61,455 bases of DNA from Anaerolineales bacterium. Lineage in GTDB: Bacteria > Chloroflexota > Anaerolineae > Anaerolineales > UBA6663. Below the pieces are notes generated by a model. It was not told the DNA's origin, searched no databases, and saw only the letters and a list, made by a program, of their open reading frames with translations. How positions within the stretch are numbered: position 1 is the first letter of the stretch; each line of letters begins with the position of its first letter. Below, one piece after another: positions 1 to 61,455 of the stretch. The DNA is taken from assembly GCA_020845955.1 (NCBI GenBank), contig JADLEU010000283.1, forward strand, positions 1 through 61,455, in the 5' to 3' direction. Position numbers and translations under genes: made by a program.

Positions 1-31
1 CAGGCCGAGTTGCCTCCCGCACACCAAATAG

Positions 32-60
32 CAGAGGCCCTCGGTCGCCGAAGGCCTCTG
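32..60. terminator. Strong hairpin, possible terminator of the downstream lipoprotein gene
   Basis: CAGAGGCC at 32-39 pairs with GGCCTCTG at 53-60, and the inner bases TCGG/CCGA extend the stem to about 13 pairs with one G-T wobble. It lies about 40 bases past the stop of the minus-strand lipoprotein gene. The following run is only CTATTT, so it is a weak intrinsic terminator at best. Confidence 0.45.
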
Positions 61-101
61 GCTGCTAAGTTCCACCTGTAGAGGCAGCTTTGCCGCCAGA
101 T

Positions 102-401
102 TTATCCGTCGTCGGCCGGATTGTAATGCTCCAGGCGTTCGCAGGCCCCCGGGTCAACCATCATCATTTGCTCCTGGAGCGTCAGCTCGACCGCGCGCCG
201 CAGCGCCATGCCATGCATCGCATGAACCTCAGCGGCGGGCGCGAAGGACAGGGGCGGCAGGCTCAAGACATCGATCGTGGGACCAAACAGTGATTGGCCG
301 CTGGGGCCTCCCATCTGCCCAACGGCCACCCCGCAGGCCGTCACCAGCAACCCCGCCACCATTCCGAGCGCGAGCAGCAAGGCCAACCGGTGTTTTCGCA
401 T
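102..401 (-). CDS. Small predicted lipoprotein, unknown function
   Basis: This encodes 99 residues. The N-terminus is a type II signal peptide: MRKHR, a hydrophobic stretch, then the lipobox VTAC with the lipidated Cys near residue 23. The mature part is short (about 75 residues), with no recognisable domain and a Met-rich patch (QEQMMMV) near the end. The start is set by AAGGAG seven to eight bases upstream; an upstream in-frame ATG would put about 38 charged residues before the signal peptide and is unlikely. It probably sits on the outer face of the cytoplasmic membrane. No function can be assigned, and the neighbouring PLP-enzyme gene is separated by about 80 bases. Confidence 0.7.
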   Translation of the reverse strand: MRKHRLALLLALGMVAGLLVTACGVAVGQMGGPSGQSLFGPTIDVLSLPPLSFAPAAEVHAMHGMALRRAVELTLQEQMMMVDPGACERLEHYNPADDG

Positions 402-483
402 TGTGCTCTCCTTCACAGCAGTAAATGCGGATGAAGCTAACCCAGTATGGCATAATCGGGATTTGCGAGTCAAGCATTCGCTG

Positions 484-1728
484 CTATTGCGCCAGGGCCT
501 GCTCCAGATCCGCAATCAGGTCCGCGGCATCTTCAATCCCAAGCGACAGCCGCACCAGGTTATCCTTGATGCCCAACGCCAGCCGCTCCTCGGTCGAAAG
601 CTCGTAAAACGACATCAACGCCGGCTGTTCCACCAGCGTCTCCACGCCGCCCAGCGAGGCCGCAATCAGTGGGATCGTCAGCGCGTCGACGAAGCGGCTG
701 GTATCTTCCAAACCACCGTCGATTTCAAAGCTGACGACGCCGCCGTATCCCAGCATCTGGCTCCGCGCCACGGCGTGATCGGGATGCGAGGCCAGTCCCG
801 GGTACCACACGCGCCTCACGCGTGGGTGCGCCTCGAGATAGGCCGCCACCGCCTGGCCATTCTCGTTCTGCCGCTGCACTCGCAGCGCCAGCGTCTTCAA
901 GCCGCGCGTCAGCAGCGCCGCCGTGTGCGGGTCGGTCACGCTTCCCAGCACCCCTAGAGCCTGCCGCAGCGAGTCGATCAGCCCGGCCTCGCCCACCACG
1001 ACGCCCGCCAGCAGATCGTTGTGGCCGCCCAGGTACTTGGTGGCCGAATGCACGACCAAATCGACCCCAAAGTCCAGTGGCCGCTGGTTGATGGGCGTGG
1101 CAAAGGTCGCATCAATCAGCGTCTTCACGCCGTGCCGGCGCGCGATCTCCACCAGCCGCACCAAATCGAGGCAGCGCAAATAGGGGTTGGTCGGAGTCTC
1201 GGAGACGATCAGGCGGGTGTTGGGCTGGATGGCCGCTTCGAGCGCGGCCCAATCGCCCATTGGGACGACCGTGGTTGCAATGCCCAGGCGTTTGAGGAAG
1301 GTCTGGCAAAACTGGCGCGTGCGGCGGTAACAGTCGTCGCCGATGACGAGGTGCGCGCCGGTGGGCAGCATCGCCAGCAGCACCGACGTGACGGCTGCCA
1401 TGCCCGAGGCAAACAAGAGCGCCGCGTCGCCGCGCTCCAGCGCCGCCAGCCGGGCCTCGCAGTCGGCTACCGTCGGGTTGCCGTAGCGGCCGTACTCAAC
1501 CCGCCCTTGAGCCCCACCCCACATCCGCGCGTCCTGAAAGGCGCACAGATCAGCCGTATTGTCAAAGGTATACGTGGCCGTCTGAACGAGGGGCGCTATT
1601 AGCGAATGGTAGGCGTGCGGGTGAGTTGTACCGGCGTGCACCGCGGCCGTCGATGGGCCCGGCGCGGGCGGAGCCGCCGGTACCGCCGCCACTTTAGTCT
1701 TATCAGCTAGGATCTGTAGGGCCGTCAT
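484..1728 (-). CDS. Cys/Met-metabolism PLP-dependent enzyme (cystathionine gamma-synthase-like)
   Basis: 414-residue enzyme of the trans-sulfuration family (cystathionine gamma-synthase, O-acylhomoserine sulfhydrylase, gamma-lyase). Visible family motifs are YGRYGNPT near the N-terminus, FASGMAA for cofactor phosphate binding, ETPTNPYL, the Asp of LIDATFA, and SATKYLGGHND holding the Lys that forms the PLP Schiff base. The first 35 or so residues are an Ala/Pro-rich extension. AAGGAG lies five bases before this ATG; the ATG at 1731 and a codon at 1746 are poorer starts. A SAM-I riboswitch and terminator lie directly upstream, which places the enzyme in methionine or homocysteine synthesis rather than catabolism. 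Which sulfur donor it uses cannot be read from the sequence. Confidence 0.9.
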   Translation of the reverse strand: MTALQILADKTKVAAVPAAPPAPGPSTAAVHAGTTHPHAYHSLIAPLVQTATYTFDNTADLCAFQDARMWGGAQGRVEYGRYGNPTVADCEARLAALERGDAALLFASGMAAVTSVLLAMLPTGAHLVIGDDCYRRTRQFCQTFLKRLGIATTVVPMGDWAALEAAIQPNTRLIVSETPTNPYLRCLDLVRLVEIARRHGVKTLIDATFATPINQRPLDFGVDLVVHSATKYLGGHNDLLAGVVVGEAGLIDSLRQALGVLGSVTDPHTAALLTRGLKTLALRVQRQNENGQAVAAYLEAHPRVRRVWYPGLASHPDHAVARSQMLGYGGVVSFEIDGGLEDTSRFVDALTIPLIAASLGGVETLVEQPALMSFYELSTEERLALGIKDNLVRLSLGIEDAADLIADLEQALAQ

Positions 1729-1789
1729 CATCTCTCCTTCACACACACGGACAGCTTATCCAGGAGAGACCAGAGGGGTTTACCGCTGC

Positions 1790-1823
1790 AAAAAAAGAAC
1801 CCCTTCTGGATGAGAAGGGGTTC
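1790..1823 (-). terminator. Expression-platform terminator of the SAM riboswitch
   Basis: On the minus strand, GAACCCCTTCT at the 5' side pairs with AGAAGGGGTTC around a short loop (1797-1823) and is followed by seven T residues (complement of 1790-1796). It sits between the riboswitch aptamer and the PLP-enzyme gene, where a transcriptional OFF switch is expected. Confidence 0.9.
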
Positions 1824-1841
1824 GAGAAAGCACGTCGCGCC

Positions 1842-1988
1842 CAGCTCTCATCTTCCAGAAGTAGGCGACGCATCGTCGCCAAGCTTGCTTGCCGGAATTG
1901 GCACCTTGTTGCCACGCCACTCGCGCAGCACCCGCAACAGGTTGCCGAGGCATCATCGGGCCGGTCCCTCCGCCTCTCTGGATAAGAG
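1842..1988 (-). promoter_or_regulatory. SAM-I (S-box) riboswitch aptamer
   Basis: Read on the minus strand, the segment begins CTTATCCAGAGAGGCGGAGG, then has GGCCCGATGA, GGCAACC, GGTGCCAATTCC and GATGAGAG in the order and spacing of the S-box core. These are the conserved P1, kink-turn and SAM-pocket segments. Together with the terminator at 1790-1823 it forms a standard SAM-repressed leader: high S-adenosylmethionine should stop transcription before the cystathionine gamma-synthase-like gene. An AT-rich stretch at about 1990-2003 could supply the -10 region. Confidence 0.95.
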
Positions 1989-2100
1989 TGATGCTATATA
2001 ATTAGCCTGTAGACTATCACACCTACCCGGCCGCCGTCATGGGCAGTTTGCACGAAACCTGCTGTGCCCAGGCTGGTACCGTTGGCGAGGTCCGGGCTCG

Positions 2101-2580
2101 TCAAAACAGCAAGCGCTCCACGATCACGACGTCGCGCCACTCGTCGTCCAGGCGCGCGTGCCGCTCGTAGACGCCCACCTCGCGGAACCCCACCCCTCGC
2201 AGCAGCCGGCGGCTTGCCTCGTTCTCCACAAATACGCGCGACAGCAGTTTCCAAAAGCCCGCGTTGGCCGCCGCCTCGATCAGCGCTTCCATCGCTCGCC
2301 GCCCCACCCCGCGGCCGCGTGCCGCCCGCTCAACATAGACCGAGAACTCCGCGATGCCGGCGTAGCACTCCCGCGACCGGTACGTCGAGGTCGCCGCGAA
2401 GGCGAGCACCCGTCCATGGTCTTCGATCACGACTACGGGGTGTCGGCCGTCAAACCAGGCGCGGATGTCGTTTGGTGTGCGCAGACGCGTCTCAAACGTC
2501 GCGCCCCGGTCCTCAATCCCCTGGTTGTAGATCCGCGCAATGACCGCAACATCGTCCAGGGTCGCGCCGCGCGCCTTCAT
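2101..2580 (-). CDS. GNAT N-acetyltransferase, PAT/ArsN1-like
   Basis: 159-residue GNAT acetyltransferase resembling phosphinothricin acetyltransferase and the ArsN1 arsinothricin N-acetyltransferases. The N-terminal IYNQGIEDRGATFET block is characteristic of that subgroup, and the acetyl-CoA loop is RGRGVGRRA, followed by NEASRRLLRGVGF. Its ATG overlaps the stop of the upstream nucleotidyltransferase gene by four bases (ATGA), so the two are probably translationally coupled. It is the last gene of a run that starts at aspartate kinase. The substrate is likely a small amino-acid-like toxin or metabolite; this is an inference from the subgroup. Confidence 0.85.
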   Translation of the reverse strand: MKARGATLDDVAVIARIYNQGIEDRGATFETRLRTPNDIRAWFDGRHPVVVIEDHGRVLAFAATSTYRSRECYAGIAEFSVYVERAARGRGVGRRAMEALIEAAANAGFWKLLSRVFVENEASRRLLRGVGFREVGVYERHARLDDEWRDVVIVERLLF

Positions 2581-3443
2581 GCGTCGGCATCCAGCGGCGC
2601 CTGGCCGATCAGCCGGTCAGCGACCGCTAGCGCATATTGAACAAAGAGGAGCGCGCTTTGGAGGTCATCCCGGTCGGCCGGCTGCCCGACCCGCTGCCAC
2701 TGCCCGGCGTGCCTCTCCCAGGCCCGGTCGATCAATCCCTGCCAGCGGCCGTCGAGCTCCGCCTTGGCCCACCGGGCCCCAGCCAACTTCGAGTGTACGC
2801 GTCCGGTGACCAAGGTCTGGAGCATACGGCTGAAGCTGAGCACCGCGTAGGGCTGGTACCAGCCGTCGTTCATTGTCTCTGGCGCGGCCAGGATCTCGGC
2901 CGCCCAGCCGCGCAGCGTTCCCAGCGTCTCTCGCCGCAACGCCTCGGCTGGCACTGGCCCCAGCAACTCCCGCGGCTCCGGCCCGGCGAGGGTCACGCCC
3001 TGCTCGCGCAGCACCCAGCGCACCACCAGCGTGTTGTCGTGTGCGGAGCGCTCGAGTTCCCGGCTGCCGTTATCGACGTACAGCAGCGGCTTTCCCACCG
3101 TATCGAGGTCGCGCAGCCACTCGCGCGGAAAGTACGAGCCTTCGAGATGTCGCGCCCAGTTCGATGCCATGCCGTACACCTTCACGTGCTCCGCCTGGAG
3201 AGGCAGCACCCAGGCTGCCGGCACGTCCTCGCTCACCACGATCACAAAATCGACGTCGCTGTCGGTGGTTGCATCGCCCACCGCGAAGGAGCCCTGCAGA
3301 TAAGCGCCTACGAAGTTAGCGCCCAGAATCGGCCGCACTCCCGCAAGCAGCGCCTGGAGCACGCCAGCCAACTCGGGCTGAGCCGCACTCGCCTTCGCTG
3401 GCACGACCGGGCGCGGCCGCATGTCACGCGTCTCCGCCCACAT
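2577..3443 (-). CDS. Nucleotidyltransferase, aminoglycoside adenylyltransferase-like (DUF4111)
   Basis: 288 residues. The nucleotidyltransferase signature is GSFAVGDATTDSDVD near residues 50-65, with the two metal-binding Asp residues in DSDVD. The helical C-terminal half matches the DUF4111 region found in AadA-type adenylyltransferases, including WVLREQGVTLAGPEP and a later YAVLSFSRML. Such enzymes transfer AMP to small hydroxyl acceptors, classically streptomycin or spectinomycin, but chromosomal members often have unknown targets. The start overlaps the upstream esterase by 20 bases and the stop overlaps the acetyltransferase start by four. Confidence 0.8.
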   Translation of the reverse strand: MWAETRDMRPRPVVPAKASAAQPELAGVLQALLAGVRPILGANFVGAYLQGSFAVGDATTDSDVDFVIVVSEDVPAAWVLPLQAEHVKVYGMASNWARHLEGSYFPREWLRDLDTVGKPLLYVDNGSRELERSAHDNTLVVRWVLREQGVTLAGPEPRELLGPVPAEALRRETLGTLRGWAAEILAAPETMNDGWYQPYAVLSFSRMLQTLVTGRVHSKLAGARWAKAELDGRWQGLIDRAWERHAGQWQRVGQPADRDDLQSALLFVQYALAVADRLIGQAPLDADA

Positions 3444-4062
3444 GTTGAGCCAGCCATTTCTTCAGATCACGCGTGCCATCCGCGTTAAGTTTGTGCCCGA
3501 CCGGGTACTCCCGATAGGTGACCTCGGCGCCGGCCCTGATCAGCAGCTGCCGCGCGGCCTGTGCCTGATCGACCGAAACGGCCTCGTCCTGCGCACCGTG
3601 CAGAATTAGCGCGGCTTTGCCCGCCAACCGCCCTGGCTTGGCCCAGCCCTGGGCAAATTCAGGCACAAATCCCGCCAGTCCGACGGCGCCCGCCGCCAGG
3701 GCCGGGTCTGACAGCAACAGCCCGAAGCTCATCGCCGCTCCTTGGCTGAAACCCATCAGCCACAACCGTTCCCGGTCCACCGGGTAAGCCCTGGGCAGCC
3801 CAGTCACAAACTCCCGCAGCGCCGCCAGCCCTGCCCGAAAGCCCTCCCCGTCGTCCAGGCGCCGATACCAGCCGAAACTGTGCGGCCCTACCTCGAGTGG
3901 TGCGCGTGGGCTCACCGACACTACCCCCAGCGGCAGGGTCTGGTCAAAAATACTCATGACCTCCTCGTTGCCCAGCCATCCATGCAGCATGACGACCGCC
4001 GGGTACAGTTCAGCGCTCGCCTTGCCCGGCACCCGCGCCCGGTGGACCAGCGGCAACGCCAT
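3424..4062 (-). CDS. Phospholipase/carboxylesterase-family alpha/beta hydrolase
   Basis: 212-residue hydrolase. The catalytic triad is visible as the Ser of GFSQG, the Asp of HGAQDEAV and the His of VGHKL; HGWLGNE near the N-terminus forms the oxyanion hole. Size and motif order match the carboxylesterase / acyl-protein thioesterase family. The start ATG shares one base with the stop of asd (TAATG). Longer in-frame starts lie inside asd and give an Arg/Gly-rich shadow sequence, so they are rejected. There is no signal peptide, so it is cytosolic. Substrate unknown. Confidence 0.85.
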   Translation of the reverse strand: MALPLVHRARVPGKASAELYPAVVMLHGWLGNEEVMSIFDQTLPLGVVSVSPRAPLEVGPHSFGWYRRLDDGEGFRAGLAALREFVTGLPRAYPVDRERLWLMGFSQGAAMSFGLLLSDPALAAGAVGLAGFVPEFAQGWAKPGRLAGKAALILHGAQDEAVSVDQAQAARQLLIRAGAEVTYREYPVGHKLNADGTRDLKKWLAQHVGGDA

Positions 4063-5111
4063 TACTGCACCAATCCCTGCGCCACCAGGAGTTCGCCGTT
4101 CAGCAGCGAGCCGCCTGCCGCACCATGCACGGTGTTGTGTGAGAGGACGACGAACTTGACGTGGAACAGCGGATCGGTCCGAACCCGGCCGACGACGGTC
4201 GTCATCCCCGCGCCCGCCAGGCGGTCCTTGCGCGGCTGCGGGCGGTCTGGCTCGGAACGCACTTCGATCACCTGGCGCGGAGCGCTGGGCAGCGTCCGCA
4301 CCATCTCGGGCGCCTCGAACCCTGCCAGGCACTCGGCGACTTCCTTCGGTCCCGCCGCCCGCTCAAACTCCACCGAGGCGCATACCATGTGCCCGTCCGA
4401 CACCGCCACCCGGTTGGTGTGAGCCGAGAACACGACAGGCGCCGGCCTCACCGCCCCGGCATGCAGCGTCCCTAGCATCTTGCGCGGCTCCTGCTCGATC
4501 TTTTCTTCCTCTCCCGGAATGTAAGGCACCACATTGTCGAGGATGTCCAGCGAGGCCACACCCGGGTACCCGGCGCCCGACAGTGCCTGCAGCGATACCA
4601 CCATTGCCCGCCGCAACCCAAAGGCCGGCTGCAAGGCCTTCAGCGCAATCGTCAGCCCGGTGCTGGTGCAGTTGGGATTGGTCAGGATGAAGCCCGGCCA
4701 GCCGCGGGCGGCGCGCTGGTGGGCGATCAGGCCGGTATGATCGGGGTTCACCTCGGGGATGATCAGCGGCACGTCGGGCGCCATGCGAAAGGCTGACGCG
4801 TTCGACGACACCGCGTAGCCGGCGGCGGCCAGGGCCGGCTCGACCGCCCGCGCGGCCTCGGCCGGCAGCGCCGAAAATGCCAACCGGGCCTCAAAGCCCG
4901 GCTCGGTCGGCAGCACCAGCATGCCGCGCGCGTAGTCCGGCATCGGTTCGGCCAGCACCCAGCGGCAGCCATCGCCATACTGCTGCCCAACGGTCCGATC
5001 CGAGCCGGTCAGGGCCGTGACCTCGAACCAGGGATGCGCTTCTAATAGCTGCACGAAGCGCTGCCCCACCGCCCCCGTTGCGCCCAGGATCGCCACCGGT
5101 ATCTTCGTCAT
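4062..5111 (-). CDS. asd: Aspartate-semialdehyde dehydrogenase
   Basis: 349 residues. It makes L-aspartate 4-semialdehyde from aspartyl phosphate using NADPH, the branch point to lysine, threonine and methionine. Visible are the Rossmann motif GATGAVGQRF at the N-terminus, the nucleophile Cys in TNPNCTS and the acid/base His in AHTNRVAV. The sequence is of the archaeal/fungal-like type rather than the E. coli type, judged by length and the KLGGNP-free dimer region. It follows lysC after nine bases, so the product of aspartate kinase is handed to the next enzyme of the same operon. Confidence 0.95.
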   Translation of the reverse strand: MTKIPVAILGATGAVGQRFVQLLEAHPWFEVTALTGSDRTVGQQYGDGCRWVLAEPMPDYARGMLVLPTEPGFEARLAFSALPAEAARAVEPALAAAGYAVSSNASAFRMAPDVPLIIPEVNPDHTGLIAHQRAARGWPGFILTNPNCTSTGLTIALKALQPAFGLRRAMVVSLQALSGAGYPGVASLDILDNVVPYIPGEEEKIEQEPRKMLGTLHAGAVRPAPVVFSAHTNRVAVSDGHMVCASVEFERAAGPKEVAECLAGFEAPEMVRTLPSAPRQVIEVRSEPDRPQPRKDRLAGAGMTTVVGRVRTDPLFHVKFVVLSHNTVHGAAGGSLLNGELLVAQGLVQ

Positions 5112-5120
5112 CGCGCTTTC

Positions 5121-6530
5121 TCAGTCCTCTCCCACGATCAGCGTGTGCACGGCCCGCACGGCCGAGTCCGCCTCGCCCGACAGCACTACCAGGCTGATAC
5201 TACACTCCGACGAGCCCTGCGCGATGGCGATGACGTTTACCCCCGCCTGGCCCAGCGCGGTGAAGATCTGGCCGGCCAGACCGGGGGTATGCCGCATCCC
5301 AGCGCCCACCACCGTCACCACGGCCGTCTCTTCCGAGCTGGCAATGCTGTCGATGTCACGGCGGGCGAGTTCGTGCCGGAACTCCTCCTCCAGGGCGTGC
5401 TGCACGGCCTCGGCGGAGGCGCACGGCACCACGAAGCAGATGCTTTGCTCCGAAGAGGCCTGCGAGATCATGGCCACGCTGGTGCCGGTGCGAGCTACAG
5501 CCGCGAACGTGCGCGCCGCGATGCCGGGGATGCCGATCATGCCGCGCCCTTCGAGCGTAATGATAACTTGCCCCTTGAAGGCCGTCACTGCCTTGATGCT
5601 GCCCGGCGTCTGGCCGTTGTCGGGCACCACGCGCGTGCCGGGACACTGCGGGTTGAATGTGTTCTTGACCCACAGCGTCACGCGCCGCTCAACGACGGGC
5701 CGGATCGCCTTCGGATGAAGCACCTTGGCCCCGTAGAACGCCAGCTCGGAGACCTCACGGAAGGTCAATTCGGCCAGCGTCCGCGCGCGCTGCGCCACGC
5801 GCGGATCGGCCGTCATCACCCCGTCGACGTCCGTCCAGATCCAGACCTCATCGGCCTCGAGCGCCACCCCAAGGATGGCGGCCGAATAATCACTGCCGCC
5901 CCGCCCCAACGTTGTCACGGCGCCGCCCGGCGTGGCGCCGACAAACCCGGTGATTACGGGCACTGTGCCCGTCTCCAGCAGCGGGCCAACCGCCGCCTCT
6001 GCCCGCGCCTGCGTGGCCTCCATGTCGGGAGAGGCGGCCTGAAAGGCGGCGTCGGTCACCACCACCCGGGCGGCATCCACCGCCGCCGCCTTCACCCCGG
6101 CCTCCGTCAGCGCCGCTGCCACGAGGGGCGCGCTCATGCGCTCGCCAAGACTGGCGATAGCGTCCAGCGCCCGCGGCGACGCCTCCCCCAGCACGCGCAC
6201 TGCATGGCACAGCGTCTGAAACTCCTGCAGGCATGCCTCGATTGCGGCCCGCGCCACCGCGGCGTTGTTCAGCCGGGCGAGCTGTTCGAGCGTCTCCACG
6301 TGGCGCTGCCGCAGCTCGGCCGCCCGCCGAGCCGGCTCAGCCTCGTCGCCGGCCACCGCCCGCTGAGCGCCCGCCAGCAGCGTGTCGGTCACCCCGCTCA
6401 TGGCCGAGACCACCACCGCCACCCGCGGCCAGGTCTCGCGCGCGGTGCGTACGATGCCGATCAACTGCCGCAAGGCGCGCACGCCCCCGACCGACGTGCC
6501 GCCAAACTTCATCACCAGCGTCTGGCTCAT
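5121..6530 (-). CDS. lysC: Aspartate kinase (monofunctional, two ACT domains)
   Basis: 469 residues; phosphorylates L-aspartate as the first step to Lys/Thr/Met. The kinase signature MKFGGTSVG is at the N-terminus, TTLGRGGSDYSAA in the middle, and two ACT domains occupy roughly residues 315-465, where lysine or threonine would bind for feedback inhibition. There is no fused homoserine dehydrogenase. GGGAGG sits about eight bases before the ATG. Upstream lie a Thr-rich leader ORF and an intrinsic terminator, indicating transcription attenuation by charged tRNA-Thr. It is the first structural gene of the operon lysC-asd-esterase-nucleotidyltransferase-acetyltransferase. Confidence 0.95.
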   Translation of the reverse strand: MSQTLVMKFGGTSVGGVRALRQLIGIVRTARETWPRVAVVVSAMSGVTDTLLAGAQRAVAGDEAEPARRAAELRQRHVETLEQLARLNNAAVARAAIEACLQEFQTLCHAVRVLGEASPRALDAIASLGERMSAPLVAAALTEAGVKAAAVDAARVVVTDAAFQAASPDMEATQARAEAAVGPLLETGTVPVITGFVGATPGGAVTTLGRGGSDYSAAILGVALEADEVWIWTDVDGVMTADPRVAQRARTLAELTFREVSELAFYGAKVLHPKAIRPVVERRVTLWVKNTFNPQCPGTRVVPDNGQTPGSIKAVTAFKGQVIITLEGRGMIGIPGIAARTFAAVARTGTSVAMISQASSEQSICFVVPCASAEAVQHALEEEFRHELARRDIDSIASSEETAVVTVVGAGMRHTPGLAGQIFTALGQAGVNVIAIAQGSSECSISLVVLSGEADSAVRAVHTLIVGED

Positions 6531-6566
6531 TCTGACCTCCCATCGGCAGCGCTGCCTGCCGGGACA

Positions 6567-6597
6567 ACAAAAACGCGGAGCCGCTCTGGCTCCGCGT
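6567..6597 (-). terminator. Attenuator terminator in the lysC leader
   Basis: On the minus strand ACGCGGAGCC pairs perfectly with GGCTCCGCGT around an AGAGC loop and is followed by TTTTTGTTGT. It lies between the Thr-rich leader ORF and lysC. The 5' arm can instead pair with leader bases 6628-6637 (GCTTGCGCGT, nine pairs with one bulged G), which would form an antiterminator. Confidence 0.85.
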
Positions 6598-6622
6598 TTG
6601 GGTCGCTCGATTCAGGCACCCA

Positions 6623-6703
6623 CTACCACGCGCAAGCGGCGGCCTCCCAACCGGTAGGCGCAGTCTGCATGGTAGTAGTCGTGGTGCCAGCGTTCGGATA
6701 CAT
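6623..6703 (-). CDS. Threonine-rich leader peptide of the lysC operon
   Basis: A 26-codon ORF with seven Thr codons, five of them consecutive (codons 7-11: ACC ACG ACT ACT ACC), then MQTAPTGW and a TAG stop. Its last codons lie exactly in the segment that can pair with the 5' arm of the terminator. A ribosome stalled at the Thr run would leave that antiterminator segment free; a ribosome that reaches the stop would cover it and let the terminator form. This is the thr-operon attenuation logic. There is no Shine-Dalgarno sequence, but the predicted transcription start is only about four bases upstream, so it may be read as a near-leaderless message. A GTG at 6715 would add MTPT. Confidence 0.8.
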   Translation of the reverse strand: MYPNAGTTTTTMQTAPTGWEAAACAW

Positions 6704-6713
6704 CGTAGGCGTC

Positions 6714-6743
6714 ACGTTAGCACAACCCCGCCGCCGTTGTCAA
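6714..6743 (-). promoter_or_regulatory. Promoter of the lysC leader
   Basis: On the minus strand there is a perfect -35 TTGACA (complement of 6738-6743), an 18-base spacer and a -10 TAACGT (complement of 6714-6719). Transcription would begin near 6707, just before the leader-peptide ATG. Confidence 0.6.
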
Positions 6744-6794
6744 TCCCAGACCCAACGGAGTTCTGGCGCTCGCTTTTGGTCGCTGTGCACATGC

Positions 6795-8405
6795 CTAACC
6801 CTTGGCGCCGGGCGGCCTCTTCTTCTTCCCGGGCGGGTTCAGCATCTTGCGCACCTTCAACGCCAGGTGCACCGCCAGGCGCGTATCGGGGTTATTCATG
6901 TCTAGGCCCGCAATCTGCGAGATGCGCTCCATCCGATAGAGCAGCGAATTGCGGTGAATAAACAGCTTCTCCGCGGTCTGGCTAAGGTTCCCCAGTCGTT
7001 CGCAGAACGCCTCGAGGGTTTCCAGCAGGTCGCCGCCGCCCTCATATTGCAGCAGCGTCCCCAGCGCCTCCCGGCAAAAGGCCTCCAGCTCGGGGTTGCC
7101 TTCCAATTGAAACAACAGTCGGTACACCGACAGGTCGCCGAAGTACAAAGGCTTCTGCTCATGCAGCCGGGCCGCCATCGACACCGCCTGCGACGCCTCG
7201 CGGTACGAGTCCTTCCAATCTGGCAGTTCGGCCGCGGCCCGGCCGACACCGCCGTAGGCGTCGACCTGCGGGTACTCAGAGGCAGCCGCTTTCCGGATAG
7301 CCTGCGCCAGCGAGATCGCCGCCTCGGGCCGGTCCAATGCCGCCACGCTGCAGAACACCACCACCTCGCCGCCCCGCGGGCGGACCAGCGCGCTGACGCC
7401 TTGCTGCACCACCGACTGATTGACGAGGGTTTCCAGCCGACGCAGGCTGGGCGCCTCAGGCGTCGCCGCCCAACGCCAGACCAGCGCCACGTGTGGGGCG
7501 TCCGGCACGATGCCGATGCGCTGCGCCCAGCGCACCAACTCGTCGGTGGGCACGCTGCCCGTCAGCACGGCGTCGATAAAGTCGCCGTGGGCGCGTTTCT
7601 CGGCGTCGCTGACCGCCTTGGCCTTAGCCATCTCCAGCGCGCAGGCCGCAGCGCCGAATTCCACCACCAGTTGATCCAGCGCGTCCAGCTCGCCGGTTGG
7701 GCCAACCACCGAAAGATAGCCGCGCGCCATGCCCTGCGCCACAATCGGGCACACTAACCGTATCAGTCCGCCCGGCAGCGATTGGTCGCGCATGCCGGCC
7801 ATCGAGGCGGCCTGGCGCCGATCGCGCAACCCCTCGGGCAGTTGGCTGAACGAGCTCAGCGCGTCCAGCACAGCGGGCCATGCGTGGCTCATCGCCGGGG
7901 CCACGGCCTGAGCGAGGGACTTGAGGCGCTTATCCTGCACCACGACCGTTTTGCCGGTCAGGTCGAACATGGCCCGCGCCAGGCCTTCCAGCCCGGCGCC
8001 TTCCAAGACGCGCTGCATCAGAGTCTGCGACACCAGCGCGCCGCGCTCCATCAAGTACGATTGCCGGTTGACGATCAGCTCCAGGGCAGCGCGCTGGATG
8101 TCGCGCAGTGAGGCGCCTTCGGGCAGCACCACAGTCGCCACCGGCGCCGCCGCCGGAGCCGCCCCCCCGTCGGCGAGCACGGCCAGCCCTGCGATTCCTT
8201 TCGCCGCCCAGGCGGCCAACTCGCGCCGGCTGGGCACGCTGCCACACAACACGAAGTCGCCCTCCGCGGGCGTGACGCCGGCGCCAGCCATGACCACCCA
8301 GTTGACGACCTGATCGCGCGCCAGGTCCGCCGGCGCCTGGGTGCCGGTCGGAAAAGCGAGCCGCAGCAGCTCGCTCAGGGAAACTTCAGTCGTCGTTGTC
8401 GGCAC
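6795..8405 (-). CDS. PucR/CdaR-family transcriptional regulator
   Basis: 536-residue regulator. The C-terminal PucR-type helix-turn-helix is clear: NLSQTAEKLFIHRNSLLYRMERI followed by the NNPDTRLAVHLALKV helix, at about residues 470-520. Upstream is a GGDEF-like CdaR domain (YGGVGRAAAELPDWKDSYREA) and an N-terminal purine-catabolism/PucR-like region. Family members respond to small metabolites and usually activate nearby or distant catabolic genes. The start is a GTG; the nearest purine-rich stretch (GGGA) lies about eight bases upstream and is weak. The nearest genes, lysC and a chloride channel, give no obvious target. Confidence 0.85.
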   Translation of the reverse strand: MPTTTTEVSLSELLRLAFPTGTQAPADLARDQVVNWVVMAGAGVTPAEGDFVLCGSVPSRRELAAWAAKGIAGLAVLADGGAAPAAAPVATVVLPEGASLRDIQRAALELIVNRQSYLMERGALVSQTLMQRVLEGAGLEGLARAMFDLTGKTVVVQDKRLKSLAQAVAPAMSHAWPAVLDALSSFSQLPEGLRDRRQAASMAGMRDQSLPGGLIRLVCPIVAQGMARGYLSVVGPTGELDALDQLVVEFGAAACALEMAKAKAVSDAEKRAHGDFIDAVLTGSVPTDELVRWAQRIGIVPDAPHVALVWRWAATPEAPSLRRLETLVNQSVVQQGVSALVRPRGGEVVVFCSVAALDRPEAAISLAQAIRKAAASEYPQVDAYGGVGRAAAELPDWKDSYREASQAVSMAARLHEQKPLYFGDLSVYRLLFQLEGNPELEAFCREALGTLLQYEGGGDLLETLEAFCERLGNLSQTAEKLFIHRNSLLYRMERISQIAGLDMNNPDTRLAVHLALKVRKMLNPPGKKKRPPGAKG

Positions 8406-8533
8406 AGAGTTATTCCGCGCGTGCGTGAAAGGCCCCTCCGCTCAGGCCGATGATAGTAACAGAAATCGCATAAATCAGCCAATCCGAACGGTATTTGATT
8501 GGCCCGGGAAAGATGCGATCCACCCGCTCCGCC

Positions 8534-10336
8534 TCAAGCCTGTCGCTTCGTCACTTGCGACAGCCGCGGCAGCACCCAGCGTCGCTCGCGGACGTCCTCG
8601 TCCGTCAACTGCCGCAGCCGCGCCTCCATGATACCCGTGCGGCCCAGGTAGCCGACCAGACAGCGCGGATCCTCCCGGCTGACGACCGGCAGCCGGCCGA
8701 CGTTATTCCGCAGCATGCGGTTGACGGCCTCGCGCAGCGGCTCGTCGGGAAAGGCCCGTAGCACGCTGCGGGTGCCGGCTTCCAACACGGTGAGCTGCGC
8801 GGCGTTCTCAAGCTCCAAGGCGCGCAGCACATCGCCGCGGGTAACAATGCCCACCAGGTGGCCGTTGCTGTCGACGATCGGCGTGCCCTGCCGGCGAGCC
8901 AGCGGCGAATCGCCGCGGCCGATCAAGTCGGAGTACGCCACGACCGGCAGGCTGGCCGCGATGGTCGGCGGGTCCGGGTCCATCACATCGCCCACGCGCA
9001 GGGTATCGAGGGGATCGACGCTGTACTCGTAAGCGATGTGGTGTCCGCGCCGCGCGACCTTTTCAGTCAGGATCGACCGCCGCAAGAGCAGCACCGTCGC
9101 GGCCTGCGCCGCCACGCAGCCGAGGAACACCGCCGGGAGCGCGTTCAAGTCGTGGGTCACTTCCAGCGTAAAGACCGTGGCGGCCAGCGGCGAGCGCATC
9201 GTTCCGCCCATCATGGCCGCCATGGCCACCATCGCCCACAACCCAGCGTCTCCGACCGGCAGCATGGGCGCCGCCAGGGCCCCCAGCGCGCCGCCCACGA
9301 TCAACAGCGGCGCCAGCACCCCACCGGACGTGCCCGAGCCGAGCGCGATGGCCCACACGACGGCCTTGGCCGTCAAGAGCCCAATCACAGCCGCTCCGAC
9401 CAACTCGCCCCGCAGCAGTTGATGAATGACATCATAGCCCACGCCCAGCACGCGCGGCTCGATCAGACCGCCCACGCCCACTACTAACCCGCCCAGCGCC
9501 GGCCACCACATCCAGTGGATCGGCAGCCGCTCGAACAACTCCTCCGCCCCGTAGACCATGTTCGTCAGCAGGCCCGAGACGAGCCCCGCCGCCAGGCCGA
9601 TGAGCACGGCCAGGACCAGGGTCTCGACGTGCAGCACGGCGTGCGGCGCCACCGGAAAGATAGGACCGTCGCCCAGCACGTAGTCGCGCAAGACGCCGGC
9701 CGTGGCGGCTGCCGCGGCCACTGGGATGAAGCTGCGCGGCTTCCATTCGAACAGCAGCAACTCGACCGCGAGCAGCACAGCGGCCAGCGGGGCGGCAAAG
9801 ATGGCCGCCATCCCGGCCGCGGCGCCAGCCGCCAGCAAGATGCGGCGCTCGACCGCCGAGAGGTGAAAGAACTGCCCGAACAACGAGCCGAACGCACCAC
9901 CGGTCATAATGATCGGCCCCTCCGCGCCAAACGGGCCTCCGGTGCCAATGGAGATAGCCGACGATACTGGCTTGAGGACGGCTACCTTGGGCTCGATACG
10001 GCTGCGCGCGATCAAGATTGCCTCCAGCGCCTCGGGGATGCCGTGACCGCGGATCTTCGACGAGCCATAGCGCGCCATCAGGCCGACCGCCAGGCCGCCG
10101 AGCGCCGGGATCAACACCGCGATCAGCCCAAGTTGATTAGCGGCCGGCGTAGCGCCTCCATCCGACAGACGCTGGAAATACGCCAGGTTCGTGATAACAT
10201 CAATCAGCCAAATCAGCGTATACGCTACGACCACGCTGATCACCCCTACCGCCGCTGCCATCAGCGCCAGGGCCAGCACCCGCCGGTCCATCGTGAAGTC
10301 GGCCAGGCGGTCCGAATCCTTTGAAAGGGCTGTCAT
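8534..10336 (-). CDS. ClC-family chloride channel/antiporter with C-terminal CBS pair
   Basis: 600-residue membrane protein. The N-terminal 430 residues carry the ClC signatures: HGIPE (variant of GSGIP), GTGGPFGAEGPI with the gating Glu preserved, and GTSGGVLAPLL where the usual Phe of GxFxP is replaced. The gating Glu suggests either a channel or a Cl-/H+ exchanger. Two CBS domains follow (DVMDPDPPTI to GDVLRALELE, then TVLEAGTRS to LVGYLGRTGI), probable nucleotide sensors. AAGGAGG eight bases before this ATG decides the start; the longer reading adds 13 unlikely residues. It is divergent from a MarR regulator. Confidence 0.92.
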   Translation of the reverse strand: MTALSKDSDRLADFTMDRRVLALALMAAAVGVISVVVAYTLIWLIDVITNLAYFQRLSDGGATPAANQLGLIAVLIPALGGLAVGLMARYGSSKIRGHGIPEALEAILIARSRIEPKVAVLKPVSSAISIGTGGPFGAEGPIIMTGGAFGSLFGQFFHLSAVERRILLAAGAAAGMAAIFAAPLAAVLLAVELLLFEWKPRSFIPVAAAAATAGVLRDYVLGDGPIFPVAPHAVLHVETLVLAVLIGLAAGLVSGLLTNMVYGAEELFERLPIHWMWWPALGGLVVGVGGLIEPRVLGVGYDVIHQLLRGELVGAAVIGLLTAKAVVWAIALGSGTSGGVLAPLLIVGGALGALAAPMLPVGDAGLWAMVAMAAMMGGTMRSPLAATVFTLEVTHDLNALPAVFLGCVAAQAATVLLLRRSILTEKVARRGHHIAYEYSVDPLDTLRVGDVMDPDPPTIAASLPVVAYSDLIGRGDSPLARRQGTPIVDSNGHLVGIVTRGDVLRALELENAAQLTVLEAGTRSVLRAFPDEPLREAVNRMLRNNVGRLPVVSREDPRCLVGYLGRTGIMEARLRQLTDEDVRERRWVLPRLSQVTKRQA

Positions 10337-10383
10337 GCCAATATCCTCCTTCCAGGCAAGCACACAAACTCCCATTATATCGC

Positions 10384-10396
10384 ATTACGATGTAAT
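10384..10396. promoter_or_regulatory. Candidate MarR operator between divergent clc and marR genes
   Basis: The inverted repeat ATTAC-GAT-GTAAT lies in the 90-base gap between the two divergent starts, next to the AT-rich CATTATATCGC segment. MarR proteins usually bind such short palindromes at their own promoter, so it is a plausible operator for both genes. This is inference from position and symmetry. Confidence 0.4.
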
Positions 10397-10426
10397 CTAG
10401 AGGACTTGCCGAAGGAGGCGCCGCCG

Positions 10427-10831
10427 ATGCCAGTCACCCAAGCCGAGTACGCCGCGCTGGCCAATTTCCGCTATGCGATCCGCCAGTTCCTGCGATTTAG
10501 CGAGGAAGCCGCCAGCCAATTAGGGTTGACGGCACAGCAACATCAGGCACTGCTGGCCATCAGGGGATTTCCGCAGCGCGATGCGCTGACGGTCGGCGAG
10601 CTGGCCGAGCGCCTGCAGGTCCGCCACCACAGCGCCGTCGGCCTGGTCAATCGCCTGGAGAAACAGGGGTTGGTTATGCGCCGGCCCAGTCCGGCCGACC
10701 GGCGCCAGGTTTACGTCGCCCTCAGCGCCCGCGGTGCCGATATGCTCGAGCACCTCACGGCAGCCCATCGCGCCGAGGTCCGGCGCATCGGCCCGCAGCT
10801 TCGTGCGCTGCTGAAGGTCGTGGGCGAATAG
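10427..10831 (+). CDS. MarR-family transcriptional regulator
   Basis: 134 residues with the MarR winged helix: LTVGELAERLQVRHHSAVGLVNRLEKQGLV forms helix-turn-helix and recognition helix, and RRPSPADRRQVYVALS is the wing with the conserved DRR. AAGGAGG eight bases before this ATG fixes the start, eliminating an upstream TTG. It is divergent from the ClC gene and a palindrome lies between them, so the chloride channel is its likeliest target. No ligand can be inferred. Confidence 0.9.
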   Translation: MPVTQAEYAALANFRYAIRQFLRFSEEAASQLGLTAQQHQALLAIRGFPQRDALTVGELAERLQVRHHSAVGLVNRLEKQGLVMRRPSPADRRQVYVALSARGADMLEHLTAAHRAEVRRIGPQLRALLKVVGE

Positions 10832-10837
10832 CGGCGG

Positions 10838-11629
10838 CTAATACATCGCCTTGTACGTTCCTCCATCCAGCGCCAGCATCACGCCCGTCAGATAGCTGGA
10901 CGCCGGCGAGCACAGGAAGGCGGCGACGTTGGCGAACTCTTGCGGATCGCCGATGCGGCCCAAGGCCGCCCCCGCGGCCTGCTTCCTGGTTTCCTCTTCC
11001 ACAGTGGTGCCGGCGCGGCGCGCCAGGTCTTCCAGCAGATGCTGAACGCGCTGTGTCGCCACGAAGGCCGGCAGGATGCTGTTGAAGCGGATGCCCTCGC
11101 CGCCCAGTTCCAGCGCCAACGACTTCGTCAGCCCGATCACGGCCATGCGAATGGAGGTGGACAGGATCAAGTTGGCAATCGGCTGCTTGACGGCAAGAGA
11201 CGTGATCGTCAACACCGCCGGCGTCGGCGACTTCCGCAGATGCGGCAGCGCCGCGCGGATGAGGCGCACGGCGCTCATCAGCTGCAGGTCGATCGCTTTG
11301 CGCCAGGCCTCGTCGTCAAAGTCCTCGAAGGCGCCAGGTGGCGGGCCGCCTGTGTTGGTAACCAGGATATCCAACCCCCCGAAGTGTTGGGCGGCGCCGG
11401 CGACCATCCGCTCGACGTCGGCGGCCGAGGTGACGTCGCCTGGCGCCGCGAACACCTGGCCGCCGGTCTCGGCGCTGAGATCGGCGGCAATGCTCACCAG
11501 CTTGGCGGCCTCGCGCCCGTTGATGACCACGCGCGCCCCCTCTCGCGCCAGCTGGCGCGCGGTGGCACCGCCCAGACCGCGGCTGGACGCGGCCACCAAA
11601 GCCACCTTATCTTTTAGTCCGAGGTCCAT
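10838..11629 (-). CDS. SDR-family oxidoreductase with non-canonical active site
   Basis: 263-residue short-chain dehydrogenase/reductase. The cofactor motif is AASSRGLG, NTGG replaces the usual NNAG, and the C-terminal LDGGTYKAM follows the typical SDR pattern. Where classical SDRs have Ser...Tyr-xxx-Lys, this one reads TSLAVKQPIANLILSTSIRMA, so the Tyr is Ser and the Lys is Arg. The whole NLxLSxxxRxAV block is shared by a known subgroup of SDRs, so this is a subgroup trait rather than damage. Starts four bases after the stop of the cyclophilin gene, likely one operon. Confidence 0.85.
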   Translation of the reverse strand: MDLGLKDKVALVAASSRGLGGATARQLAREGARVVINGREAAKLVSIAADLSAETGGQVFAAPGDVTSAADVERMVAGAAQHFGGLDILVTNTGGPPPGAFEDFDDEAWRKAIDLQLMSAVRLIRAALPHLRKSPTPAVLTITSLAVKQPIANLILSTSIRMAVIGLTKSLALELGGEGIRFNSILPAFVATQRVQHLLEDLARRAGTTVEEETRKQAAGAALGRIGDPQEFANVAAFLCSPASSYLTGVMLALDGGTYKAMY

Positions 11630-11633
11630 AGGC

Positions 11634-12971
11634 TCAACGCGTCGCGATAGTGATCGTTTTGATAGTGTCCGCCGTGGTCAGGCGGGCGGCCACGTCCAAT
11701 CCTTCGGTCACGGTGCCAAACGTGGTGTAGTCGACGTCCAATCCTGGATTCTCACCCAGCAGAATGTAGAATTCGCTGCCACTCGATCCGAACGAGTCCG
11801 GCCGGTACCAATAACCCAGCGAGCCGGCAGTGTGTTGTCGCACCACTTCAGGAGGTACGCTGTAACCGATATCGCTGTCGGGCTCGCCGGAGGGCGATCC
11901 GCTCAGCACGAATAGGTCTGGCTCGGCGTAGTTGATGGGAAAGTTGTCCCAGTAGCCCAGGTTGGCCAGCACCACGAAGTTGTTGACGCTCTCGGGCGCG
12001 TCGGCGGCGTATAGCTCAACCACGATCGTGCCCTGGCTCGTCTCGATGGTAGCCACGAAGTCCTGGCTCGGGTCGATGCTCATCGCGGGCCGCCCGGTAT
12101 AGAGGTTCTCACGCTCTTCGATGGCCAGGTCCGCCAGCGGCCGGCCCTCGGTCGGCTCGGGCGCCACCGGCACCGGCGTCGCCGTCGGCGGCGGCAGCAG
12201 GCTCTCGGCGACTTCGCTGATCTCGACCGTTTGCAGCGTGTCACCCGCGAAGTCGGGGTCCAGCTGCGGGTCGCGCAGCCGCAGCGCCAGGGCGACTTCC
12301 ATTCCCGCCACCACCTTGCCGAAGATTGTGTGCTTGCCGGTCAGGTGCGGGGTCGGAACGAACGTGATAAAGAACTGGCTGCCGTTGGTGTCGGCGCCCG
12401 AGTTGGCCATGGCCAATAGCCCTGGCTCGTCAAAGCGCAGATCGGGATGGAACTCGTCTGGAAAGCTGTATCCAGGCCCGCCCGCGCCCGTACCGGTCGG
12501 GTCGCCGCCCTGCGCCATGAAACCGTCCAGCACCCGGTGGAACGTGGTGTTGTCGTAATAGCCAGCGCGCGCCAGGAAAACAAAATTGTTGGCTGTGACG
12601 GGCGCCTTGTCGGCCAGCAGTTCCACCACGATGTCGCCTTTATCGGTCTTTAACGTGGCCAGATAGATTTTGCTGGGGTCGATGGCCATTTCAGGCGGCG
12701 ACGGCCAGGTGAGTCGGCGGTCGCCGCTGGCGGAGGCATCGGCAGCGGCGGCCGGCGTGGGCGGCGCCGCTGTGTCCGGCGGCTGCCCCGCGGGCAGCGC
12801 ATCGGTTGGCAGCAGCAAGCTGGCGCCCGCATCGTTGGCCGGCGCCGGCGGTGTGCACGCAGCCACCAAAATCACTACCAGGGCACCCAATAAGAAAACT
12901 AGGCACAACGGTTTGCTTCGAGGCACGAGCTTTGCTCCAGTCTTCACCACTGGCGAGAGATCGCGTTTCAT
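11634..12971 (-). CDS. Cyclophilin-type peptidyl-prolyl isomerase lipoprotein with two cyclophilin domains
   Basis: About 445 residues. A hydrophobic segment ending in VAAC is a lipoprotein signal, so the protein is anchored outside the membrane; a low-complexity Pro/Ala linker follows. Domain 1 (about residues 95-255) has intact cyclophilin catalytic features: [14 protein letters not shown] with the catalytic Arg, GSQFFI and LTGKHTIFG. Domain 2 (about 300-445) keeps the fold pattern but lacks FHR and the Gln, reading [14 protein letters not shown], so it is probably inactive and may bind peptides. The start is uncertain: TATAAT overlaps this ATG, so GTG codons at 12950 or 12947 are alternatives. 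Confidence 0.88.
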
Positions 12972-13274
12972 TATACATGTGTGACGAGCGGCGCCTGGCC
13001 AGCCATCCGTAATGGCTTGCACTGACAGCTTCAGCTAGGCCCGAGATCGTCCAACGTCCCGGCCAGGGTCAGCGCCGCGCCACCGACGAAGCCGAACGAC
13101 ACGCCGCCAGCGCCAGCAGCTCCGCTGCTTTAGCCCTACCGCTCCATCGCTCATGCCAGCGGTTCCGAGCGTGCTCTTGGCCCCGCCCCTAAGCGGCCTC
13201 GCCTGAACTGCCTGTCGCCCTCCGGCGGGGATCCTGCGGCAGTCCTTCCGCGAAACATCTTTTGGCCGGTCGCC

Positions 13275-13280
13275 TATAAT
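13275..13280 (+). promoter_or_regulatory. -10 element giving a leaderless start for the nuclease-like gene
   Basis: TATAAT ends seven bases before the ATG at 13288, so transcription should begin at or within a base or two of the start codon. No convincing -35 hexamer is seen 16-18 bases upstream. Confidence 0.55.
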
Positions 13281-13287
13281 ACTGCAT

Positions 13288-14229
13288 ATGCCCAACCCGG
13301 CCATGCTCGCCGCGCGGCGCCGCAGCATCGAGGCGAACATCTTCCCCTATGCCCGCGCTGCCATCGACGCGTGGGGCAGCTTTCGCTGGCATGGCGCAGC
13401 CGGCGAGGCGTGCGACGCCTACAAAGAGCACTCGTCGCAGGCGCTGTCCATTGACGTCTTCGGCACGCTTAAGCGCCACCCCGCTCGCCACGCCGTCTTC
13501 AACGCGCTGGCCGCCGATCTCGGCCTACCGGCGGACGGTCCCTGGGAGGTGACTCTCGAATGGCACGATCCCGACAAAGTTATGGCGGAGAAGCAGCCCA
13601 CCTGGGTTGACGCCGTCGCGCGCGGCCCGGGGAGTTTGATCTTGTTCGAGTGCAAGTTCACCGAGCCGGACGGCGGCAGTTGCTCACAGACCCATCCGAT
13701 CGCCTCTGGCCGCCGCCGCGGCACCCGGCAGTGCACGGGAAACTACCTCTTGCAGGCCAACCCGGCCAACAGCCACACGTCCCGCTGCGCGCTGACGGCT
13801 AAAGGGATCCGCTATTGGGACCTGATCCCCGAGGTCTTTGGCTATGCCGCCGATCTCGACTACGCCCCCTGCCCATTTGCGGGGCCTTGGTTTCAGTGGA
13901 TGCGCAACCTCACCACCTGCGCCGCCGTCGGCCGCGCGCAGGGCTTGCAACCGGCCTTTGTGGTCGTCTACGCCGACGGCCCCGGGCTGCCCATGGCTGC
14001 CCGCGTCGGCGGCCCCGATTGGCGTTGGCTCGAGGCGCGCGTCAACCTCGCGGCCGTCACCTTTCGGGCCCTCTCGTACCAGGCCCTGCTTGCGCTGGCC
14101 GCTTCGGCCGCTCCCCCAGATCCTATCTGGCCGGAGTTGTTGAAGTGGGTGCAGCGAAAAATCGCCAGCGTGTGCGGCATACAATCCTGGGACTACGAAG
14201 CAAACCCGCACGCGGACGGTCACAACTAA
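13288..14229 (+). CDS. PD-(D/E)XK nuclease-like protein
   Basis: 313 residues. The block TWVDAVA (Asp108) followed by SLILFECKFTEPDGGSCSQ (Glu121, Lys123) fits the D-(E)xK active site of restriction-endonuclease-fold proteins, in particular the PGN_0703-like putative endonucleases; five Cys residues follow the motif. There is no methyltransferase or other restriction-modification gene beside it, so a solitary host role or a remnant defence gene are both possible. A perfect -10 box seven bases before the ATG and the lack of a ribosome-binding site suggest leaderless translation. The family name is from memory of the motif and needs a profile search. Confidence 0.6.
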   Translation: MPNPAMLAARRRSIEANIFPYARAAIDAWGSFRWHGAAGEACDAYKEHSSQALSIDVFGTLKRHPARHAVFNALAADLGLPADGPWEVTLEWHDPDKVMAEKQPTWVDAVARGPGSLILFECKFTEPDGGSCSQTHPIASGRRRGTRQCTGNYLLQANPANSHTSRCALTAKGIRYWDLIPEVFGYAADLDYAPCPFAGPWFQWMRNLTTCAAVGRAQGLQPAFVVVYADGPGLPMAARVGGPDWRWLEARVNLAAVTFRALSYQALLALAASAAPPDPIWPELLKWVQRKIASVCGIQSWDYEANPHADGHN

Positions 14230-14400
14230 GTTCAACTGGCTGCGCGGCAAGCCCGACAGATTTCCGCGTTATGTCGTGCTCGCAACGCGTTCGACCGCCA
14301 AACGTTGGGCGGGCGTCATGCAAAGCAATTGGCGGCCCGTCATAATGGGCACCGGCATCTCACCCGGGCAGTCCTCACGCCTGGCTCGGAGGCCGCCGAA

Positions 14401-15003
14401 ATGCCGCACACCCACTTCGCCTGGCCTGTCGCGTTTCATACCACCCGGGCCTCACTGCTCTTGGGCGCTGGGCTAGCCGCAGCGCTCCTGGCCGGCTGCG
14501 CCGGCAGCCGCCTCGCGCCGACTGCCATGACAAAGCCCGAGACCCAACTCGTGGTCGAGGCACGCGGCGAATCCCGTGTTAGCGGCAATCGCGGCAATGA
14601 CCGATTAGGCGATCCGCGCGCCGGCGTGTCTTTCGACTTCGCCACGCCCACCTGGGTGCCGCCTGGCTTCCACCCGATCGACGCTGTCAGCCTGCCGGCC
14701 GATGCCGACTGGGTGCTGCTCGGTTGGGAGCAGGGCGCCGGTGACCGCATCGACCTGGTCATCAGCCCCCACCTCCCCGACCTGCCCGACGGTCCCGCGC
14801 GGGTCGTCACGTCCGTCTCCGTGAACGGTCAGCCGGGCTTGCTCATGCTGGGCCTGAGCCGCGAGGATCCGGAAGGTTGGGATCCCACCCTCCAGACGAT
14901 TTTGGCCTGGCAGGCCGGCGAGGTTCACTACGCCCTCGCCGCCACTGGCGCGAGCGCCACAGCCTATGACCTGCTGCGCATGGCCGAATCATCAATGAAC
15001 TGA
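14401..15003 (+). CDS. Predicted lipoprotein, DUF4367-like
   Basis: 200 residues. A hydrophobic segment ending in LLAGC marks a lipidated N-terminus at about residue 38. The mature part has the pattern TPTWVPPGFHPIDAVSL and a beta-rich body typical of the DUF4367 / outer-membrane-lipoprotein-sorting-like extracytoplasmic domains that often accompany sigma factors; no sigma gene is adjacent here. GGAGG eight bases before this ATG selects the start over an in-frame ATG at 14305. Function unknown; a 14-bp perfect hairpin follows the stop. Confidence 0.7.
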   Translation: MPHTHFAWPVAFHTTRASLLLGAGLAAALLAGCAGSRLAPTAMTKPETQLVVEARGESRVSGNRGNDRLGDPRAGVSFDFATPTWVPPGFHPIDAVSLPADADWVLLGWEQGAGDRIDLVISPHLPDLPDGPARVVTSVSVNGQPGLLMLGLSREDPEGWDPTLQTILAWQAGEVHYALAATGASATAYDLLRMAESSMN

Positions 15004-15029
15004 GCACCCACGCCGGCGCTTCGGGAATG

Positions 15030-15060
15030 AGAAGCGCTCGTCATCCTGACGAGCGCTTCT
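15030..15060. terminator. Bidirectional hairpin between the lipoprotein gene and tRNA-Glu
   Basis: AGAAGCGCTCGTCA (15030-15043) and TGACGAGCGCTTCT (15047-15060) form a perfect 14-bp stem with a three-base loop. There is no long T run on either side (GGCATTT on the plus strand), but its place between convergent transcripts suits a terminator. Confidence 0.7.
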
Positions 15061-15066
15061 GGCATT

Positions 15067-15142
15067 TGGTGCCCCTACGGGGACTCGAACCCCGGTTTTG
15101 GCCTTGAGAGGGCCACGTCCTGGGCCACTAGACGATAGGGGC
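15067..15142 (-). tRNA. tRNA-Glu (CTC)
   Basis: On the minus strand the acceptor GCCCCTA pairs with TAGGGGC, with D-loop TAGTGGCC, anticodon loop CTCTCAA (anticodon CTC, reading GAG), and T arm CCGGGGTTCGAGTCCCCG. The discriminator base and an encoded CCA end follow. Confidence 0.95.
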
Positions 15143-15161
15143 GTTCCACACCGCGGCGGGC

Positions 15162-15191
15162 ATTGTACCATGGCGTTTGTCTCAGCGTCAA
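15162..15191 (-). promoter_or_regulatory. Promoter of tRNA-Glu
   Basis: On the minus strand -35 TTGACG (complement of 15186-15191), an 18-base spacer and -10 TACAAT (complement of 15162-15167) lie 19 bases before the tRNA 5' end. Confidence 0.65.
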
Positions 15192-15280
15192 TTCAATCGT
15201 GCCTATGCGTTGCCGTGGTATTCCGGCCGGGTTTCTTGAGCGCCGGCGCGGAGGCGCGAGGCGCGACCTGATGCGGCGCA

Positions 15281-15310
15281 TTGACAGAAATCCCGGGCTT
15301 CGGCTATAAT
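15281..15310 (+). promoter_or_regulatory. Consensus promoter of the rplU-rpmA operon
   Basis: TTGACA (15281-15286), an 18-base spacer and TATAAT (15305-15310), a full consensus match. Transcription would start near 15317, leaving a leader of about 150 bases before rplU that contains a GGCGCC/GGCGCC hairpin at about 15353-15369. Confidence 0.8.
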
Positions 15311-15467
15311 TTCGTTCCGTTGCCCTGGCCTGCGCTGGGGCATATTGCCGTCGGCGCCCGTCTGGCGCCATCAACCAGTCTTCCCCGCGCGTCGGCCCTC
15401 TTGCAGTAACTGCCGCACCCGGATCGGGCCCCGGCCGGCCGCGGCGAAGCGAGGATTGGAGATCACG

Positions 15468-15782
15468 ATGAAGTACGCCATTATCCGCAGCGGCGGCAAG
15501 CAATATCGCTGCACCGAGGGCCAGGCAATCGAAGTCGATCGCCTGGCCGCTGAAGCCGGCACCACGTACACCTTCGGCGATGTGCTTCTTCTGGCCGACG
15601 ACGGCGGCGTGACCGTGGGCGCGCCCACGGTGCCTGGCGCAACCGTGAGCGCTACCGTCGACGGCGAGGTCAAGGGCCCGAAGGTCTACGCCTTCCGGTA
15701 CAAAGCCAAGGAGCGCCAGCGCCGCAAGCGCGGGCACCGGCAAAAGTACACCCGGCTGATGGTTAAGAAGATTGAAGGATAG
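15468..15782 (+). CDS. rplU: Ribosomal protein L21
   Basis: 104 residues, the usual length. Begins MKYAIIRSGGKQYR, the L21 signature, and ends with the basic KERQRRKRGHRQKYTRL tail that contacts 23S rRNA. GGAG lies about seven bases before the ATG. It is followed by rpmA after nine bases, the near-universal rplU-rpmA order. The long leader after a consensus promoter could hold an L20/L21-type autoregulatory structure, but no known motif is recognised. Confidence 0.97.
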   Translation: MKYAIIRSGGKQYRCTEGQAIEVDRLAAEAGTTYTFGDVLLLADDGGVTVGAPTVPGATVSATVDGEVKGPKVYAFRYKAKERQRRKRGHRQKYTRLMVKKIEG

Positions 15783-15791
15783 GATCACACC

Positions 15792-16064
15792 ATGGCTCAC
15801 AAGAAGGGCGGCGGTTCCAGCCGCAACGGTCGCGACAGCAACTCGCAGCGCCTGGGCGTCAAGAAATACGGCGGCGAGCTGGTGCGCTCCGGCCACATCA
15901 TCGCCCGCCAGCGCGGCACGCATTTCCATCCCGGCACCAACGTGCGCATCGGACGCGACGACACGCTCTACGCCATCGCCGCTGGTCACGTCAAGTTCGA
16001 AACCATGCCCGACGGGCGCAAGAAGGTCAGCGTCGTCCCGGTCGAGGCTCCGGCCGAGGTCTAG
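15792..16064 (+). CDS. rpmA: Ribosomal protein L27
   Basis: 90 residues. Begins [16 protein letters not shown], so the N-terminal tail that reaches the peptidyl-transferase centre is present and needs no protease cleavage (no Firmicutes-type extension). [10 protein letters not shown] and GRDDTLYA are L27 hallmarks. Nine bases downstream of rplU and cotranscribed with it. Confidence 0.97.
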
Positions 16065-16163
16065 CACGTAGCAGCGCCGGCGTTCCTGCGAGTCGCGTGT
16101 TTCCGGCCCCGGGTTCACGCGATCGACGGAACACTCAGGCCAGTGGCGGGGCAAAGGACAATC

Positions 16164-16658
16164 ATGAAAACTGGTATCCACCCAAAGTATTACCCGAACG
16201 CTAAGGTCGTGTGCTCTTGCGGGAACACCTGGACCACTGGCTCGACCCGCGAGTTGATCCACACCGACATGTGCGCCAAGTGCCACCCCTTTTACACCGG
16301 TGAGCAGCGCATGGTCGACACGGAGGGCCAGGTCGACCGATTCTATAAGAAGCTCGAGATCCGCGACCAGTTCCGCGCGGCCGCGGCCGCGCGGGATGTC
16401 GCCAAGAGCTCGCCCGATCAGCCGATCACCAGCCTCGAGCTGGGCGCGCGCGCCGAGGCTATCCTGGCGAACGCCGGCCTGCACTCGGTGTCGGCCGTGC
16501 TCGAGCGCTTCGAGCAGCAGGGCGAGGACTCGTTCCTCACCCTGGAGGGCTTTGGCCGTAAGAGCCTGATCGATCTTAAGAAGCGCCTGCGTGCCCGCGG
16601 CTTGCTGCCCGAAGCGGGCGAAGCCGAGCCGGCGTCGGCTGAGCCCGCCGCCGAATAG
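16164..16658 (+). CDS. rpmE: Ribosomal protein L31 fused to an RNA-polymerase alpha-CTD-like domain
   Basis: 164 residues, about twice the usual L31 length. Residues 1-70 are a zinc-type L31: MKTGIHPKYY, Cys17-x-Cys19 and Cys37-x2-Cys40, then HPFYTGEQ. Residues 87-149 look like the C-terminal domain of RNA polymerase alpha: PITSLELGARAEAIL, then EGFGRKSLIDLKKRLRARGL. The residues matching E. coli alpha Arg265 (Arg96), Gly296 (Gly131), Lys298 (Lys133) and Ser299 (Ser134), which contact DNA, are kept. A Glu/Ala-rich tail ends the protein. AAGGA six bases before this ATG fixes the start. The domain could bind DNA, rRNA or a partner; its role is unknown. Confidence 0.9.
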   Translation: MKTGIHPKYYPNAKVVCSCGNTWTTGSTRELIHTDMCAKCHPFYTGEQRMVDTEGQVDRFYKKLEIRDQFRAAAAARDVAKSSPDQPITSLELGARAEAILANAGLHSVSAVLERFEQQGEDSFLTLEGFGRKSLIDLKKRLRARGLLPEAGEAEPASAEPAAE

Positions 16659-16702
16659 GCGCCTGGGTCGCGCCGCGGTGGCTTGCGCGCAAGTTGGTTG
16701 AC

Positions 16703-16740
16703 AAGGGCAGGTGCGCCCGCGCGGGCGCCCTGCCCTTTCG
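16703..16740 (+). terminator. Intrinsic terminator after rpmE
   Basis: AAGGGCAGG-T-GCGCCC pairs with GGGCGC-CCTGCCCTT around a GCGC loop, with one bulged T, followed by TCGCTTT. It separates the ribosomal-protein genes from tdk. Confidence 0.8.
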
Positions 16741-16761
16741 CTTTACCCACCAGGACAATCC

Positions 16762-17334
16762 ATGAAGCACACCGCCGGCTCCATCGAGGTCATCACCGGG
16801 TCCATGTTCAGCGGCAAGACCGACGAGCTGATTCGCCGGCTGCGCCGGGCCCGCATCGCCCGCCAGAACGTCCAGGTCTTCAAGCCCATCATCGACGACC
16901 GCTATGCCATCGAAAAGGTCACCTCGCACGCCGGTAGCGAGTTCGATGCGACGCCCGTGAAGTGCGCGGCTGACATCTTGCCCCTGGTCCGGCCTGATAC
17001 CACCGTCGTCGCGCTCGACGAGGCCCAGTTCTTCGAGCCGGCGGTCGGCAACCTGTGCCGGGAGCTGGCGCGCCGCGGCGTACGCGTGATCGCCGCCGGC
17101 CTGGATCAGGACTTCCGCGGCGAGCCCTTTGGCCCCATGCCGCAGCTGATGGCGCTGGCCGAACACGTCGACAAGCTCCACGCCATTTGCGCCGTCTGCG
17201 GCGGAGAGGCCTCGCGCACCCAACGCCTGATCGATAACCAGCCCGCCTGCCACGACGAGCCCATCGTGGTTGTGGGCGCCAGCGAGCTGTACGAGGCCCG
17301 CTGCCGCGAGCACCACGTGGTGCCGCGCCGCTGA
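16762..17334 (+). CDS. tdk: Thymidine kinase
   Basis: 190 residues, type II thymidine kinase. Phosphorylates thymidine with ATP for nucleotide salvage. The P-loop GSMFSGKT is at residues 13-20, LDEAQFF is the Walker B region, and Cys pairs near CAVCGGEA and the C-terminal EARCREHH form the structural zinc site. AGGA lies seven bases before this ATG; an upstream start at 16711 lies inside the terminator and is rejected. It leads a salvage operon with hpt. Confidence 0.95.
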
Positions 17335-17345
17335 GGGAGATGGCC

Positions 17346-17924
17346 ATGCCTGACTATCGCGATATCCTGGCCGAGATCCTGGTGCCGGCAGACAAACTGC
17401 AGGTCCGCGTCTCGGAGCTGGGCGCCGAGATCAGCCGCGACTACGCCGGTCAGGACTTACTGCTGCTGTGCATCCTGCGTGGCGGGGTCATGTTCCTGGC
17501 CGACCTGATGCGCCAGCTCAGTATCCCGCATGCCATCGATTTCATGGCGCTGTCATCCTACGGCGTCGGTGCGCGCAAATCCTCGGGCAGCGTGCGCATT
17601 TCACTCGACCTCAACCAGAATATCGAAGGCCGCCACGTGCTGGTCGTCGAGGACATCGTCGACACCGGCCACACCATCGCCGCCGTGCTGGAGCTGCTGC
17701 AGACGCGCCGGCCAGCCTCGCTCAAGATTTGCGCCCTGCTCGACAAGAGCGAGCGCCGGGAGGTCGTCGTCCCCATTCACTACGTGGGCTTTGATATCCC
17801 CAACAAGTTCGTCTTCGGCTACGGTCTCGACGTCGACGAGCTCTACCGCAATCTGCCCTTCATTGGCGTGGCCAAGCCCGATGTCTACGTGACGCCCGGG
17901 CCGGAGCCGCCCGCCAGGCCGTGA
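17346..17924 (+). CDS. hpt: Hypoxanthine phosphoribosyltransferase
   Basis: 192 residues. Makes IMP/GMP from hypoxanthine/guanine and PRPP. The PRPP-binding loop is VLVVEDIVDTGHT, CILRGGVMF is the PPi loop, and YVGFDIPNKFVFGYGLD is the C-terminal HPRT signature. GGGAG six bases before the ATG at 17346 favours it over the ATG at 17340. The stop overlaps the GTG of the next gene by four bases (GTGA), coupling it to the tRNA nucleotidyltransferase. Confidence 0.95.
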   Translation: MPDYRDILAEILVPADKLQVRVSELGAEISRDYAGQDLLLLCILRGGVMFLADLMRQLSIPHAIDFMALSSYGVGARKSSGSVRISLDLNQNIEGRHVLVVEDIVDTGHTIAAVLELLQTRRPASLKICALLDKSERREVVVPIHYVGFDIPNKFVFGYGLDVDELYRNLPFIGVAKPDVYVTPGPEPPARP

Positions 17925-19360
17925 CCCAGCCACCTGAATTGCCCGCCATCGTCGCCCGCATCAGCGCCGCAGCCCCGGCCCACGCGCCGCTCTGGCTGGT
18001 GGGCGGCGTGATCCGCGACTTGCTGCTCAACCGCCGCCTGAACGATTTTGACTTCGTCGTCGCCGGCGACGGCCTGGCCGTGGCGCGGAGTGTGGCCGAC
18101 TCGTTGGGCGCGCCCTACTATCCGCTGGATGCCAAGCGTGGGGTCGGCCGCGTGATCCTGGAAGGGGTCGACGGCCGGCTCACGTTCGACTTTGCCCGGG
18201 CCCGCGGCCCGGATCTGGCAGCTGACCTGGCCGCCCGGGACTTCACTATCAACGCCATGGCCATCGCCGTAACCGCGCCCCAGATCTTGATCGACCCTCT
18301 CAACGGTTACGCCGACCTGCGCGCCAAGCTGATCCGCGCCTGCGCGCCCACCGCGCTGGCCGACGATGCGGTGCGCACCGTGCGCGCCGTGCGCCTGGCG
18401 GCACAACTCGAGTTTCGACTAGATCCGGCCACGCGGGCGGCGGTCCGCGCGGCAGCCCCGGGCCTGGCCGGCGTCTCGCCCGAGCGCCGCCGAGACGAGT
18501 TCATCCGCTGCCTGGGCGGCGCGCGCGCGCCGGCGGCCCTACGCGCCTTGCACACGCTCGGCGTGCTGCCTCATCTGGCGCCGGAGGCAGCTGCCCTCAG
18601 CGCGGTGGACTGGCCGCCGGCCGGCACCGCCTGGGACCACACCCTCGCCACGCTCGCTCGGCTGCAGGACATGCTGATGGTGCTGCAGCCCGTCTACGAC
18701 ATGGAGACTGCCTCTGACCTGACCATGGGGCTCCTTTCGCTGCGCCTGGGCCGCCACCGCGGCGCCCTGGCCGGCCACCTGCAACACGCCCTGAGCGACG
18801 AACGCCCCGCCTGCTGGTTGCTGATGCTGGCGGCGCTGCTCCACGCCGCCGGCCAAACCGAGACCGCCGCCACGACGCCCAACCGCGCTGGGGCCGACGT
18901 TGCCCGGGCGCGCCTGGCAGCCCTGCGCTTCAGCAACGACGAGGCCCAGCGCGTGGCGGCCATCGTGGCCGGCCATGCCGTCCCGCTCAGCCTAGTCCAG
19001 GCCCTCCCCCTCACGCGCCGCGACATCTATCGCTACTTCCAGGACTGGGGAGCGGCCGGCGTCGACGCCGTGCTGCTGGCCGCAGCCCGCTTCCTGGCGG
19101 TCTTCGACGGCCCGCCGCCGGCCGCCGATTGGAACAAGCTTCTCGACGTGGCATCGAGCCTGCTACGCGCATATTTCGAGAACCCCCAGGAGGCGGTGAG
19201 CCCGCCCATGCTGCTGACCGGCGACGAGGTGATGGCCGCTCTGGGCGTTGGGCCCGGGCCATACATTGGCCGGCTGCTAGGCGCTTTACGCGAGGCGCAG
19301 GCCGCTGGCGAGGTCCGCGACCGCGAGGCAGCCCTGGCCTTCGTGCGCCGCCAGGCCTAG
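17921..19360 (+). CDS. cca: CCA tRNA nucleotidyltransferase / poly(A) polymerase family
   Basis: 479 residues. Class II nucleotidyltransferase head: LVGGVIRDLLL, the metal-binding DFDFVV, then ARDFTINAMA and DPLNGYADL, all typical of CCA-adding enzymes. The neck region VRTVRAVRLAAQLEF follows. The C-terminal 250 residues form a helical tail with no intact HD phosphohydrolase motif. The enzyme likely repairs or adds the 3' CCA of tRNAs; tRNA-Lys in this window lacks an encoded CCA, so such an activity is required. A poly(A) polymerase role is an alternative. Start is GTG overlapping the hpt stop. Confidence 0.88.
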   Translation: MTQPPELPAIVARISAAAPAHAPLWLVGGVIRDLLLNRRLNDFDFVVAGDGLAVARSVADSLGAPYYPLDAKRGVGRVILEGVDGRLTFDFARARGPDLAADLAARDFTINAMAIAVTAPQILIDPLNGYADLRAKLIRACAPTALADDAVRTVRAVRLAAQLEFRLDPATRAAVRAAAPGLAGVSPERRRDEFIRCLGGARAPAALRALHTLGVLPHLAPEAAALSAVDWPPAGTAWDHTLATLARLQDMLMVLQPVYDMETASDLTMGLLSLRLGRHRGALAGHLQHALSDERPACWLLMLAALLHAAGQTETAATTPNRAGADVARARLAALRFSNDEAQRVAAIVAGHAVPLSLVQALPLTRRDIYRYFQDWGAAGVDAVLLAAARFLAVFDGPPPAADWNKLLDVASSLLRAYFENPQEAVSPPMLLTGDEVMAALGVGPGPYIGRLLGALREAQAAGEVRDREAALAFVRRQA

Positions 19361-19451
19361 CCGCACAGTTCGGCCACGGTGCAGAATCCAAACAGCTCGC
19401 CGTCTGGCGAGCCGATAGGCGCGTGCGCATGCTGGCGCACGAAAGTCAGGG

Positions 19452-19748
19452 CTATGGATAGACTTCTGTCAGCACGGGCTCGTAGTAGCAGCGACAGCCC
19501 AAGCCGTGGGAGCAGCCTGGCACAGGCAGGATCGGCACGGAGTGTTTCGGGTGCGCACCCTGCATCGCGGCGCAGGCCGGGCAGCAATTGTTCATCACGG
19601 AGATCCGAATCAGGCGCACCCGATTGTTGGCCTGGAGCGCCTTGCGCGCTAGGGCCGTGTGGGATCGCTCAGCCAGGTTTGCGCCGCAGTTTGGGCAAGT
19701 ATTGGCCACGTCAGATGATTGGGTATTGCAGTTGCCGCAGGTTTGCAC
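19452..19748 (-). CDS. Small zinc-ribbon protein, unknown function
   Basis: 98 residues from a GTG. The N-terminus has CGNC...CPNC, a zinc ribbon; after a basic helix (ALARKALQANNRVRL) comes a second Cys cluster with CCPAC, GC and CRC plus His residues, and the motif PILPVPGCSHGLGCRCYYEP. Ten or more Cys suggest two metal sites. GGAGG lies nine bases before the GTG. It follows tRNA-Lys and its terminator on the same strand. No family name can be given. Confidence 0.65.
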   Translation of the reverse strand: MQTCGNCNTQSSDVANTCPNCGANLAERSHTALARKALQANNRVRLIRISVMNNCCPACAAMQGAHPKHSVPILPVPGCSHGLGCRCYYEPVLTEVYP

Positions 19749-19830
19749 GAGGATAGACCTCCAGATGGGTGCGCGTATTGTACTTAACTTCACACAAAAC
19801 GCAAGCATACGCGGGGCACCAGGGAAACAA

Positions 19831-19850
19831 AAAAGCCCGGCTGGGCTTTT
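19831..19850 (-). terminator. Terminator of tRNA-Lys
   Basis: AAAAGCCC (19831-19838) and GGGCTTTT (19843-19850) form an 8-bp stem with an AGCC loop; on the minus strand it runs into TTTTTTG. It lies nine bases past the tRNA 3' end. Confidence 0.85.
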
Positions 19851-19858
19851 CTGCAAGG

Positions 19859-19930
19859 TGACCCCAGTAGGATTTGAACCTACAACCTAACGCTTAAGAG
19901 GCGCTTGCTCTGCCGTTGAGCTATGGGGCC
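19859..19930 (-). tRNA. tRNA-Lys (CTT)
   Basis: On the minus strand the acceptor GGCCCCA pairs with TGGGGTC (one G-T wobble). The D arm contains AGCTCAACGGCAGAGC, the anticodon loop is CTCTTAA with anticodon CTT, and the T arm is GTAGGTTCAAATCCTAC. The 3' CCA is not encoded (ACCT). Confidence 0.95.
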
Positions 19931-19942
19931 GTACCGAAAGCA

Positions 19943-19970
19943 ATTATACACGCACGGGAGCGGTCGTCAA
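19943..19970 (-). promoter_or_regulatory. Promoter of tRNA-Lys
   Basis: On the minus strand -35 TTGACG (complement of 19965-19970), a 16-base spacer and -10 TATAAT (complement of 19943-19948) end 12 bases before the tRNA. Confidence 0.7.
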
Positions 19971-20165
19971 CCACACCGTCACAGGCCACGGGGAGGCGTA
20001 GGCCAACCGGATGCCGTGAAGCCTCCGCCGGCGGGGAACTGGACGAGCCAGCGCCCCGCCGCCACTGGCGTAAATCGTGTAGGCGATCGACGCTGGGATT
20101 GGTTCCGCGTGCTCTGCCAAATGCTTGGTGAGCCGCTGCAACAGCGCCTGGCACGCCGTCAACAT
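19944..20165 (-). CDS. Doubtful small ORF upstream of tRNA-Lys
   Basis: 73 codons with a third-position GC bias compatible with coding and an amphipathic N-terminal helix (LLQRLTKHLAEHAE). The product matches nothing I recognise, there is no ribosome-binding site, and its 3' end overlaps the tRNA promoter. The rest of the 368-base gap up to the malic enzyme gene (19931-20298) shows no other feature. Confidence 0.2.
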   Translation of the reverse strand: MLTACQALLQRLTKHLAEHAEPIPASIAYTIYASGGGALARPVPRRRRLHGIRLAYASPWPVTVWLTTAPVRV

Positions 20166-20298
20166 TTCGCGATAATTGCGCCTATCGAAGTAGACTAACC
20201 TCTACCGAAATGATGACATTCGTCACGCGACGGCCTTAGTGCCAGATCCTATCCTGAGGCCACGCACCCTGATGGCAAATCCCCTCGCTGGAGGTTCT

Positions 20299-22563
20299 AT
20301 GTCACTGACTCTCACGGAAATCTTTGAGTACCACAGTCGCGGCCGGCCGGGCAAGATCCAGGTAGCGGCCACCAAGCCCCTGTTGACGCAGCGGGACCTT
20401 TCGCTGGCCTATACGCCCGGCGTGGCCAAGGTCGTCGAGGAACTCGAGCGCAGCCCCGAGGCCGCCTACGACTACACCGCCAAGGCGAACCTGGTGGCCG
20501 TCGTCTCGAACGGCACCGCCATCCTCGGCCTGGGCGATCGCGGACCACTGGCCTCCAAGCCGGTGATGGAAGGCAAAGGCGTGCTGTTCAAGCGTTTCGC
20601 CGACGTGGATGTGTTCGACATCGAGGTCGACAGCCACGATCCGGAAGACATCATCCGTGTGGTACGAGCGATCGCTCCGACCTTTGGCGGCATCAACCTC
20701 GAAGATATCAAGGCGCCGGAGTGCTTTTACATCGAACGGCGGCTGCGCGAACTGCTCGACATCCCGGTCTTCCACGATGATCAGCACGGCACGGCCATCA
20801 TTTCGGGGGCGGCCCTGCTCAATTCGCTCGAGATCACCGGCAAGGACATTGCCGAACTGCGCGTCGTCGTCTCCGGCGCCGGCGCCTCGGCCGTTGCCAG
20901 CAGCGAACTCTACGTCAAGCTTGGCGTGAAACGCGAGCATATCACGCTGGTTGACACGCGCGGCGTGGTCTACGCCGGGCGCCAGGCCGGCATGAACGAG
21001 TTCAAGGCCCGCTTTGCCGTTGAGACCGAGGCCCGCACTCTGGCCGAGGCGGTACGCGGCGCCGACCTCTTCCTGGGCCTCTCGGTGGCGGACATCCTCT
21101 CGCCCGATATGGTGCGGTCCATGGCGGATCAACCAGTGATCTTCGCCATGGCGAACCCCGATCCCGAGATCAAGTACGAACTTGCCAAGGCCGCGCGGGC
21201 AGACGCCTTAGTGGCAACCGGCCGTTCGGACTATCCCAACCAGATCAACAACGTGTTGGGCTTCCCCTTCATCTTTCGCGGGGCGCTCGACGTGCGCGCT
21301 CGCGCCATCAATGAGGAAATGAAGATTGCGGCCGCGCATGCCCTGGCAGACCTAGCCCACGAGGATGTGCCCGAGGCGGTCCTCAACGCCTATGGCCTGC
21401 AGGCGCTTGGCTTTGGTCCCGATTACCTGATCCCCAAGCCGCTCGATCCCCGCGTGCTCCTGTGGGAGGCGCCGGCGGTAGCCGAAGCAGCCATGCGCAC
21501 CGGCGTGGCGCGCATTCAGATCGACCTGGACGAATACCGCGAGCAGTTAGCCGCCCGGCTCGGTTCGGGTCAACGCGTGCGCCGCTCCATCATCAACAAG
21601 GCCAAGACCCAGCCAAAGCGCATCGTGTTCGCCGAGGGCGAGAATGCCAAGATCATTCGCGCTGCCGCGCAGGTCGTGGATGAGGGCATTGGACAGCCGA
21701 TCTTGCTGGGCCGGCGCGACATCATCTGCCGCGAGGTCGAGACCTTGGGCCTGCGCCTTTCGCCCGAAATCCTGGACCCCAGTACCGATGCGCGCCGCGA
21801 CAACCTGGCCGAGGCCTATTTCGAGCTGCGGCAGCGCAAAGGCGTCACGCGCCAGCACGCCATCGACCGCATCCACAATCCGAATCTGTTCGGGCTGATG
21901 CTGGTGAAGGAAGGGATGGCTGACGCCTTCGTGTCAGGCTTGACTTACGAGTATCCCGAAGTCATCCGGCCGGCGCTGCAGATCTTCCACACCTGCCCCG
22001 GCATCCATCGGGCGGCTGGCGCTTACGTGGTCCTGGTTGACAGCCAGGTCTACATCTTCAGTGATACCACGGTCAACATCGATCCCACGGTGGAAGACCT
22101 GGCTGAGATCGCTATCCTGTCGGCCGATTTTGCCGAGCGGCTGGGTCTGACGCCGCGCGTGGCCATGCTGTCGTTTTCGAACTTCGGCAGTGTCAAGCAC
22201 CCGCTGGCCGAAAAAGCCCGCCGTGCGGTCGACCTGGTCCGCCAGCGCCGGCCGGATTTGAACATCGACGGCGAGGTCCAGGCGGATGTGGCCGTCGTGC
22301 CCGAGCTCATGGAGAGCCGTTTCCCGTTCAGCCAGGTAAGGGGCGCCAACGTCCTGGTCTTCCCCGACCTGGTGGCGGCCAATGTGGCTTACAAGCTGCT
22401 GAGGCGGCTGGGCGGGGCCGATACCATCGGCCCGGTGTTGCTCGGCCTCGACGCGCCGGTGCATGTGCTCCAGCGGGGCGATGATGTCGAGGAAGTGGTC
22501 TCCATTGCGGCCATGGCGGTCATGGACGCGCAGCGCCGGACAACGCAGAACGGCTGTCGCTGA
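20299..22563 (+). CDS. maeB: NADP-dependent malic enzyme with C-terminal phosphotransacetylase-like domain
   Basis: 754 residues. Oxidative decarboxylation of malate to pyruvate and CO2 with NADP. Residues 1-420 are the malic enzyme: [22 protein letters not shown], the metal-binding HDDQHGTA and the Rossmann loop [10 protein letters not shown]. Residues 430-750 are a phosphate acetyltransferase-like domain ([29 protein letters not shown]), which in MaeB proteins is regulatory and binds acetyl-CoA. GGAGG four to five bases before this ATG sets the start; the ATG at 20239 adds an unlikely extension. It stands alone as a single-gene unit. Confidence 0.95.
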
Positions 22564-22629
22564 GCAGTAGGAGCAAGAAACAGGCGAATGCAGGCGCCGG
22601 TGCCCGGGGGAGGCGCCGGCGCCGCTGAT

Positions 22630-23399
22630 TCAGCCGCCAGGCGAAGCCTGCCCGATCGGTTGTGGGGCGAGCGCCCCAGACGCTGACGCAGGGTCATGGT
22701 CATAGGCGCTCGCCAGCAGCATCGGCACTGTTAGGCTGACGGCCCACTCGGCCGCCAGAGCTACGTCGCCGGCGCTGCCGCGCTCGATCAACTCGCGGCC
22801 GGAGCCACAGCGCGCAAGCAAGTCCCTAAGTTGTTCGCGGTCGGCTTCAAACGCGGCCGCGGCCGTCCCAGCTTCCGCCGACCGTGAGCCCGGCAGGCGC
22901 CGAATGATCGCCCCGGCCCCAAGCCAGTCGTCCGATCCAGGGCGCAAATGCCGCCTGGCCAACGCTCGCCGGCCGTAAGGACTGTCACGGGCGGGCCGTG
23001 CCGGGCCGCGGCATGGACAACGGCCGTGGCATTCCGCGGGCATCCGGCGTAGGTGGGAACGCCGCCCCTGCCAAGTGAAAGCGTGGACCCATTCGGGGAG
23101 GGCAACACCAGCACCGTGCCCGCTGGGATGGTCCTCAACGAACTCGCCGGTAACGAGAAGCCAACCTCCCGGTAAGGGCTGGCCAGCAAGGCCAGGTGCG
23201 CCGCCGAAAAATCGGCCGCCGCGGCGCGGCGCTGCTGGAACGGAAAGACCTGGACCACCGCGGCTGACGGCTATTTCGACCGCGGTCGAAAACGAAAGCA
23301 CATCGACGATCACGACGGCCCGGATTCCCGGCAGGCAGGCCGCCAGGCCCTCCGCCCCCCCTCGCGGCGCACGGCATAGGCAGGCTGATCGAAGTACAT
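22630..23399 (-). pseudogene. ComB / 2-phosphosulfolactate phosphatase family gene broken by three frameshifts
   Basis: The homology runs through three reading frames. From the ATG at 23399: YFDQPAYAVRREG, then a break at the G7 run (complement of about 23357-23363). Next frame: GAEGLAACLPGIRAVVIVDVLSFSTAVEI, then a break near 23255-23262. Next: VQVFPFQQ through PSPNGS and VTVLTAGERWPGG, then a break near 22948. The last stretch is HLRPGSDDWLGAGAII to SGRELIERGSAGDVALAAEW. All conserved ComB blocks are present in order, so the gene was complete. Intact enzymes hydrolyse (2R)-phospho-3-sulfolactate. Sequencing error at homopolymers cannot be excluded; otherwise this is a recent pseudogene. Confidence 0.75.
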
Positions 23400-23728
23400 G
23401 GTTCCCCGCGGTAAGATGCCGTCTGCGCCGGCTGGCAGGCCGCTGCTGACCCGTCCGAGACGTGACCCGGTCGAGCCCAACGCTGCTCGCGCGGCGGGTC
23501 TGACCGGTCAAGTATAATGGCGATTGGCCGGGTCATTCGACGACCTTTGCTTAATCGAGTTCGACACGGCTGACATTCGAAACATTGTGCGCGCTGTATC
23601 CGGCGCTGGCGTCGTCGGCCAGCCAATCCCAGGCCTCCCCTCGGCCGCCGCGCAACACCTGAGGCGGTTCCCTGACCGCAAATCCGCCGCCCGGGTGGGC
23701 GGTCTAGACAAAGCTTTCGGAGGCTTCG
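23400..23728. other. Gap with palindrome next to a -10 box
   Basis: No gene can be supported in this gap. The 10-bp palindrome TGACCGGTCA (23501-23510) lies two bases before TATAAT (23513-23518) on the plus strand, so it could be an operator inside a promoter for the membrane protein gene, giving it a leader of about 200 bases. Short ORFs on both strands do not resemble known proteins. Confidence 0.4.
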
Positions 23729-24130
23729 ATGGACATCGTTCTCATGCTCCACTCACTCGTGCGCTGGCTGGTGCTGCTGGCCGCCGTCGCCGCCATCGTC
23801 AAGTTCGCTCTTGGCTGGCTGCGAGGAAGCGAGTGGAGCGGCCTCGACCGCGGCTTGAGCACGGCGTTCAGCGGTCTGATGAGCTTGCAGATCTTGCTTG
23901 GCCTGATCGTCCTCTTTGGGGAGGGCTTCTTTGGCGATGCCGGCTTCCCGCTCCAACGTATCGAGCACGCCCTGATCATGACGCTCGCGGTCGCCTTGAG
24001 TCACCTACCCAGTCTCTGGAAGAACGCCGCGCCCGCGATCCGCTTCCGCAACGCATTGCTCTGCGTCTTGATCGCCCTGGTCTTGATCCTGGCGGGCATC
24101 GCCGTGGTGGCCGGCAGCCAGAACCAGTAG
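23729..24130 (+). CDS. Small integral membrane protein with four helices
   Basis: 133 residues, with hydrophobic helices at about 5-30, 45-70, 80-100 and 108-130. His residues at MLHSLV, RIEHAL and LSHLPS fall within or at the ends of helices, and the pattern is reminiscent of small b-type cytochrome or CopD-like membrane proteins; haem binding is only a possibility. GGAGG precedes the ATG by five bases. The neighbours (broken ComB-like gene, convergent MBL gene) do not indicate a role. Confidence 0.7.
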   Translation: MDIVLMLHSLVRWLVLLAAVAAIVKFALGWLRGSEWSGLDRGLSTAFSGLMSLQILLGLIVLFGEGFFGDAGFPLQRIEHALIMTLAVALSHLPSLWKNAAPAIRFRNALLCVLIALVLILAGIAVVAGSQNQ

Positions 24131-24235
24131 GGCCGGTCACGGCGCCGGCCTGCGCGGCCGCAGCTCACACGGCGGCGCGGTCGTACAGGCGACGGGGACA
24201 CCCAGGCCCTGATCTTGGCGCTACAGCCCCTCGCG

Positions 24236-25132
24236 TCAGCCGGCCGCCTGGCCCTGTTTCTGCCAATAGCGCAGCAGACCATCGACCGACATCCCCGCCG
24301 GACCGAGGCTGGCATACACGGGCCACTCGCCGGGGGGGATGCCATCAGCCGCTAGTCGCCGCCCTTCCCAGGCCGTCATCTCGGCCAGGATCGCGTCGCG
24401 ATCTTGGCCCGCCTCCAGCGCGGTCTTGACCAGCCCGACGTATTGTGGCAGCAGCTCGGTCACAACGTCCCAATGCGCCGCCGCCTCAGCCACCGCGTCG
24501 AAGTGGGTGAGATAGATCCGCCGAAAACTCAGTGCCCGCATCCGGGCCACACTCGCGGACCAGGCCGGCAGGTCAAACTCAGGCGGCGGAGTGGGCAGGC
24601 GCACAAGCGGCCTGCCCCGCCGGCGAACGCCTCCCAGGTCACCGACGAAGGCCACGTCGTCGAGTTGGTACACCAGATGGTGCCGCGCGTGGCCGGGCGT
24701 GTCGTGGGCTACGAAGCGCAGGCCGCCGGCCTCGATCACGGCGCCGTCCGTCGTTGGGCGCAGCCGTTCCACCGGCGCCGGCAAGACATCACCCCACAGC
24801 GCGTCCATCTGGTCGCCGTAGATGCGGCGCGCGCTCAGCAGTAGGCGGCTCGGATCGGCCAGGTGTGGCGCTCCGATCGCATGGACGTGAATGCGCGCGC
24901 CTTGCCGAGCCCACCACCCGGCCGCGCCGGCATGGTCCAGATGGATGTGTGTCACGAGCACGTCCTGGACCTGTTCGGGCGCGACGCCGCGCTGGGCCAG
25001 CCCGGCCAGCAGTGCCGGCAGCGTAGAGCCTGGCCCCGTCTCGATCAAGACAGGCCCGGCCGGGCCGCGCACCAGGAATGCAGCGATCGCCCGCGGCGCG
25101 CCCAGGAAGTGAAGATCAAGCGTGTCAATCAT
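24236..25132 (-). CDS. MBL-fold metallo-hydrolase
   Basis: 298 residues. The metallo-beta-lactamase motif is THIHLDHAG, with further ligands in GHARHHL, the Asp of FVGDLGG and the His of LTHFD. This is the glyoxalase II-like set of dinuclear metal ligands. The C-terminal helical part (about residues 200-298) is typical of quorum-lactonase-like family members. GGAGGTGA lies ten bases before this ATG; an ATG at 25165 immediately after the stop of the preceding gene is an alternative. It is last in the ligase cluster, where it could hydrolyse the product or a thioester/lactone intermediate; this is inference. Confidence 0.85.
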   Translation of the reverse strand: MIDTLDLHFLGAPRAIAAFLVRGPAGPVLIETGPGSTLPALLAGLAQRGVAPEQVQDVLVTHIHLDHAGAAGWWARQGARIHVHAIGAPHLADPSRLLLSARRIYGDQMDALWGDVLPAPVERLRPTTDGAVIEAGGLRFVAHDTPGHARHHLVYQLDDVAFVGDLGGVRRRGRPLVRLPTPPPEFDLPAWSASVARMRALSFRRIYLTHFDAVAEAAAHWDVVTELLPQYVGLVKTALEAGQDRDAILAEMTAWEGRRLAADGIPPGEWPVYASLGPAGMSVDGLLRYWQKQGQAAG

Positions 25133-25165
25133 GACAGGGTGCTCACCTCCGCCCTCGCTAGCCAT

Positions 25166-26374
25166 TTAGGCCGGCGCCTTGTCGAGGGGCGGCATCACGG
25201 CGAGGAAATCTTGCGCGAAGCGTTCGGCGTAGGCTTTCAGCAGCTGCTCGACCCGCGCGGAGTCGGGCGAGGCCACGATCAGGCCGGCGTGATGCTTCTT
25301 CTTGAGCCGCCAGACAACTTCGCGGTCGTCGTAGGCGCCAAGGTCCGGCCATTCTTGCCTTGCGAGGCAGTTGATCACCCCGGCATAGCCGTCGCGCATC
25401 TCCGGCAGAGCGTACGGCTCGCCGCGCAGGTAAGCGGCTTCGATGCCGGCCCACTCGGCCCACAGGTCGATACCGGTGGCATACTGCACCGCTTCGGCGA
25501 TGTTCGCCCCCCCGACGCGGGCCGCGGTCTCCAGGAAATACAGCCGGCTGTCCGCATGGGCACGGATGAATTCAGTGTGCGTGGCGCCGCGGCGCATGCC
25601 CAGGGCACTCTGCACCTGGCGGTTGAGACTGAACAGCATCTGGGCTTGCGGCGACTGCCGGTCGAGCGCCCGGGTGAGGAAGATGCCGCCTTGCTGATAA
25701 ATGCTCATCGGCGGCTGGCCATATTGATGCGCCTGCTGAAACAGCATCTCGCCCGCATCGGCCAGGCCATCCACGTGGAAGACGTCGCCCGGGATGAACT
25801 GCTCTAGGACAAAAAACGATTGCTGATCGCCGAGCGCCTCGAGCAGCGGCCAAAGCTCGCCGGCCGCATTGAGCTTCTTGATCCCCATCGAGCTGGCCTC
25901 GGAGCGCGGCTTCAGAACCCAGGGCGGCGGCACCCGCTCCAAGAAGGCGCGCAGCTGGTCGTAGTTGAAGACCCCGGTGAACTCGGGTACTAGGACGCCT
26001 CCGACCCGGGCCTGCAGGCGCATGGCCAGCTTGTCGCGGAAGTGCCGGGCCAGGCTTTCGCCCATGCCGGGCAGGCGCAGGTGGTCTCGCAGCGCGGCGG
26101 CCGTTTCCACATCGTAGTCGTCGAGCGCGATGACCTGATCGATGACGTGGCTGCGCGCCAGGTAGCTGACGGCGTAGAGGATGTCCGGCCGGCGGCTGAG
26201 GTCCGGCATGAAATAGACCTCATCCAGGCTGTCGCGCGGCCAGGCCTCCTGGGCGAACGCCTCCTTGGCGATGAGGATGACCGTGCAGCCAAGCCGCTTG
26301 GCTGCCTGCAGAAAGGCGCTGCCCTTGAAGTAGGAGGCCAGGCACACGAATGTCAGCGGACGAGTGTCAGCCAT
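25166..26374 (-). CDS. ATP-grasp ligase (carboxylase-like type)
   Basis: 402 residues. The N-terminal 110 residues are a Rossmann-like pre-ATP-grasp domain. The ATP-grasp core follows: [16 protein letters not shown] (nucleotide-binding Lys and loop), [17 protein letters not shown], and [13 protein letters not shown], where the Glu and Arg-x-Gly-Gly are metal and phosphate ligands as in biotin-carboxylase-type ATP-grasps. Such enzymes join a carboxylate (through an acyl phosphate) to an amine or thiol. The start overlaps the YbdK-like gene by eight bases (GGAGG six to seven bases upstream), so the two are coupled. Confidence 0.88.
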
Positions 26375-27509
26375 CAGAGACCTCCAGGTTGGCCGGCGCT
26401 TCCAGTACGCCGGTTTCCGTCTCGGCAATCAGCTGGTCCACGACGGTCTTCAGATCGCCAGTGCGGCGATAGGTCGCCAGTTGGCGGTCGGCGCTGGTGC
26501 CGTCGGCGAGGATGCGGTAAGCATATTCGATCTCGCGACGGCTGCCCAGCTCATCCATGGCATCGCCCAAGAACCAGTCGATCAGCTCGTGGATCAGCTC
26601 GCGGGCGGGCTTCTCTTCCTGCTTACCAAAGTCAATCAGCTTGCCATCCAGCCCATAGCGGACCGCGCGCCACTTGTTTTCTTCGGTCAGGGCCGACGGG
26701 TACTGCCGAAAAGTCATATTGTCGCGCCGGAGCATCCACAACTTGTAGATGAGGGCCTGGAAGATCGCGGCAATGCAGACGGCCTCGTCCACGCGCGTGC
26801 ACACGTCGCAGATTCGGAACTCCAGCGTCGGGTAGTTGTGGTTTGGCCGCACGTCAAACCAGATCTTGGTGCCATCGGGAATCGAGTTGGTCTTGACGAG
26901 CGTGTCGACATAGCGCCGGAAGTCGGCGTAGCTGTCGAAGCGCGGCGGGATGCCTGTTCGCGGGAAGTTGCGGAAGATGATGCTCCGGTATGATTTCAGG
27001 CCCGTATCGTGACCGGTCCAGAACGGCGAGCTAGTCGCTAGGCAGAGCACGTGCGGCAGAAAGTAGCGCACCACGTTCATGGCGTCGATCAGGAACTCCG
27101 GATCCTCGATGCCGATATGCACGTGGGTGCCAAAGATCAGCAGCTGCTGGGCCAGCATGCCCATGTCCTGGCGCACGCCCAGATAGCGCTCAAACGGCGT
27201 AATGGCCTGCGCCTGCCAGGAGGAAAACGGGTGCGAGCCGGCCGCGGCGATCTTAAGCCCGTTCCTGGCGGCCAACTCCATCACCCCCCGCCGCAGCCGG
27301 ATCAGCTCGCTGCGGGCCTCCCCCGGTGTACGGCAGACGTTGGTGCCCACTTCGACGATCGACTGGTGCAGCTCCGCCTTGACTTGCTCTTTCAAAACCA
27401 TCTTGCCGGCATCGAGCAGCTCGGTGATATAGGAGCGCAGCTCGCGCGTCCGCGGATCAACAATCTGATACTCCTCTTCGATCCCGATGCTAAATGACGG
27501 TGTTGTCAT
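26367..27509 (-). CDS. Carboxylate-amine ligase, YbdK / glutamate-cysteine ligase type 2 family
   Basis: 380 residues, the family length. Begins [13 protein letters not shown], the GCS2 signature with the metal-binding Glu residues, followed by [32 protein letters not shown] and [16 protein letters not shown]. Family members form gamma-glutamyl-type amide bonds using ATP; E. coli YbdK has weak glutamate-cysteine ligase activity and an unknown true substrate. Sits between two ATP-grasp genes, three bases after one and overlapping the other, which argues for stepwise peptide or amide synthesis. Confidence 0.93.
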
Positions 27510-27512
27510 AGC

Positions 27513-28865
27513 TCACTCCCGCTGTTCCAGCACAAATGTCGGCACCGTGGAGCCGCCGCCGGCGGTGACGTTGAGCAGCGCCGCCGTCGACAGGCGGGTG
27601 AGACAGCCCGAAACGTAGTCACCATGCCAAACGTAGGGATTGGTATCGAGCATGCGGTCGATGATGCGCACCCGCCCCGCCACCAGGCTCGGATAGGGCT
27701 CAGCGGGCAACGGGATCCGCTGCTGGACGATGTGAGGCTCGGCCAGCGCCGCCTGCAGCGCCTGACGCCACCGGCCGACCTCGGTCTCCCAGCCCAGGAC
27801 GATGCCCTTACCGCCATATTCATCGTTGGGCTTGAGCACGAGTTCATCTTTGTGCTCGGCCACGAACGGCAGCAGGTCGATGTCACGCCCGTGAAATGTG
27901 GTGCGCCGGTCAGCCAGGATGCGCGTCCAAGGGACGTGCGCGTCAATCGCCCGGGCCTGCTCCGCCGTGAAGAGCGGGCGGTTGACCTCATCGCTCAACA
28001 CCGCCAGGCTGGCCTTCTTATGTAGGATCTTGCAGCGAAACGGGTTGACCATGCACACAGCACCGTCCCGCACGGCCTGCACCACCGGATTCTCCAGGCC
28101 GCAGCGCTCGACCAGCTCGCTGATCAGCACCCGCTTGTAGATCAAGTTGACGGGCGTGATCCCGTCGGCCAGCAGCTGGCCGTCACGGTATTCAAACTCC
28201 CGCGGGTCGGCGATCAGGCAGTCAAAACCGTGCGACCGAAAGTATTCCTGGAACAGGACGAACTCGCTGTAGGTGGGCACCTCGCGCCAATCCAGGATGG
28301 CCATGCGCGGCCGCTCGCGCCCGCCCCACTGCTCGTAGGCGTCGAGCAGCACGTGCAGCACGTGATGGCGCCCCGGCAATGGCCGGACTTCGTAGTGCCG
28401 CTCGAAACGCCGCATGATCGGCAAGCCAAAGAAGACCTCCGATAAGAGGTCGTTGTAGGCCGGCGCCGCCGGGGTTTCGGCGTTGTACTCGGTGAACCAC
28501 AGGGCATCGGCCGTCAGGAAGGTGTCCATCCGCGCGGTGGGGCTCGGGGCCGCAATGCGCGGGTCCACCTGGAGCAGCGCTTCCTCCCATTCCGCCAGGC
28601 CGAACTGAGCCCGAAAGGCTCGGTCGGCCAGCGCGACCTGGTAGATACGGTCAAAGGCCGGCATCACGCTCGCCACCGACCGGCGCAGGGAGTGATACTG
28701 GTCGGCCGACATGAAGCGCGGGCGCAGCACCGTGCACAGCGGGCGCTCGCCGAAGAACAGCTCGCGCCGGTGCAGCTGGTCGTTCAGCTGCGCCTGGCTG
28801 CGCTGGCCGGTCTCGTCGTCCAGCAGCTCGTGGTAACGCTGGATGGCGGCGGGCAGATCGATCAT
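27513..28865 (-). CDS. Circularly permuted ATP-grasp protein
   Basis: 450 residues. Central and C-terminal blocks ([49 protein letters not shown], and IVQQRIPLP) match the permuted ATP-grasp fold of glutathionylspermidine-synthase-like proteins. The N-terminal half has [30 protein letters not shown], where the Asn/Glu pair resembles the metal site moved to the front by permutation. Predicted amide ligase; substrate unknown. Three bases separate it from the YbdK-like gene and 11 from the next ATP-grasp gene. Confidence 0.82.
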
Positions 28866-28876
28866 CAGCGTGGCCT

Positions 28877-29797
28877 TTAGCCGCCAAACAGGCCGTTCCA
28901 GCGCAACTCGGCGGCCGGCGGCCGCGGCTCACGCGCCAGGCGGATACACATGTCGGCCATATGCTCCACGCACCAGCGGTGAAACTCGTAGCCGAGCGAG
29001 TTCACGTCCATGTCGGGCGCGGGGTTCATGAAGTCGATGGCGTGCGGCACGCCGCCGCGCACGGCCCACTCGACGGTGTTCATATCGTAGCCCAAGGCCT
29101 GCACCAGCCGACGCGAGTCCTCGACGATGCGGTTGTACAGCTCGGGCGCCAGGTCGTGGTGCATGTAGCGCCGCTCGTTGGGGTCGTACTTCATCACCAA
29201 GATATCGCGCTGGGCCAGACACATGCAGCGGATGTAGTTGTCCCAGTGGATGAATTCCTGCAGCACCATCGTCAGCAGACCCGACTGGTCGTAATTGGCG
29301 AAGAGCTCATCGATTGAATGACAGATGTAGACCTGCTTCCAGCCGCCGCCGTGGGCGTCTTTGAGTACGACCGGGAAACCACCCAGGTAATCCACCAGCC
29401 CTTGCCAATCCAACGGGTAGACCAGGTTGCGCAGGCTCTCGTTGTGGACGATCCCGGGCACGTAGTCCTTGTTCGGCAGCACCACCGTCTTGGGGCTGGC
29501 GATCCCCAGGCGCGTCGCTAGGGCCGCCTCAAAGAACTTGTCGTCGGCCGTCCACATGAACGGGTTGTTGACAATGTGCGCCCCTTGCAGCGCGGCATAC
29601 TTCAGATAGGAGCGATAGTAAGGCACCTCGTGCGAGATGCGGTCCACCAGGACCGAATAGGAGACGGGCTCATCCATGCGCGTCCCGCCCAACTGCGCGT
29701 ATTCCGCCGTGACGCCCGTTTGGCGCCGATTGACCTCCTCGACGAACGCGGGCGGCCACGACCACTCGCGGCCGACAATGACGCCGATCTTGCTCAT
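28877..29797 (-). CDS. ATP-grasp protein (RimK/glutathione-synthetase-like)
   Basis: 306 residues. N-terminal pre-ATP-grasp domain beginning KIGVIVGREWSWPPAF. The ATP-grasp part has FPVVLKDAHGGGWKQVYI (nucleotide-binding Lys and glycine loop), TMVLQEFIHWDNYIRCMCL, and HAIDFMNPAPDMD carrying the Asp and Asn metal ligands. Likely couples an amino acid or amine to a carboxylate. It follows the damaged methyltransferase after about 40 bases and is 11 bases before the permuted ATP-grasp gene. Confidence 0.85.
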   Translation of the reverse strand: MSKIGVIVGREWSWPPAFVEEVNRRQTGVTAEYAQLGGTRMDEPVSYSVLVDRISHEVPYYRSYLKYAALQGAHIVNNPFMWTADDKFFEAALATRLGIASPKTVVLPNKDYVPGIVHNESLRNLVYPLDWQGLVDYLGGFPVVLKDAHGGGWKQVYICHSIDELFANYDQSGLLTMVLQEFIHWDNYIRCMCLAQRDILVMKYDPNERRYMHHDLAPELYNRIVEDSRRLVQALGYDMNTVEWAVRGGVPHAIDFMNPAPDMDVNSLGYEFHRWCVEHMADMCIRLAREPRPPAAELRWNGLFGG

Positions 29798-29840
29798 AAA
29801 GCCTCCTTACCGCGGCTTGGCCGCCGCGCGCGGGAAATGG

Positions 29841-30339
29841 CTACGCCGGTCGCCTGGCCTCGACGATGTAGCGGCGGTCGCTCAGAACAATGCCCTCGAG
29901 CCCGAGCCGCTCGCGCTCCAGGCGCAGCAAGGCCTCCAGGTCAGTCTCCATACCCTGGGTGGATCTGTTGAGTGGGCACGCGGCCGCCGGGCCGCAGCAC
30001 CCGCGCCACACCGGCCGGATCCAGCTCCTCGTGCCGGTTAAGCACCAAGTCGAAGGCGGCGTCGGCAAAAGGCAAGTCCAGGCTGGAGCAGTGCACGACG
30101 CGCGCGCCCGCCGCGGCCAGCCTTCGCGCGGCTACGGCCACGTTCGGCGGCCAGGCTTCCGTGGCGACGGCCTTCCCCCCGAACCCCGCCAGCAATTCGG
30201 CCAATACCTCGCCGCCGCCTGTCCCCATATCCAGCACCCCGCCGGCCTGTGCCAGCAGAGTCCGGGCCGGCGCCGCATAATCCCAAGGCGGCGGCGGCCC
30301 CAGCGGCCGGGGCTCATGGGCGAAGGTCCACCCTTCCAT
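29841..30339 (-). pseudogene. Class I SAM-dependent methyltransferase, apparently frameshifted
   Basis: From the ATG at 30339 the protein reads MEGWTFAHEPRPLG, then the SAM-binding VLDMGTGGGEVL, SSLDLPFADAAFDLVL and VLRPGGRVPTQQI, all typical of a class I methyltransferase, and stops at 29941 after 132 residues. In the +1 frame, directly past that point, comes a continuation METDLEALL to LSDRRYIVEARRPA, the usual C-terminal strand of these enzymes. A single extra base near 29955 explains the break. About 50 residues normally found between the two parts also seem short. Lies 71 bases after the esterase gene within the ligase cluster. A sequencing error would make it an intact, short enzyme. 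Confidence 0.6.
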
Positions 30340-30410
30340 CTGCCGCGCCTGGGCTACATACGGACGAAGCTCGCTCAGCCGGCGCCAGCGTCCGGCCGGC
30401 GCGAGTATGC

Positions 30411-31130
30411 TCAGTCGTGGCCCCTGATGTAGAGCCGGATCATGTCCCGCCACCAAGGCCAGTCGTGCGCCCAGCCGTCCCACAGCCGCAGCGCATTGCC
30501 AATCCCTTTGTTCCACAAGATGCTCGAGAGGTGCTCCGTGCCGGCGCGATTGGGATCGTCTCTGCCCGTGACCAGGATGATGTCCATGCTCCGCAACTGC
30601 TCGAGCCGCCAGTTTTCGTGCTCGTTGGGCAGGTACTCGACCGGGTTGTTGAAATAGATATTGTCGTCGTGGTAGCCGTCGGTCCAATCCCGAATGTCAT
30701 ACACGCCGCTCATGCCGATCATACGGCGCACCAGCTCCGGGTGGCGAAAAGCAAAGTTCGCGGCGTGATACGCGCCGAAGCTGGCGCCGGTCGTCATGGT
30801 GAAGGGGTTGGCGTTCTTGAGCCGCATCAGAGGCACGACTTCGTCGACCAGGTAGTTCTCGTACTGGACATGCCGCCAGGCCCGGCCGCCCGGATGCGCC
30901 CAGCGCGCGTACCAGCTCTCTGCGTCGATGCTGTCCACGCAGAACAGCTGAATCCAGCCGCGCTCCAGGTGCTCACCCAAAGCGCCGATCATGCCGCGGT
31001 CCTCCCACTCGTAGTATTTGCCCAGCGAGGTCGGAAACACCAGCACCTTAGCGCCCGCGTGGCCGAAGACCAGCAGCTCCATCTCCCGGTTCAGGGCCGG
31101 GCTGTGCCAGCGGTGATATTCTCGATTCAT
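30411..31130 (-). CDS. Alpha/beta-hydrolase esterase (COG4947-like)
   Basis: 239 residues. The nucleophile elbow is GASFGAY (Ser), the acid is probably in TGRDDPN, and the base is the His of GWAHDWPWW. The N-terminal ELLVFGHAGAKVLVFPTS and the aromatic-rich body match cytosolic putative esterases of the COG4947 type, which recur next to ATP-grasp amidoligases. No signal peptide. It follows the subtilase gene after 31 bases and precedes the methyltransferase, so it belongs to the same transcription unit. Possible role: releasing or trimming an ester or peptide product. Confidence 0.82.
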   Translation of the reverse strand: MNREYHRWHSPALNREMELLVFGHAGAKVLVFPTSLGKYYEWEDRGMIGALGEHLERGWIQLFCVDSIDAESWYARWAHPGGRAWRHVQYENYLVDEVVPLMRLKNANPFTMTTGASFGAYHAANFAFRHPELVRRMIGMSGVYDIRDWTDGYHDDNIYFNNPVEYLPNEHENWRLEQLRSMDIILVTGRDDPNRAGTEHLSSILWNKGIGNALRLWDGWAHDWPWWRDMIRLYIRGHD

Positions 31131-31161
31131 AGGTCCTTTCCGCGGCCCGCCGCGCGGCCGG

Positions 31162-32847
31162 CTAGGCCCGGTGGATGGTCAGCAGTGAGTGGAAGCCCCC
31201 GGCGCCGTCATCAACCCGCGCAGGGTTCTCGACGTCGTGGATCCAGCGCTCGCCGTCAACCAAGTACTTGTAGGCATGCTGGCCGGACGGCGGCGGCGGC
31301 AGCCTGATCTGCCACAGGCCGGGCCGGCACTCCCACATGCCGCCGTCGACCGGCTGCCAGCCGTTGAAACTGCCCGCCAGAGCCACCGACCGGGCACCCG
31401 GCGCGTAGCAATACCATGTCACGGCGGCCGGCGTAACCCACGGGGAGAATGGCAATCCGGTCAAGGGGCCGCCCGCGGCCCGCAGCGCGGCGGCGACGGC
31501 CCGTGGGGCACTGATCACACCGCGCCCTTGCTCGGCCTGCGGCACGTAGGGCAGCGGTTCGGCTGTTTCGATCAGGATGTCTTTCACCTGGGCTGGCGAT
31601 AGCCGCGGGTTGGCCTCCAGCATTTGCGCCACGAGGGCGGAGACGATCGACGCAGCCATGGAGGTGCCGTCGACGTGCTGGTAGTGCGGATGGATGTATT
31701 TCTGCTCGACAATGCGCCGCCGGATAATGGCGCGCACCTCGTCCAGGGGCCGCCGTAGCGTCTCGCGCTTGAAGCGCGCCTCGGCCTCGCGCGTCCGCAG
31801 ATAGCTGGCAAGCTCCTGATCACACAGGCGCTCCAGGCGCCACAGCCAGGTCGCCTCGTTGTGCGCCCATGTCCGGGGCAGCATCGGCGCAGCCACCCAA
31901 ATTGCCGGTGCAATTAGGTCGGGCTTGAGCACGCCGCCCACGCCCGGCCCAAAGGATGAGCGCCACATCCGGCGAAAGTGCGGATCGAGCGAGTTTTGAT
32001 CGTCCAGACCGCCGACCGTGATGGCGGAGCGCGCGCTCGCCGGCGGGATGATCTGGTTGACGCCGCCATTGCCGGCTGCCGCCACGACGACCAAGCCTTG
32101 CGCGACTGCTTCCTCAACCAGGGCGTCCAACGGAGTCTGATCGCCCATGGCAGGATAGTCGCCTCCGATCGACAGGTTCACGACGCGCACGCCGAAGTCG
32201 GCATGATGGCTGACCATCCACTGAAAGGCGCGCAGGATATCGCGGTCGGGGATGCGGCGGTTGCGGCGGTTGCCGGTTTTGACCAGGACCAGGCTGGCTT
32301 CGCTGGCCAAGCCCCGGTAAACGCCGCCAGACAGACACCCATTGCCCGCCGCCACGGCCGACGTCATCAGGCCATGCCAGCTCGACGGGTCAGCGCGCCG
32401 GAAGTTGGGCTTGATAACAGGCTCGGGCACGGTGGCGTCGACATGCGCCAGCACGCGATTGGCGGGCTCGGACAAATCGGGATGCGGATAAAACCCCGAA
32501 TCAAGAAAGGCCAGCGTCACGCCGCGGCCGGCGTAGCGCGGGTTGGCGTGCAGCCGCACCGGCGTCGGCAGCAGCTCGGCCTCGTCGCGCGCGTAGACGG
32601 GATAGGACAACAGCAGGTCGGCATGCATCGAGGTCGCGCTGCGCTGGCGGCGCAGCGCGGCGAGCGCGGCGGCCAGACACTCCGGGCACACGTCTTGTTC
32701 GGGATTCCACCGGGGGTGCAGCAGGCGCAGCCGCTGGAGCAGGCGCCCGTCGAGTGCGCGATGCATGCGGGCTACCTCGGCGGCCAGCCTCCGGCCGCAA
32801 ATTGGACAAAACAGCGCGGCAGGCGCCGCCTGGGCGGAAGTCAGCAT
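31162..32847 (-). CDS. Cytosolic subtilisin-like protease with zinc ribbon and glycogen-binding module
   Basis: 561 residues in three parts. Residues 1-65: Cys14-x2-Cys17 and Cys54-x2-Cys57, a zinc-binding knuckle. Residues 100-440: a peptidase S8 domain with Asp116 (FLDSGF), His158 (SWHGLMTSA), the oxyanion Asn260 (AAAGN) and Ser396 (GTSMAAS); the triad is intact. It carries an insertion of about 90 residues before the Ser. Residues 470-560: an AMPK/CBM48 glycogen-binding module (ALAGSFNGWQPVDG to AYKYLVDGERW). There is no signal peptide or prodomain, so it should act in the cytosol. Together with the glgC gene upstream this points to proteolysis on or near glycogen. Confidence 0.85.
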   Translation of the reverse strand: MLTSAQAAPAALFCPICGRRLAAEVARMHRALDGRLLQRLRLLHPRWNPEQDVCPECLAAALAALRRQRSATSMHADLLLSYPVYARDEAELLPTPVRLHANPRYAGRGVTLAFLDSGFYPHPDLSEPANRVLAHVDATVPEPVIKPNFRRADPSSWHGLMTSAVAAGNGCLSGGVYRGLASEASLVLVKTGNRRNRRIPDRDILRAFQWMVSHHADFGVRVVNLSIGGDYPAMGDQTPLDALVEEAVAQGLVVVAAAGNGGVNQIIPPASARSAITVGGLDDQNSLDPHFRRMWRSSFGPGVGGVLKPDLIAPAIWVAAPMLPRTWAHNEATWLWRLERLCDQELASYLRTREAEARFKRETLRRPLDEVRAIIRRRIVEQKYIHPHYQHVDGTSMAASIVSALVAQMLEANPRLSPAQVKDILIETAEPLPYVPQAEQGRGVISAPRAVAAALRAAGGPLTGLPFSPWVTPAAVTWYCYAPGARSVALAGSFNGWQPVDGGMWECRPGLWQIRLPPPPSGQHAYKYLVDGERWIHDVENPARVDDGAGGFHSLLTIHRA

Positions 32848-33041
32848 TATTCGGCGTAAGCGGTCGAGCCCGATTAGGGGGGATTGTAGCGGGCCTGGAC
32901 GGGAGCGTCAAATTCTGCCCCGGCAAGGGCGCAGCGGCGGCCTTCGATTGAACGCCGCTGCGAATGTCACTCGCAGCGATCTCGCCCGGCCGTGGCCGGC
33001 GTTCCGGGATACCCCCTCGCGATGGATCGGCGCACAAGCGG

Positions 33042-34304
33042 CTAGATGACCGCGCCGTCTGGCACGATACCATCCTTCATGATAATGACGATACCGTCGC
33101 GAATTGCGTAGTGCTCAGTTTCAACGTCCTGCCGGTCGGCCAGGCCGCGGATGACGACGTCCTTTCCAATGCGGGTGTTTTTGTCGATGATGGCGCCCTC
33201 GATGACGCTGCCCTGCCCCACCCCGACATGCGGCCGGCCGAGGGCGCTGTTCGCCTCGCGATCAGCGTCAGACTCGAAGTAGTCGGCGCCCATCATCACG
33301 GTGCGGGTCAGGCGCGCCCCCGGCCCGATCTGGCTGCGAATGCCGATCACCGACTGGTAGATCTCCGAGCGGATAATCTTGCAGCCGCCTGCCAGCAGCG
33401 CGCGGTCCAGAATACAGTCCCGGTCGATCAGGCTGGGCGGCAGGAAGCGCGGATGGGTGTAGATAGGCCGGTCCGGGTCAAAGAAGCTGAACGGCGCCCC
33501 CGGCTCCACCAAAGCCAGGTTGGCGTTGTAGAAGGCCCGGATGGTCCCAATGTCCTCCCAATAGCCGGTAAACGGATAGGCTTGCACGTGGCGCCGGCCA
33601 ATACTGGCCGGGAGGATGTCCTTGCCGAAATCTGATCCGCTCTGGCTGTCCAACAGGCTATAGAGCGCCTCAGCGCGAAAGAGGTACACCCCCATTGAAC
33701 CCAGGTACGGCCGATCAGGGTCCGGATAGGTGGCCAGTTGGTCGAGCACATCTGGATCTTTGGGTTTCTCGTGGAACCGGCTAATGCGGCCGCCGGAGTC
33801 CGTTTCGACGATACCGTAACGGCCGGCATCACCGCGCGAGACCGGCAGCACGGCCAGGGTTACATCTGCCTTGGCGGCGCGGTGCGCGCGCAGGAACTCG
33901 GCGTAATCCATCCGATAGAGATGATCGCCGGCCAGGATCAGGAAGTCCCGCGGCGCTACCACCTCCAGCTCGAGGCGCTGCTTGCGAATGGCGTCGGCCG
34001 TGCCTTGATACCAGTCCGTGCTTTTGGCCGTTTGCTCGGCGGCCAGGATTTGAACCCAGCCGCGGGAGAATACGTCGAACTTATACGTTTGGGTAATGTG
34101 GCGATGCAGCGAGACCGAGTTGTACTGGGTCAGGATGTAGATGTTCTCAATGCCCGAATTGAGGCAGTTGCTGATGGGGATGTCCACCAGCCGATAGTTG
34201 CCGGCAATCGGCACGGCAGGCTTCGCGCGCAGCTTGGTCAGGGGATACAGGCGAGTACCTGCGCCGCCGCCCAAGATAAGGGCCAGCACATCGGTTTTCA
34301 CCAT
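33042..34304 (-). CDS. glgC: Glucose-1-phosphate adenylyltransferase (ADP-glucose pyrophosphorylase)
   Basis: 420 residues. Makes ADP-glucose for glycogen synthesis. N-terminal nucleotidyltransferase motif LILGGGAGTRLYPLT, then WYQGTADAIR, AGDHLYRMDY and FHEKP (Lys for sugar phosphate). GYWEDIGTI precedes a left-handed beta-helix with hexapeptides (IGIRSQIGPGARL, VIEGAIIDKNTRIGKDVVI). The start is set by a promoter whose -10 box ends six bases before this ATG, implying a leaderless message; a start at 34355 would overlap the promoter. No other gene of glycogen synthesis is in the window. The subtilase gene with a glycogen-binding module lies 194 bases downstream. Confidence 0.93.
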   Translation of the reverse strand: MVKTDVLALILGGGAGTRLYPLTKLRAKPAVPIAGNYRLVDIPISNCLNSGIENIYILTQYNSVSLHRHITQTYKFDVFSRGWVQILAAEQTAKSTDWYQGTADAIRKQRLELEVVAPRDFLILAGDHLYRMDYAEFLRAHRAAKADVTLAVLPVSRGDAGRYGIVETDSGGRISRFHEKPKDPDVLDQLATYPDPDRPYLGSMGVYLFRAEALYSLLDSQSGSDFGKDILPASIGRRHVQAYPFTGYWEDIGTIRAFYNANLALVEPGAPFSFFDPDRPIYTHPRFLPPSLIDRDCILDRALLAGGCKIIRSEIYQSVIGIRSQIGPGARLTRTVMMGADYFESDADREANSALGRPHVGVGQGSVIEGAIIDKNTRIGKDVVIRGLADRQDVETEHYAIRDGIVIIMKDGIVPDGAVI

Positions 34305-34310
34305 GCCGCA

Positions 34311-34339
34311 CTTATACCGCAGCCGCACATGGAAGGCAA
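34311..34339 (-). promoter_or_regulatory. Leaderless promoter of glgC
   Basis: On the minus strand -35 TTGCCT (complement of 34334-34339), a 17-base spacer and -10 TATAAG (complement of 34311-34316). Only six bases separate the -10 box from the ATG, so the start codon should be at or near +1. Confidence 0.65.
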
Positions 34340-34412
34340 GGCCGGCACGCACCACGGTCTTGGTGGCGCGTCGGCGACACGGCGTCCCTGCCTTGTCAGG
34401 CGCCGCTGATCA

Positions 34413-34600
34413 TCAGGTTAATCTCGCGTGGCCATCGGAGGTCTCGCGGCCGGTTTTCAAGATGATGGGCGTATGGGAGGTGCGGCGCAGCAAGCGGTCC
34501 CTGGAGAGCCCGTCGAGCTCAGGCGGCCTCCGATCCACCATGATGACGTCAGGCGCCTGTTCGCGAGCCAGGGCCAACCCCGTCACGCCATCGCCGGCAA
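34413..34600 (-). pseudogene. Remnant of a response-regulator receiver domain
   Basis: Read on the minus strand without a proper start: VAGDGVTGLALAREQAP, then DVIMVD with the phospho-acceptor Asp, PPELDGLSRDRLL, then HTPIILKTG and a stop. This is the central part of a receiver domain (alpha1-end to beta4). The first 40 or so residues and any output domain are missing. It lies just past the sirtuin stop and is too short to be functional. The remaining bases of the gap (34340-34412) show nothing. Confidence 0.6.
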
Positions 34601-34607
34601 CCGGACC

Positions 34608-35342
34608 TTATGGCCAAGCAGCCGCCAGGAGCGCTGGCAGCACCAGGCCGGCCGGCCCGCACAGTGACCAGGAGGCCGCATCGCTCAGCGGCGTCGTCTC
34701 CGGGTTAACTTCGACCAGCAGCGCGCCCCGCTCTGCTGCCATCCGAGGCAGCGAAGCAGCCGGCTCGACCACGGCCGAAGTGCCGATCGAGAAAAACAGG
34801 TCGCAGCCCTCGGCGGCAGCAAACGCTGCGGCTAGCGCCGCGCGCGGCAGCGCCTCGCCAAACCAGACCACGTCGGGCCGCAGCCATCCGCCGCAGTCGG
34901 GACAACGGGGCGGCACTTCTCCAGTTTCTGTCCAGCCGTTGATGATCCGGTCTTCGTCAAAGCACTTGACTCGCCCGAGGTTGCCGTGCAACTCGATCAC
35001 CTCCGGGCTGCCGGCGGCCTGGTGCAGCCCGTCGACGTTCTGCGTCACCAGGGTCAGGCGCGGCACACGCTGCGCCAGGTCAGCCAGCGCATAATGCCCG
35101 GGGTTCGGCGTGACCTGGCTCACCAAGCGGCGGCGCCAGGCGTACCACTCCCACACCAGTTTGGGATCCCGCTGGAAAGCCGCGCGGGTCGCCAGCGCCA
35201 TCGGATCGTAGCGCGCCCACAGGCCCGCCAGCGCATCACGGAAGGTGGGCACGCCGCTTTCGGCGCTGATCCCGGCCCCGGTCAGCACGGCGAGGTGCCG
35301 GGAAGTGCGCAGGGCGGCCAGCAGCGGCGCGGGCGAGTTCAT
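34608..35342 (-). CDS. cobB: Sir2-family NAD-dependent protein deacylase
   Basis: 244 residues. NAD-binding GAGISAESGVPTFRD, VTQNVDGLH and the catalytic His in ELHGNL, plus GTSAVVEPA and VNPETTP near the end. WYAWRRR matches the Tyr-x2-Arg pair that in class III sirtuins (SIRT5, E. coli CobB) binds succinyl or malonyl groups, so desuccinylation is likely as well as deacetylation. The zinc site is reduced: VKCFDED has only one of the usual first Cys pair, while CPDC is intact. Follows the large GGDEF-STAND gene by five bases and is probably cotranscribed with it. Confidence 0.92.
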   Translation of the reverse strand: MNSPAPLLAALRTSRHLAVLTGAGISAESGVPTFRDALAGLWARYDPMALATRAAFQRDPKLVWEWYAWRRRLVSQVTPNPGHYALADLAQRVPRLTLVTQNVDGLHQAAGSPEVIELHGNLGRVKCFDEDRIINGWTETGEVPPRCPDCGGWLRPDVVWFGEALPRAALAAAFAAAEGCDLFFSIGTSAVVEPAASLPRMAAERGALLVEVNPETTPLSDAASWSLCGPAGLVLPALLAAAWP

Positions 35343-35347
35343 TCCCG

Positions 35348-38300
35348 CTATGGCAGCGCCGCCGCCACCACGTGCGCCAACTCGGCCCGCCGCCCGCGGT
35401 CTTCAGCGGCGGCGATCTCGGCCGCCGGCACCTCCGCCTCCAGCCGCGACAACACCCGGCCGGCCGCGGCTTGCGTGTGGCGCGTGCTGGATGGATGATA
35501 CAGCGCGAATGTCAGCAGCTCTGCCGCCGGAAGGTGGCGCCCGGCGTGCACCCACAGCGCGCCGATCCCCACCAGGGCATCCAGGGCTGGCGGCAGGGCA
35601 CCGATCACGAGCGCGGCCCGCAGGGCTTCCGCCAGGTGCCGTGCCGCGGAGGCCTCGTCGTGGCGCGCCGCCGCAGCCAATCCGAGGCCGGTCAGGGCCA
35701 GAGACTCGCCGCGGCGGTGCCCGGTCTCGCGAAAGAGGCTCAGGCACTGCTCGTAGCGGCGCTCGGCCTCGTCGAGCTGGCCGCTCTGGGCCGCCAGGTC
35801 GGCCATGCCCAAGAGATCCAGCGCGATCTCATTACGGTTGCCCGTCTCCTGGCTGAAGGCCAGGGTAGCTTCAAAGCTGCGCCGGGCCGCCTCTAGGTCG
35901 CTGCGCGCCGCCGCTAGGCGGCCGGCCAGGCGATGTCCTGGCGCCGCGGCAGCGGCCTGTCCCAGCGCCCCGATCAGGCGGTTGCTTTCGTCGAGCCAGG
36001 TCTGAGCGCGAGCAAGATCGCCCAGGTCAATGGCAATGGCGCTCGCCAGGCCGAGCGAACGTGCCATGCCATGACTGTCGCCGTGGTCGCGCCGCAGGTG
36101 TAGGCTTTCGGCGCAAACAGACTGCGCCGCGGCGTAATCGCCCACGGCCAACGCGGCGCTCGCCAGATGCTCGAGCGCCATCGCCGCGCCATGGCCGTCG
36201 CCCACTGCCCGGTGAAGCGCGAGGCTCTCGTCCAGGGCGCAGCGGGCCGCCTCATATTCGCCCAGATCGACCAGCACTTGCCCCAGGTACAGCTGCACGC
36301 GGGCCTGTTCGCTTTCGGGCTGAGGAGCGCCAGCGGCCCGGAGCCGCTCCAGGCCCTCGGCCAGCGCTCTCCGTGCCCGCGCGTTCAGGCCCAGCCGGTG
36401 CAGGAACACACCCTGCCCGGCCAACAATTGCCCGAATACAATGTCCTGACCGCCGCCGGCCGGCGGTAGACCGCGCCAGACTTCCAGGGCGCGCGCCAAC
36501 ACCTCGGCGCCTTCGTGGAACCAATGCTGCATCTCGTAGAACAGAATCAGGCCCGGCGCCGACCGCAGGACGATGTCGGTCCGGCCGTGCGTTGTGGCCC
36601 AGCGCCAAGCCACCCGCACATTGGCGATGTCGGCACTGATAGCGGCCAACGCCTGGGCTTGTTGGCCGCCTTTCAGCGCCGGCAGCCAGTGCGCCAGGAA
36701 GCCGGCGTAGTAGTCGCTGTGCCGATCGCTGGCCGCCAGGTGCTCGTCGGGCAGCTCGCGCAGTCTGCCTTCGGCGTATTGTCGCAGCAGCTCCTGCATC
36801 TCGTAGCGGCCGTTGGCAGCTTTTCGCAGGAAGGCCTTGTCCACCAGGGCCGAGAGAAAGAACAGCGAGGCTTCGGCCATTTGCTGCGCCGCCTCGAGGG
36901 TAAAGCCGCTCCGAAAAACCGACAGGCCCCTCACGCGCCGGCGCTCATCTTCCGACAGCAGCCCCCAGAAGTAGTCGAGCACCGCCCGCGCGCTCCGCTG
37001 GCGTTCGGGGATCTCGGCGCGACCTGTCGTTAGGAAATCCAGGCTGCGCTCAATCTGGTTGGCAATCTCACGGCAGGTGAACAGCGGTGTCCACGCGGCC
37101 GCCAACTCGATCCCCAGCGGCATGCCTTCCACCAGCTCGCAGATGCGCCGGACGTACAGGCGGTCGTCATCATGGAGACTGAAATCCGGCATAGCCCGCC
37201 GGGCGCTTTGTAGGAAAAGCTGCTCGGCTCCGAAATCGCCGTCCGCGCGCTGGCCGGTCCGCGAAGCGTCATTGCCAGCCGCCGGCAGTGGAAAACCGCG
37301 TAGCTCAAAGACGGCCTCCTCAGGCAGGTTCAGGCGCTCGCGCGACGTGATCAACAGCTTCACTCGCGGGGCCTGCTGGCGAATGTCAGCCAGCAGGGCG
37401 GCGGCGTCCAGCAGGTACTCGAAATCGTCCAGCACCAACAGCAGCTCGCGCTCGGCCAGGTGGTTGACGAGCTGCCGCCGGGCCTTGCTCGAGCCTGCAA
37501 AAGGAAGATTGAGGGCGTGAGCGATGGCGGAGACGAGGTCATCCGCCGTGGTCACCGCAACCAGCGAAACAAAGAACACGCCGTCAGGAAACTGCGTGCG
37601 CAGCTCGGCGGCTGCCTGCAGCGCCAGGCGTGTCTTGCCCATGCCGCCGGGGCCCACCACGGTCAGCAGCGGTTCGGTTGCGATCTGGTGTTTGAGCCCG
37701 CCCAACTCGGCTTCGCGCCCAACAAACGCCGTGATCGGCGTCGGCAGGTTGTGAGGCGGCGGGCGCAGGAGCTGCTGCAGTGTCGCCGCCAGCGGCAGCC
37801 GCCCGTAGTCCGCCGCCAGTGTCCAGCCAGGCTCTTGGGGCTGCAACACTTCGCGTTCTACCAGGTAGACGAGCGCACGCTGGATTGCGCCGGGCAGCCC
37901 GCCCGTCTCCCGGTGCAGCCACTCTGTCGCGGCCTCCGGCGGCTCCCAGCGCAGTACCGTCCGCAGCCACAACCGCACGCCCAATACGGTCAAGGGCCGT
38001 AGTTCTACGCTGGCCTGCAGCTTGGTCTCAAAGGGCGGGGTACGATTGGGGCTGTTGGGCTCGGCCGAGTATGCCAGCGCGACCACGCCAAGCTCAGGCG
38101 CAAACAGCAGCCGCCACAACAACTCGAAGCTCGCCCGGTCGAGCTCGGCCAGGTCGTCTACCGCCAGCAGTAGCCCTGCCATCCCCTGCTCGTCCAGCGC
38201 CTGCTGGACAGCGCGCACAAACGCTTTGTCGCTGGCGCCCAGCGCCGGCAGGCCCGGCAGGGGCGGCGTTGCTTCGGCCAAGGCGCCATAGACGCGGCCG

Positions 38301-39079
38301 CGCAGCGCCGGCCGGGCTGGCACAGACCAGACCGCGTAGCCCCGCAGCCGGGCCGACTTGGCGATCTCGGACAGAAACCAGGTCTTGCCCACCCCTGGCG
38401 GACCTGTAACGGAAAACACCCCGCGTTTGTGCTCTGTCAGCTCGTCCAGGAACTGGCGCAGCCTGGCCAGCGGAATTTCTCGATCCACGAGGCGCGAACC
38501 AGCCTCAAACGACATCCTCCCGGGCGCCAGCGGATCATCGGTGACAACCCGCGCTCGGCCATGCCGTTTAGCCTCGAACAACCGTCGGTCGGCGCGCTCG
38601 AACAAGTCCTCGGCGTTGTGGCCATCCTCAGGGTAACTGGCCGCGCCGATGCTCAGGGTCAGCGTAAGTGCCGGATTGCCTGGAAACGGGGTGCCGCGAA
38701 TGCCCTCCAAGAGCCGCTGAGCGAACGCCAGTGTGTGAGTCCGGTCCGTGTGCAACAGCAGCAGGACGAATTCGTCGCCGCCGTAGCGGAACAACAGGTC
38801 GGAGTCGCGTGTCAGGCTGCGCAGGCGCTCGACAAAGCCTATCAGGATGAGGTCGCCTCGCGTGTGTCCGAAGGCGTCATTGATGGTCTTGAAGTGATCC
38901 AGGTCAAGGATCAGCAGGGAGAGGGACAGCCCATAACGCCGGGCCCGCTCGACTTCTTCTCGCAGCCGGTCCTGGAGAGTTGCTCGGGAGTGCGCACCGG
39001 TAAGAGGATCGCGCAGCGCTACTTCAGCAGTCACCCCGCCAGGCCCTCCAGCGCAACCAGGGAGCATTCGGACGGACAC
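35348..39079 (-). CDS. GGDEF domain fused to a STAND-type ATPase with TPR repeats
   Basis: 1243 residues. Residues 20-185: a GGDEF domain with the intact signature RYGGDEF (100-104) and the inhibitory site RDSD (91-94), so active diguanylate cyclase with product inhibition is likely. Residues 220-420: a first P-loop ATPase (GPPGVGKT, 226-233). Residues 445-750: a second, NB-ARC-like P-loop (GPGGMGKT, 476-483; LVLDDFEYL; LLITSRERL). Residues 780-1230: TPR-like helical repeats. No DNA-binding domain is seen. It would couple nucleotide-triggered assembly to c-di-GMP synthesis. Start GTG at 39079; a GTG at 39034 with GGAGG upstream is a good alternative. Confidence 0.88.
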   Translation of the reverse strand: MSVRMLPGCAGGPGGVTAEVALRDPLTGAHSRATLQDRLREEVERARRYGLSLSLLILDLDHFKTINDAFGHTRGDLILIGFVERLRSLTRDSDLLFRYGGDEFVLLLLHTDRTHTLAFAQRLLEGIRGTPFPGNPALTLTLSIGAASYPEDGHNAEDLFERADRRLFEAKRHGRARVVTDDPLAPGRMSFEAGSRLVDREIPLARLRQFLDELTEHKRGVFSVTGPPGVGKTWFLSEIAKSARLRGYAVWSVPARPALRGRVYGALAEATPPLPGLPALGASDKAFVRAVQQALDEQGMAGLLLAVDDLAELDRASFELLWRLLFAPELGVVALAYSAEPNSPNRTPPFETKLQASVELRPLTVLGVRLWLRTVLRWEPPEAATEWLHRETGGLPGAIQRALVYLVEREVLQPQEPGWTLAADYGRLPLAATLQQLLRPPPHNLPTPITAFVGREAELGGLKHQIATEPLLTVVGPGGMGKTRLALQAAAELRTQFPDGVFFVSLVAVTTADDLVSAIAHALNLPFAGSSKARRQLVNHLAERELLLVLDDFEYLLDAAALLADIRQQAPRVKLLITSRERLNLPEEAVFELRGFPLPAAGNDASRTGQRADGDFGAEQLFLQSARRAMPDFSLHDDDRLYVRRICELVEGMPLGIELAAAWTPLFTCREIANQIERSLDFLTTGRAEIPERQRSARAVLDYFWGLLSEDERRRVRGLSVFRSGFTLEAAQQMAEASLFFLSALVDKAFLRKAANGRYEMQELLRQYAEGRLRELPDEHLAASDRHSDYYAGFLAHWLPALKGGQQAQALAAISADIANVRVAWRWATTHGRTDIVLRSAPGLILFYEMQHWFHEGAEVLARALEVWRGLPPAGGGQDIVFGQLLAGQGVFLHRLGLNARARRALAEGLERLRAAGAPQPESEQARVQLYLGQVLVDLGEYEAARCALDESLALHRAVGDGHGAAMALEHLASAALAVGDYAAAQSVCAESLHLRRDHGDSHGMARSLGLASAIAIDLGDLARAQTWLDESNRLIGALGQAAAAAPGHRLAGRLAAARSDLEAARRSFEATLAFSQETGNRNEIALDLLGMADLAAQSGQLDEAERRYEQCLSLFRETGHRRGESLALTGLGLAAAARHDEASAARHLAEALRAALVIGALPPALDALVGIGALWVHAGRHLPAAELLTFALYHPSSTRHTQAAAGRVLSRLEAEVPAAEIAAAEDRGRRAELAHVVAAALP

Positions 39080-39379
39080 GCGTGGAAGCCAGCCAACCGC
39101 CGCCTGGAACGTGCGCGTGCGCCAATTCGAGGCGCTTTGCTGAACCGGATATAAAGTGCATGCCAGACTTGGAGTATTATTATATGCGGGATTTTCTAAC
39201 CAACGGCGGCCGCGCCCGGCAGAATGCCCGGGTGATCACGCCTTGCCATCAGCCTACCACAGCCTATGGCAGGCGCGCAGACCGTGTCCCACTCGGCCAG
39301 GCGCACGCGCCCACAACCCTATTAGGAGGCTTCGCGCGGGGCGCGACGAGGGCCGGTTCCGCGTGGACCCCACGACCTA
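39080..39379. other. Divergent promoter region
   Basis: 300 bases between the GGDEF-STAND gene and the hydrolase gene. The 39140-39200 part is AT-rich for this genome, with TATAAT on the minus strand near 39181 and runs such as TATTATTATATG. An AGGAGG at 39324-39329 has no start codon at a usable distance. No gene is supported. Confidence 0.4.
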
Positions 39380-40414
39380 ATGCGGTTGCCCTGGGCCGAA
39401 CAGCCGCCGGGCCAGAGGAAACAGGCACACACGCCGGTGTTTGAGTCACCCCAAGCCCAGAACCACATTTCAACCCGATCGGCTGCCATCATCGGGGCTG
39501 CCGTGGTTGGGAGCCTGATCTGGCTGGCATTCCGCCACTGGCGCACGGCCATGTACTATTGGAGGCTCTTCCAGGCCAAGCGGCTGGCCGATCAGTTCTA
39601 TGCCGAGTGCCCGACGGTTCACCGGAACGTCGTCTATCATTCGGACATGCCCAAGCGGCTTGACGTCTATTGCCCGCCGGCCGCTGGCGCCCATCCAGTG
39701 GTGTTCTACGTCTATGGCGGTTCGTGGCACAGCGGCAATAAAGTGCTCTACGCGTCGGCGGCACAGCGGCTGCTGTCGGAAGGAGTTGTGGTCGTCATCC
39801 CGGACTACACCGTCTACCCTGCCGCAGGCTATCCACGCCAGTCGCAAGAGGTCGCCGCGGCGCTCGCCTGGACCCTGGACCATAGTCACCTTTACGGCGG
39901 CGATCCGGGGCGTGTGTTTGTCGCCGCCCAATCGGCCGGGGCGCAGATCGCGGCGCTCGCCTTGTTGGACCGCCGGTTCCTGGCCCCATACGGTCACAAC
40001 CCTTCCGAAGTGCGCGGCTTCATCGGCATCAGTGGGGTTTATGACATCCCGACCCAACTGGCCCATGAGCGCCGTAAGGGCCGCTCGGGACAGTATGTCA
40101 TCAGCGTGATGGGCGGCCGGCAAAACGTCACCGTCGCGTCACCCCTGGCGCACGCTGGCGCACACGCGCCGCCCGCCCTGCTGATCCATGGTGACGTCGA
40201 CGGCACGGTGCCCGTGCAGATGTCACTCGATCTGCACGCGCGTTTGCGTGCAGCCGGTGTTGACTGCGAACTAGCGATCTATCCTGGTGGCGGCCACTCT
40301 GGCATTCTCTTCGATGCCCTAAGGCAGAAGCCTTCTCGTCTAATCAGCGACGTGATGGGCTTTGTGCGCCGTGCGACCGCCCCCCTCGCCTCGCCGCCCG
40401 AACCAACCGCCTAG
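39380..40414 (+). CDS. Membrane-anchored alpha/beta hydrolase (esterase/lipase-like)
   Basis: 344 residues. A transmembrane segment (SAAIIGAAVVGSLIWLAF) at about 34-51 follows an N-terminal tail of doubtful length. The hydrolase domain (80-330) has YGGSWHSG as the oxyanion loop in place of HGG, AQSAGAQ as the nucleophile elbow, an acidic residue in HGDVDGTVP and the His in GGGHSG. This is the carboxylesterase / acetyl-xylan-esterase-like family. No ribosome-binding site precedes the ATG at 39380, so the true start may be a later codon. Stands alone between a divergent regulator and a remnant gene. Confidence 0.75.
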   Translation: MRLPWAEQPPGQRKQAHTPVFESPQAQNHISTRSAAIIGAAVVGSLIWLAFRHWRTAMYYWRLFQAKRLADQFYAECPTVHRNVVYHSDMPKRLDVYCPPAAGAHPVVFYVYGGSWHSGNKVLYASAAQRLLSEGVVVVIPDYTVYPAAGYPRQSQEVAAALAWTLDHSHLYGGDPGRVFVAAQSAGAQIAALALLDRRFLAPYGHNPSEVRGFIGISGVYDIPTQLAHERRKGRSGQYVISVMGGRQNVTVASPLAHAGAHAPPALLIHGDVDGTVPVQMSLDLHARLRAAGVDCELAIYPGGGHSGILFDALRQKPSRLISDVMGFVRRATAPLASPPEPTA

Positions 40415-40740
40415 AGCAGAGCCTTGCCCAGCGGCTTCAGCCGGCTCATGTCGTCCAGATCAAGTCACTGCAGCGTCACACGGCGAACGCCGGCCGCTTC
40501 CAGAGCCGCGATCTGCCCTAAATACACCGTGGGCGCCTCACAGATGAGGCAGGTATCCTTGGCCCGTTCCACATCGCGGTCGCCGGCGACGCGCCGGAAC
40601 TCGGCCTCGTCCCGACCGGGAAAAGTGGCCACCACCACTGAGTGCCGGACCGATACCGGCTCCCGCCCCCGCGCGTAGCAACTCGCCCAACAGCGCCCAG
40701 CCGTAGTTGGTGTGCTCCCCTCGTGGTAGACTATCGCCAC
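40411..40740 (-). pseudogene. Remnant of a luciferase-like (LLM, F420/flavin) oxidoreductase
   Basis: The minus strand encodes SVVVATFPGRDEAEFRR, then VYLGQIAALEAAGVRRVTLQ, a TGA stop, and in the same frame LDLDDMSRLKPLGKALL before a final TAG. These match in order the C-terminal 100 residues of LLM-class enzymes, where ...AAGVxRVxLQ-x-LDLDD is typical. The N-terminal 200 residues with the active site are missing, and an internal stop interrupts the end. The rest of the gap up to 40863 holds nothing else. Confidence 0.55.
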
Positions 40741-40863
40741 GCCGAACGAAAAGGAAGCCCGATGCGCATAGGCTCAACACGTTCACGGCCGATTCTGGCC
40801 GTTGGGCAGTTCATAGTTTGGCTATGCGCATGATCGTAATGCTGCTGCTCAGGATCCACGCCT

Positions 40864-41319
40864 ATGCCTGGAAAATACTTCGAAGACCTCCAAATTGGTG
40901 ATCGCTTTCGCCACCCGACTGGCCGGACGGTTACTGAAATGGACAACATCCTCTTCTGCAGCCTGACCCTGAACACCCAGCCGCTTCATCTGAATGCCGA
41001 CTTCGCGGGAAAATCGCGCTTTGGCCAACGCCTGGTCAACGGTATCTTCACCTTAGGCCTGGTGGTGGGCCTGAGCGTCGCCGACTTGACCGAAGGCACT
41101 ATCGTAGCCAACCTGGGCTACGACAAGGTCTCCCACCCTCACCCGGTTTTCCACGGCGACACGCTGTACGCTGAAAGCGAGATACTTGACAAACGCGAGT
41201 CGGCCAGCCAGCCGGACACCGGCATCGTTCGCCTCAAGCAGGCTGGCCGAAACCAGCACGGCACGGTCGTCGTGGAACTAGAACGAAGCGTGCTGTTCCT
41301 AAAGCGAGGCCAGTCATGA
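40864..41319 (+). CDS. MaoC-family hydratase
   Basis: 151 residues of the MaoC hot-dog fold. FEDLQIGDRFRHPTGRTVTEMDN is followed by the hydratase motif around TLNTQPLHLN, where Asn and His act in hydration, and SHPHPVFHGDTLYAESEI. Family members add water to enoyl-CoA or mesaconyl-CoA. AGGA lies nine bases before the ATG, and the stop overlaps the start of a CitE-like gene by four bases. MaoC and CitE-like genes commonly pair in pathways that split or form C5 malyl-type CoA esters. Confidence 0.88.
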   Translation: MPGKYFEDLQIGDRFRHPTGRTVTEMDNILFCSLTLNTQPLHLNADFAGKSRFGQRLVNGIFTLGLVVGLSVADLTEGTIVANLGYDKVSHPHPVFHGDTLYAESEILDKRESASQPDTGIVRLKQAGRNQHGTVVVELERSVLFLKRGQS

Positions 41320-42209
41320 CGCCAGCCAGCCCGCCCCGGGTGCGCCGCACTTTGCTGTACATGCCCGGCGACAGCCGCCGCAAGATCGAAAAGGCCGCCG
41401 GCCTGGACGTTGACAGTGTGTGCCTGGACCTGGAAGACGGCGTCGCCGCCAGCCAGAAGGCCGCCGCTCGCGAGACGGTGCGCCGCGCTCTGGCCGAACT
41501 CGACTTTGGCGGCAGCGAGGTGCTCGTTCGCCTGAACCCATTTGGGTCAGGCGGGGAGGCAGACGATCTCGCGGCCGCTATCGCCGGGCACCCCGACGGC
41601 ATTGTGCTCCCCAAGGTCGAAAGCATCGATGCGCTCCGCTGGCTCGACGCTCAAGTCACGGGAGCCGAACAAGGTAACAGGTGGCCGCCCGGCGCAATCG
41701 GCTTGATCGCGATGGTGGAAACGGCCCGCGGGATTGTCAACCTAAAAGAGATCTGCGGCGCCTCGTCCCGGTTGCAGGCGCTGGTCTTTGGCGCGGAGGA
41801 CCTGGCGGGTGATATCGGTGCCACGCGCACAGCCGACGCCTGGGAGGTATTTTACGCCCGCTCGGCGGTGGTCACCCACGCCGCGGCCTTTGGTTTGCAG
41901 GCGATCGATATGGTTTTCTTGGACTACACTGACCTGGACGGCCTGGCACGGGAGGCAGCGGTCGGCGCTAGGCTGGGCTATTCGGGCAAACAGGCCATTC
42001 ACCCCGCGCAGGTGGCCCCCATTCACAGCGCGTTCACGCCCACCGCGACGGCCATCGCCCACGCCCGGCGCGTGGTGGACGCTGCCCAGGCGCAGCAGAG
42101 CGCCGGCTTCGGCGCCTTCGCCCTGGACGGAAGGATGGTCGACGCGCCGATCGTCAAGGCGGCCGAAGTCGTGCTGGCCCGCGCGCGCGCTGCCGGCATT
42201 GACGCCTAG
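41316..42209 (+). CDS. CitE-like CoA lyase (HpcH/HpaI aldolase family)
   Basis: 297 residues. RRTLLYMPGDSRRKIEKA at the N-terminus, VCLDLEDGVA with the metal-binding Asp/Glu, LVRLNP, VLPKVES, LIAMVETARGI and FGAEDLAGDIGA are all CitE-type signatures, and SGKQAIHPAQV near the C-terminus is typical of malyl- or citramalyl-CoA lyases. It lacks the citrate-lyase partners, so it acts on a CoA ester. Translationally coupled to the MaoC gene (ATGA). Probable reactions: cleavage of citramalyl-CoA or malyl-CoA. Confidence 0.9.
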   Translation: MTPASPPRVRRTLLYMPGDSRRKIEKAAGLDVDSVCLDLEDGVAASQKAAARETVRRALAELDFGGSEVLVRLNPFGSGGEADDLAAAIAGHPDGIVLPKVESIDALRWLDAQVTGAEQGNRWPPGAIGLIAMVETARGIVNLKEICGASSRLQALVFGAEDLAGDIGATRTADAWEVFYARSAVVTHAAAFGLQAIDMVFLDYTDLDGLAREAAVGARLGYSGKQAIHPAQVAPIHSAFTPTATAIAHARRVVDAAQAQQSAGFGAFALDGRMVDAPIVKAAEVVLARARAAGIDA

Positions 42210-42222
42210 GCCCGGGCCAATC

Positions 42223-43389
42223 TCAGCGCGGCCTTTGGATACTGGACCGGGCGCGTACGCGCCCAAGTACCAACTGCCAGGTGTCGGTGCGAGTGAAGTC
42301 GGCCAGGGTCCACCAGACCCGCAGCCATTCGCCGGCCGAATGGGCCCAGCGCGCCGCCTCCGCCCGGTCGGCCACACCGCGCTTGAGGCGCTGGCTCAGG
42401 CGCCGCAGCGGCGCCTGCTGTGTCCGGCGCATCACGTCAGCCGCGGACAGGGTCCTGGCGGTGCGCCGCACCCGCGCCGGCGCCGCCTGGCACAGCGCGC
42501 TTTCGACGTCGGCGGGCACCGGCGCCGCCAGCGCAGCGCGGGCGAGGCGCAGAGCGGCGAAGACATAGCCCGCCGCGCCTAATACCCTGGCGCGCGCCAC
42601 CACCTGGTCCCAGTCGACCGCCACACGCTCCACGAAGACCCCCAGATCGACTAGCTGGACGAAAGACGGCGATCCCATGATCAGGTGGAAGGCGAGATGC
42701 GTGCCCAGGTGCACCAGGTTGTCGGCGGCCGAAAGCGCTCGGGCCGGGCGCCCGGCCACGTCGAAACCCCGGCTGCGCTCCCACATTCCCGGCGTCAGGT
42801 CGCAGCGCAGGCCAAACCAGGATTCCTCCAGCGACCGGTGCGGCTCGATCATGTACTCCGCCGGCCTCGCCAGGTAGGGGTTCGGCAGGGCAGCCCCTGG
42901 CCCACGCTTGAAGGTGCTGGTGTGCTTGGTGATGCCCGGGCCGGCCGCGGCGGGCTTCTCCTTCATCCCATAGCCCATGTCCGCCAGCGCCGACGCCACC
43001 GCGGGGAGATCGGCGGGTCGGAAAAGCAGGTCGATGTCGTTCATTGGCCGCAGCCCTGGCGCCGGATAGACGGCCTCAGCCAGATAGGCCCCCTTTAGCA
43101 CGATCGGCTCCGCCGGTAGCCGCGGCAGCACTTCTGCCAGCTGCGCACGCCGCGCGGCATGACGGTCGGCCTCCTGTTGGCGTGCAAACGCCAGCTTGGC
43201 CTGCGCCGCGGGCGAGGGCAGCGGTTGGCCCCACGCTTCCAGCCGGGCGTGCAGCAGCGGCGCCAACCCCAGCACCAGCGCCGTCACGGCCAGGTCATCC
43301 CAATCGACCTCCGCCAACTGCGCGTCCCGCAGCCATTCGTTGGGCTGAGCGCCAGCACACAGGGCGCCCAGCAGGCGTTCGGCAATCAT
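42223..43389 (-). CDS. Nucleotidyltransferase-fold protein (PF14907 type)
   Basis: 388 residues. IVLKGAYLAEAVYPAPGLRPMNDIDLLF (split here: LKG at 98-100, Asp118 and Asp120) is the signature of the NTP_transf_5 family, with two metal-binding Asp residues. The rest is helical (HLAFHLIM, DLGVFVE). Members recur in lasso-peptide and related RiPP clusters of Gram-positive bacteria, as well as in polysaccharide loci. The nearest upstream gene is a 23-residue peptide with a lasso-type leader motif, 157 bases away on the same strand, so the two may work together. Confidence 0.8.
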   Translation of the reverse strand: MIAERLLGALCAGAQPNEWLRDAQLAEVDWDDLAVTALVLGLAPLLHARLEAWGQPLPSPAAQAKLAFARQQEADRHAARRAQLAEVLPRLPAEPIVLKGAYLAEAVYPAPGLRPMNDIDLLFRPADLPAVASALADMGYGMKEKPAAAGPGITKHTSTFKRGPGAALPNPYLARPAEYMIEPHRSLEESWFGLRCDLTPGMWERSRGFDVAGRPARALSAADNLVHLGTHLAFHLIMGSPSFVQLVDLGVFVERVAVDWDQVVARARVLGAAGYVFAALRLARAALAAPVPADVESALCQAAPARVRRTARTLSAADVMRRTQQAPLRRLSQRLKRGVADRAEAARWAHSAGEWLRVWWTLADFTRTDTWQLVLGRVRARSSIQRPR

Positions 43390-43546
43390 GTCACTGGCCG
43401 TGGTTAAACGGAGCCGGGCCGAACGTCGGCCCGGTTCCCGTTCTGCACCGGAGAGGCGCGCCAGGGTCGTAGCGTGGAGCGATAAAACGACGGCGTGCCG
43501 CCCACGTCGCCCGGGCCGGCACGGCCGGGCTCAGCAGTCGTGATAC

Positions 43547-43618
43547 TTAGTGGCTGCTGAAGGTGACTTGCTTCAACGCAGAGTGCTTCTTGAGGGTCGG
43601 CTTGGTGTAGGTCTTCAT
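43547..43618 (-). CDS. 23-residue peptide with a lasso-RiPP leader motif
   Basis: Reads MKTYTKPTLKKHSALKQV then TFSSH and stop. It has the YxxPxL motif that recruits the RRE domain in lasso-peptide biosynthesis, followed by the spaced Leu and a Val-Thr at the usual leader end. GGGAGGAG seven bases before the ATG is one of the strongest ribosome-binding sites in the window, which supports a real gene. Only three or four residues remain after the Thr, so there is no core able to form a macrolactam. The nucleotidyltransferase gene follows; no cyclase, leader peptidase or RRE gene is in the window. Confidence 0.65.
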   Translation of the reverse strand: MKTYTKPTLKKHSALKQVTFSSH

Positions 43619-43875
43619 AACTTGGCTCCTCCCACGGGAAGCGATTTTGGGGTACCGGTTGGTTGGCCTGGCACGCCTCTCCGATACAGAACGTCCGCGG
43701 CTAGCGCGTCGGGCTATTGTAACCTGAACGTCAACGGCTGCAAAGCGCGGGCTGTTTCCAGAGCGTACCCGGTTGGCACTGGATCGCGGTCGGCGCCACC
43801 CGCGATGGCGGATGCAAGCCTTCTGCACATACTTGCAGATGACGCACCGCGGGCCGCGGCTCGGCCGGATACTGC

Positions 43876-45552
43876 CTACTGGCGCGTGAGGCTGCGATAC
43901 TTGATACGATGAGGCGTGTCGGCCGCCTGGCCCAGGCGCTTGCGCCGCTCGGCCTCGTAATCGCTGAAGCTGCCGATCGACCACTGCACGCTGCCGTCCT
44001 CCTCAAGGGCCAGAATGTGCGTTGCAATCCGGTCCAGGAACCACCGGTCGTGGCTGACCACAACGGCTGAGCCGGCAAAAGCGTCCAGGGCCTCCTCCAA
44101 GGCCCGGAGGGTGTTGACGTCCAGGTCGTTAGTGGGCTCGTCCAGCAGTAGCACGTTGGCGCCTTGCTTGAGCATCTTAGCCAGCAGCACACGATTGCGC
44201 TCGCCGCCCGAAAGCGCGCCGACCTTCTTCTGCTGGTCGGCGCCGAGGAAGTTGAAGCTGGCCACATAGGCCCGCGAGTTCATCTTGCGCGCCCCAAGCG
44301 CGATCGTCTCGGCGCCCTCCGAGATCTCTTCCCAAACGTTCTTCGCCCCATCGAGCGCATCGCGCAGCTGTTCGACGTAGGCCAGCCGCACGGTGCCGCC
44401 GATCGTAACCTGCCCGGCGTCGGGCTTCTCGACGCCGGCAATCAGCCTCAACAGGGTGGTCTTGCCGGCGCCGTTCGGGCCGATCACGCCCACCAGGCTG
44501 CCCGGCGGCACATCCAGGTTCAGTTGATCGAGGATCAGCCGGTCGCCAAACGATTTGACGACACCCTCACAACGGATGACAACATCGCCCAGGCGCGGGC
44601 CGGGCGGAATGTAGATCTCCAGATCCTCGCGTCGCTGTTCGCTTTCCTGGCTGAGCAGCTTCTCGTAGGCGCTAACACGCGCCTTGCCCTTGGCCTGGCG
44701 CGCCTTGGGCGACATGCGGATCCACTCCAACTCGCGCGCGAGTGTCCTCTGGCGCCTGACGTCGGCTTTCTCCTCGCGCGCCAGCCGCTGCTGCTTCTGC
44801 TCCAGCCAGGAGGTGTAGTTGCCCTTCCACGGGATGCCGTAGCCGCGATCGAGCTCGAGGATCCAGCCAGCCACGTTGTCGAGGAAGTAGCGGTCGTGGG
44901 TCACGGCGATCACGGTGCCCGCGTATTGCTGCAAGTGGCGCTCGAGCCACTGCACCGACTCGGCGTCCAGGTGGTTGGTGGGCTCATCCAGCAGCAGGAT
45001 ATCCGGCGCCTGCAGCAGCAGGCGGCACAGCGCCACCCGGCGCCGCTCACCGCCCGATAAGACCATCACGGGCGTGTTGGGCGGCGGGCAGCGCAGCGCC
45101 TCCATCGCCAACTCCAGGCGGTTGTCCAGCGTCCAGGCATCGTGCTTGTCGAGCAGATCCTGCAGGCGCGCCTGCTCGGCCAGCAGGGCGTCGTAGTCGG
45201 CGTCTGGTTCCGCAAACTTGTTGTTGACGGCGTCAAATTGCGCCAGCAGTTCGACGACCGTCTGCGCGCCTTCTTCCACCACCTGGCGGACCGTCTTAGC
45301 CGGATCGAGCTGGGGTTCCTGCTCTAGCAGCCCCACTGTGTGCCCTTTTGAGAGGACCGTCTCACCCAGGTGATCCTGGTCCACGCCGGCCATAATGCGC
45401 AGCAGCGTGCTCTTGCCCGAGCCGTTCAAGCCCAGCACGCCGATCTTGGCGCCATAGTAGAACGACAGCGAGATGTCTCGGAGCACCGCCTTGTTGTTGG
45501 GCGGGTAGACTTTGCCCACCCGGACCATCGAGCAAATCACCTGTTCGCTCAT
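43876..45552 (-). CDS. ettA: Energy-dependent translational throttle protein (ABC-F ATPase)
   Basis: 558 residues with two ABC domains and no membrane part. P-loops GLNGSGKST and GPNGAGKTT, signatures LSGGERRRVA and LSGGERNRVL, Walker B LLLDEPTNHLD and LLLDEPTNDLD. The linker (RMSPKARQAKGKARVSAYEKL) is the EttA-type P-site tRNA-interaction motif, and the overall match to EttA is strong. The protein gates entry into elongation according to the ATP/ADP ratio. It starts one base after the stop of a reverse-transcriptase gene, so it is likely translated from the same message. Confidence 0.95.
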   Translation of the reverse strand: MSEQVICSMVRVGKVYPPNNKAVLRDISLSFYYGAKIGVLGLNGSGKSTLLRIMAGVDQDHLGETVLSKGHTVGLLEQEPQLDPAKTVRQVVEEGAQTVVELLAQFDAVNNKFAEPDADYDALLAEQARLQDLLDKHDAWTLDNRLELAMEALRCPPPNTPVMVLSGGERRRVALCRLLLQAPDILLLDEPTNHLDAESVQWLERHLQQYAGTVIAVTHDRYFLDNVAGWILELDRGYGIPWKGNYTSWLEQKQQRLAREEKADVRRQRTLARELEWIRMSPKARQAKGKARVSAYEKLLSQESEQRREDLEIYIPPGPRLGDVVIRCEGVVKSFGDRLILDQLNLDVPPGSLVGVIGPNGAGKTTLLRLIAGVEKPDAGQVTIGGTVRLAYVEQLRDALDGAKNVWEEISEGAETIALGARKMNSRAYVASFNFLGADQQKKVGALSGGERNRVLLAKMLKQGANVLLLDEPTNDLDVNTLRALEEALDAFAGSAVVVSHDRWFLDRIATHILALEEDGSVQWSIGSFSDYEAERRKRLGQAADTPHRIKYRSLTRQ

Positions 45553-45553
45553 C

Positions 45554-46600
45554 TCACCGTCCTGGCGCAGCGCGCTGCCGATCAACCATGGCGGCCAGCG
45601 CCTCCAGCCCGCGCAGCCGGCGCCGGCCGGCGTCGTCGAGGCGTCCCAGGCGTCGGCGATGCTGCATTGCGCGGATCAGCCGCCGCGTGGCCCGCGGCAG
45701 GTTTACCTTTCGATTGATCACCAACCCGGTCGCGGTCTGGCGCTGATGGGCGCGCTGGATGCGCACTCGCTTCTTCCATTGGATCGCGAACCCCTCGGCC
45801 ATGACAATGTCGCGCACCGTCGCCAGGACCCGCCGGCTTGGACCACGCGGGCGGCGCCGTGCCGGTCCCGAGCGCGGGGGACCGGGGCGCCGGCGGCGGT
45901 TTCGGCCCAGGCCAGGAAACGAGAACGTCAGATCGTCGGCGTAGCGCGTGTATTGACCGCGCAGCGACCGCGCCAGGGCGCCCAGCCGCGCGTCTAGCCG
46001 CCGGCAGACCAGGTTGCTCAACGCCGGCGAGGTCGGCGCCCCTTGCGGCAGGCGCCCATCCAGCGTGCAGATTCGGGTCAAAATCGTGGCAGCCTCGGCA
46101 TCCCAGCCAAGGGCGCGCCAGGCCGCCTCGACCCGGTTGGCGGTGATGCTCGGAAAGAAATCGGCCAGGTCGAAGTTGACGACGACGCCTTGTCCCACGT
46201 GCGGCCGGGCGTTGTCCACGATCGAGCGGCCGCGAACGAAGCCCGTCGCCTCTGGCCGGGCCGGCAGCGGCCCCAGCAGGCGGTGGAGCACGCGTCGCTG
46301 GAGGACTTTGAGCTTGTCACCCGGCGCATCGATTGTGCGCGTACCGCCGCGCCGTTTGGCGATGGTGAAATGGTCGTAGTCATACCCGCGCGCCCAGGGC
46401 GCTGGGCCGCTGAGCCAGCCGCGCAGTTCGCCTTCCGGCACATCGAGCCAGCGAGCCAGGTCCTTGGGCGAGCGGGCGCGTTTCAAAAGGCGGTTGAGCG
46501 AGGCAAACACGGGCATCAAAAAGCCGGGCAGTTCTGCCTGCTGGACGTAGTCCAGCAATCCAACTTCAGCGGCAGCAGCCGTGCCGGGCCGACGAAGCAT
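45554..46600 (-). CDS. Retron-type reverse transcriptase
   Basis: 348 residues. All core RT motifs are present: RTIDAP and LKVLQRRVL (RT1), GFVRGRSIVDNARPH (RT2, with the retron NAxxH box at 130-134), FDLADFFPSI (143-152, catalytic Asp), LPQGAPTSPALSN (184-196), YTRYADDLTFS (YADD at 220-223), and TGLVINRKVNLPR (291-303), close to the retron VTG motif. Between YADD and the thumb there is an Arg/Pro-rich insert (about 230-257). There is no maturase or endonuclease domain, so it is not a group II intron. The stop is one base from ettA. No clear msr-msd RNA is seen. Confidence 0.85.
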   Translation of the reverse strand: MLRRPGTAAAAEVGLLDYVQQAELPGFLMPVFASLNRLLKRARSPKDLARWLDVPEGELRGWLSGPAPWARGYDYDHFTIAKRRGGTRTIDAPGDKLKVLQRRVLHRLLGPLPARPEATGFVRGRSIVDNARPHVGQGVVVNFDLADFFPSITANRVEAAWRALGWDAEAATILTRICTLDGRLPQGAPTSPALSNLVCRRLDARLGALARSLRGQYTRYADDLTFSFPGLGRNRRRRPGPPRSGPARRRPRGPSRRVLATVRDIVMAEGFAIQWKKRVRIQRAHQRQTATGLVINRKVNLPRATRRLIRAMQHRRRLGRLDDAGRRRLRGLEALAAMVDRQRAAPGR

Positions 46601-46643
46601 CGGCCTGGGTCCAGAGACCCCACCAGAACTGCCCGGCCGTGCA

Positions 46644-46666
46644 GGCGGCCATTATAACAGGCCGCC
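46644..46666 (-). promoter_or_regulatory. -10 box inside an inverted repeat upstream of the RT-ettA operon
   Basis: GGCGGCC (46644-46650) and GGCCGCC (46660-46666) flank a nine-base centre that contains TATAAT on the minus strand (complement of 46651-46656). Transcription would begin near 46644, 44 bases before the RT start. A repressor bound to this repeat would cover the -10 box. No good -35 hexamer is seen. Confidence 0.45.
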
Positions 46667-46679
46667 AGCCGCTGGCGAG

Positions 46680-47996
46680 TCAGCGGAAAATCAGCGGCAG
46701 GTAGACCGGGCCGCCCGCCAGAGTCGACACTCCAATCCGGTACATCGCCCCGCTCGAGGCGGCTCCGCTGTTGTCGTGCAGGGCGCCCGAGACGAAGTCG
46801 GCTCCGATGGCTGCCAGCGCGAACCCAAACTGCTCTCCCGCCTGGCGGTTTTGCTTTTGCACGGTCTGAATGAAGGCGTAGGTGCTCCCATCGTACAGAT
46901 GCACGGCCCCGGCGTCGTCGCCGCCCGCGTCGTCGTTCGCCGCGCCAATGGCGATCAGGGTGCCGTCACTCGCCACGGCCGAGCCGAAGCGGTCATTCTC
47001 GTGCGGCGCCGGGTTGATGAAGGTGTGCAGCAGACTGCCGTTCAGGTCGTAAAGATAGGCCGCGCCGGCGTTGTTCGCCCCGGCATCATCGGCCGGTGCG
47101 CCGATCAGCAGATTGTTGCCGACCGCGGCCAGCGCGCGCCCAAACTCGTCGCCGGTCGACTGCAGGGTCTCGGAAATCGCGCGCGTCAGCGTAGCCGTCG
47201 AGCCGCTGTAAGTGTAGACGTAGACCGTCCCATGACCGCCGTCGTATGGCGCGGCCACGGCGAAACGGCTGGTCGTGGCCGCAACGACCAGGCCAAAGCG
47301 GTCGCCGTCCAACGTCGTTCCGGGCGACGGATTGTCGACGATGCCCGGACAGGTTCCGGTTTGCAGGCCGCACAGAAACACCCGCCCCGCATCAACGGCG
47401 GACGGCGCATTGTATTGCGGCGCACCGACCACCAACGTATCGCCGGCAATGGCGACCGAGCTCCCGAACAAGTCATTCGCAGCCGGAGTGGGATGCGGAA
47501 AGGTATGGACCAGCGCTCCGGAAGCCGAGTCGAACAGATAGACGACGCCGTAGTTCTGGGGCGCGCCCCCCAACTCATCATTTGGGGCGCCGACGACGAC
47601 ATTGGTGATCGCGGCCGCGACCGAGAACCCAAAGAAGTCGGCATCCATTGGGGTCGGTTTCGCGAAAACCTGGTCGACGGCGCCGGTCCCCGCGTTCACG
47701 AGATAGGCTGCGCCCACGTGCTGCCCCATATCCAACTGGTCACCGCGCGCTCCGACCAGGATCTGGCCGCTGCCGGGCAGCCAGGCCAAAGCGCTCCCAA
47801 ATTCCTCGTCGGGAGCAGGTGTCGGATTGGGGTAGGTCTGGATCACGGCGTAACTGACGCCCGCGGCGGCCGGCCGGGCGCCGGGCAGGCCCAGCCCAAG
47901 CCATGCTAGGGCCGCGATCCCCAGGGCCGCGAGTGCCAAAGCGGTCTGGGGGCGCGCCGGCGCGTCGCCTTGATCTGGTTTCGGCAGTATTCGCAT
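46680..47996 (-). CDS. Secreted FG-GAP-like repeat protein
   Basis: 438 residues. A signal peptide (hydrophobic ALALAALGIAALAWLGLGLP, cleavage after an Ala-rich site near 45) is followed by about seven repeats of the kind F/G-x-A-V/L-A...NxLLIGAPADD...GAxYLYDxNG, each with an acidic loop that would bind calcium: an FG-GAP beta-propeller as in integrin alpha chains. The protein ends in GGPVYLPLIFR, a short tail seen on many Chloroflexota exported proteins. GGGGA eight bases upstream favours this ATG over 48005. Likely cell-surface or extracellular, role unknown. Confidence 0.8.
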   Translation of the reverse strand: MRILPKPDQGDAPARPQTALALAALGIAALAWLGLGLPGARPAAAGVSYAVIQTYPNPTPAPDEEFGSALAWLPGSGQILVGARGDQLDMGQHVGAAYLVNAGTGAVDQVFAKPTPMDADFFGFSVAAAITNVVVGAPNDELGGAPQNYGVVYLFDSASGALVHTFPHPTPAANDLFGSSVAIAGDTLVVGAPQYNAPSAVDAGRVFLCGLQTGTCPGIVDNPSPGTTLDGDRFGLVVAATTSRFAVAAPYDGGHGTVYVYTYSGSTATLTRAISETLQSTGDEFGRALAAVGNNLLIGAPADDAGANNAGAAYLYDLNGSLLHTFINPAPHENDRFGSAVASDGTLIAIGAANDDAGGDDAGAVHLYDGSTYAFIQTVQKQNRQAGEQFGFALAAIGADFVSGALHDNSGAASSGAMYRIGVSTLAGGPVYLPLIFR

Positions 47997-48230
47997 GGTG
48001 TTCATCCCCAAATGATGAGGCAGGCCACAGGTACAAGAGTATATCCGCGACGGTTCAGCGCGCAACTTCGAGGGGATGGGTTGGAAAAGGGTTAAGAAGC
48101 TATCGGTACCGCTGACCAGACAAGGCCGTCGCCACCGCGGCCCTGGCCTGCCGGCTGGCGAGTGCGCTGTGCGCCAGCCCAAACTAGGCAGTGGCGCCAG
48201 TGGCCTCCGCGTAACCCGCCCAGGCCGGCA

Positions 48231-50288
48231 TCATTCCGAAACCGCCTCCGACAACTGCCGCTGCAAGGCATCCGCGTCGGTGACCGGCAGGCGGCAGGTA
48301 AAGTCGTAGCACACGGCGGCCGACGCGCGCCCCCCGATCAGGTCGCGTTCGGCCAGAAGCGGCACAAGCGCCGGTTCGCCGGGGCGCTTGAGCGCCACGA
48401 CCTGGAATGGCCGAAACGGGCCCAACACCACCGTCAGCATGGCGCGCAGCTCAGGGTCGCGCTGGGGATCGCCGACCAGGGCAATCTCACGCGGGCGCCC
48501 CAACGCAAAGCAGAGGGCGCTGAGCCATTGGGCAAAAGCGGTGGGATATTGTCCCAGTATGGGCTGCAGGCTTGCCAGCGCCGCCCGCGCGGCCTCGGAA
48601 TAGCGGCGGTCGCCGCTCAGGGCGGCCAGCTTGAGCAGCACGGTTACGGCCATGGCGCCGCCCGAGGGCGTAGCGTTATCCTGGATGTCCTTGGGCCGCG
48701 TCACGAGCTGCTCGTGATCGTCGCTGGTGTCGAAGAAACCGCCCCGCGGGTCGCCAAAATGCGCCAGGGCATAGTCCATCAGTTGGCGCGCCGCCGTGAA
48801 GTAGCTCGCTTCAAAGGTCGCCTCATAGGTCGCGAGCAGCCCCTCGGCCAAATTGGCATAGTCCTCGAGATAGCCGTTGAGGCGCGCCTGGCCGGCGCGC
48901 CACGAACGCAGCAGGCGGCCGTCCGGCTGGCGCAGATGGCGCAGGGCGAACTCGGCATTGGCCACAGCGGCCTGGCGGAAGTCTTCCCGATCGAGTGTGC
49001 GGGCAGCTTCCGCCATAGCCGCCAGCATCAGGCCGTTCCAGCCGGCCAGCACCTTGTCATCCCGCGCCGGCTTGATGCGCGCCTCGCGCAGGGCAAACAA
49101 CTTCTGTTTGGCCGCCGCCAGCCGCTGGCTGACCTCGGCCGGAGCCTGGCCCTCACGCTCGGCCAATTCGTGGGCGTTGGCGGCCTGGAACAGGATATTC
49201 AGTCCCTCGAAGTTGCCGCCCGGCGCTACCCCGAAAGCGGCCTTGAAGAGCGCGGCCTCCGGTCCCAGGGCCGTGTCAATCTCACTCGCCGTCCAGAGGA
49301 AGAACTTCCCTTCGTGTCCTTCAGAGTCGGCGTCCTGGGTGGAATAGAACCCGCCGGCCGGGTCGGTCATCTCCCGCCGGGCGTAATCGAGCACTTCCAC
49401 GCAGACCCGTTGGAACTCGGCCTCGCCCGTCAGCTGCCACGCATGCAGATAGACCCGAGCCAGTTGGGCATTGTCGTAGAGCATTTTCTCGAAGTGCGGC
49501 ACCAGCCAGATAGAGTCAGTCGCGTAGCGGTGAAAACCGCCTCCAAGCTGATCGTAGATCCCGCCGCGGGCCATGGCGCCCAGCGTCTTCACGGCCATGT
49601 CCAGCGGGTTGGCCTCCCCGGTCAGCGCGTGGTACCGCAGCAGGAACTCGATCGCCATGGGCTGAGGAAACTTGGGCGCTCTACCCCACCCAGCATGCGC
49701 CCAGTCAAACTCACGCCACAGTCCCTGGGCGGCCGCCTCCAGCGTCTCAAGTGCCAGCTCATCGGCTGCCGGGGACGGCCCCCCGACACCGCTCTGGCGC
49801 ACATGCTGCAGGACATCGTGCGCCCCCTTGAGCACCGTCGCCCGCCGCGTCTGCCACGCGTCGGCAATGCCGGTCAAGACCTGACGGAACGCTGGCATGC
49901 CCTGCGTGGGCCGCGGCGGGTAGTAGGTGCCACCGTAGAACGGAGCGCCATCGGGGGTTAGAAAGACACTCATCGGCCATCCGCCCTGGCCCGTCAGCGC
50001 CACCACCGCCTGCATGTAGATGGAGTCCAGGTCCGGGCGTTCTTCCCGGTCCACCTTGATATTGACGAATTGCGCATTCATGATCGCCGCGGTCGCCGGG
50101 TCCTCGAAGGACTCGCGTTCCATCACATGGCACCAGTGGCAGGCGGCGTAGCCAATCGACAGGAAGATCGGCTTGTCTTCGGCGCGTGCCCGGTCTAGGG
50201 CCTCCTGGCCCCAGGGATACCATTCGACGGGGTTGTCTTTGTGTTGCAGCAGGTAGGGTGATGTCTCAAGAGCGAGGCGATTCGGCAT
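48231..50288 (-). CDS. Thioredoxin-domain protein of the DUF255 / YyaL family
   Basis: 685 residues, the family length. N-terminal [24 protein letters not shown] is the DUF255 signature; the thioredoxin-like site is CHWCHVM, followed by SFED and [13 protein letters not shown]. The C-terminal 450 residues are an alpha/alpha toroid of the mannose-epimerase-like type ([30 protein letters not shown]). Homologues include human SPATA20; the biochemical role is not settled. A TATAAT ends ten bases before the ATG, giving a message with only a few leader bases. Confidence 0.93.
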
Positions 50289-50298
50289 GATGCCTGAA

Positions 50299-50304
50299 AT
50301 TATA
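50299..50304 (-). promoter_or_regulatory. -10 box of the DUF255 gene
   Basis: TATAAT on the minus strand, ten bases before the ATG at 50288. With a normal start point the untranslated leader is about four bases and there is no ribosome-binding site. Confidence 0.5.
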
Positions 50305-50470
50305 GCCCAAGCTCACTCGCGTTTATCCGATTTGCCCAGGATGCCAGGCGATTGCGGGCGCCCTGCGCCAGATGTCCGCATTTGTACGGATTCACAGCCC
50401 CCCCCAATCAGCCTATACTGAGTGATATTGCGGGCATCCATGCCTTCACTTGTAAGCGGGGACTTATCAC

Positions 50471-50731
50471 ATGGTGATCTATACCGTATGCGCGTGCGAC
50501 CGGTGCGGCGCGGCGTATGCCTCATTTTGGCGAGCCTCGGCCGGGGTAGTCATGTTCTATCGGCTGATCGATTTGGAGCACGCCGTGGCCGAGGTCAGGC
50601 CGCAGGAGCCGATGACGTGCACCCAGTGCGGCGGCGCCCTGGCGGTGACGATTCCTTACGCCGTGCGCACTGGCAGCGGCGATTGGCTGGCGCTGGACCT
50701 CAAACAGGTCGAACGCGCCCTGGTCAACTAG
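50471..50731 (+). CDS. Small protein with two CxxC pairs, unknown function
   Basis: 86 residues. CACDRCG at the N-terminus and CTQCGG at about 50-55 form a likely zinc ribbon with the pairs separated by some 40 residues. GGGGA lies before the ATG at a usable distance. No relative is recognised. It sits alone between the divergent DUF255 gene and a convergent ABC permease gene. Confidence 0.6.
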   Translation: MVIYTVCACDRCGAAYASFWRASAGVVMFYRLIDLEHAVAEVRPQEPMTCTQCGGALAVTIPYAVRTGSGDWLALDLKQVERALVN

Positions 50732-50891
50732 CAGCACCGGGCCGAAGGCAGGCAGAGCATTCTGCCGGGCCCGTCACCGGGCGCGAGCGCCATCGCCCGC
50801 TGCCAAGCTCCTCGTGGCGCGCGCCGGGCCTCGGCAGCAAACGAAGTCGTTGCCGGACAGGCCCTTCACGGCACTGGCGCGGCCGCCCTGG

Positions 50892-51734
50892 TCACGCCTC
50901 TCCCACCAGGCCATCCTGGCCCAGAAAGTAGCGCTGCACCGCGGCAAACAGCAGCACCGCCGGCGTGGCCATGACGACCGCCGCGGCCATCAGCAGAGGC
51001 CAGTTGCCGCGGTCGTGCTGCTGCAGCTGTTGCACGCCGACCGGCAAGGTATAGAGGTGCTGCGACCTGAGGTACAGCAGTGGGTTGATGAAATCGCTCC
51101 AGTACACCAGGACGGTGAGCAGCGCCACCGCCACGACGGTCGAACGCGCCAGCGGCAGCGCCACGGACCACCAGATAGCGAAAGCCCCGGCGCCGTCGAG
51201 GCGCGCCGACTCGACCAACTCCGCCGGCTGCCGCCGAAACGCCCAGTAGAAGAGCAGGACAAAGAGCGGGCTGGTGCCCATAAGCGCGGGCGCCAGCAGG
51301 GCCGCGTAAGAGTCAACCCACCCCAGCCAGTTGAACAGCGCCATGCGCGCCAACCACAGGGCCGTGATAGGCACCAGCAGCAGCGCCAGCGCCAGCAGGA
51401 CCAGGCGCGGCTGAGCGCGCGTCGACATCTGCGCCAGGGCGAACCCCGCCCAGGAAGCCGCCAGCAGCGTGATCGGCACGGCCAGGCCGGCCACCACAAC
51501 CGAGTTAAGGAGATAACGGCCAAGAGGCAGCAGCTCGAAGATGCGCCTGTAGTTCGCCCACTCGGCCGGCGTGGGAAGCCATTCCAGCGCGCGCGGCGGC
51601 GGCAGGCCCGGCTGGCGCAGCGACCCGCTCGCCATCCACACCAGCGGCAGCAAGAAGAGCGCCGCCGCCGCCCCCGAGGCCAGGTGCCAGCCCAACCGGC
51701 CGAGCCGCGCGCGCACCCGATTACGCGTGATCAT
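50892..51734 (-). CDS. Sugar ABC transporter permease, MalG-like
   Basis: 280 residues with six predicted membrane helices. The ATPase-docking EAA loop is ELVESARLDGAGAFAIWWSVALPLARS, the MalG-type consensus. The start overlaps the upstream permease by 14 bases. It forms the channel together with that permease. There is no ATPase gene in the cluster, so a shared MsiK-type ATPase elsewhere must energise it. Confidence 0.9.
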   Translation of the reverse strand: MITRNRVRARLGRLGWHLASGAAAALFLLPLVWMASGSLRQPGLPPPRALEWLPTPAEWANYRRIFELLPLGRYLLNSVVVAGLAVPITLLAASWAGFALAQMSTRAQPRLVLLALALLLVPITALWLARMALFNWLGWVDSYAALLAPALMGTSPLFVLLFYWAFRRQPAELVESARLDGAGAFAIWWSVALPLARSTVVAVALLTVLVYWSDFINPLLYLRSQHLYTLPVGVQQLQQHDRGNWPLLMAAAVVMATPAVLLFAAVQRYFLGQDGLVGEA

Positions 51735-52569
51735 AGACCCAGCGGCGCAGGATCAGCAGCGCCAGCCCGATCAGCGCGGCGCTGGCCGCGAACAGCACCA
51801 GCGTCAGCGCCATCCCCATGCCAATGCGGAAATTGTCAAAGGCTTCGCGGTAGATCAGCAGCGGCAGAAAGAGCGTCGCATAATACGGATCGCCGCCGGT
51901 CATGATGAAGGCCGGGGTAAAGGTGCTTTGGAAACTGAAGACCATGTCGCGCAGCGTGAGCAGCGCCAGCCAGGGCGCCAGCAGCGGCAACGTAATGAAA
52001 CGGAAGATCTGCCACCGGCTGGCCCCGTCGACGGTGGCCGCCGCGAAATAGTCGCGCGGAAGGCTGTTCAGCCCGGCCAGCAGCACCACAATGCCTTCCC
52101 CAATCTGGAAGACGGACATGAAGGCCAGGGCGGCCCGCGCCGTGGCAGGGTTTACGAGCCAGGCCGGCGTCGGAAGCCCCAGCGCGCCCAGGAGCAGGTT
52201 CAGTGGGCCATAGAGCGGGTTGAAGATCCACAGCCAGGCCAGCGCATAGGCCACATCGGGCACCACGGTGGGCAAGTAGACGGCTGCCCGGTAGACCGCC
52301 AGGCCCCGCCGCCGTTTGCGCAGCAGCAGCGCCAGGCCCAGCGCGCCAAGCACACGCAGGGGCACCGCCAACGCAATGAAGCTCAGCGAGTTGCGTATGG
52401 CGGCCTGAAAGCGCGGATCGGCTGCCAGCAAGAGGAAGTTGTTGAGGCCAAACCAGCGGGGGGCGTGAACGCCGTCGTAGAGCGTAAAGGCTAGTCCGAA
52501 CGAGATCAGGGCCGGCGCGGCCACCAGTGCGAGCGCCCCGATCAAGAACGGCGCCAGCATCAGCTTCAA
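51721..52569 (-). CDS. Sugar ABC transporter permease, MalF-like
   Basis: 282 residues from a TTG; an ATG three codons later is possible. Six hydrophobic helices and the EAA loop DYFAAATVDGASRWQIFRFITLPLLAP mark a MalF-type binding-protein-dependent permease. About 60 bases after the binding-protein gene and overlapping the MalG-like gene. Confidence 0.9.
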   Translation of the reverse strand: MKLMLAPFLIGALALVAAPALISFGLAFTLYDGVHAPRWFGLNNFLLLAADPRFQAAIRNSLSFIALAVPLRVLGALGLALLLRKRRRGLAVYRAAVYLPTVVPDVAYALAWLWIFNPLYGPLNLLLGALGLPTPAWLVNPATARAALAFMSVFQIGEGIVVLLAGLNSLPRDYFAAATVDGASRWQIFRFITLPLLAPWLALLTLRDMVFSFQSTFTPAFIMTGGDPYYATLFLPLLIYREAFDNFRIGMGMALTLVLFAASAALIGLALLILRRWVYDHA

Positions 52570-52628
52570 TTCTACTGGATAGGGCAGGCTCAGCCAGCGC
52601 CCGGCCGGCGCGGGCGCGGCCCGGCCGC

Positions 52629-54008
52629 CTAGTTCGACCTCTGATATTTGAAGTACTCCTCAGTGCGGATGACGGCCAACCGCATGGCGTCGGCCACGCT
52701 GGCCTGGCCGTAGAAGGCGTGCTCGAGTTCGTCGTTCGTGATTCCTTCGATGTCGATCCAGTTCTCCTGCAGCGGCATGGGGCGCACGTGGTGGATGGCA
52801 TCCAGGAAGACCTGATTGCTGGCCGGCCTCACGGCTGGATTGAGGAAAGCCGGCGACTCGGCCACCGCCCGCAGCGACGGGACGGTACGGCCCGAGCCGG
52901 CCAGGATCGTTTGGCCCTCGGGTGAATTCGCGAACTCAATAAAGCGCCAGACGGCCGGTTTGTCGGGCGCCGCTGCCGACATGCAGAAGGCGTCGCTGTG
53001 CAGCAGGTTGGTGCGGCGTCCGCGGTTGCTCGGCAGAGCGGCCACATCCCAATCGAAGCCAGTGATCTCGCGATAGGTAGGAACTCCGCGGCGGCTGTTG
53101 AGATACATACCGAGCCGGCCGAGCATGAAGCGGGCTTCACTCGGCTCAGAGGCTTCGGCCTCGGCGTCAGGGACAACATGGTGCTTCGTCTGCAGGTCGA
53201 CGAACCACTGCACCGCCTGCAGCGCCGGCAATTGGTCGACCTCCATGCGCAGCGGCATGAACAGGTTGTCCACCAGTTGGCCCTGGTTCTGCCAGATGAA
53301 CGGCGCCACCCGGGCCAGGCTGGGCTCGACGCCCAGACCGTAGATGTCGGTGCGCCCATCGCCGTCCACGTCGCGGGTCAGCGTCTGCGCGGCCGCCAGG
53401 AAGGCGTCCCAGTCCCAGGTGCCGTCCGGATCAGGCAGGCCAGCCTGGTCGAACAACTCCTTGTTGTAGTACACCGCCAGGCTGGAGATGTTCTGCGGGA
53501 GGCACATCAGCTCGCGGCCCACGTAGAAGGGCAGCAGCGCCTCGCGGTAGAAGTCAGCGGCCGAGATGACCTGGCTCTGGTCCAGGTATGGCCCGAGGGG
53601 CTCGAGTAGGCCGCGCGCGACAAAACCGCCGTAGCGGCGGTAGTTGAGCAGCACGACATCGGGCGGCGTGCCCGCCGCGTAGTCCACGGCTAGGCGCTTG
53701 CGATAGTCAGACTCGCTGGGAATGTGGGTCAGCTCGACCCGCGCCCCAGGGAAGCGCGCCGCGTACGTGTCGACCAGGGTCTGATAGGCGCGCAACTCGG
53801 CCGGGTCGCCCCACAGCATGAACGTGACGGCCACCGGGTGCGCCGCGACTGGGAGCGGCGTCCCGGCGGCCGGGATGGGCGTCGGTTCTGGTGGCTCTCC
53901 CCGGCACGCGCCGAGTGAGATCGAAAACAGAATGGCGACAAGAGTCCGCCGCAGCAGGCTGGCACGTAAGCTCAAGGTCACCTCGCGAAGGACGCCACCA
54001 TGGCGCAT
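52629..54008 (-). CDS. Sugar ABC transporter substrate-binding lipoprotein
   Basis: 459 residues. The signal peptide ends in the lipobox SLGAC, so the protein is lipid-anchored outside. The mature part has the extracellular-solute-binding family 1 pattern: VTFMLWGDPAELRAYQTLVD, GTPPDVVLLN, ISSLAVYYNKELFDQAGL and TWDWDAFLAAAQTLT. DVDGDGRTDIYG is a predicted calcium loop. Substrate is probably an oligosaccharide. It is the first gene of a binding-protein/permease/permease operon; a TATAAT ends 12 bases before this ATG. Confidence 0.9.
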   Translation of the reverse strand: MRHGGVLREVTLSLRASLLRRTLVAILFSISLGACRGEPPEPTPIPAAGTPLPVAAHPVAVTFMLWGDPAELRAYQTLVDTYAARFPGARVELTHIPSESDYRKRLAVDYAAGTPPDVVLLNYRRYGGFVARGLLEPLGPYLDQSQVISAADFYREALLPFYVGRELMCLPQNISSLAVYYNKELFDQAGLPDPDGTWDWDAFLAAAQTLTRDVDGDGRTDIYGLGVEPSLARVAPFIWQNQGQLVDNLFMPLRMEVDQLPALQAVQWFVDLQTKHHVVPDAEAEASEPSEARFMLGRLGMYLNSRRGVPTYREITGFDWDVAALPSNRGRRTNLLHSDAFCMSAAAPDKPAVWRFIEFANSPEGQTILAGSGRTVPSLRAVAESPAFLNPAVRPASNQVFLDAIHHVRPMPLQENWIDIEGITNDELEHAFYGQASVADAMRLAVIRTEEYFKYQRSN

Positions 54009-54020
54009 GGGCTTCTGACT

Positions 54021-54026
54021 ATTATA
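54021..54026 (-). promoter_or_regulatory. -10 box of the sugar ABC operon
   Basis: TATAAT on the minus strand, 12 bases before the ATG at 54008, giving a leader of about five bases and no ribosome-binding site. Confidence 0.45.
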
Positions 54027-54035
54027 ACTCACCAC

Positions 54036-55023
54036 AGTGCACGTTCCGAGTGCCGGTTGCCCGCAGCCGCGCTAGACGGAGCCGACCGGCGCGCCGGAAG
54101 CCAGCCTGGGCACGTGGGGCGGAGACTACGATAGAATAGTCGTATACTCGGCGCAGCACGCCCCAGCGGTGCCCGCTTTCAGGCCCTGGGACTGGCCGCG
54201 GGTGAGCGGCTGAATAACGCCGGCGCGCTGCGCATAACGGAGTTGCGCGGCCGAACAGACATGGTTCATATCCGGGCGGCCTTTGCCAATCGGCATTGGC
54301 CCGGCCACTACTTGATGGGCCCCGCCAGACGAATTCGGTCTCAGCATGCGTGCGAAGGCCGCCTTGCCCAAACAAAGTCGGCGCTGGCCGCCGAGGCCCT
54401 CGGGGCCGGGCGCAACGGGCTAGAGCCGGCTGCCTATCGGCAATTTGCGCGATGAAGATCATCGGGGCGCGGTGTGTTTTCGCACTACCCCAGACCTGCA
54501 GGCCGGCTACAATCGAAGCGCATTGGGCAACCGGAAAGGTTTCGCGCCCCGCGATCTGCACCGGTCTTACGGCTGCCGCCCGCCCAGGAAACTGTGGAGA
54601 GGTGTTTCGACGTGGGCGGCGCCTGCCAAACCGGTCCAGAGCACCTGGCCCTGGCCGGCGCTCAGGGTGCGGTGATGCTTCCTGATCGGGCCGCCGGGGC
54701 CAACGCCGTGCTGATGCCATCGGCCGCCCCGGTGAAATTGCGGCTTGACCTGAACCTGCCGGGGGAGGGTGACCGCAGCCCAGGACGATGCCCTGCTCGA
54801 CAGCCAATCCGCTGGCGCTGGCGTCATCGGAGTGGGGAGCCAGTCCCGCGTAATCGCCGACGCGCCACGAATGCGCGCTTTGACCCGCGACTTGACCGCC
54901 AGCGTTCACGAGTTGCGCCCGGACGTGCCGGCGCGCAGCCTGGCCATCCTTGTCTTCTCGGTTACCACCTGCGCGCAGCCCGCGGCCGGACCGTGACGGC
55001 CGCCTGACAAACCTGGGACAGCC
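54036..55023. other. Non-coding gap of about 1 kb
   Basis: Open frames on both strands here have no ribosome-binding sites and no recognisable products. The longest (minus strand, through 54022-55467) runs antisense into proline dehydrogenase and is a shadow. The only fragment with protein-like character is a MerR-like stretch at 54126-54270. The rest may be decayed coding sequence. Confidence 0.5.
54126..54270 (-). pseudogene. Possible remnant of a MerR-type helix-turn-helix
   Basis: The minus strand encodes HVCSAAQLRYAQRAGVIQP followed by LTRG. It matches the MerR pattern (V-x2-x-x-LRYxxRxG-V/L-IxPxxR) at about nine positions. The first helix and everything after the wing are missing, and the frame ends soon after. 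Chance resemblance is possible. Confidence 0.3.
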
Positions 55024-55974
55024 ATGCTGCGAACACCACTCCTTTATCTCTCTCATGCCAACTGGGCGCGATCCGTCATCACCCGGATGAGCCTGGCTCA
55101 GCGCATGGCCAGCCGCTTCGTCGCGGGTGAGTGCGCCGACGACGCCGTCAAGGCCATCCGAGCGCTCAACGCGCGGCGGATTAACGCTACGCTCGACCAT
55201 CTGGGCGAAAGCGTCACCAACGAGGCCGAGGCCAGCCGCGCCGCCGACGACTATGTGTTTGTGCTCGGCAAGATCAGCAGCGCCAGCGTCTGCTCCAACG
55301 TCTCTATCAAGCTCACCCAGTTTGGGCTGACCCTGGGCGAAGATGTCTGCCTGCGTAACGTCCGGCGCGTGCTGAGCGCTGCAAGCCGGCTGAATAACTT
55401 CGTCCGCATCGACATGGAAGGCTCGGATTACACGGAGGCCACCCTGCGGGTCTTCCGGACGCTGCACACGGAGTTCGACAACGTCGGGGTGGTGCTGCAG
55501 GCCTATTTATATCGCACCGCTGACGATCTGCAGGCGCTTGTGGCCGAGGGCGCGCGCATTCGGCTGTGCAAGGGCGCCTATGATGAGCCGCCCGAGAAGG
55601 CCTCCCCCAAGAAGCGCGATGTCGACGCCAACTTCGAGCAACTCGCCCGAGTCTTGCTCGACCACGCGCGCGATCTGCCGCCGATCACTCCTGGCGGGCA
55701 CTTCCCGCCGCTGCCGGCACTGGCGACCCACGATGCGCGGCTGGTGGCCGCGGCCCAGGCCTATGCCGCCCAGATCGGGCTGCCGCCGGAGTACTACGAG
55801 TTCCAGATGCTGCATGGCATCCGGCGAGAGCTGCAGGATCAACTGGCCGCGCAGGGCTACGGAGTACGTGTCTACGTGCCGTACGGCACGGAGTGGTACC
55901 CGTACTACATGCGCCGGCTAGCCGAGCGGCCTGCCAACGTGTGGTTCTTCCTGTCGTACTTGTTCCGGCGTTGA
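55024..55974 (+). CDS. Proline dehydrogenase
   Basis: 316 residues, the monofunctional length. FAD enzyme oxidising proline to pyrroline-5-carboxylate. SIKLTQFGL, FVRIDMEGSDYTEATL, GVVLQAYLYRT, IRLCKGAYDEP, ATHDARLV and FQMLHGIRREL are the conserved TIM-barrel strands; EWYPYYMRRLAERPANVWFF is the C-terminal helix with the Arg pair that binds the proline carboxylate. No pyrroline-5-carboxylate dehydrogenase is adjacent. A strong terminator follows. Confidence 0.95.
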   Translation: MLRTPLLYLSHANWARSVITRMSLAQRMASRFVAGECADDAVKAIRALNARRINATLDHLGESVTNEAEASRAADDYVFVLGKISSASVCSNVSIKLTQFGLTLGEDVCLRNVRRVLSAASRLNNFVRIDMEGSDYTEATLRVFRTLHTEFDNVGVVLQAYLYRTADDLQALVAEGARIRLCKGAYDEPPEKASPKKRDVDANFEQLARVLLDHARDLPPITPGGHFPPLPALATHDARLVAAAQAYAAQIGLPPEYYEFQMLHGIRRELQDQLAAQGYGVRVYVPYGTEWYPYYMRRLAERPANVWFFLSYLFRR

Positions 55975-56003
55975 CACTCTGAGCCGCCGGCGCGGGGCCA
56001 ACC

Positions 56004-56049
56004 AGCGGGCCGCGGGACAGATCAGCATCTGTCCCGCGGCCCGCTTTTT
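56004..56049 (+). terminator. Strong intrinsic terminator after proline dehydrogenase
   Basis: A perfect 19-bp stem (56004-56022 with 56027-56045: AGCGGGCCGCGGGACAGAT and its complement) with a CAGC loop, followed by five T residues. Confidence 0.95.
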
Positions 56050-56101
56050 ATGGTACCAGGCCCCTTTTGGACAAACCCGACCATAAGAGATGGAACCGAT
56101 T

Positions 56102-56129
56102 TTGCCCGAGTCGAGTCTGATGATAGACT
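56102..56129 (+). promoter_or_regulatory. Promoter of the L,D-transpeptidase gene
   Basis: -35 TTGCCC (56102-56107), a 16-base spacer and -10 TAGACT (56124-56129), about 50 bases before the ATG. Confidence 0.45.
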
Positions 56130-56177
56130 ATCTTTGCGGCGCAATCAGACGCGGCGCTGCCACTCAGGAGCTGTGTT

Positions 56178-57251
56178 ATGTCTCGCCTAAACCGGATATT
56201 TCTCGTCAGCCTGTTGGCCGTGGTGGTAACCCTCGCCATGACCGGCACGGCTGCGGCCAATTCGCAAACCTACACTGTGCAGCCGGGCGATACGCTTTTC
56301 CGAATCGCCCTTCGTTTTGGCGTGACGATGGACGCGATCCGCGCCGCCAACAACTTCAGCGGCGACCGCATCTACTCGGGTCAGACGCTCGTGATCCCCG
56401 ATCCCAACGCGCCCGCCGGTCCGCCGCCCGCCGATACCGGCAGCCCGGCCGGCGGCGTCACGCACATTGTGCAGCCCGGCGAGACCCTATTCGCCATCGG
56501 GTTGAAGTACAACTTGGTGTGGACCAGGATCCAGGCGGCCAACAACCTGGCCGGCACGACCGTATTCGCTGGTCAGCGGCTGATCATCCCGTCCAGCGCC
56601 GGGCCTGCCAGCCCGCCTCCTGGCACCGGTGACCCGCCGCCGCAGGACGCCAGTCCCACGCCGCCTCCAGACACCACCGCCCCGCCGCCGGCTTCCGGCG
56701 AGAGCAAGGTCCACGTGGTGCAGCGCGGCGAAACCCTGCACAAGATCGGCGTGCTGTACGGTGTCCCGTGGCCGTCCATCCAACAGGCGAACGGACTGGC
56801 CTCCACCGTGATTTACACGGGCCAGCGGCTGGTGATCCCCGCCTCCAGCGGCACTACCACACCCCCACAGGCCAGCCAGCCGCCGGTCCAGGATCTGTCG
56901 GGCCGGTATTTCCTGGTTGACCTATCGGAGCAGCGCTTGTATGCGTTCGAGGGCGATACCCTGGTGCGCACGACCCTGATCTCCAGCGGCACGTCGCAGT
57001 ACCCAACCGTGACCGGCACGTTCTCCATCTACCTGCGCTATACGTCGACGCGCATGCGCGGGCCGGGTTACGACCTGTCCAACGTGCCGTACACGATGTA
57101 CTTCTACAAGGGCTACGGGCTGCACGGCACCTACTGGCACAACAACTTCGGCACGCCGATGAGCCACGGCTGCGTCAACATGCCAACGCCCGAAGCGGAG
57201 TGGGCGTTCAACTGGTCTACCTACGGCACGCCCGTCGTCGTCCAATGGTAG
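56178..57251 (+). CDS. L,D-transpeptidase with three LysM domains
   Basis: 357 residues. A Sec signal peptide (1-27) is followed by LysM domains at about 31-74, 95-138 and 176-220 (YTVQPGDTLFRIA, HIVQPGETLFAIG, HVVQRGETLHKIG), joined by Pro/Gly-rich linkers. A YkuD catalytic domain (243-357) holds HGTYWHNN and SHGCVNM with the nucleophile Cys332. LysM binds peptidoglycan glycan strands and YkuD forms 3-3 cross-links or attaches proteins. GGAG eight bases before the ATG. The presence of such an enzyme implies a murein-like wall, of interest in a phylum where wall thickness varies. Confidence 0.94.
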   Translation: MSRLNRIFLVSLLAVVVTLAMTGTAAANSQTYTVQPGDTLFRIALRFGVTMDAIRAANNFSGDRIYSGQTLVIPDPNAPAGPPPADTGSPAGGVTHIVQPGETLFAIGLKYNLVWTRIQAANNLAGTTVFAGQRLIIPSSAGPASPPPGTGDPPPQDASPTPPPDTTAPPPASGESKVHVVQRGETLHKIGVLYGVPWPSIQQANGLASTVIYTGQRLVIPASSGTTTPPQASQPPVQDLSGRYFLVDLSEQRLYAFEGDTLVRTTLISSGTSQYPTVTGTFSIYLRYTSTRMRGPGYDLSNVPYTMYFYKGYGLHGTYWHNNFGTPMSHGCVNMPTPEAEWAFNWSTYGTPVVVQW

Positions 57252-57269
57252 CCCGGCGCTGACCGCCGC

Positions 57270-57299
57270 GACGCCCAGCACACGCGCTGGGCGTCTTTT
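57270..57299 (+). terminator. Terminator after the L,D-transpeptidase gene
   Basis: GACGCCCAGC (57270-57279) pairs with GCTGGGCGTC (57286-57295) and is followed by TTTT. Confidence 0.85.
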
Positions 57300-57342
57300 G
57301 TTCCCGGGGCCCGAGCAATTCCGTGCTAAACTCTGGCCTGCC

Positions 57343-58074
57343 ATGGATCTTAGAGGCAAAGTTGCGCTTGTAACGGGTGCGGCGCATCGCGTTGGCAAGT
57401 TCATCGGCCTGGCGCTGGCCGAGGCGGGGGCGCATGTCCTCATTCACTACTTCCGATCGAGCGCGGCCGTGCCCGCCACGCTGCGCGCGATTGAACAGCG
57501 TGGTGTGCGCGCTGAGGCCGTGCAGGCCGACCTCACCCGGCCCGAGGGCGTCGAGACGGTATTTGCGGCGGCTGACCGGGCCTTTGGCGGCGTAGACCTT
57601 CTGGTAAACTCGGCGGCTAATATGGTCGCTGGAAACGTGGCCAGCCTCAGCCGCGCCGAGTGGCAAGCGGTGCTTGACCTTAACCTGACCGCGCCCTTCT
57701 TTTGCGCCCAGGCCGCCGCCCGCTCGATGCAAGCGCGGGGCGGCGGAGCCATCGTGAACGTGAGCGACCTGGGCGGCATCAGGCCGTGGGCGCGCTACCC
57801 GGCCCACTCGGTAAGCAAGGCGGGCCTGATCATGGCCACACAGGTCTTGGCCAAGGCGTTGGCGCCGGCCATCCGCGTCAACGCCCTCGTTCCTGGCCCG
57901 GTGCTCAAGCCAGACGCCTGGGATGAGGCGCGCTGGCAAGCCGTGGGCGCGCACACCCTTCTCAAACGTACGGGTTCCGGCTATGATGTGGCCCGCGCCA
58001 CGCTCTTCCTGCTCCAGGCGGACTACATTACTGGTGAGACCCTAGTGGTGGACGGCGGCCGCCAGATTGCCTAG
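57343..58074 (+). CDS. SDR-family oxidoreductase, pteridine-reductase-like
   Basis: 243 residues. VTGAAHRVGKFIGLALAEAG with HYFRSS resembles FolM/pteridine reductases. NSAA is the second cofactor motif, VNVSDLGG carries the active-site Ser/Asp region and VVDGG ends the protein. The catalytic block reads AHSVSKAGL: the Lys is present, but the Tyr four residues earlier is His. An upstream Tyr (RYPAH) is three residues away. A -10-like TAAACT ends ten bases before this ATG; the ATG-like start at 57298 lies in the terminator. Confidence 0.85.
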   Translation: MDLRGKVALVTGAAHRVGKFIGLALAEAGAHVLIHYFRSSAAVPATLRAIEQRGVRAEAVQADLTRPEGVETVFAAADRAFGGVDLLVNSAANMVAGNVASLSRAEWQAVLDLNLTAPFFCAQAAARSMQARGGGAIVNVSDLGGIRPWARYPAHSVSKAGLIMATQVLAKALAPAIRVNALVPGPVLKPDAWDEARWQAVGAHTLLKRTGSGYDVARATLFLLQADYITGETLVVDGGRQIA

Positions 58075-58081
58075 GCCACCC

Positions 58082-58600
58082 ATGTCGACCCGGCGGGACT
58101 TGATCTGCGCACGTTTGCGCGACGAGGGCCAAAAGACAGCGGCCCTTTTTCGCGGCCTCGATGAAGCCGCTTTCAGCCAGCAGGTGTACACCACCGGTCC
58201 CAATTGGTGTGTGCGCGACGTGCTGGCGCATTTGGTCAGCGCGGAGCAGACCTTCACTTTCTACGGCCAAGACATTCTGGCTGGCGGACAGGGAGCGCCC
58301 GAAGGGTTCGTCATTGACGAGTACAATGCGGCCCAGGTTGGCGGTCTGCGCGACGCCGCACCGGCCAGTCTGATCGGCCAGTTCGAGGCGGCGCGGGCCG
58401 CGACCCTGGACATGGTGGGCGGAATGAGCGAGGCCGACTTGGACCGCCTTGGCCGCCACCCGTGGTTTGGGCAGGTGCCGGTGGAGAATATGTGCAAGCT
58501 CATCTACCGGCACACCATGCTGCACGAGCGCGACGTGCGCAGGGCATTGGAGACGGGCCAGCCGGTGGCCCACGTGGACGCCCGGCCTCCGGCGGGCTAG
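58082..58600 (+). CDS. DinB-like / maleylpyruvate-isomerase-like four-helix protein
   Basis: 172 residues. NWCVRDVLAHLVSAEQTF matches the second helix of DinB-fold proteins with the first metal-binding His, and IYRHTMLHERDVRRAL the last helix with two more His. Such proteins bind a divalent metal and some are thiol-dependent transferases; function of this one is unknown. Starts seven bases after the SDR stop, so the two are in one operon with the following DinB-like gene. Confidence 0.8.
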   Translation: MSTRRDLICARLRDEGQKTAALFRGLDEAAFSQQVYTTGPNWCVRDVLAHLVSAEQTFTFYGQDILAGGQGAPEGFVIDEYNAAQVGGLRDAAPASLIGQFEAARAATLDMVGGMSEADLDRLGRHPWFGQVPVENMCKLIYRHTMLHERDVRRALETGQPVAHVDARPPAG

Positions 58601-58625
58601 GCCGGCCGGTTGAAGAGGATCAAAC

Positions 58626-59105
58626 ATGAGCGACCGCAAGGCGAAACTGCGCGAGACAATGGAGGCCGATCATGCCGCCTGCTTGACCATCTTCAGGCGT
58701 GTGGCGCCGGAGCAGTGGGTGCAGCCGGTTCCTTCCGATGACGGCGCTGAGTGGAAGGCGCGCGACGTTCTGGCCCACGTCGCCGTTTCGGAGGCCGGAC
58801 AGCTCGGGCAGATCACGCGCCTGCTGGAAGGCGGCGTCACGGTACCAGACGATTTTGACCTGAACCGGTTCAACCGCCGCGCGGTCCAAAAGTACGCGGC
58901 GGCCTCCGAAGCCGACCTGCTGAGCATGCTGGAGCGAGACTACGCCAAGGTGCTCAGCGCCCTCGAAGCCGTGCCGGAGGCCGGGCTGGACAAGACCGGC
59001 CGCCACGCCCGCGGCGACACCCTGACCGTCGCGCAGTTCTTCCATCGCATCACCGAGCATCGCCGCCAGCATGCCGAGCAGTTGGCCCGGGTCTTGGGCC
59101 TGTAG
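58626..59105 (+). CDS. DinB-family protein
   Basis: 159 residues. WKARDVLAHVAVSEAGQ and FFHRITEHRRQHAEQL supply the three His of the DinB metal site; the fold is a four-helix bundle. GAGG lies seven bases before the ATG. It resembles the preceding protein in fold but not closely in sequence, so it is either an old duplication or an independent member. Confidence 0.85.
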   Translation: MSDRKAKLRETMEADHAACLTIFRRVAPEQWVQPVPSDDGAEWKARDVLAHVAVSEAGQLGQITRLLEGGVTVPDDFDLNRFNRRAVQKYAAASEADLLSMLERDYAKVLSALEAVPEAGLDKTGRHARGDTLTVAQFFHRITEHRRQHAEQLARVLGL

Positions 59106-59136
59106 GTCACGCGCCAGGGAGTGATGGCCCACTCGT

Positions 59137-59598
59137 ATGCTCGCAATCCACGATGTCGTCGTCAAGAAACTCATTACCCACGCGGACGATCGCGGCTACT
59201 TCCGAGAGGTCGTGCGCGAGGACGATCACTTGCTGCGCCGGTTTGGGCAGTCAAGCGTCACCAAGACCTATCCTGGCGTGATTAAGGCGTTTCACTGGCA
59301 CCACGACCAGGACGACGTCTGGTACGTGGTCGACGGGATGGCGCGCGTCGTCTTGTTCGATCGGCGGCCCGCGTCGCCCACGCACGGCGTGACCCAAGTC
59401 ATCTATGCCGGCGATGACAACCCAGTGACGATCTTGATCCCGACCGGCATCGCCCACGGCTACCAGGTCCTGGGAAACAAGCCGGTGATCCTGTTCTACC
59501 ACGTCAGCAAAACTTACGACCCCAAACAACCCGACGAGCAGCGCATTCCCTTTGACGACCCCGAAATTGGCTTCGATTGGTCGATCCAGAACCGCTGA
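59137..59598 (+). CDS. RmlC-like cupin (dTDP-4-dehydrorhamnose 3,5-epimerase-related)
   Basis: 153 residues. RGYFREVVREDD, SVTKTYPGVIKAFHWHHDQDDVWYVV and IPTGIAHGYQVL follow the RmlC epimerase pattern, with the catalytic His in FHWH and the later IAHG. It is shorter than true RmlC (about 180 residues) and no other rml gene is nearby, so another sugar-nucleotide substrate or a binding role is possible. In line with the DinB genes, 31 bases downstream. Confidence 0.82.
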   Translation: MLAIHDVVVKKLITHADDRGYFREVVREDDHLLRRFGQSSVTKTYPGVIKAFHWHHDQDDVWYVVDGMARVVLFDRRPASPTHGVTQVIYAGDDNPVTILIPTGIAHGYQVLGNKPVILFYHVSKTYDPKQPDEQRIPFDDPEIGFDWSIQNR

Positions 59599-59628
59599 GC
59601 GCGCCCGGCACCCACAGCGGCTCCAGGC

Positions 59629-60543
59629 ATGGTGAGCAGACTCCTGGCTCTCGTCCGGCTATCGCGCTTGCACTTCCTGCTGGGCGGCCTACTGCTGTTC
59701 GCGCTGGGAGCGCTGATCGCGCGCTACCAGGGCTATCGGATTGACTTTGGCGTTTACGCGGTGGGCCAACTGTTCGTTACCAGTCTGCAGCTGATGACCC
59801 ACTACCTCAACGAGTATTGGGACGTCGAGCCCGACCGCCTGAACCAGTCGCGAACGCCCTTTTCGGGCGGCAGCGGTCTGTTGGCCGACGGCACGCTCAA
59901 GCCCGAGACGGTGTTTACCGCCGCTGTCGCCAGCCTGGCCGTGGCCAGCGGCGCTGCCATCTGGCTGGTGATCGAATATCAGGTTGGGCCGGCCGTATGG
60001 GCCCTGATGGTCCTGATCTTCCTAGGCGCATACTTTTACTCGAGCCCGCCGCTCACGCTGATGAACAGCGGCCTCGGCGAATTGACGGCGTCGATCGTGG
60101 TGGCCGGCCTGGTGCCCGCCCTGGGTCACATACTGCAGTCCGGGCGGCCGAGCACCCTGGTCGTGCTGGTCACCGCGCCGCTCGTGGTCTATCATTTCGC
60201 CATGCTGCTGGCCTTCGAGTTCCCCGACTTCCTCAGCGACGAAGCAGCCGGAAAGACAACCCTGCTGGTGCGCCTGGGCCGTCGCCGCGGCGCGGCGCTG
60301 CACAACGCCGCCCTGCTCCTGGCCATCGGTCTGGCCGTCCTCGCCACGTTTCTGGGGCTGCCGGCCCAGGTGGCGCTGGCGGCGGTCATTTCTTCGCCGC
60401 TGACTTTGCTGCAGATCGTCCAGGTGCGACGCATGCAGCGCGGCGAACCCTTAAGCTTTTCGCGGCTCACCTTCCTGGCGGTTGCCCTCTTTGCTCTTAC
60501 GGCCTACTTTGCGGCCTTCACCTTCTGGGTATTGGGCAGGTGA
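59629..60543 (+). CDS. UbiA-family prenyltransferase
   Basis: 304 residues with eight or nine predicted membrane helices. The two Asp-rich sites are HYLNEYWDVEPDRLN and EFPDFLSDEAAGKTTL, which bind the prenyl diphosphate through magnesium. It most resembles MenA-type enzymes that prenylate 1,4-dihydroxy-2-naphthoate, but no other menaquinone gene is adjacent, so the aromatic acceptor is uncertain. The stop overlaps the aldo/keto reductase start (GTGA). Confidence 0.9.
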   Translation: MVSRLLALVRLSRLHFLLGGLLLFALGALIARYQGYRIDFGVYAVGQLFVTSLQLMTHYLNEYWDVEPDRLNQSRTPFSGGSGLLADGTLKPETVFTAAVASLAVASGAAIWLVIEYQVGPAVWALMVLIFLGAYFYSSPPLTLMNSGLGELTASIVVAGLVPALGHILQSGRPSTLVVLVTAPLVVYHFAMLLAFEFPDFLSDEAAGKTTLLVRLGRRRGAALHNAALLLAIGLAVLATFLGLPAQVALAAVISSPLTLLQIVQVRRMQRGEPLSFSRLTFLAVALFALTAYFAAFTFWVLGR

Positions 60544-61455
60544 GCGTTTCGCGGTCGGCCTCGCCTACAGCCACTGCGCGGCTTGCCGCGGGTCGCCCGG
60601 CGACCGGCTTCTATCGCTCGGCCTGGGATGGACTCACCGTCGCCAGTCTCGGCCTAGGCACTTATCTGGGCCAGCCGGACGACGTCACCGACGAACGCTA
60701 TTCGGCCGCGGTGCGCCGCTATGTGCAGCTGGGTGGCAACTTGATCGACAGCGCCATCAACTATCGCTTTCAGCGCAGTGAGCGCGCCATCGGCGCCGCC
60801 CTGGCCGCCGCCTTCGCGGCCGGCGAGGCCCAGCGCGATCAGATCGTGGTCTGTACCAAGGGCGGCTTTCTGCCGTTCGACGGGGGCTGGCCCGCGGACC
60901 CCGACGAATGGATTGCGGCCGCCTTTATCGCGCCCGGCCTGGTACAGCCGGGAGAAATTGTGGGCGGGCATTGCATGGCGCCAGCCTACTTGCGCCACCA
61001 AATCGCTCAGAGCCGCGCTAACCTGCAGCTCGAGTGCCTGGACCTCTATTACCTGCACAATCCGGAGAGCCAACGGGCCGCCCTGGACGAGGCAGAGTTC
61101 CTGGAACGCCTGCGGGAAGCGTTCGCCACCCTCGAAGTGGCGGTGGCCCAGGGACGCATTGCCGCCTATGGTCTGGCCACCTGGAACGGCTTTCGCGCGG
61201 AACCCAAGGCCAGCGATTACTTGTCACTCGCGACGGTGCTCGAGGTCGCCCGCGACGTGGCCGGCGACCGCCATCACCTGCGCGCGCTGCAGTTGCCGCT
61301 CAATTTTCAGATGCTGGAAGCGCTTGGCCGCGCCAACCAGGCCAGCGCTGCTGGGTTGGTGGGTCTGTTGGCCGCCGCCGCCGAAGCGGGTCTAACCGTC
61401 TTGGCCTCCGCTCCGCTCCTGCAGGGCAGCGTGCTCGGCCGCCTGCCGCAAGCGC
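60540..61455 (+). CDS. Aldo/keto reductase family protein (3' end outside the window)
   Basis: 305 codons are visible; the frame is open at the window end. Starts with GTG overlapping the UbiA stop by four bases. Residues typical of the TIM-barrel family: LGLGTYLG, the catalytic Asp and Tyr in IDSAINYR, Lys in VCTKGGF, His in DLYYLHNPE, and AYGLATWN. NADP-dependent reduction of a carbonyl compound is expected; the substrate is unknown. An insert between the Lys and His blocks (about 30 residues) is longer than usual. Translational coupling with a UbiA enzyme suggests a shared lipid-soluble pathway. Confidence 0.85.
   Translation, partial: MSVSRSASPTATARLAAGRPATGFYRSAWDGLTVASLGLGTYLGQPDDVTDERYSAAVRRYVQLGGNLIDSAINYRFQRSERAIGAALAAAFAAGEAQRDQIVVCTKGGFLPFDGGWPADPDEWIAAAFIAPGLVQPGEIVGGHCMAPAYLRHQIAQSRANLQLECLDLYYLHNPESQRAALDEAEFLERLREAFATLEVAVAQGRIAAYGLATWNGFRAEPKASDYLSLATVLEVARDVAGDRHHLRALQLPLNFQMLEALGRANQASAAGLVGLLAAAAEAGLTVLASAPLLQGSVLGRLPQA

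Follow-up and report, generated by a model that had tools for sequence, protein, structure and literature searches.

How is lysC, the aspartate kinase gene of an Anaerolineales genome, controlled, and does the short intergenic region in front of it encode a sensor of threonine? The window analysed here, a stretch of 61,455 nucleotides, carries this region on the minus strand, between lysC and a gene for a PucR/CdaR-like regulator (6795-8405). The initial annotation had proposed a ribosome-mediated attenuator that responds to threonine, and this is the best-supported reading of the locus. The enzyme encoded downstream is, as had been stated, a monofunctional aspartate kinase, the predicted protein consisting of the kinase only. 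It probably shares one operon with asd, which follows lysC in most relatives tested. A search with the window's LysC returned this gene as the sole LysC-like match in the genome, and the homoserine dehydrogenase gene was found on a different contig. Past lysC-asd in the direction of transcription, and on their strand, a SAM riboswitch (RF00162, 78.6 bits; 1845-1988) sits about 100 nt 5' of an ORF for a trans-sulfuration-type PLP enzyme (484-1746, minus strand), and the methionine synthesis of this genome would thus have a riboswitch of its own.

The components of the leader region are listed in Table 1. The promoter had been called a consensus promoter, a description that fits the -35 box in full but is generous for the -10 box, even with its extended TGn motif. 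The short ORF was confirmed, with seven Thr codons among its 26, five of them consecutive, followed by the stop codon. The terminator AAACGCGGAGCC-AGAGC-GGCTCCGCGTTT (6599-6571) begins 23 nt beyond that stop; the hairpin and T run reported earlier are both there, and the perfect, GC-rich stem is 12 bp long instead of the 10 bp first given. The antiterminator formed by GCTTGCGCGT and ACGCGGAGC contains the nine pairs that had been proposed, with one bulged G. A third helix appears in the minimum free energy (MFE) fold, where the region of the Thr codons (GGCACCACGACTACTACCATGCA) is joined to TGCGCGTGGTAGTGGGTGCC by base pairs that span the stop codon. None of 200 shuffled sequences was as stable as this fold (z = -3.65), which comprises the terminator and the long hairpin between the Thr codons and the leader end; beside the antiterminator, these two allow three competing helices to be drawn in the manner of a textbook attenuator. 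For the window's leader alone, the 1:2 duplex was significant against shuffles (z = -2.5), and the energy of the 2:3 antiterminator duplex was not better than that of shuffles (z = +0.7), so that the antiterminator rests on comparative evidence.

Table 1. Features of the lysC leader region and of leaders before other operons. Positions are those of the window unless a contig or relative is named.
Feature	Position	Strand	Basis
lysC, monofunctional aspartate kinase, 469 aa	5121-6530	-	TIGR00657, 405 bits (cut-off 208.7)
asd, aspartate-semialdehyde dehydrogenase, beginning 9 nt beyond lysC	4062-5111	-	TIGR00978, over cut-off
-35 box, TTGACA	6738-6743	-	6/6 consensus match; sequence and promoter scan
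-10 box, TAACGT, extended TGn (TGC), 18-nt spacer	6714-6719	-	3/6 match to TATAAT; position relative to ATG kept in relatives
Predicted transcription start, about 4 nt 5' of leader ATG (near-leaderless)	6707	-	Predicted from -10 spacing
Leader peptide ORF MYPNAGTTTTTMQTAPTGWEAAACAW, 26 codons and stop, ATG at 6703	6623-6703	-	Sequence; homologous leaders in relatives
Five consecutive Thr codons (ACC ACG ACT ACT ACC), putative sensing codons	6671-6685	-	Sequence; Thr/Met enrichment
Met codon directly after Thr run	6668-6670	-	Sequence
Segment 1 (Thr codons) of 1:2 hairpin	6666-6688	-	MFE fold; group duplex z
Segment 2, partner of segment 1 across stop codon	6615-6634	-	MFE fold; in most relatives, stop codon within segment 2 or at it
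Antiterminator 5' half, GCTTGCGCGT	6628-6637	-	GCCGNNGCTTCG motif kept in two frames; covariation of the corresponding helix in a different clade
Segment 3, terminator 5' arm / antiterminator 3' half	6588-6599	-	Sequence, fold, stem covariation in relatives
Segment 4, terminator 3' arm (loop at 6583-6587)	6571-6582	-	Sequence, fold, stem covariation in relatives
T run of intrinsic terminator, overlapping A-T end of stem	6566-6573	-	Sequence
Phe/Tyr leader (L337)	contig C56, 25146-25289	-	R1 match
Leader with His run, MSAPRCAHAQHHHHHDRYGWFGLG, and terminator, upstream of hisS (L332)	relative G001, 145-219	+	
Branched-chain leader (L247)	contig C205, about 2707-2811	-	Similar leaders in most relatives examined

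For comparison, LysC relatives from the same family, order and phylum were gathered, together with named MAGs taken from the GTDB species genomes; among the named relatives, Anaerolineales bacterium SJ819 is nearest, its LysC being 75% identical. A scripted caller for Thr-rich leaders with a terminator before lysC returned 59 non-redundant leaders, and since these were picked for Thr richness, their Thr enrichment is in itself no independent evidence. Sampling of the order and class covered 110 lysC loci, of which 48, spread over 11 family-level groups, have the leader; none was detected at the other 62, some families being entirely without it. The families nearest to this genome all carry it (f1 5/5, f2 3/3, f3 1/1, f4 4/4), as do all members of f10, f23 and f24 and 17 of the 18 in f11; it occurs in part of f5, f14 and f15 and in none of f8, f12, f13 and f16. 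The arrangement, which had seemed unusual in its genomic setting, is instead common in the order and also present elsewhere in the class, in further orders. Beyond the class, all 20 lysC loci examined lacked a Thr leader, as did the 43 hom and thrC loci of the relatives, and plasmids gave no match to the leader region. At 20 loci of leader-less relatives, neither a lysine riboswitch nor a T-box was found, the sole match being RNase P at one locus (L031). In two f14 genomes (G065 and G089), lysC itself lacks the leader, and a Thr leader precedes a PLP aminotransferase gene on the lysC strand, some 4 kb upstream, a placement that suggests a tie between the element and the head of the operon.

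In relatives with a LysC 55-75% identical, the leader's position, spacing, codons and pairings are conserved. As the initial annotation had predicted for such a comparison, the Thr run, the stop codon, the terminator and the alternative pairing persist while the rest of the peptide drifts. The Thr codons vary synonymously among relatives (ACC, ACT, ACG and ACA), which points to translation of the leader. Within the f1/f3/f4 group, the antiterminator 5' half GCCGNNGCTTCG lies in frame 0 in f1, giving AAAS-type peptide tails, and in frame 2 in f3, f4 and the leader L099, giving QPLL-type tails; being kept in two reading frames, the motif indicates that selection acts on the RNA, and the peptide offers no explanation for it. 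In f11, the antiterminator CCG(T/C)GAGGC : GCCTC(A/G)CGG covaries at one pair (UA in 10 sequences, CG in 3, UG in 1), and the same terminator-arm column also covaries with the terminator 3' arm (AU in 9, GC in 4). Such three-strand covariation is as expected if both helices matter; in each helix it is seen at a single column pair, most other pairs hardly varying at all and hence being uninformative. In 51 of 56 leaders, the partner of the 1:2 helix overlaps with that of the 2:3 helix. The mean duplex z-scores of the two helices (-1.43 and -1.59, respectively) overstate independence because the sequences share ancestry.

Switching was modelled by folding the RNA available just after segment 3 is made, for 56 related leaders and with kinetics ignored. 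Averaged over these leaders, the probability that the terminator 5' arm is sequestered was 0.72 with the ribosome on the Thr cluster, 0.57 with it placed earlier and 0.25 with it at the stop codon, and 0.44 for RNA free of ribosomes; the corresponding values for the window's own leader were 0.69, 0.15, 0.34 and 0.36. The stall-minus-free switch amounted to 0.264, against 0.025 +/- 0.026 after shuffling the region from the stall site to the terminator, a difference in which the effect size matters more than nominal significance, given a model without kinetics and leaders that are related.

Starting from the anatomy, the conservation, the covariation at one position and the modelled switching that the computation yields, we consider it very probable that the locus is a classical ribosome-mediated transcription attenuator, with lysC-asd governed by charged threonyl-tRNA and, in many relatives, plausibly by methionyl-tRNA as well. 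Transcription would start about 4 nt 5' of the leader ATG, so that a ribosome could begin at once. When threonine is plentiful, the ribosome would reach the stop codon and mask segment 2, segments 3 and 4 would pair and transcription would terminate before lysC. When threonine is short, the ribosome would stall in the Thr run and mask segment 1, leaving segment 2 to pair with segment 3; no terminator would then form, and lysC-asd would be transcribed. Without translation, the 1:2 hairpin would form and termination would be the default. The actual start site, the translation of the leader, the direction and amplitude of the regulation and the amino acid or acids sensed are what we infer from this arrangement. 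The comparison argues strongly for a real and functional system, and its mechanism would be an ordinary one. A threonine sensor, perhaps one for threonine and methionine, would thereby control the sole aspartate kinase that was detected in this genome.

This last point concerns a refinement of the attenuation mechanism towards which we lean, in which the leader would sense threonine and methionine jointly and stalling at either codon would relieve termination. Met accounts for 84 of the 308 non-Thr codons in or next to the Thr cluster, compared with 35 of 856 elsewhere (odds ratio 8.8; p about 1e-26 with ancestry ignored), and Met was not used for selecting the leaders. It is the only non-Thr residue enriched at the cluster, Lys and Ile not being so, and its share is 7.4% in frame versus 1.2% and 0.2% in the other two frames. 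At least two Met codons per cluster occur in seven groups (f1, f4, f5, f10, f11, f23 and f24), with clusters such as TTTTMMTTM, MMTTTMMTMT and MTMTMTMTTT. Threonine and methionine are both made from homoserine, downstream of LysC, and with the branch point there, a sensor of both on lysC would be sensible; hom and thrC of the relatives are without such a leader. Against joint sensing, the window's leader has just a single Met next to its Thr run, Met is missing from the clusters of f2, f3 and much of f14, and RNA pairing or use as an internal start could be what favours ATG. With a single adjacent Met, threonine sensing is the firm part for this organism. If joint sensing is true, the lysC leader would be the first known to us that senses threonine and methionine together.

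Other explanations of the same region fare much worse than ribosome-mediated attenuation. Leader peptides close to a gene can raise its translation (PMC4833913), and the main action could accordingly be sought in translational coupling or reinitiation onto lysC, or in Rho, instead of in intrinsic termination; we regard this as very unlikely, since the distance from the leader stop to lysC, 92 nt in the window and 74-167 nt in close relatives, is too great for simple coupling, and since a strong intrinsic terminator is present with a matched antiterminator. A ligand-binding riboswitch or a T-box would also present a structured 5' region with a terminator, and the window does hold the SAM riboswitch described above, but no Rfam riboswitch or T-box matched the leader site, and the in-frame Thr run with its synonymous variation, the fixed stop codon and the drift of the peptide elsewhere make an untranslated sensor extremely improbable. 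As for a fortuitous Thr-rich ORF beside an ordinary intergenic terminator, with no regulation at all, ORFs with at least five Thr in eight codons do arise by chance at about 0.5 per window (46 in 100 first-order Markov copies of the 61-kb window), but none of the 46 had a terminator within 100 nt downstream or a correctly placed promoter of the same quality, and the conservation described above in effect refutes this reading. A screen of the real window for single-residue-rich leaders with promoter and terminator returned the lysC locus only.

The attenuator geometry is also constrained among the relatives. The stop codon lies 20-38 nt (median 29) before the terminator 5' arm in 55 of 56 leaders, and where the promoter is good (43 leaders), 6-15 nt (median 10) separate the -10 box from the start codon. 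Only 3 of 59 leaders are preceded by a Shine-Dalgarno-like motif, which is absent in the other 56. A TA-like signal about 10 nt 5' of the start codon has been described as an in-silico mark of leaderless genes in bacteria, Chloroflexi included (PMC3160421). The -10 spacing and the missing Shine-Dalgarno motif together predict a near-leaderless start, in agreement with the initial annotation, and the placement of the ATG close to the -10 box is kept in relatives. In the f2 leaders (L022, L032 and L033) the -10 box lies farther upstream, and leaderless initiation would therefore be common and not obligatory.

The closest known counterpart is the enterobacterial thr operon leader (thrL, RF00506), which likewise combines a Thr-codon run in a short leader peptide, a stop codon, competing 1:2, 2:3 and 3:4 hairpins and an intrinsic terminator before the first aspartate-pathway gene. 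It differs in controlling the bifunctional thrA with thrB and thrC, whereas the lysC leader precedes a monofunctional lysC with asd, has a predicted near-leaderless ATG lacking a Shine-Dalgarno motif and, in its relatives, has Met as the companion codon where thrL has Ile. The RF00506 Thr_leader model aligned over its full length to the locus with 17.6 bits (E = 0.54), below the gathering cut-off of 55. The lysC leader would work like the thr operon attenuator yet lies outside that family. Mycobacterial poly-Cys attenuators (Canestrari et al. 2020, as described in PMC9031893 and PMC13236596) appear from these accounts to resemble the predicted form of the lysC leader in having a leaderless sORF with a run of one codon as the amino-acid sensor upstream of a biosynthetic operon, and to differ in amino acid, gene and phylum. 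A 2005 actinobacterial survey found no conserved terminator hairpin at the poly-Cys sORFs (PMC1262725), whereas the lysC leader has a strong terminator and an antiterminator. The same general mechanism operates outside Proteobacteria in the actinobacterial ilvB, trp and leuS attenuators (PMC1262725) and in ilvBNC of C. glutamicum (PMC11857589), although the phylum differs and the actinobacterial set includes no reported threonine or lysC attenuator (PMC1262725).

Proteobacteria and Actinobacteria are the groups from which amino-acid leader attenuators have been described, other phyla having contributed few (PMC2965389), and the surveys of 2005 and 2010 (PMC1262725, PMC2965389) mention neither Chloroflexota nor a lysC leader. 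The open-access literature yielded no earlier attenuator from Chloroflexi/Chloroflexota, no Thr/Met leader and no lysC leader, an absence that is weak evidence. As far as this literature shows, the phylum and the combination of features would be new, among them a predicted near-leaderless start coupled with intrinsic-terminator attenuation, while attenuation itself is classical.

The lysC leader also has counterparts before other operons, which would place a whole set of attenuators in Chloroflexota, an under-studied and mostly uncultured phylum. A covariance model (R1) was built from the f1/f3/f4 leaders, and it scored the window locus, one of its training sequences, at 106.5 bits. Full-length R1 matches of 29-68 bits were found before other operons, with Phe/Tyr-rich leaders preceding AroH chorismate mutase and DAHP synthase, and with a His-run leader preceding hisS. 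Since matches to the terminator alone reach 15-28 bits, the remainder of the R1 score comes from the leader part; partial matches in this range on opposite strands reflect the terminator palindrome, and one candidate (L327) that looked terminator-only was discarded. The window's own genome has a Phe/Tyr leader, MRSKTAFYFYAFYFYGRRSGVAVACV, with a terminator before an AroH-type chorismate mutase gene (45.7 bits), and a branched-chain leader, MTTSLLVVLIVVLIGVLVENPFPVGLATVRIRHK, with a terminator before ilvD in an ilvD-ilvB region. The Phe/Tyr and His leaders of Anaerolineae have the same terminator and antiterminator chassis as the lysC leader, and the ilvD leader shares with it only the general anatomy; all of them differ from it in their sensing codons and genes (aroH/DAHP synthase, hisS, ilvD).

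We tentatively propose that a single modular chassis may have been inherited within Anaerolineae, its sensing codons being swapped between operons (Thr and Met for lysC, Phe/Tyr for aroH/DAHP synthase, His for hisS). Its traits could include a near-leaderless start, a fixed stop-to-terminator spacing, a common GCTTCG antiterminator and a GCGGAGCC terminator. Because ACTACTACC read one frame over becomes TAC-TAC (Tyr), some sensor swaps may stem from frame shifts. Shared ancestry combined with an exchange of the sensing codons is an attractive account, and convergence under the same RNA constraints may be the alternative. With one RNA chassis carrying different codon sensors, this natural series makes the evolution of attenuator specificity directly testable. 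Beyond this phylum, two aspartate kinase genes of Bacteroidota (L171 and L175) are preceded by Thr/Ile-rich short ORFs, for example MQRNFSHIIFTAIVIITITTTITG.
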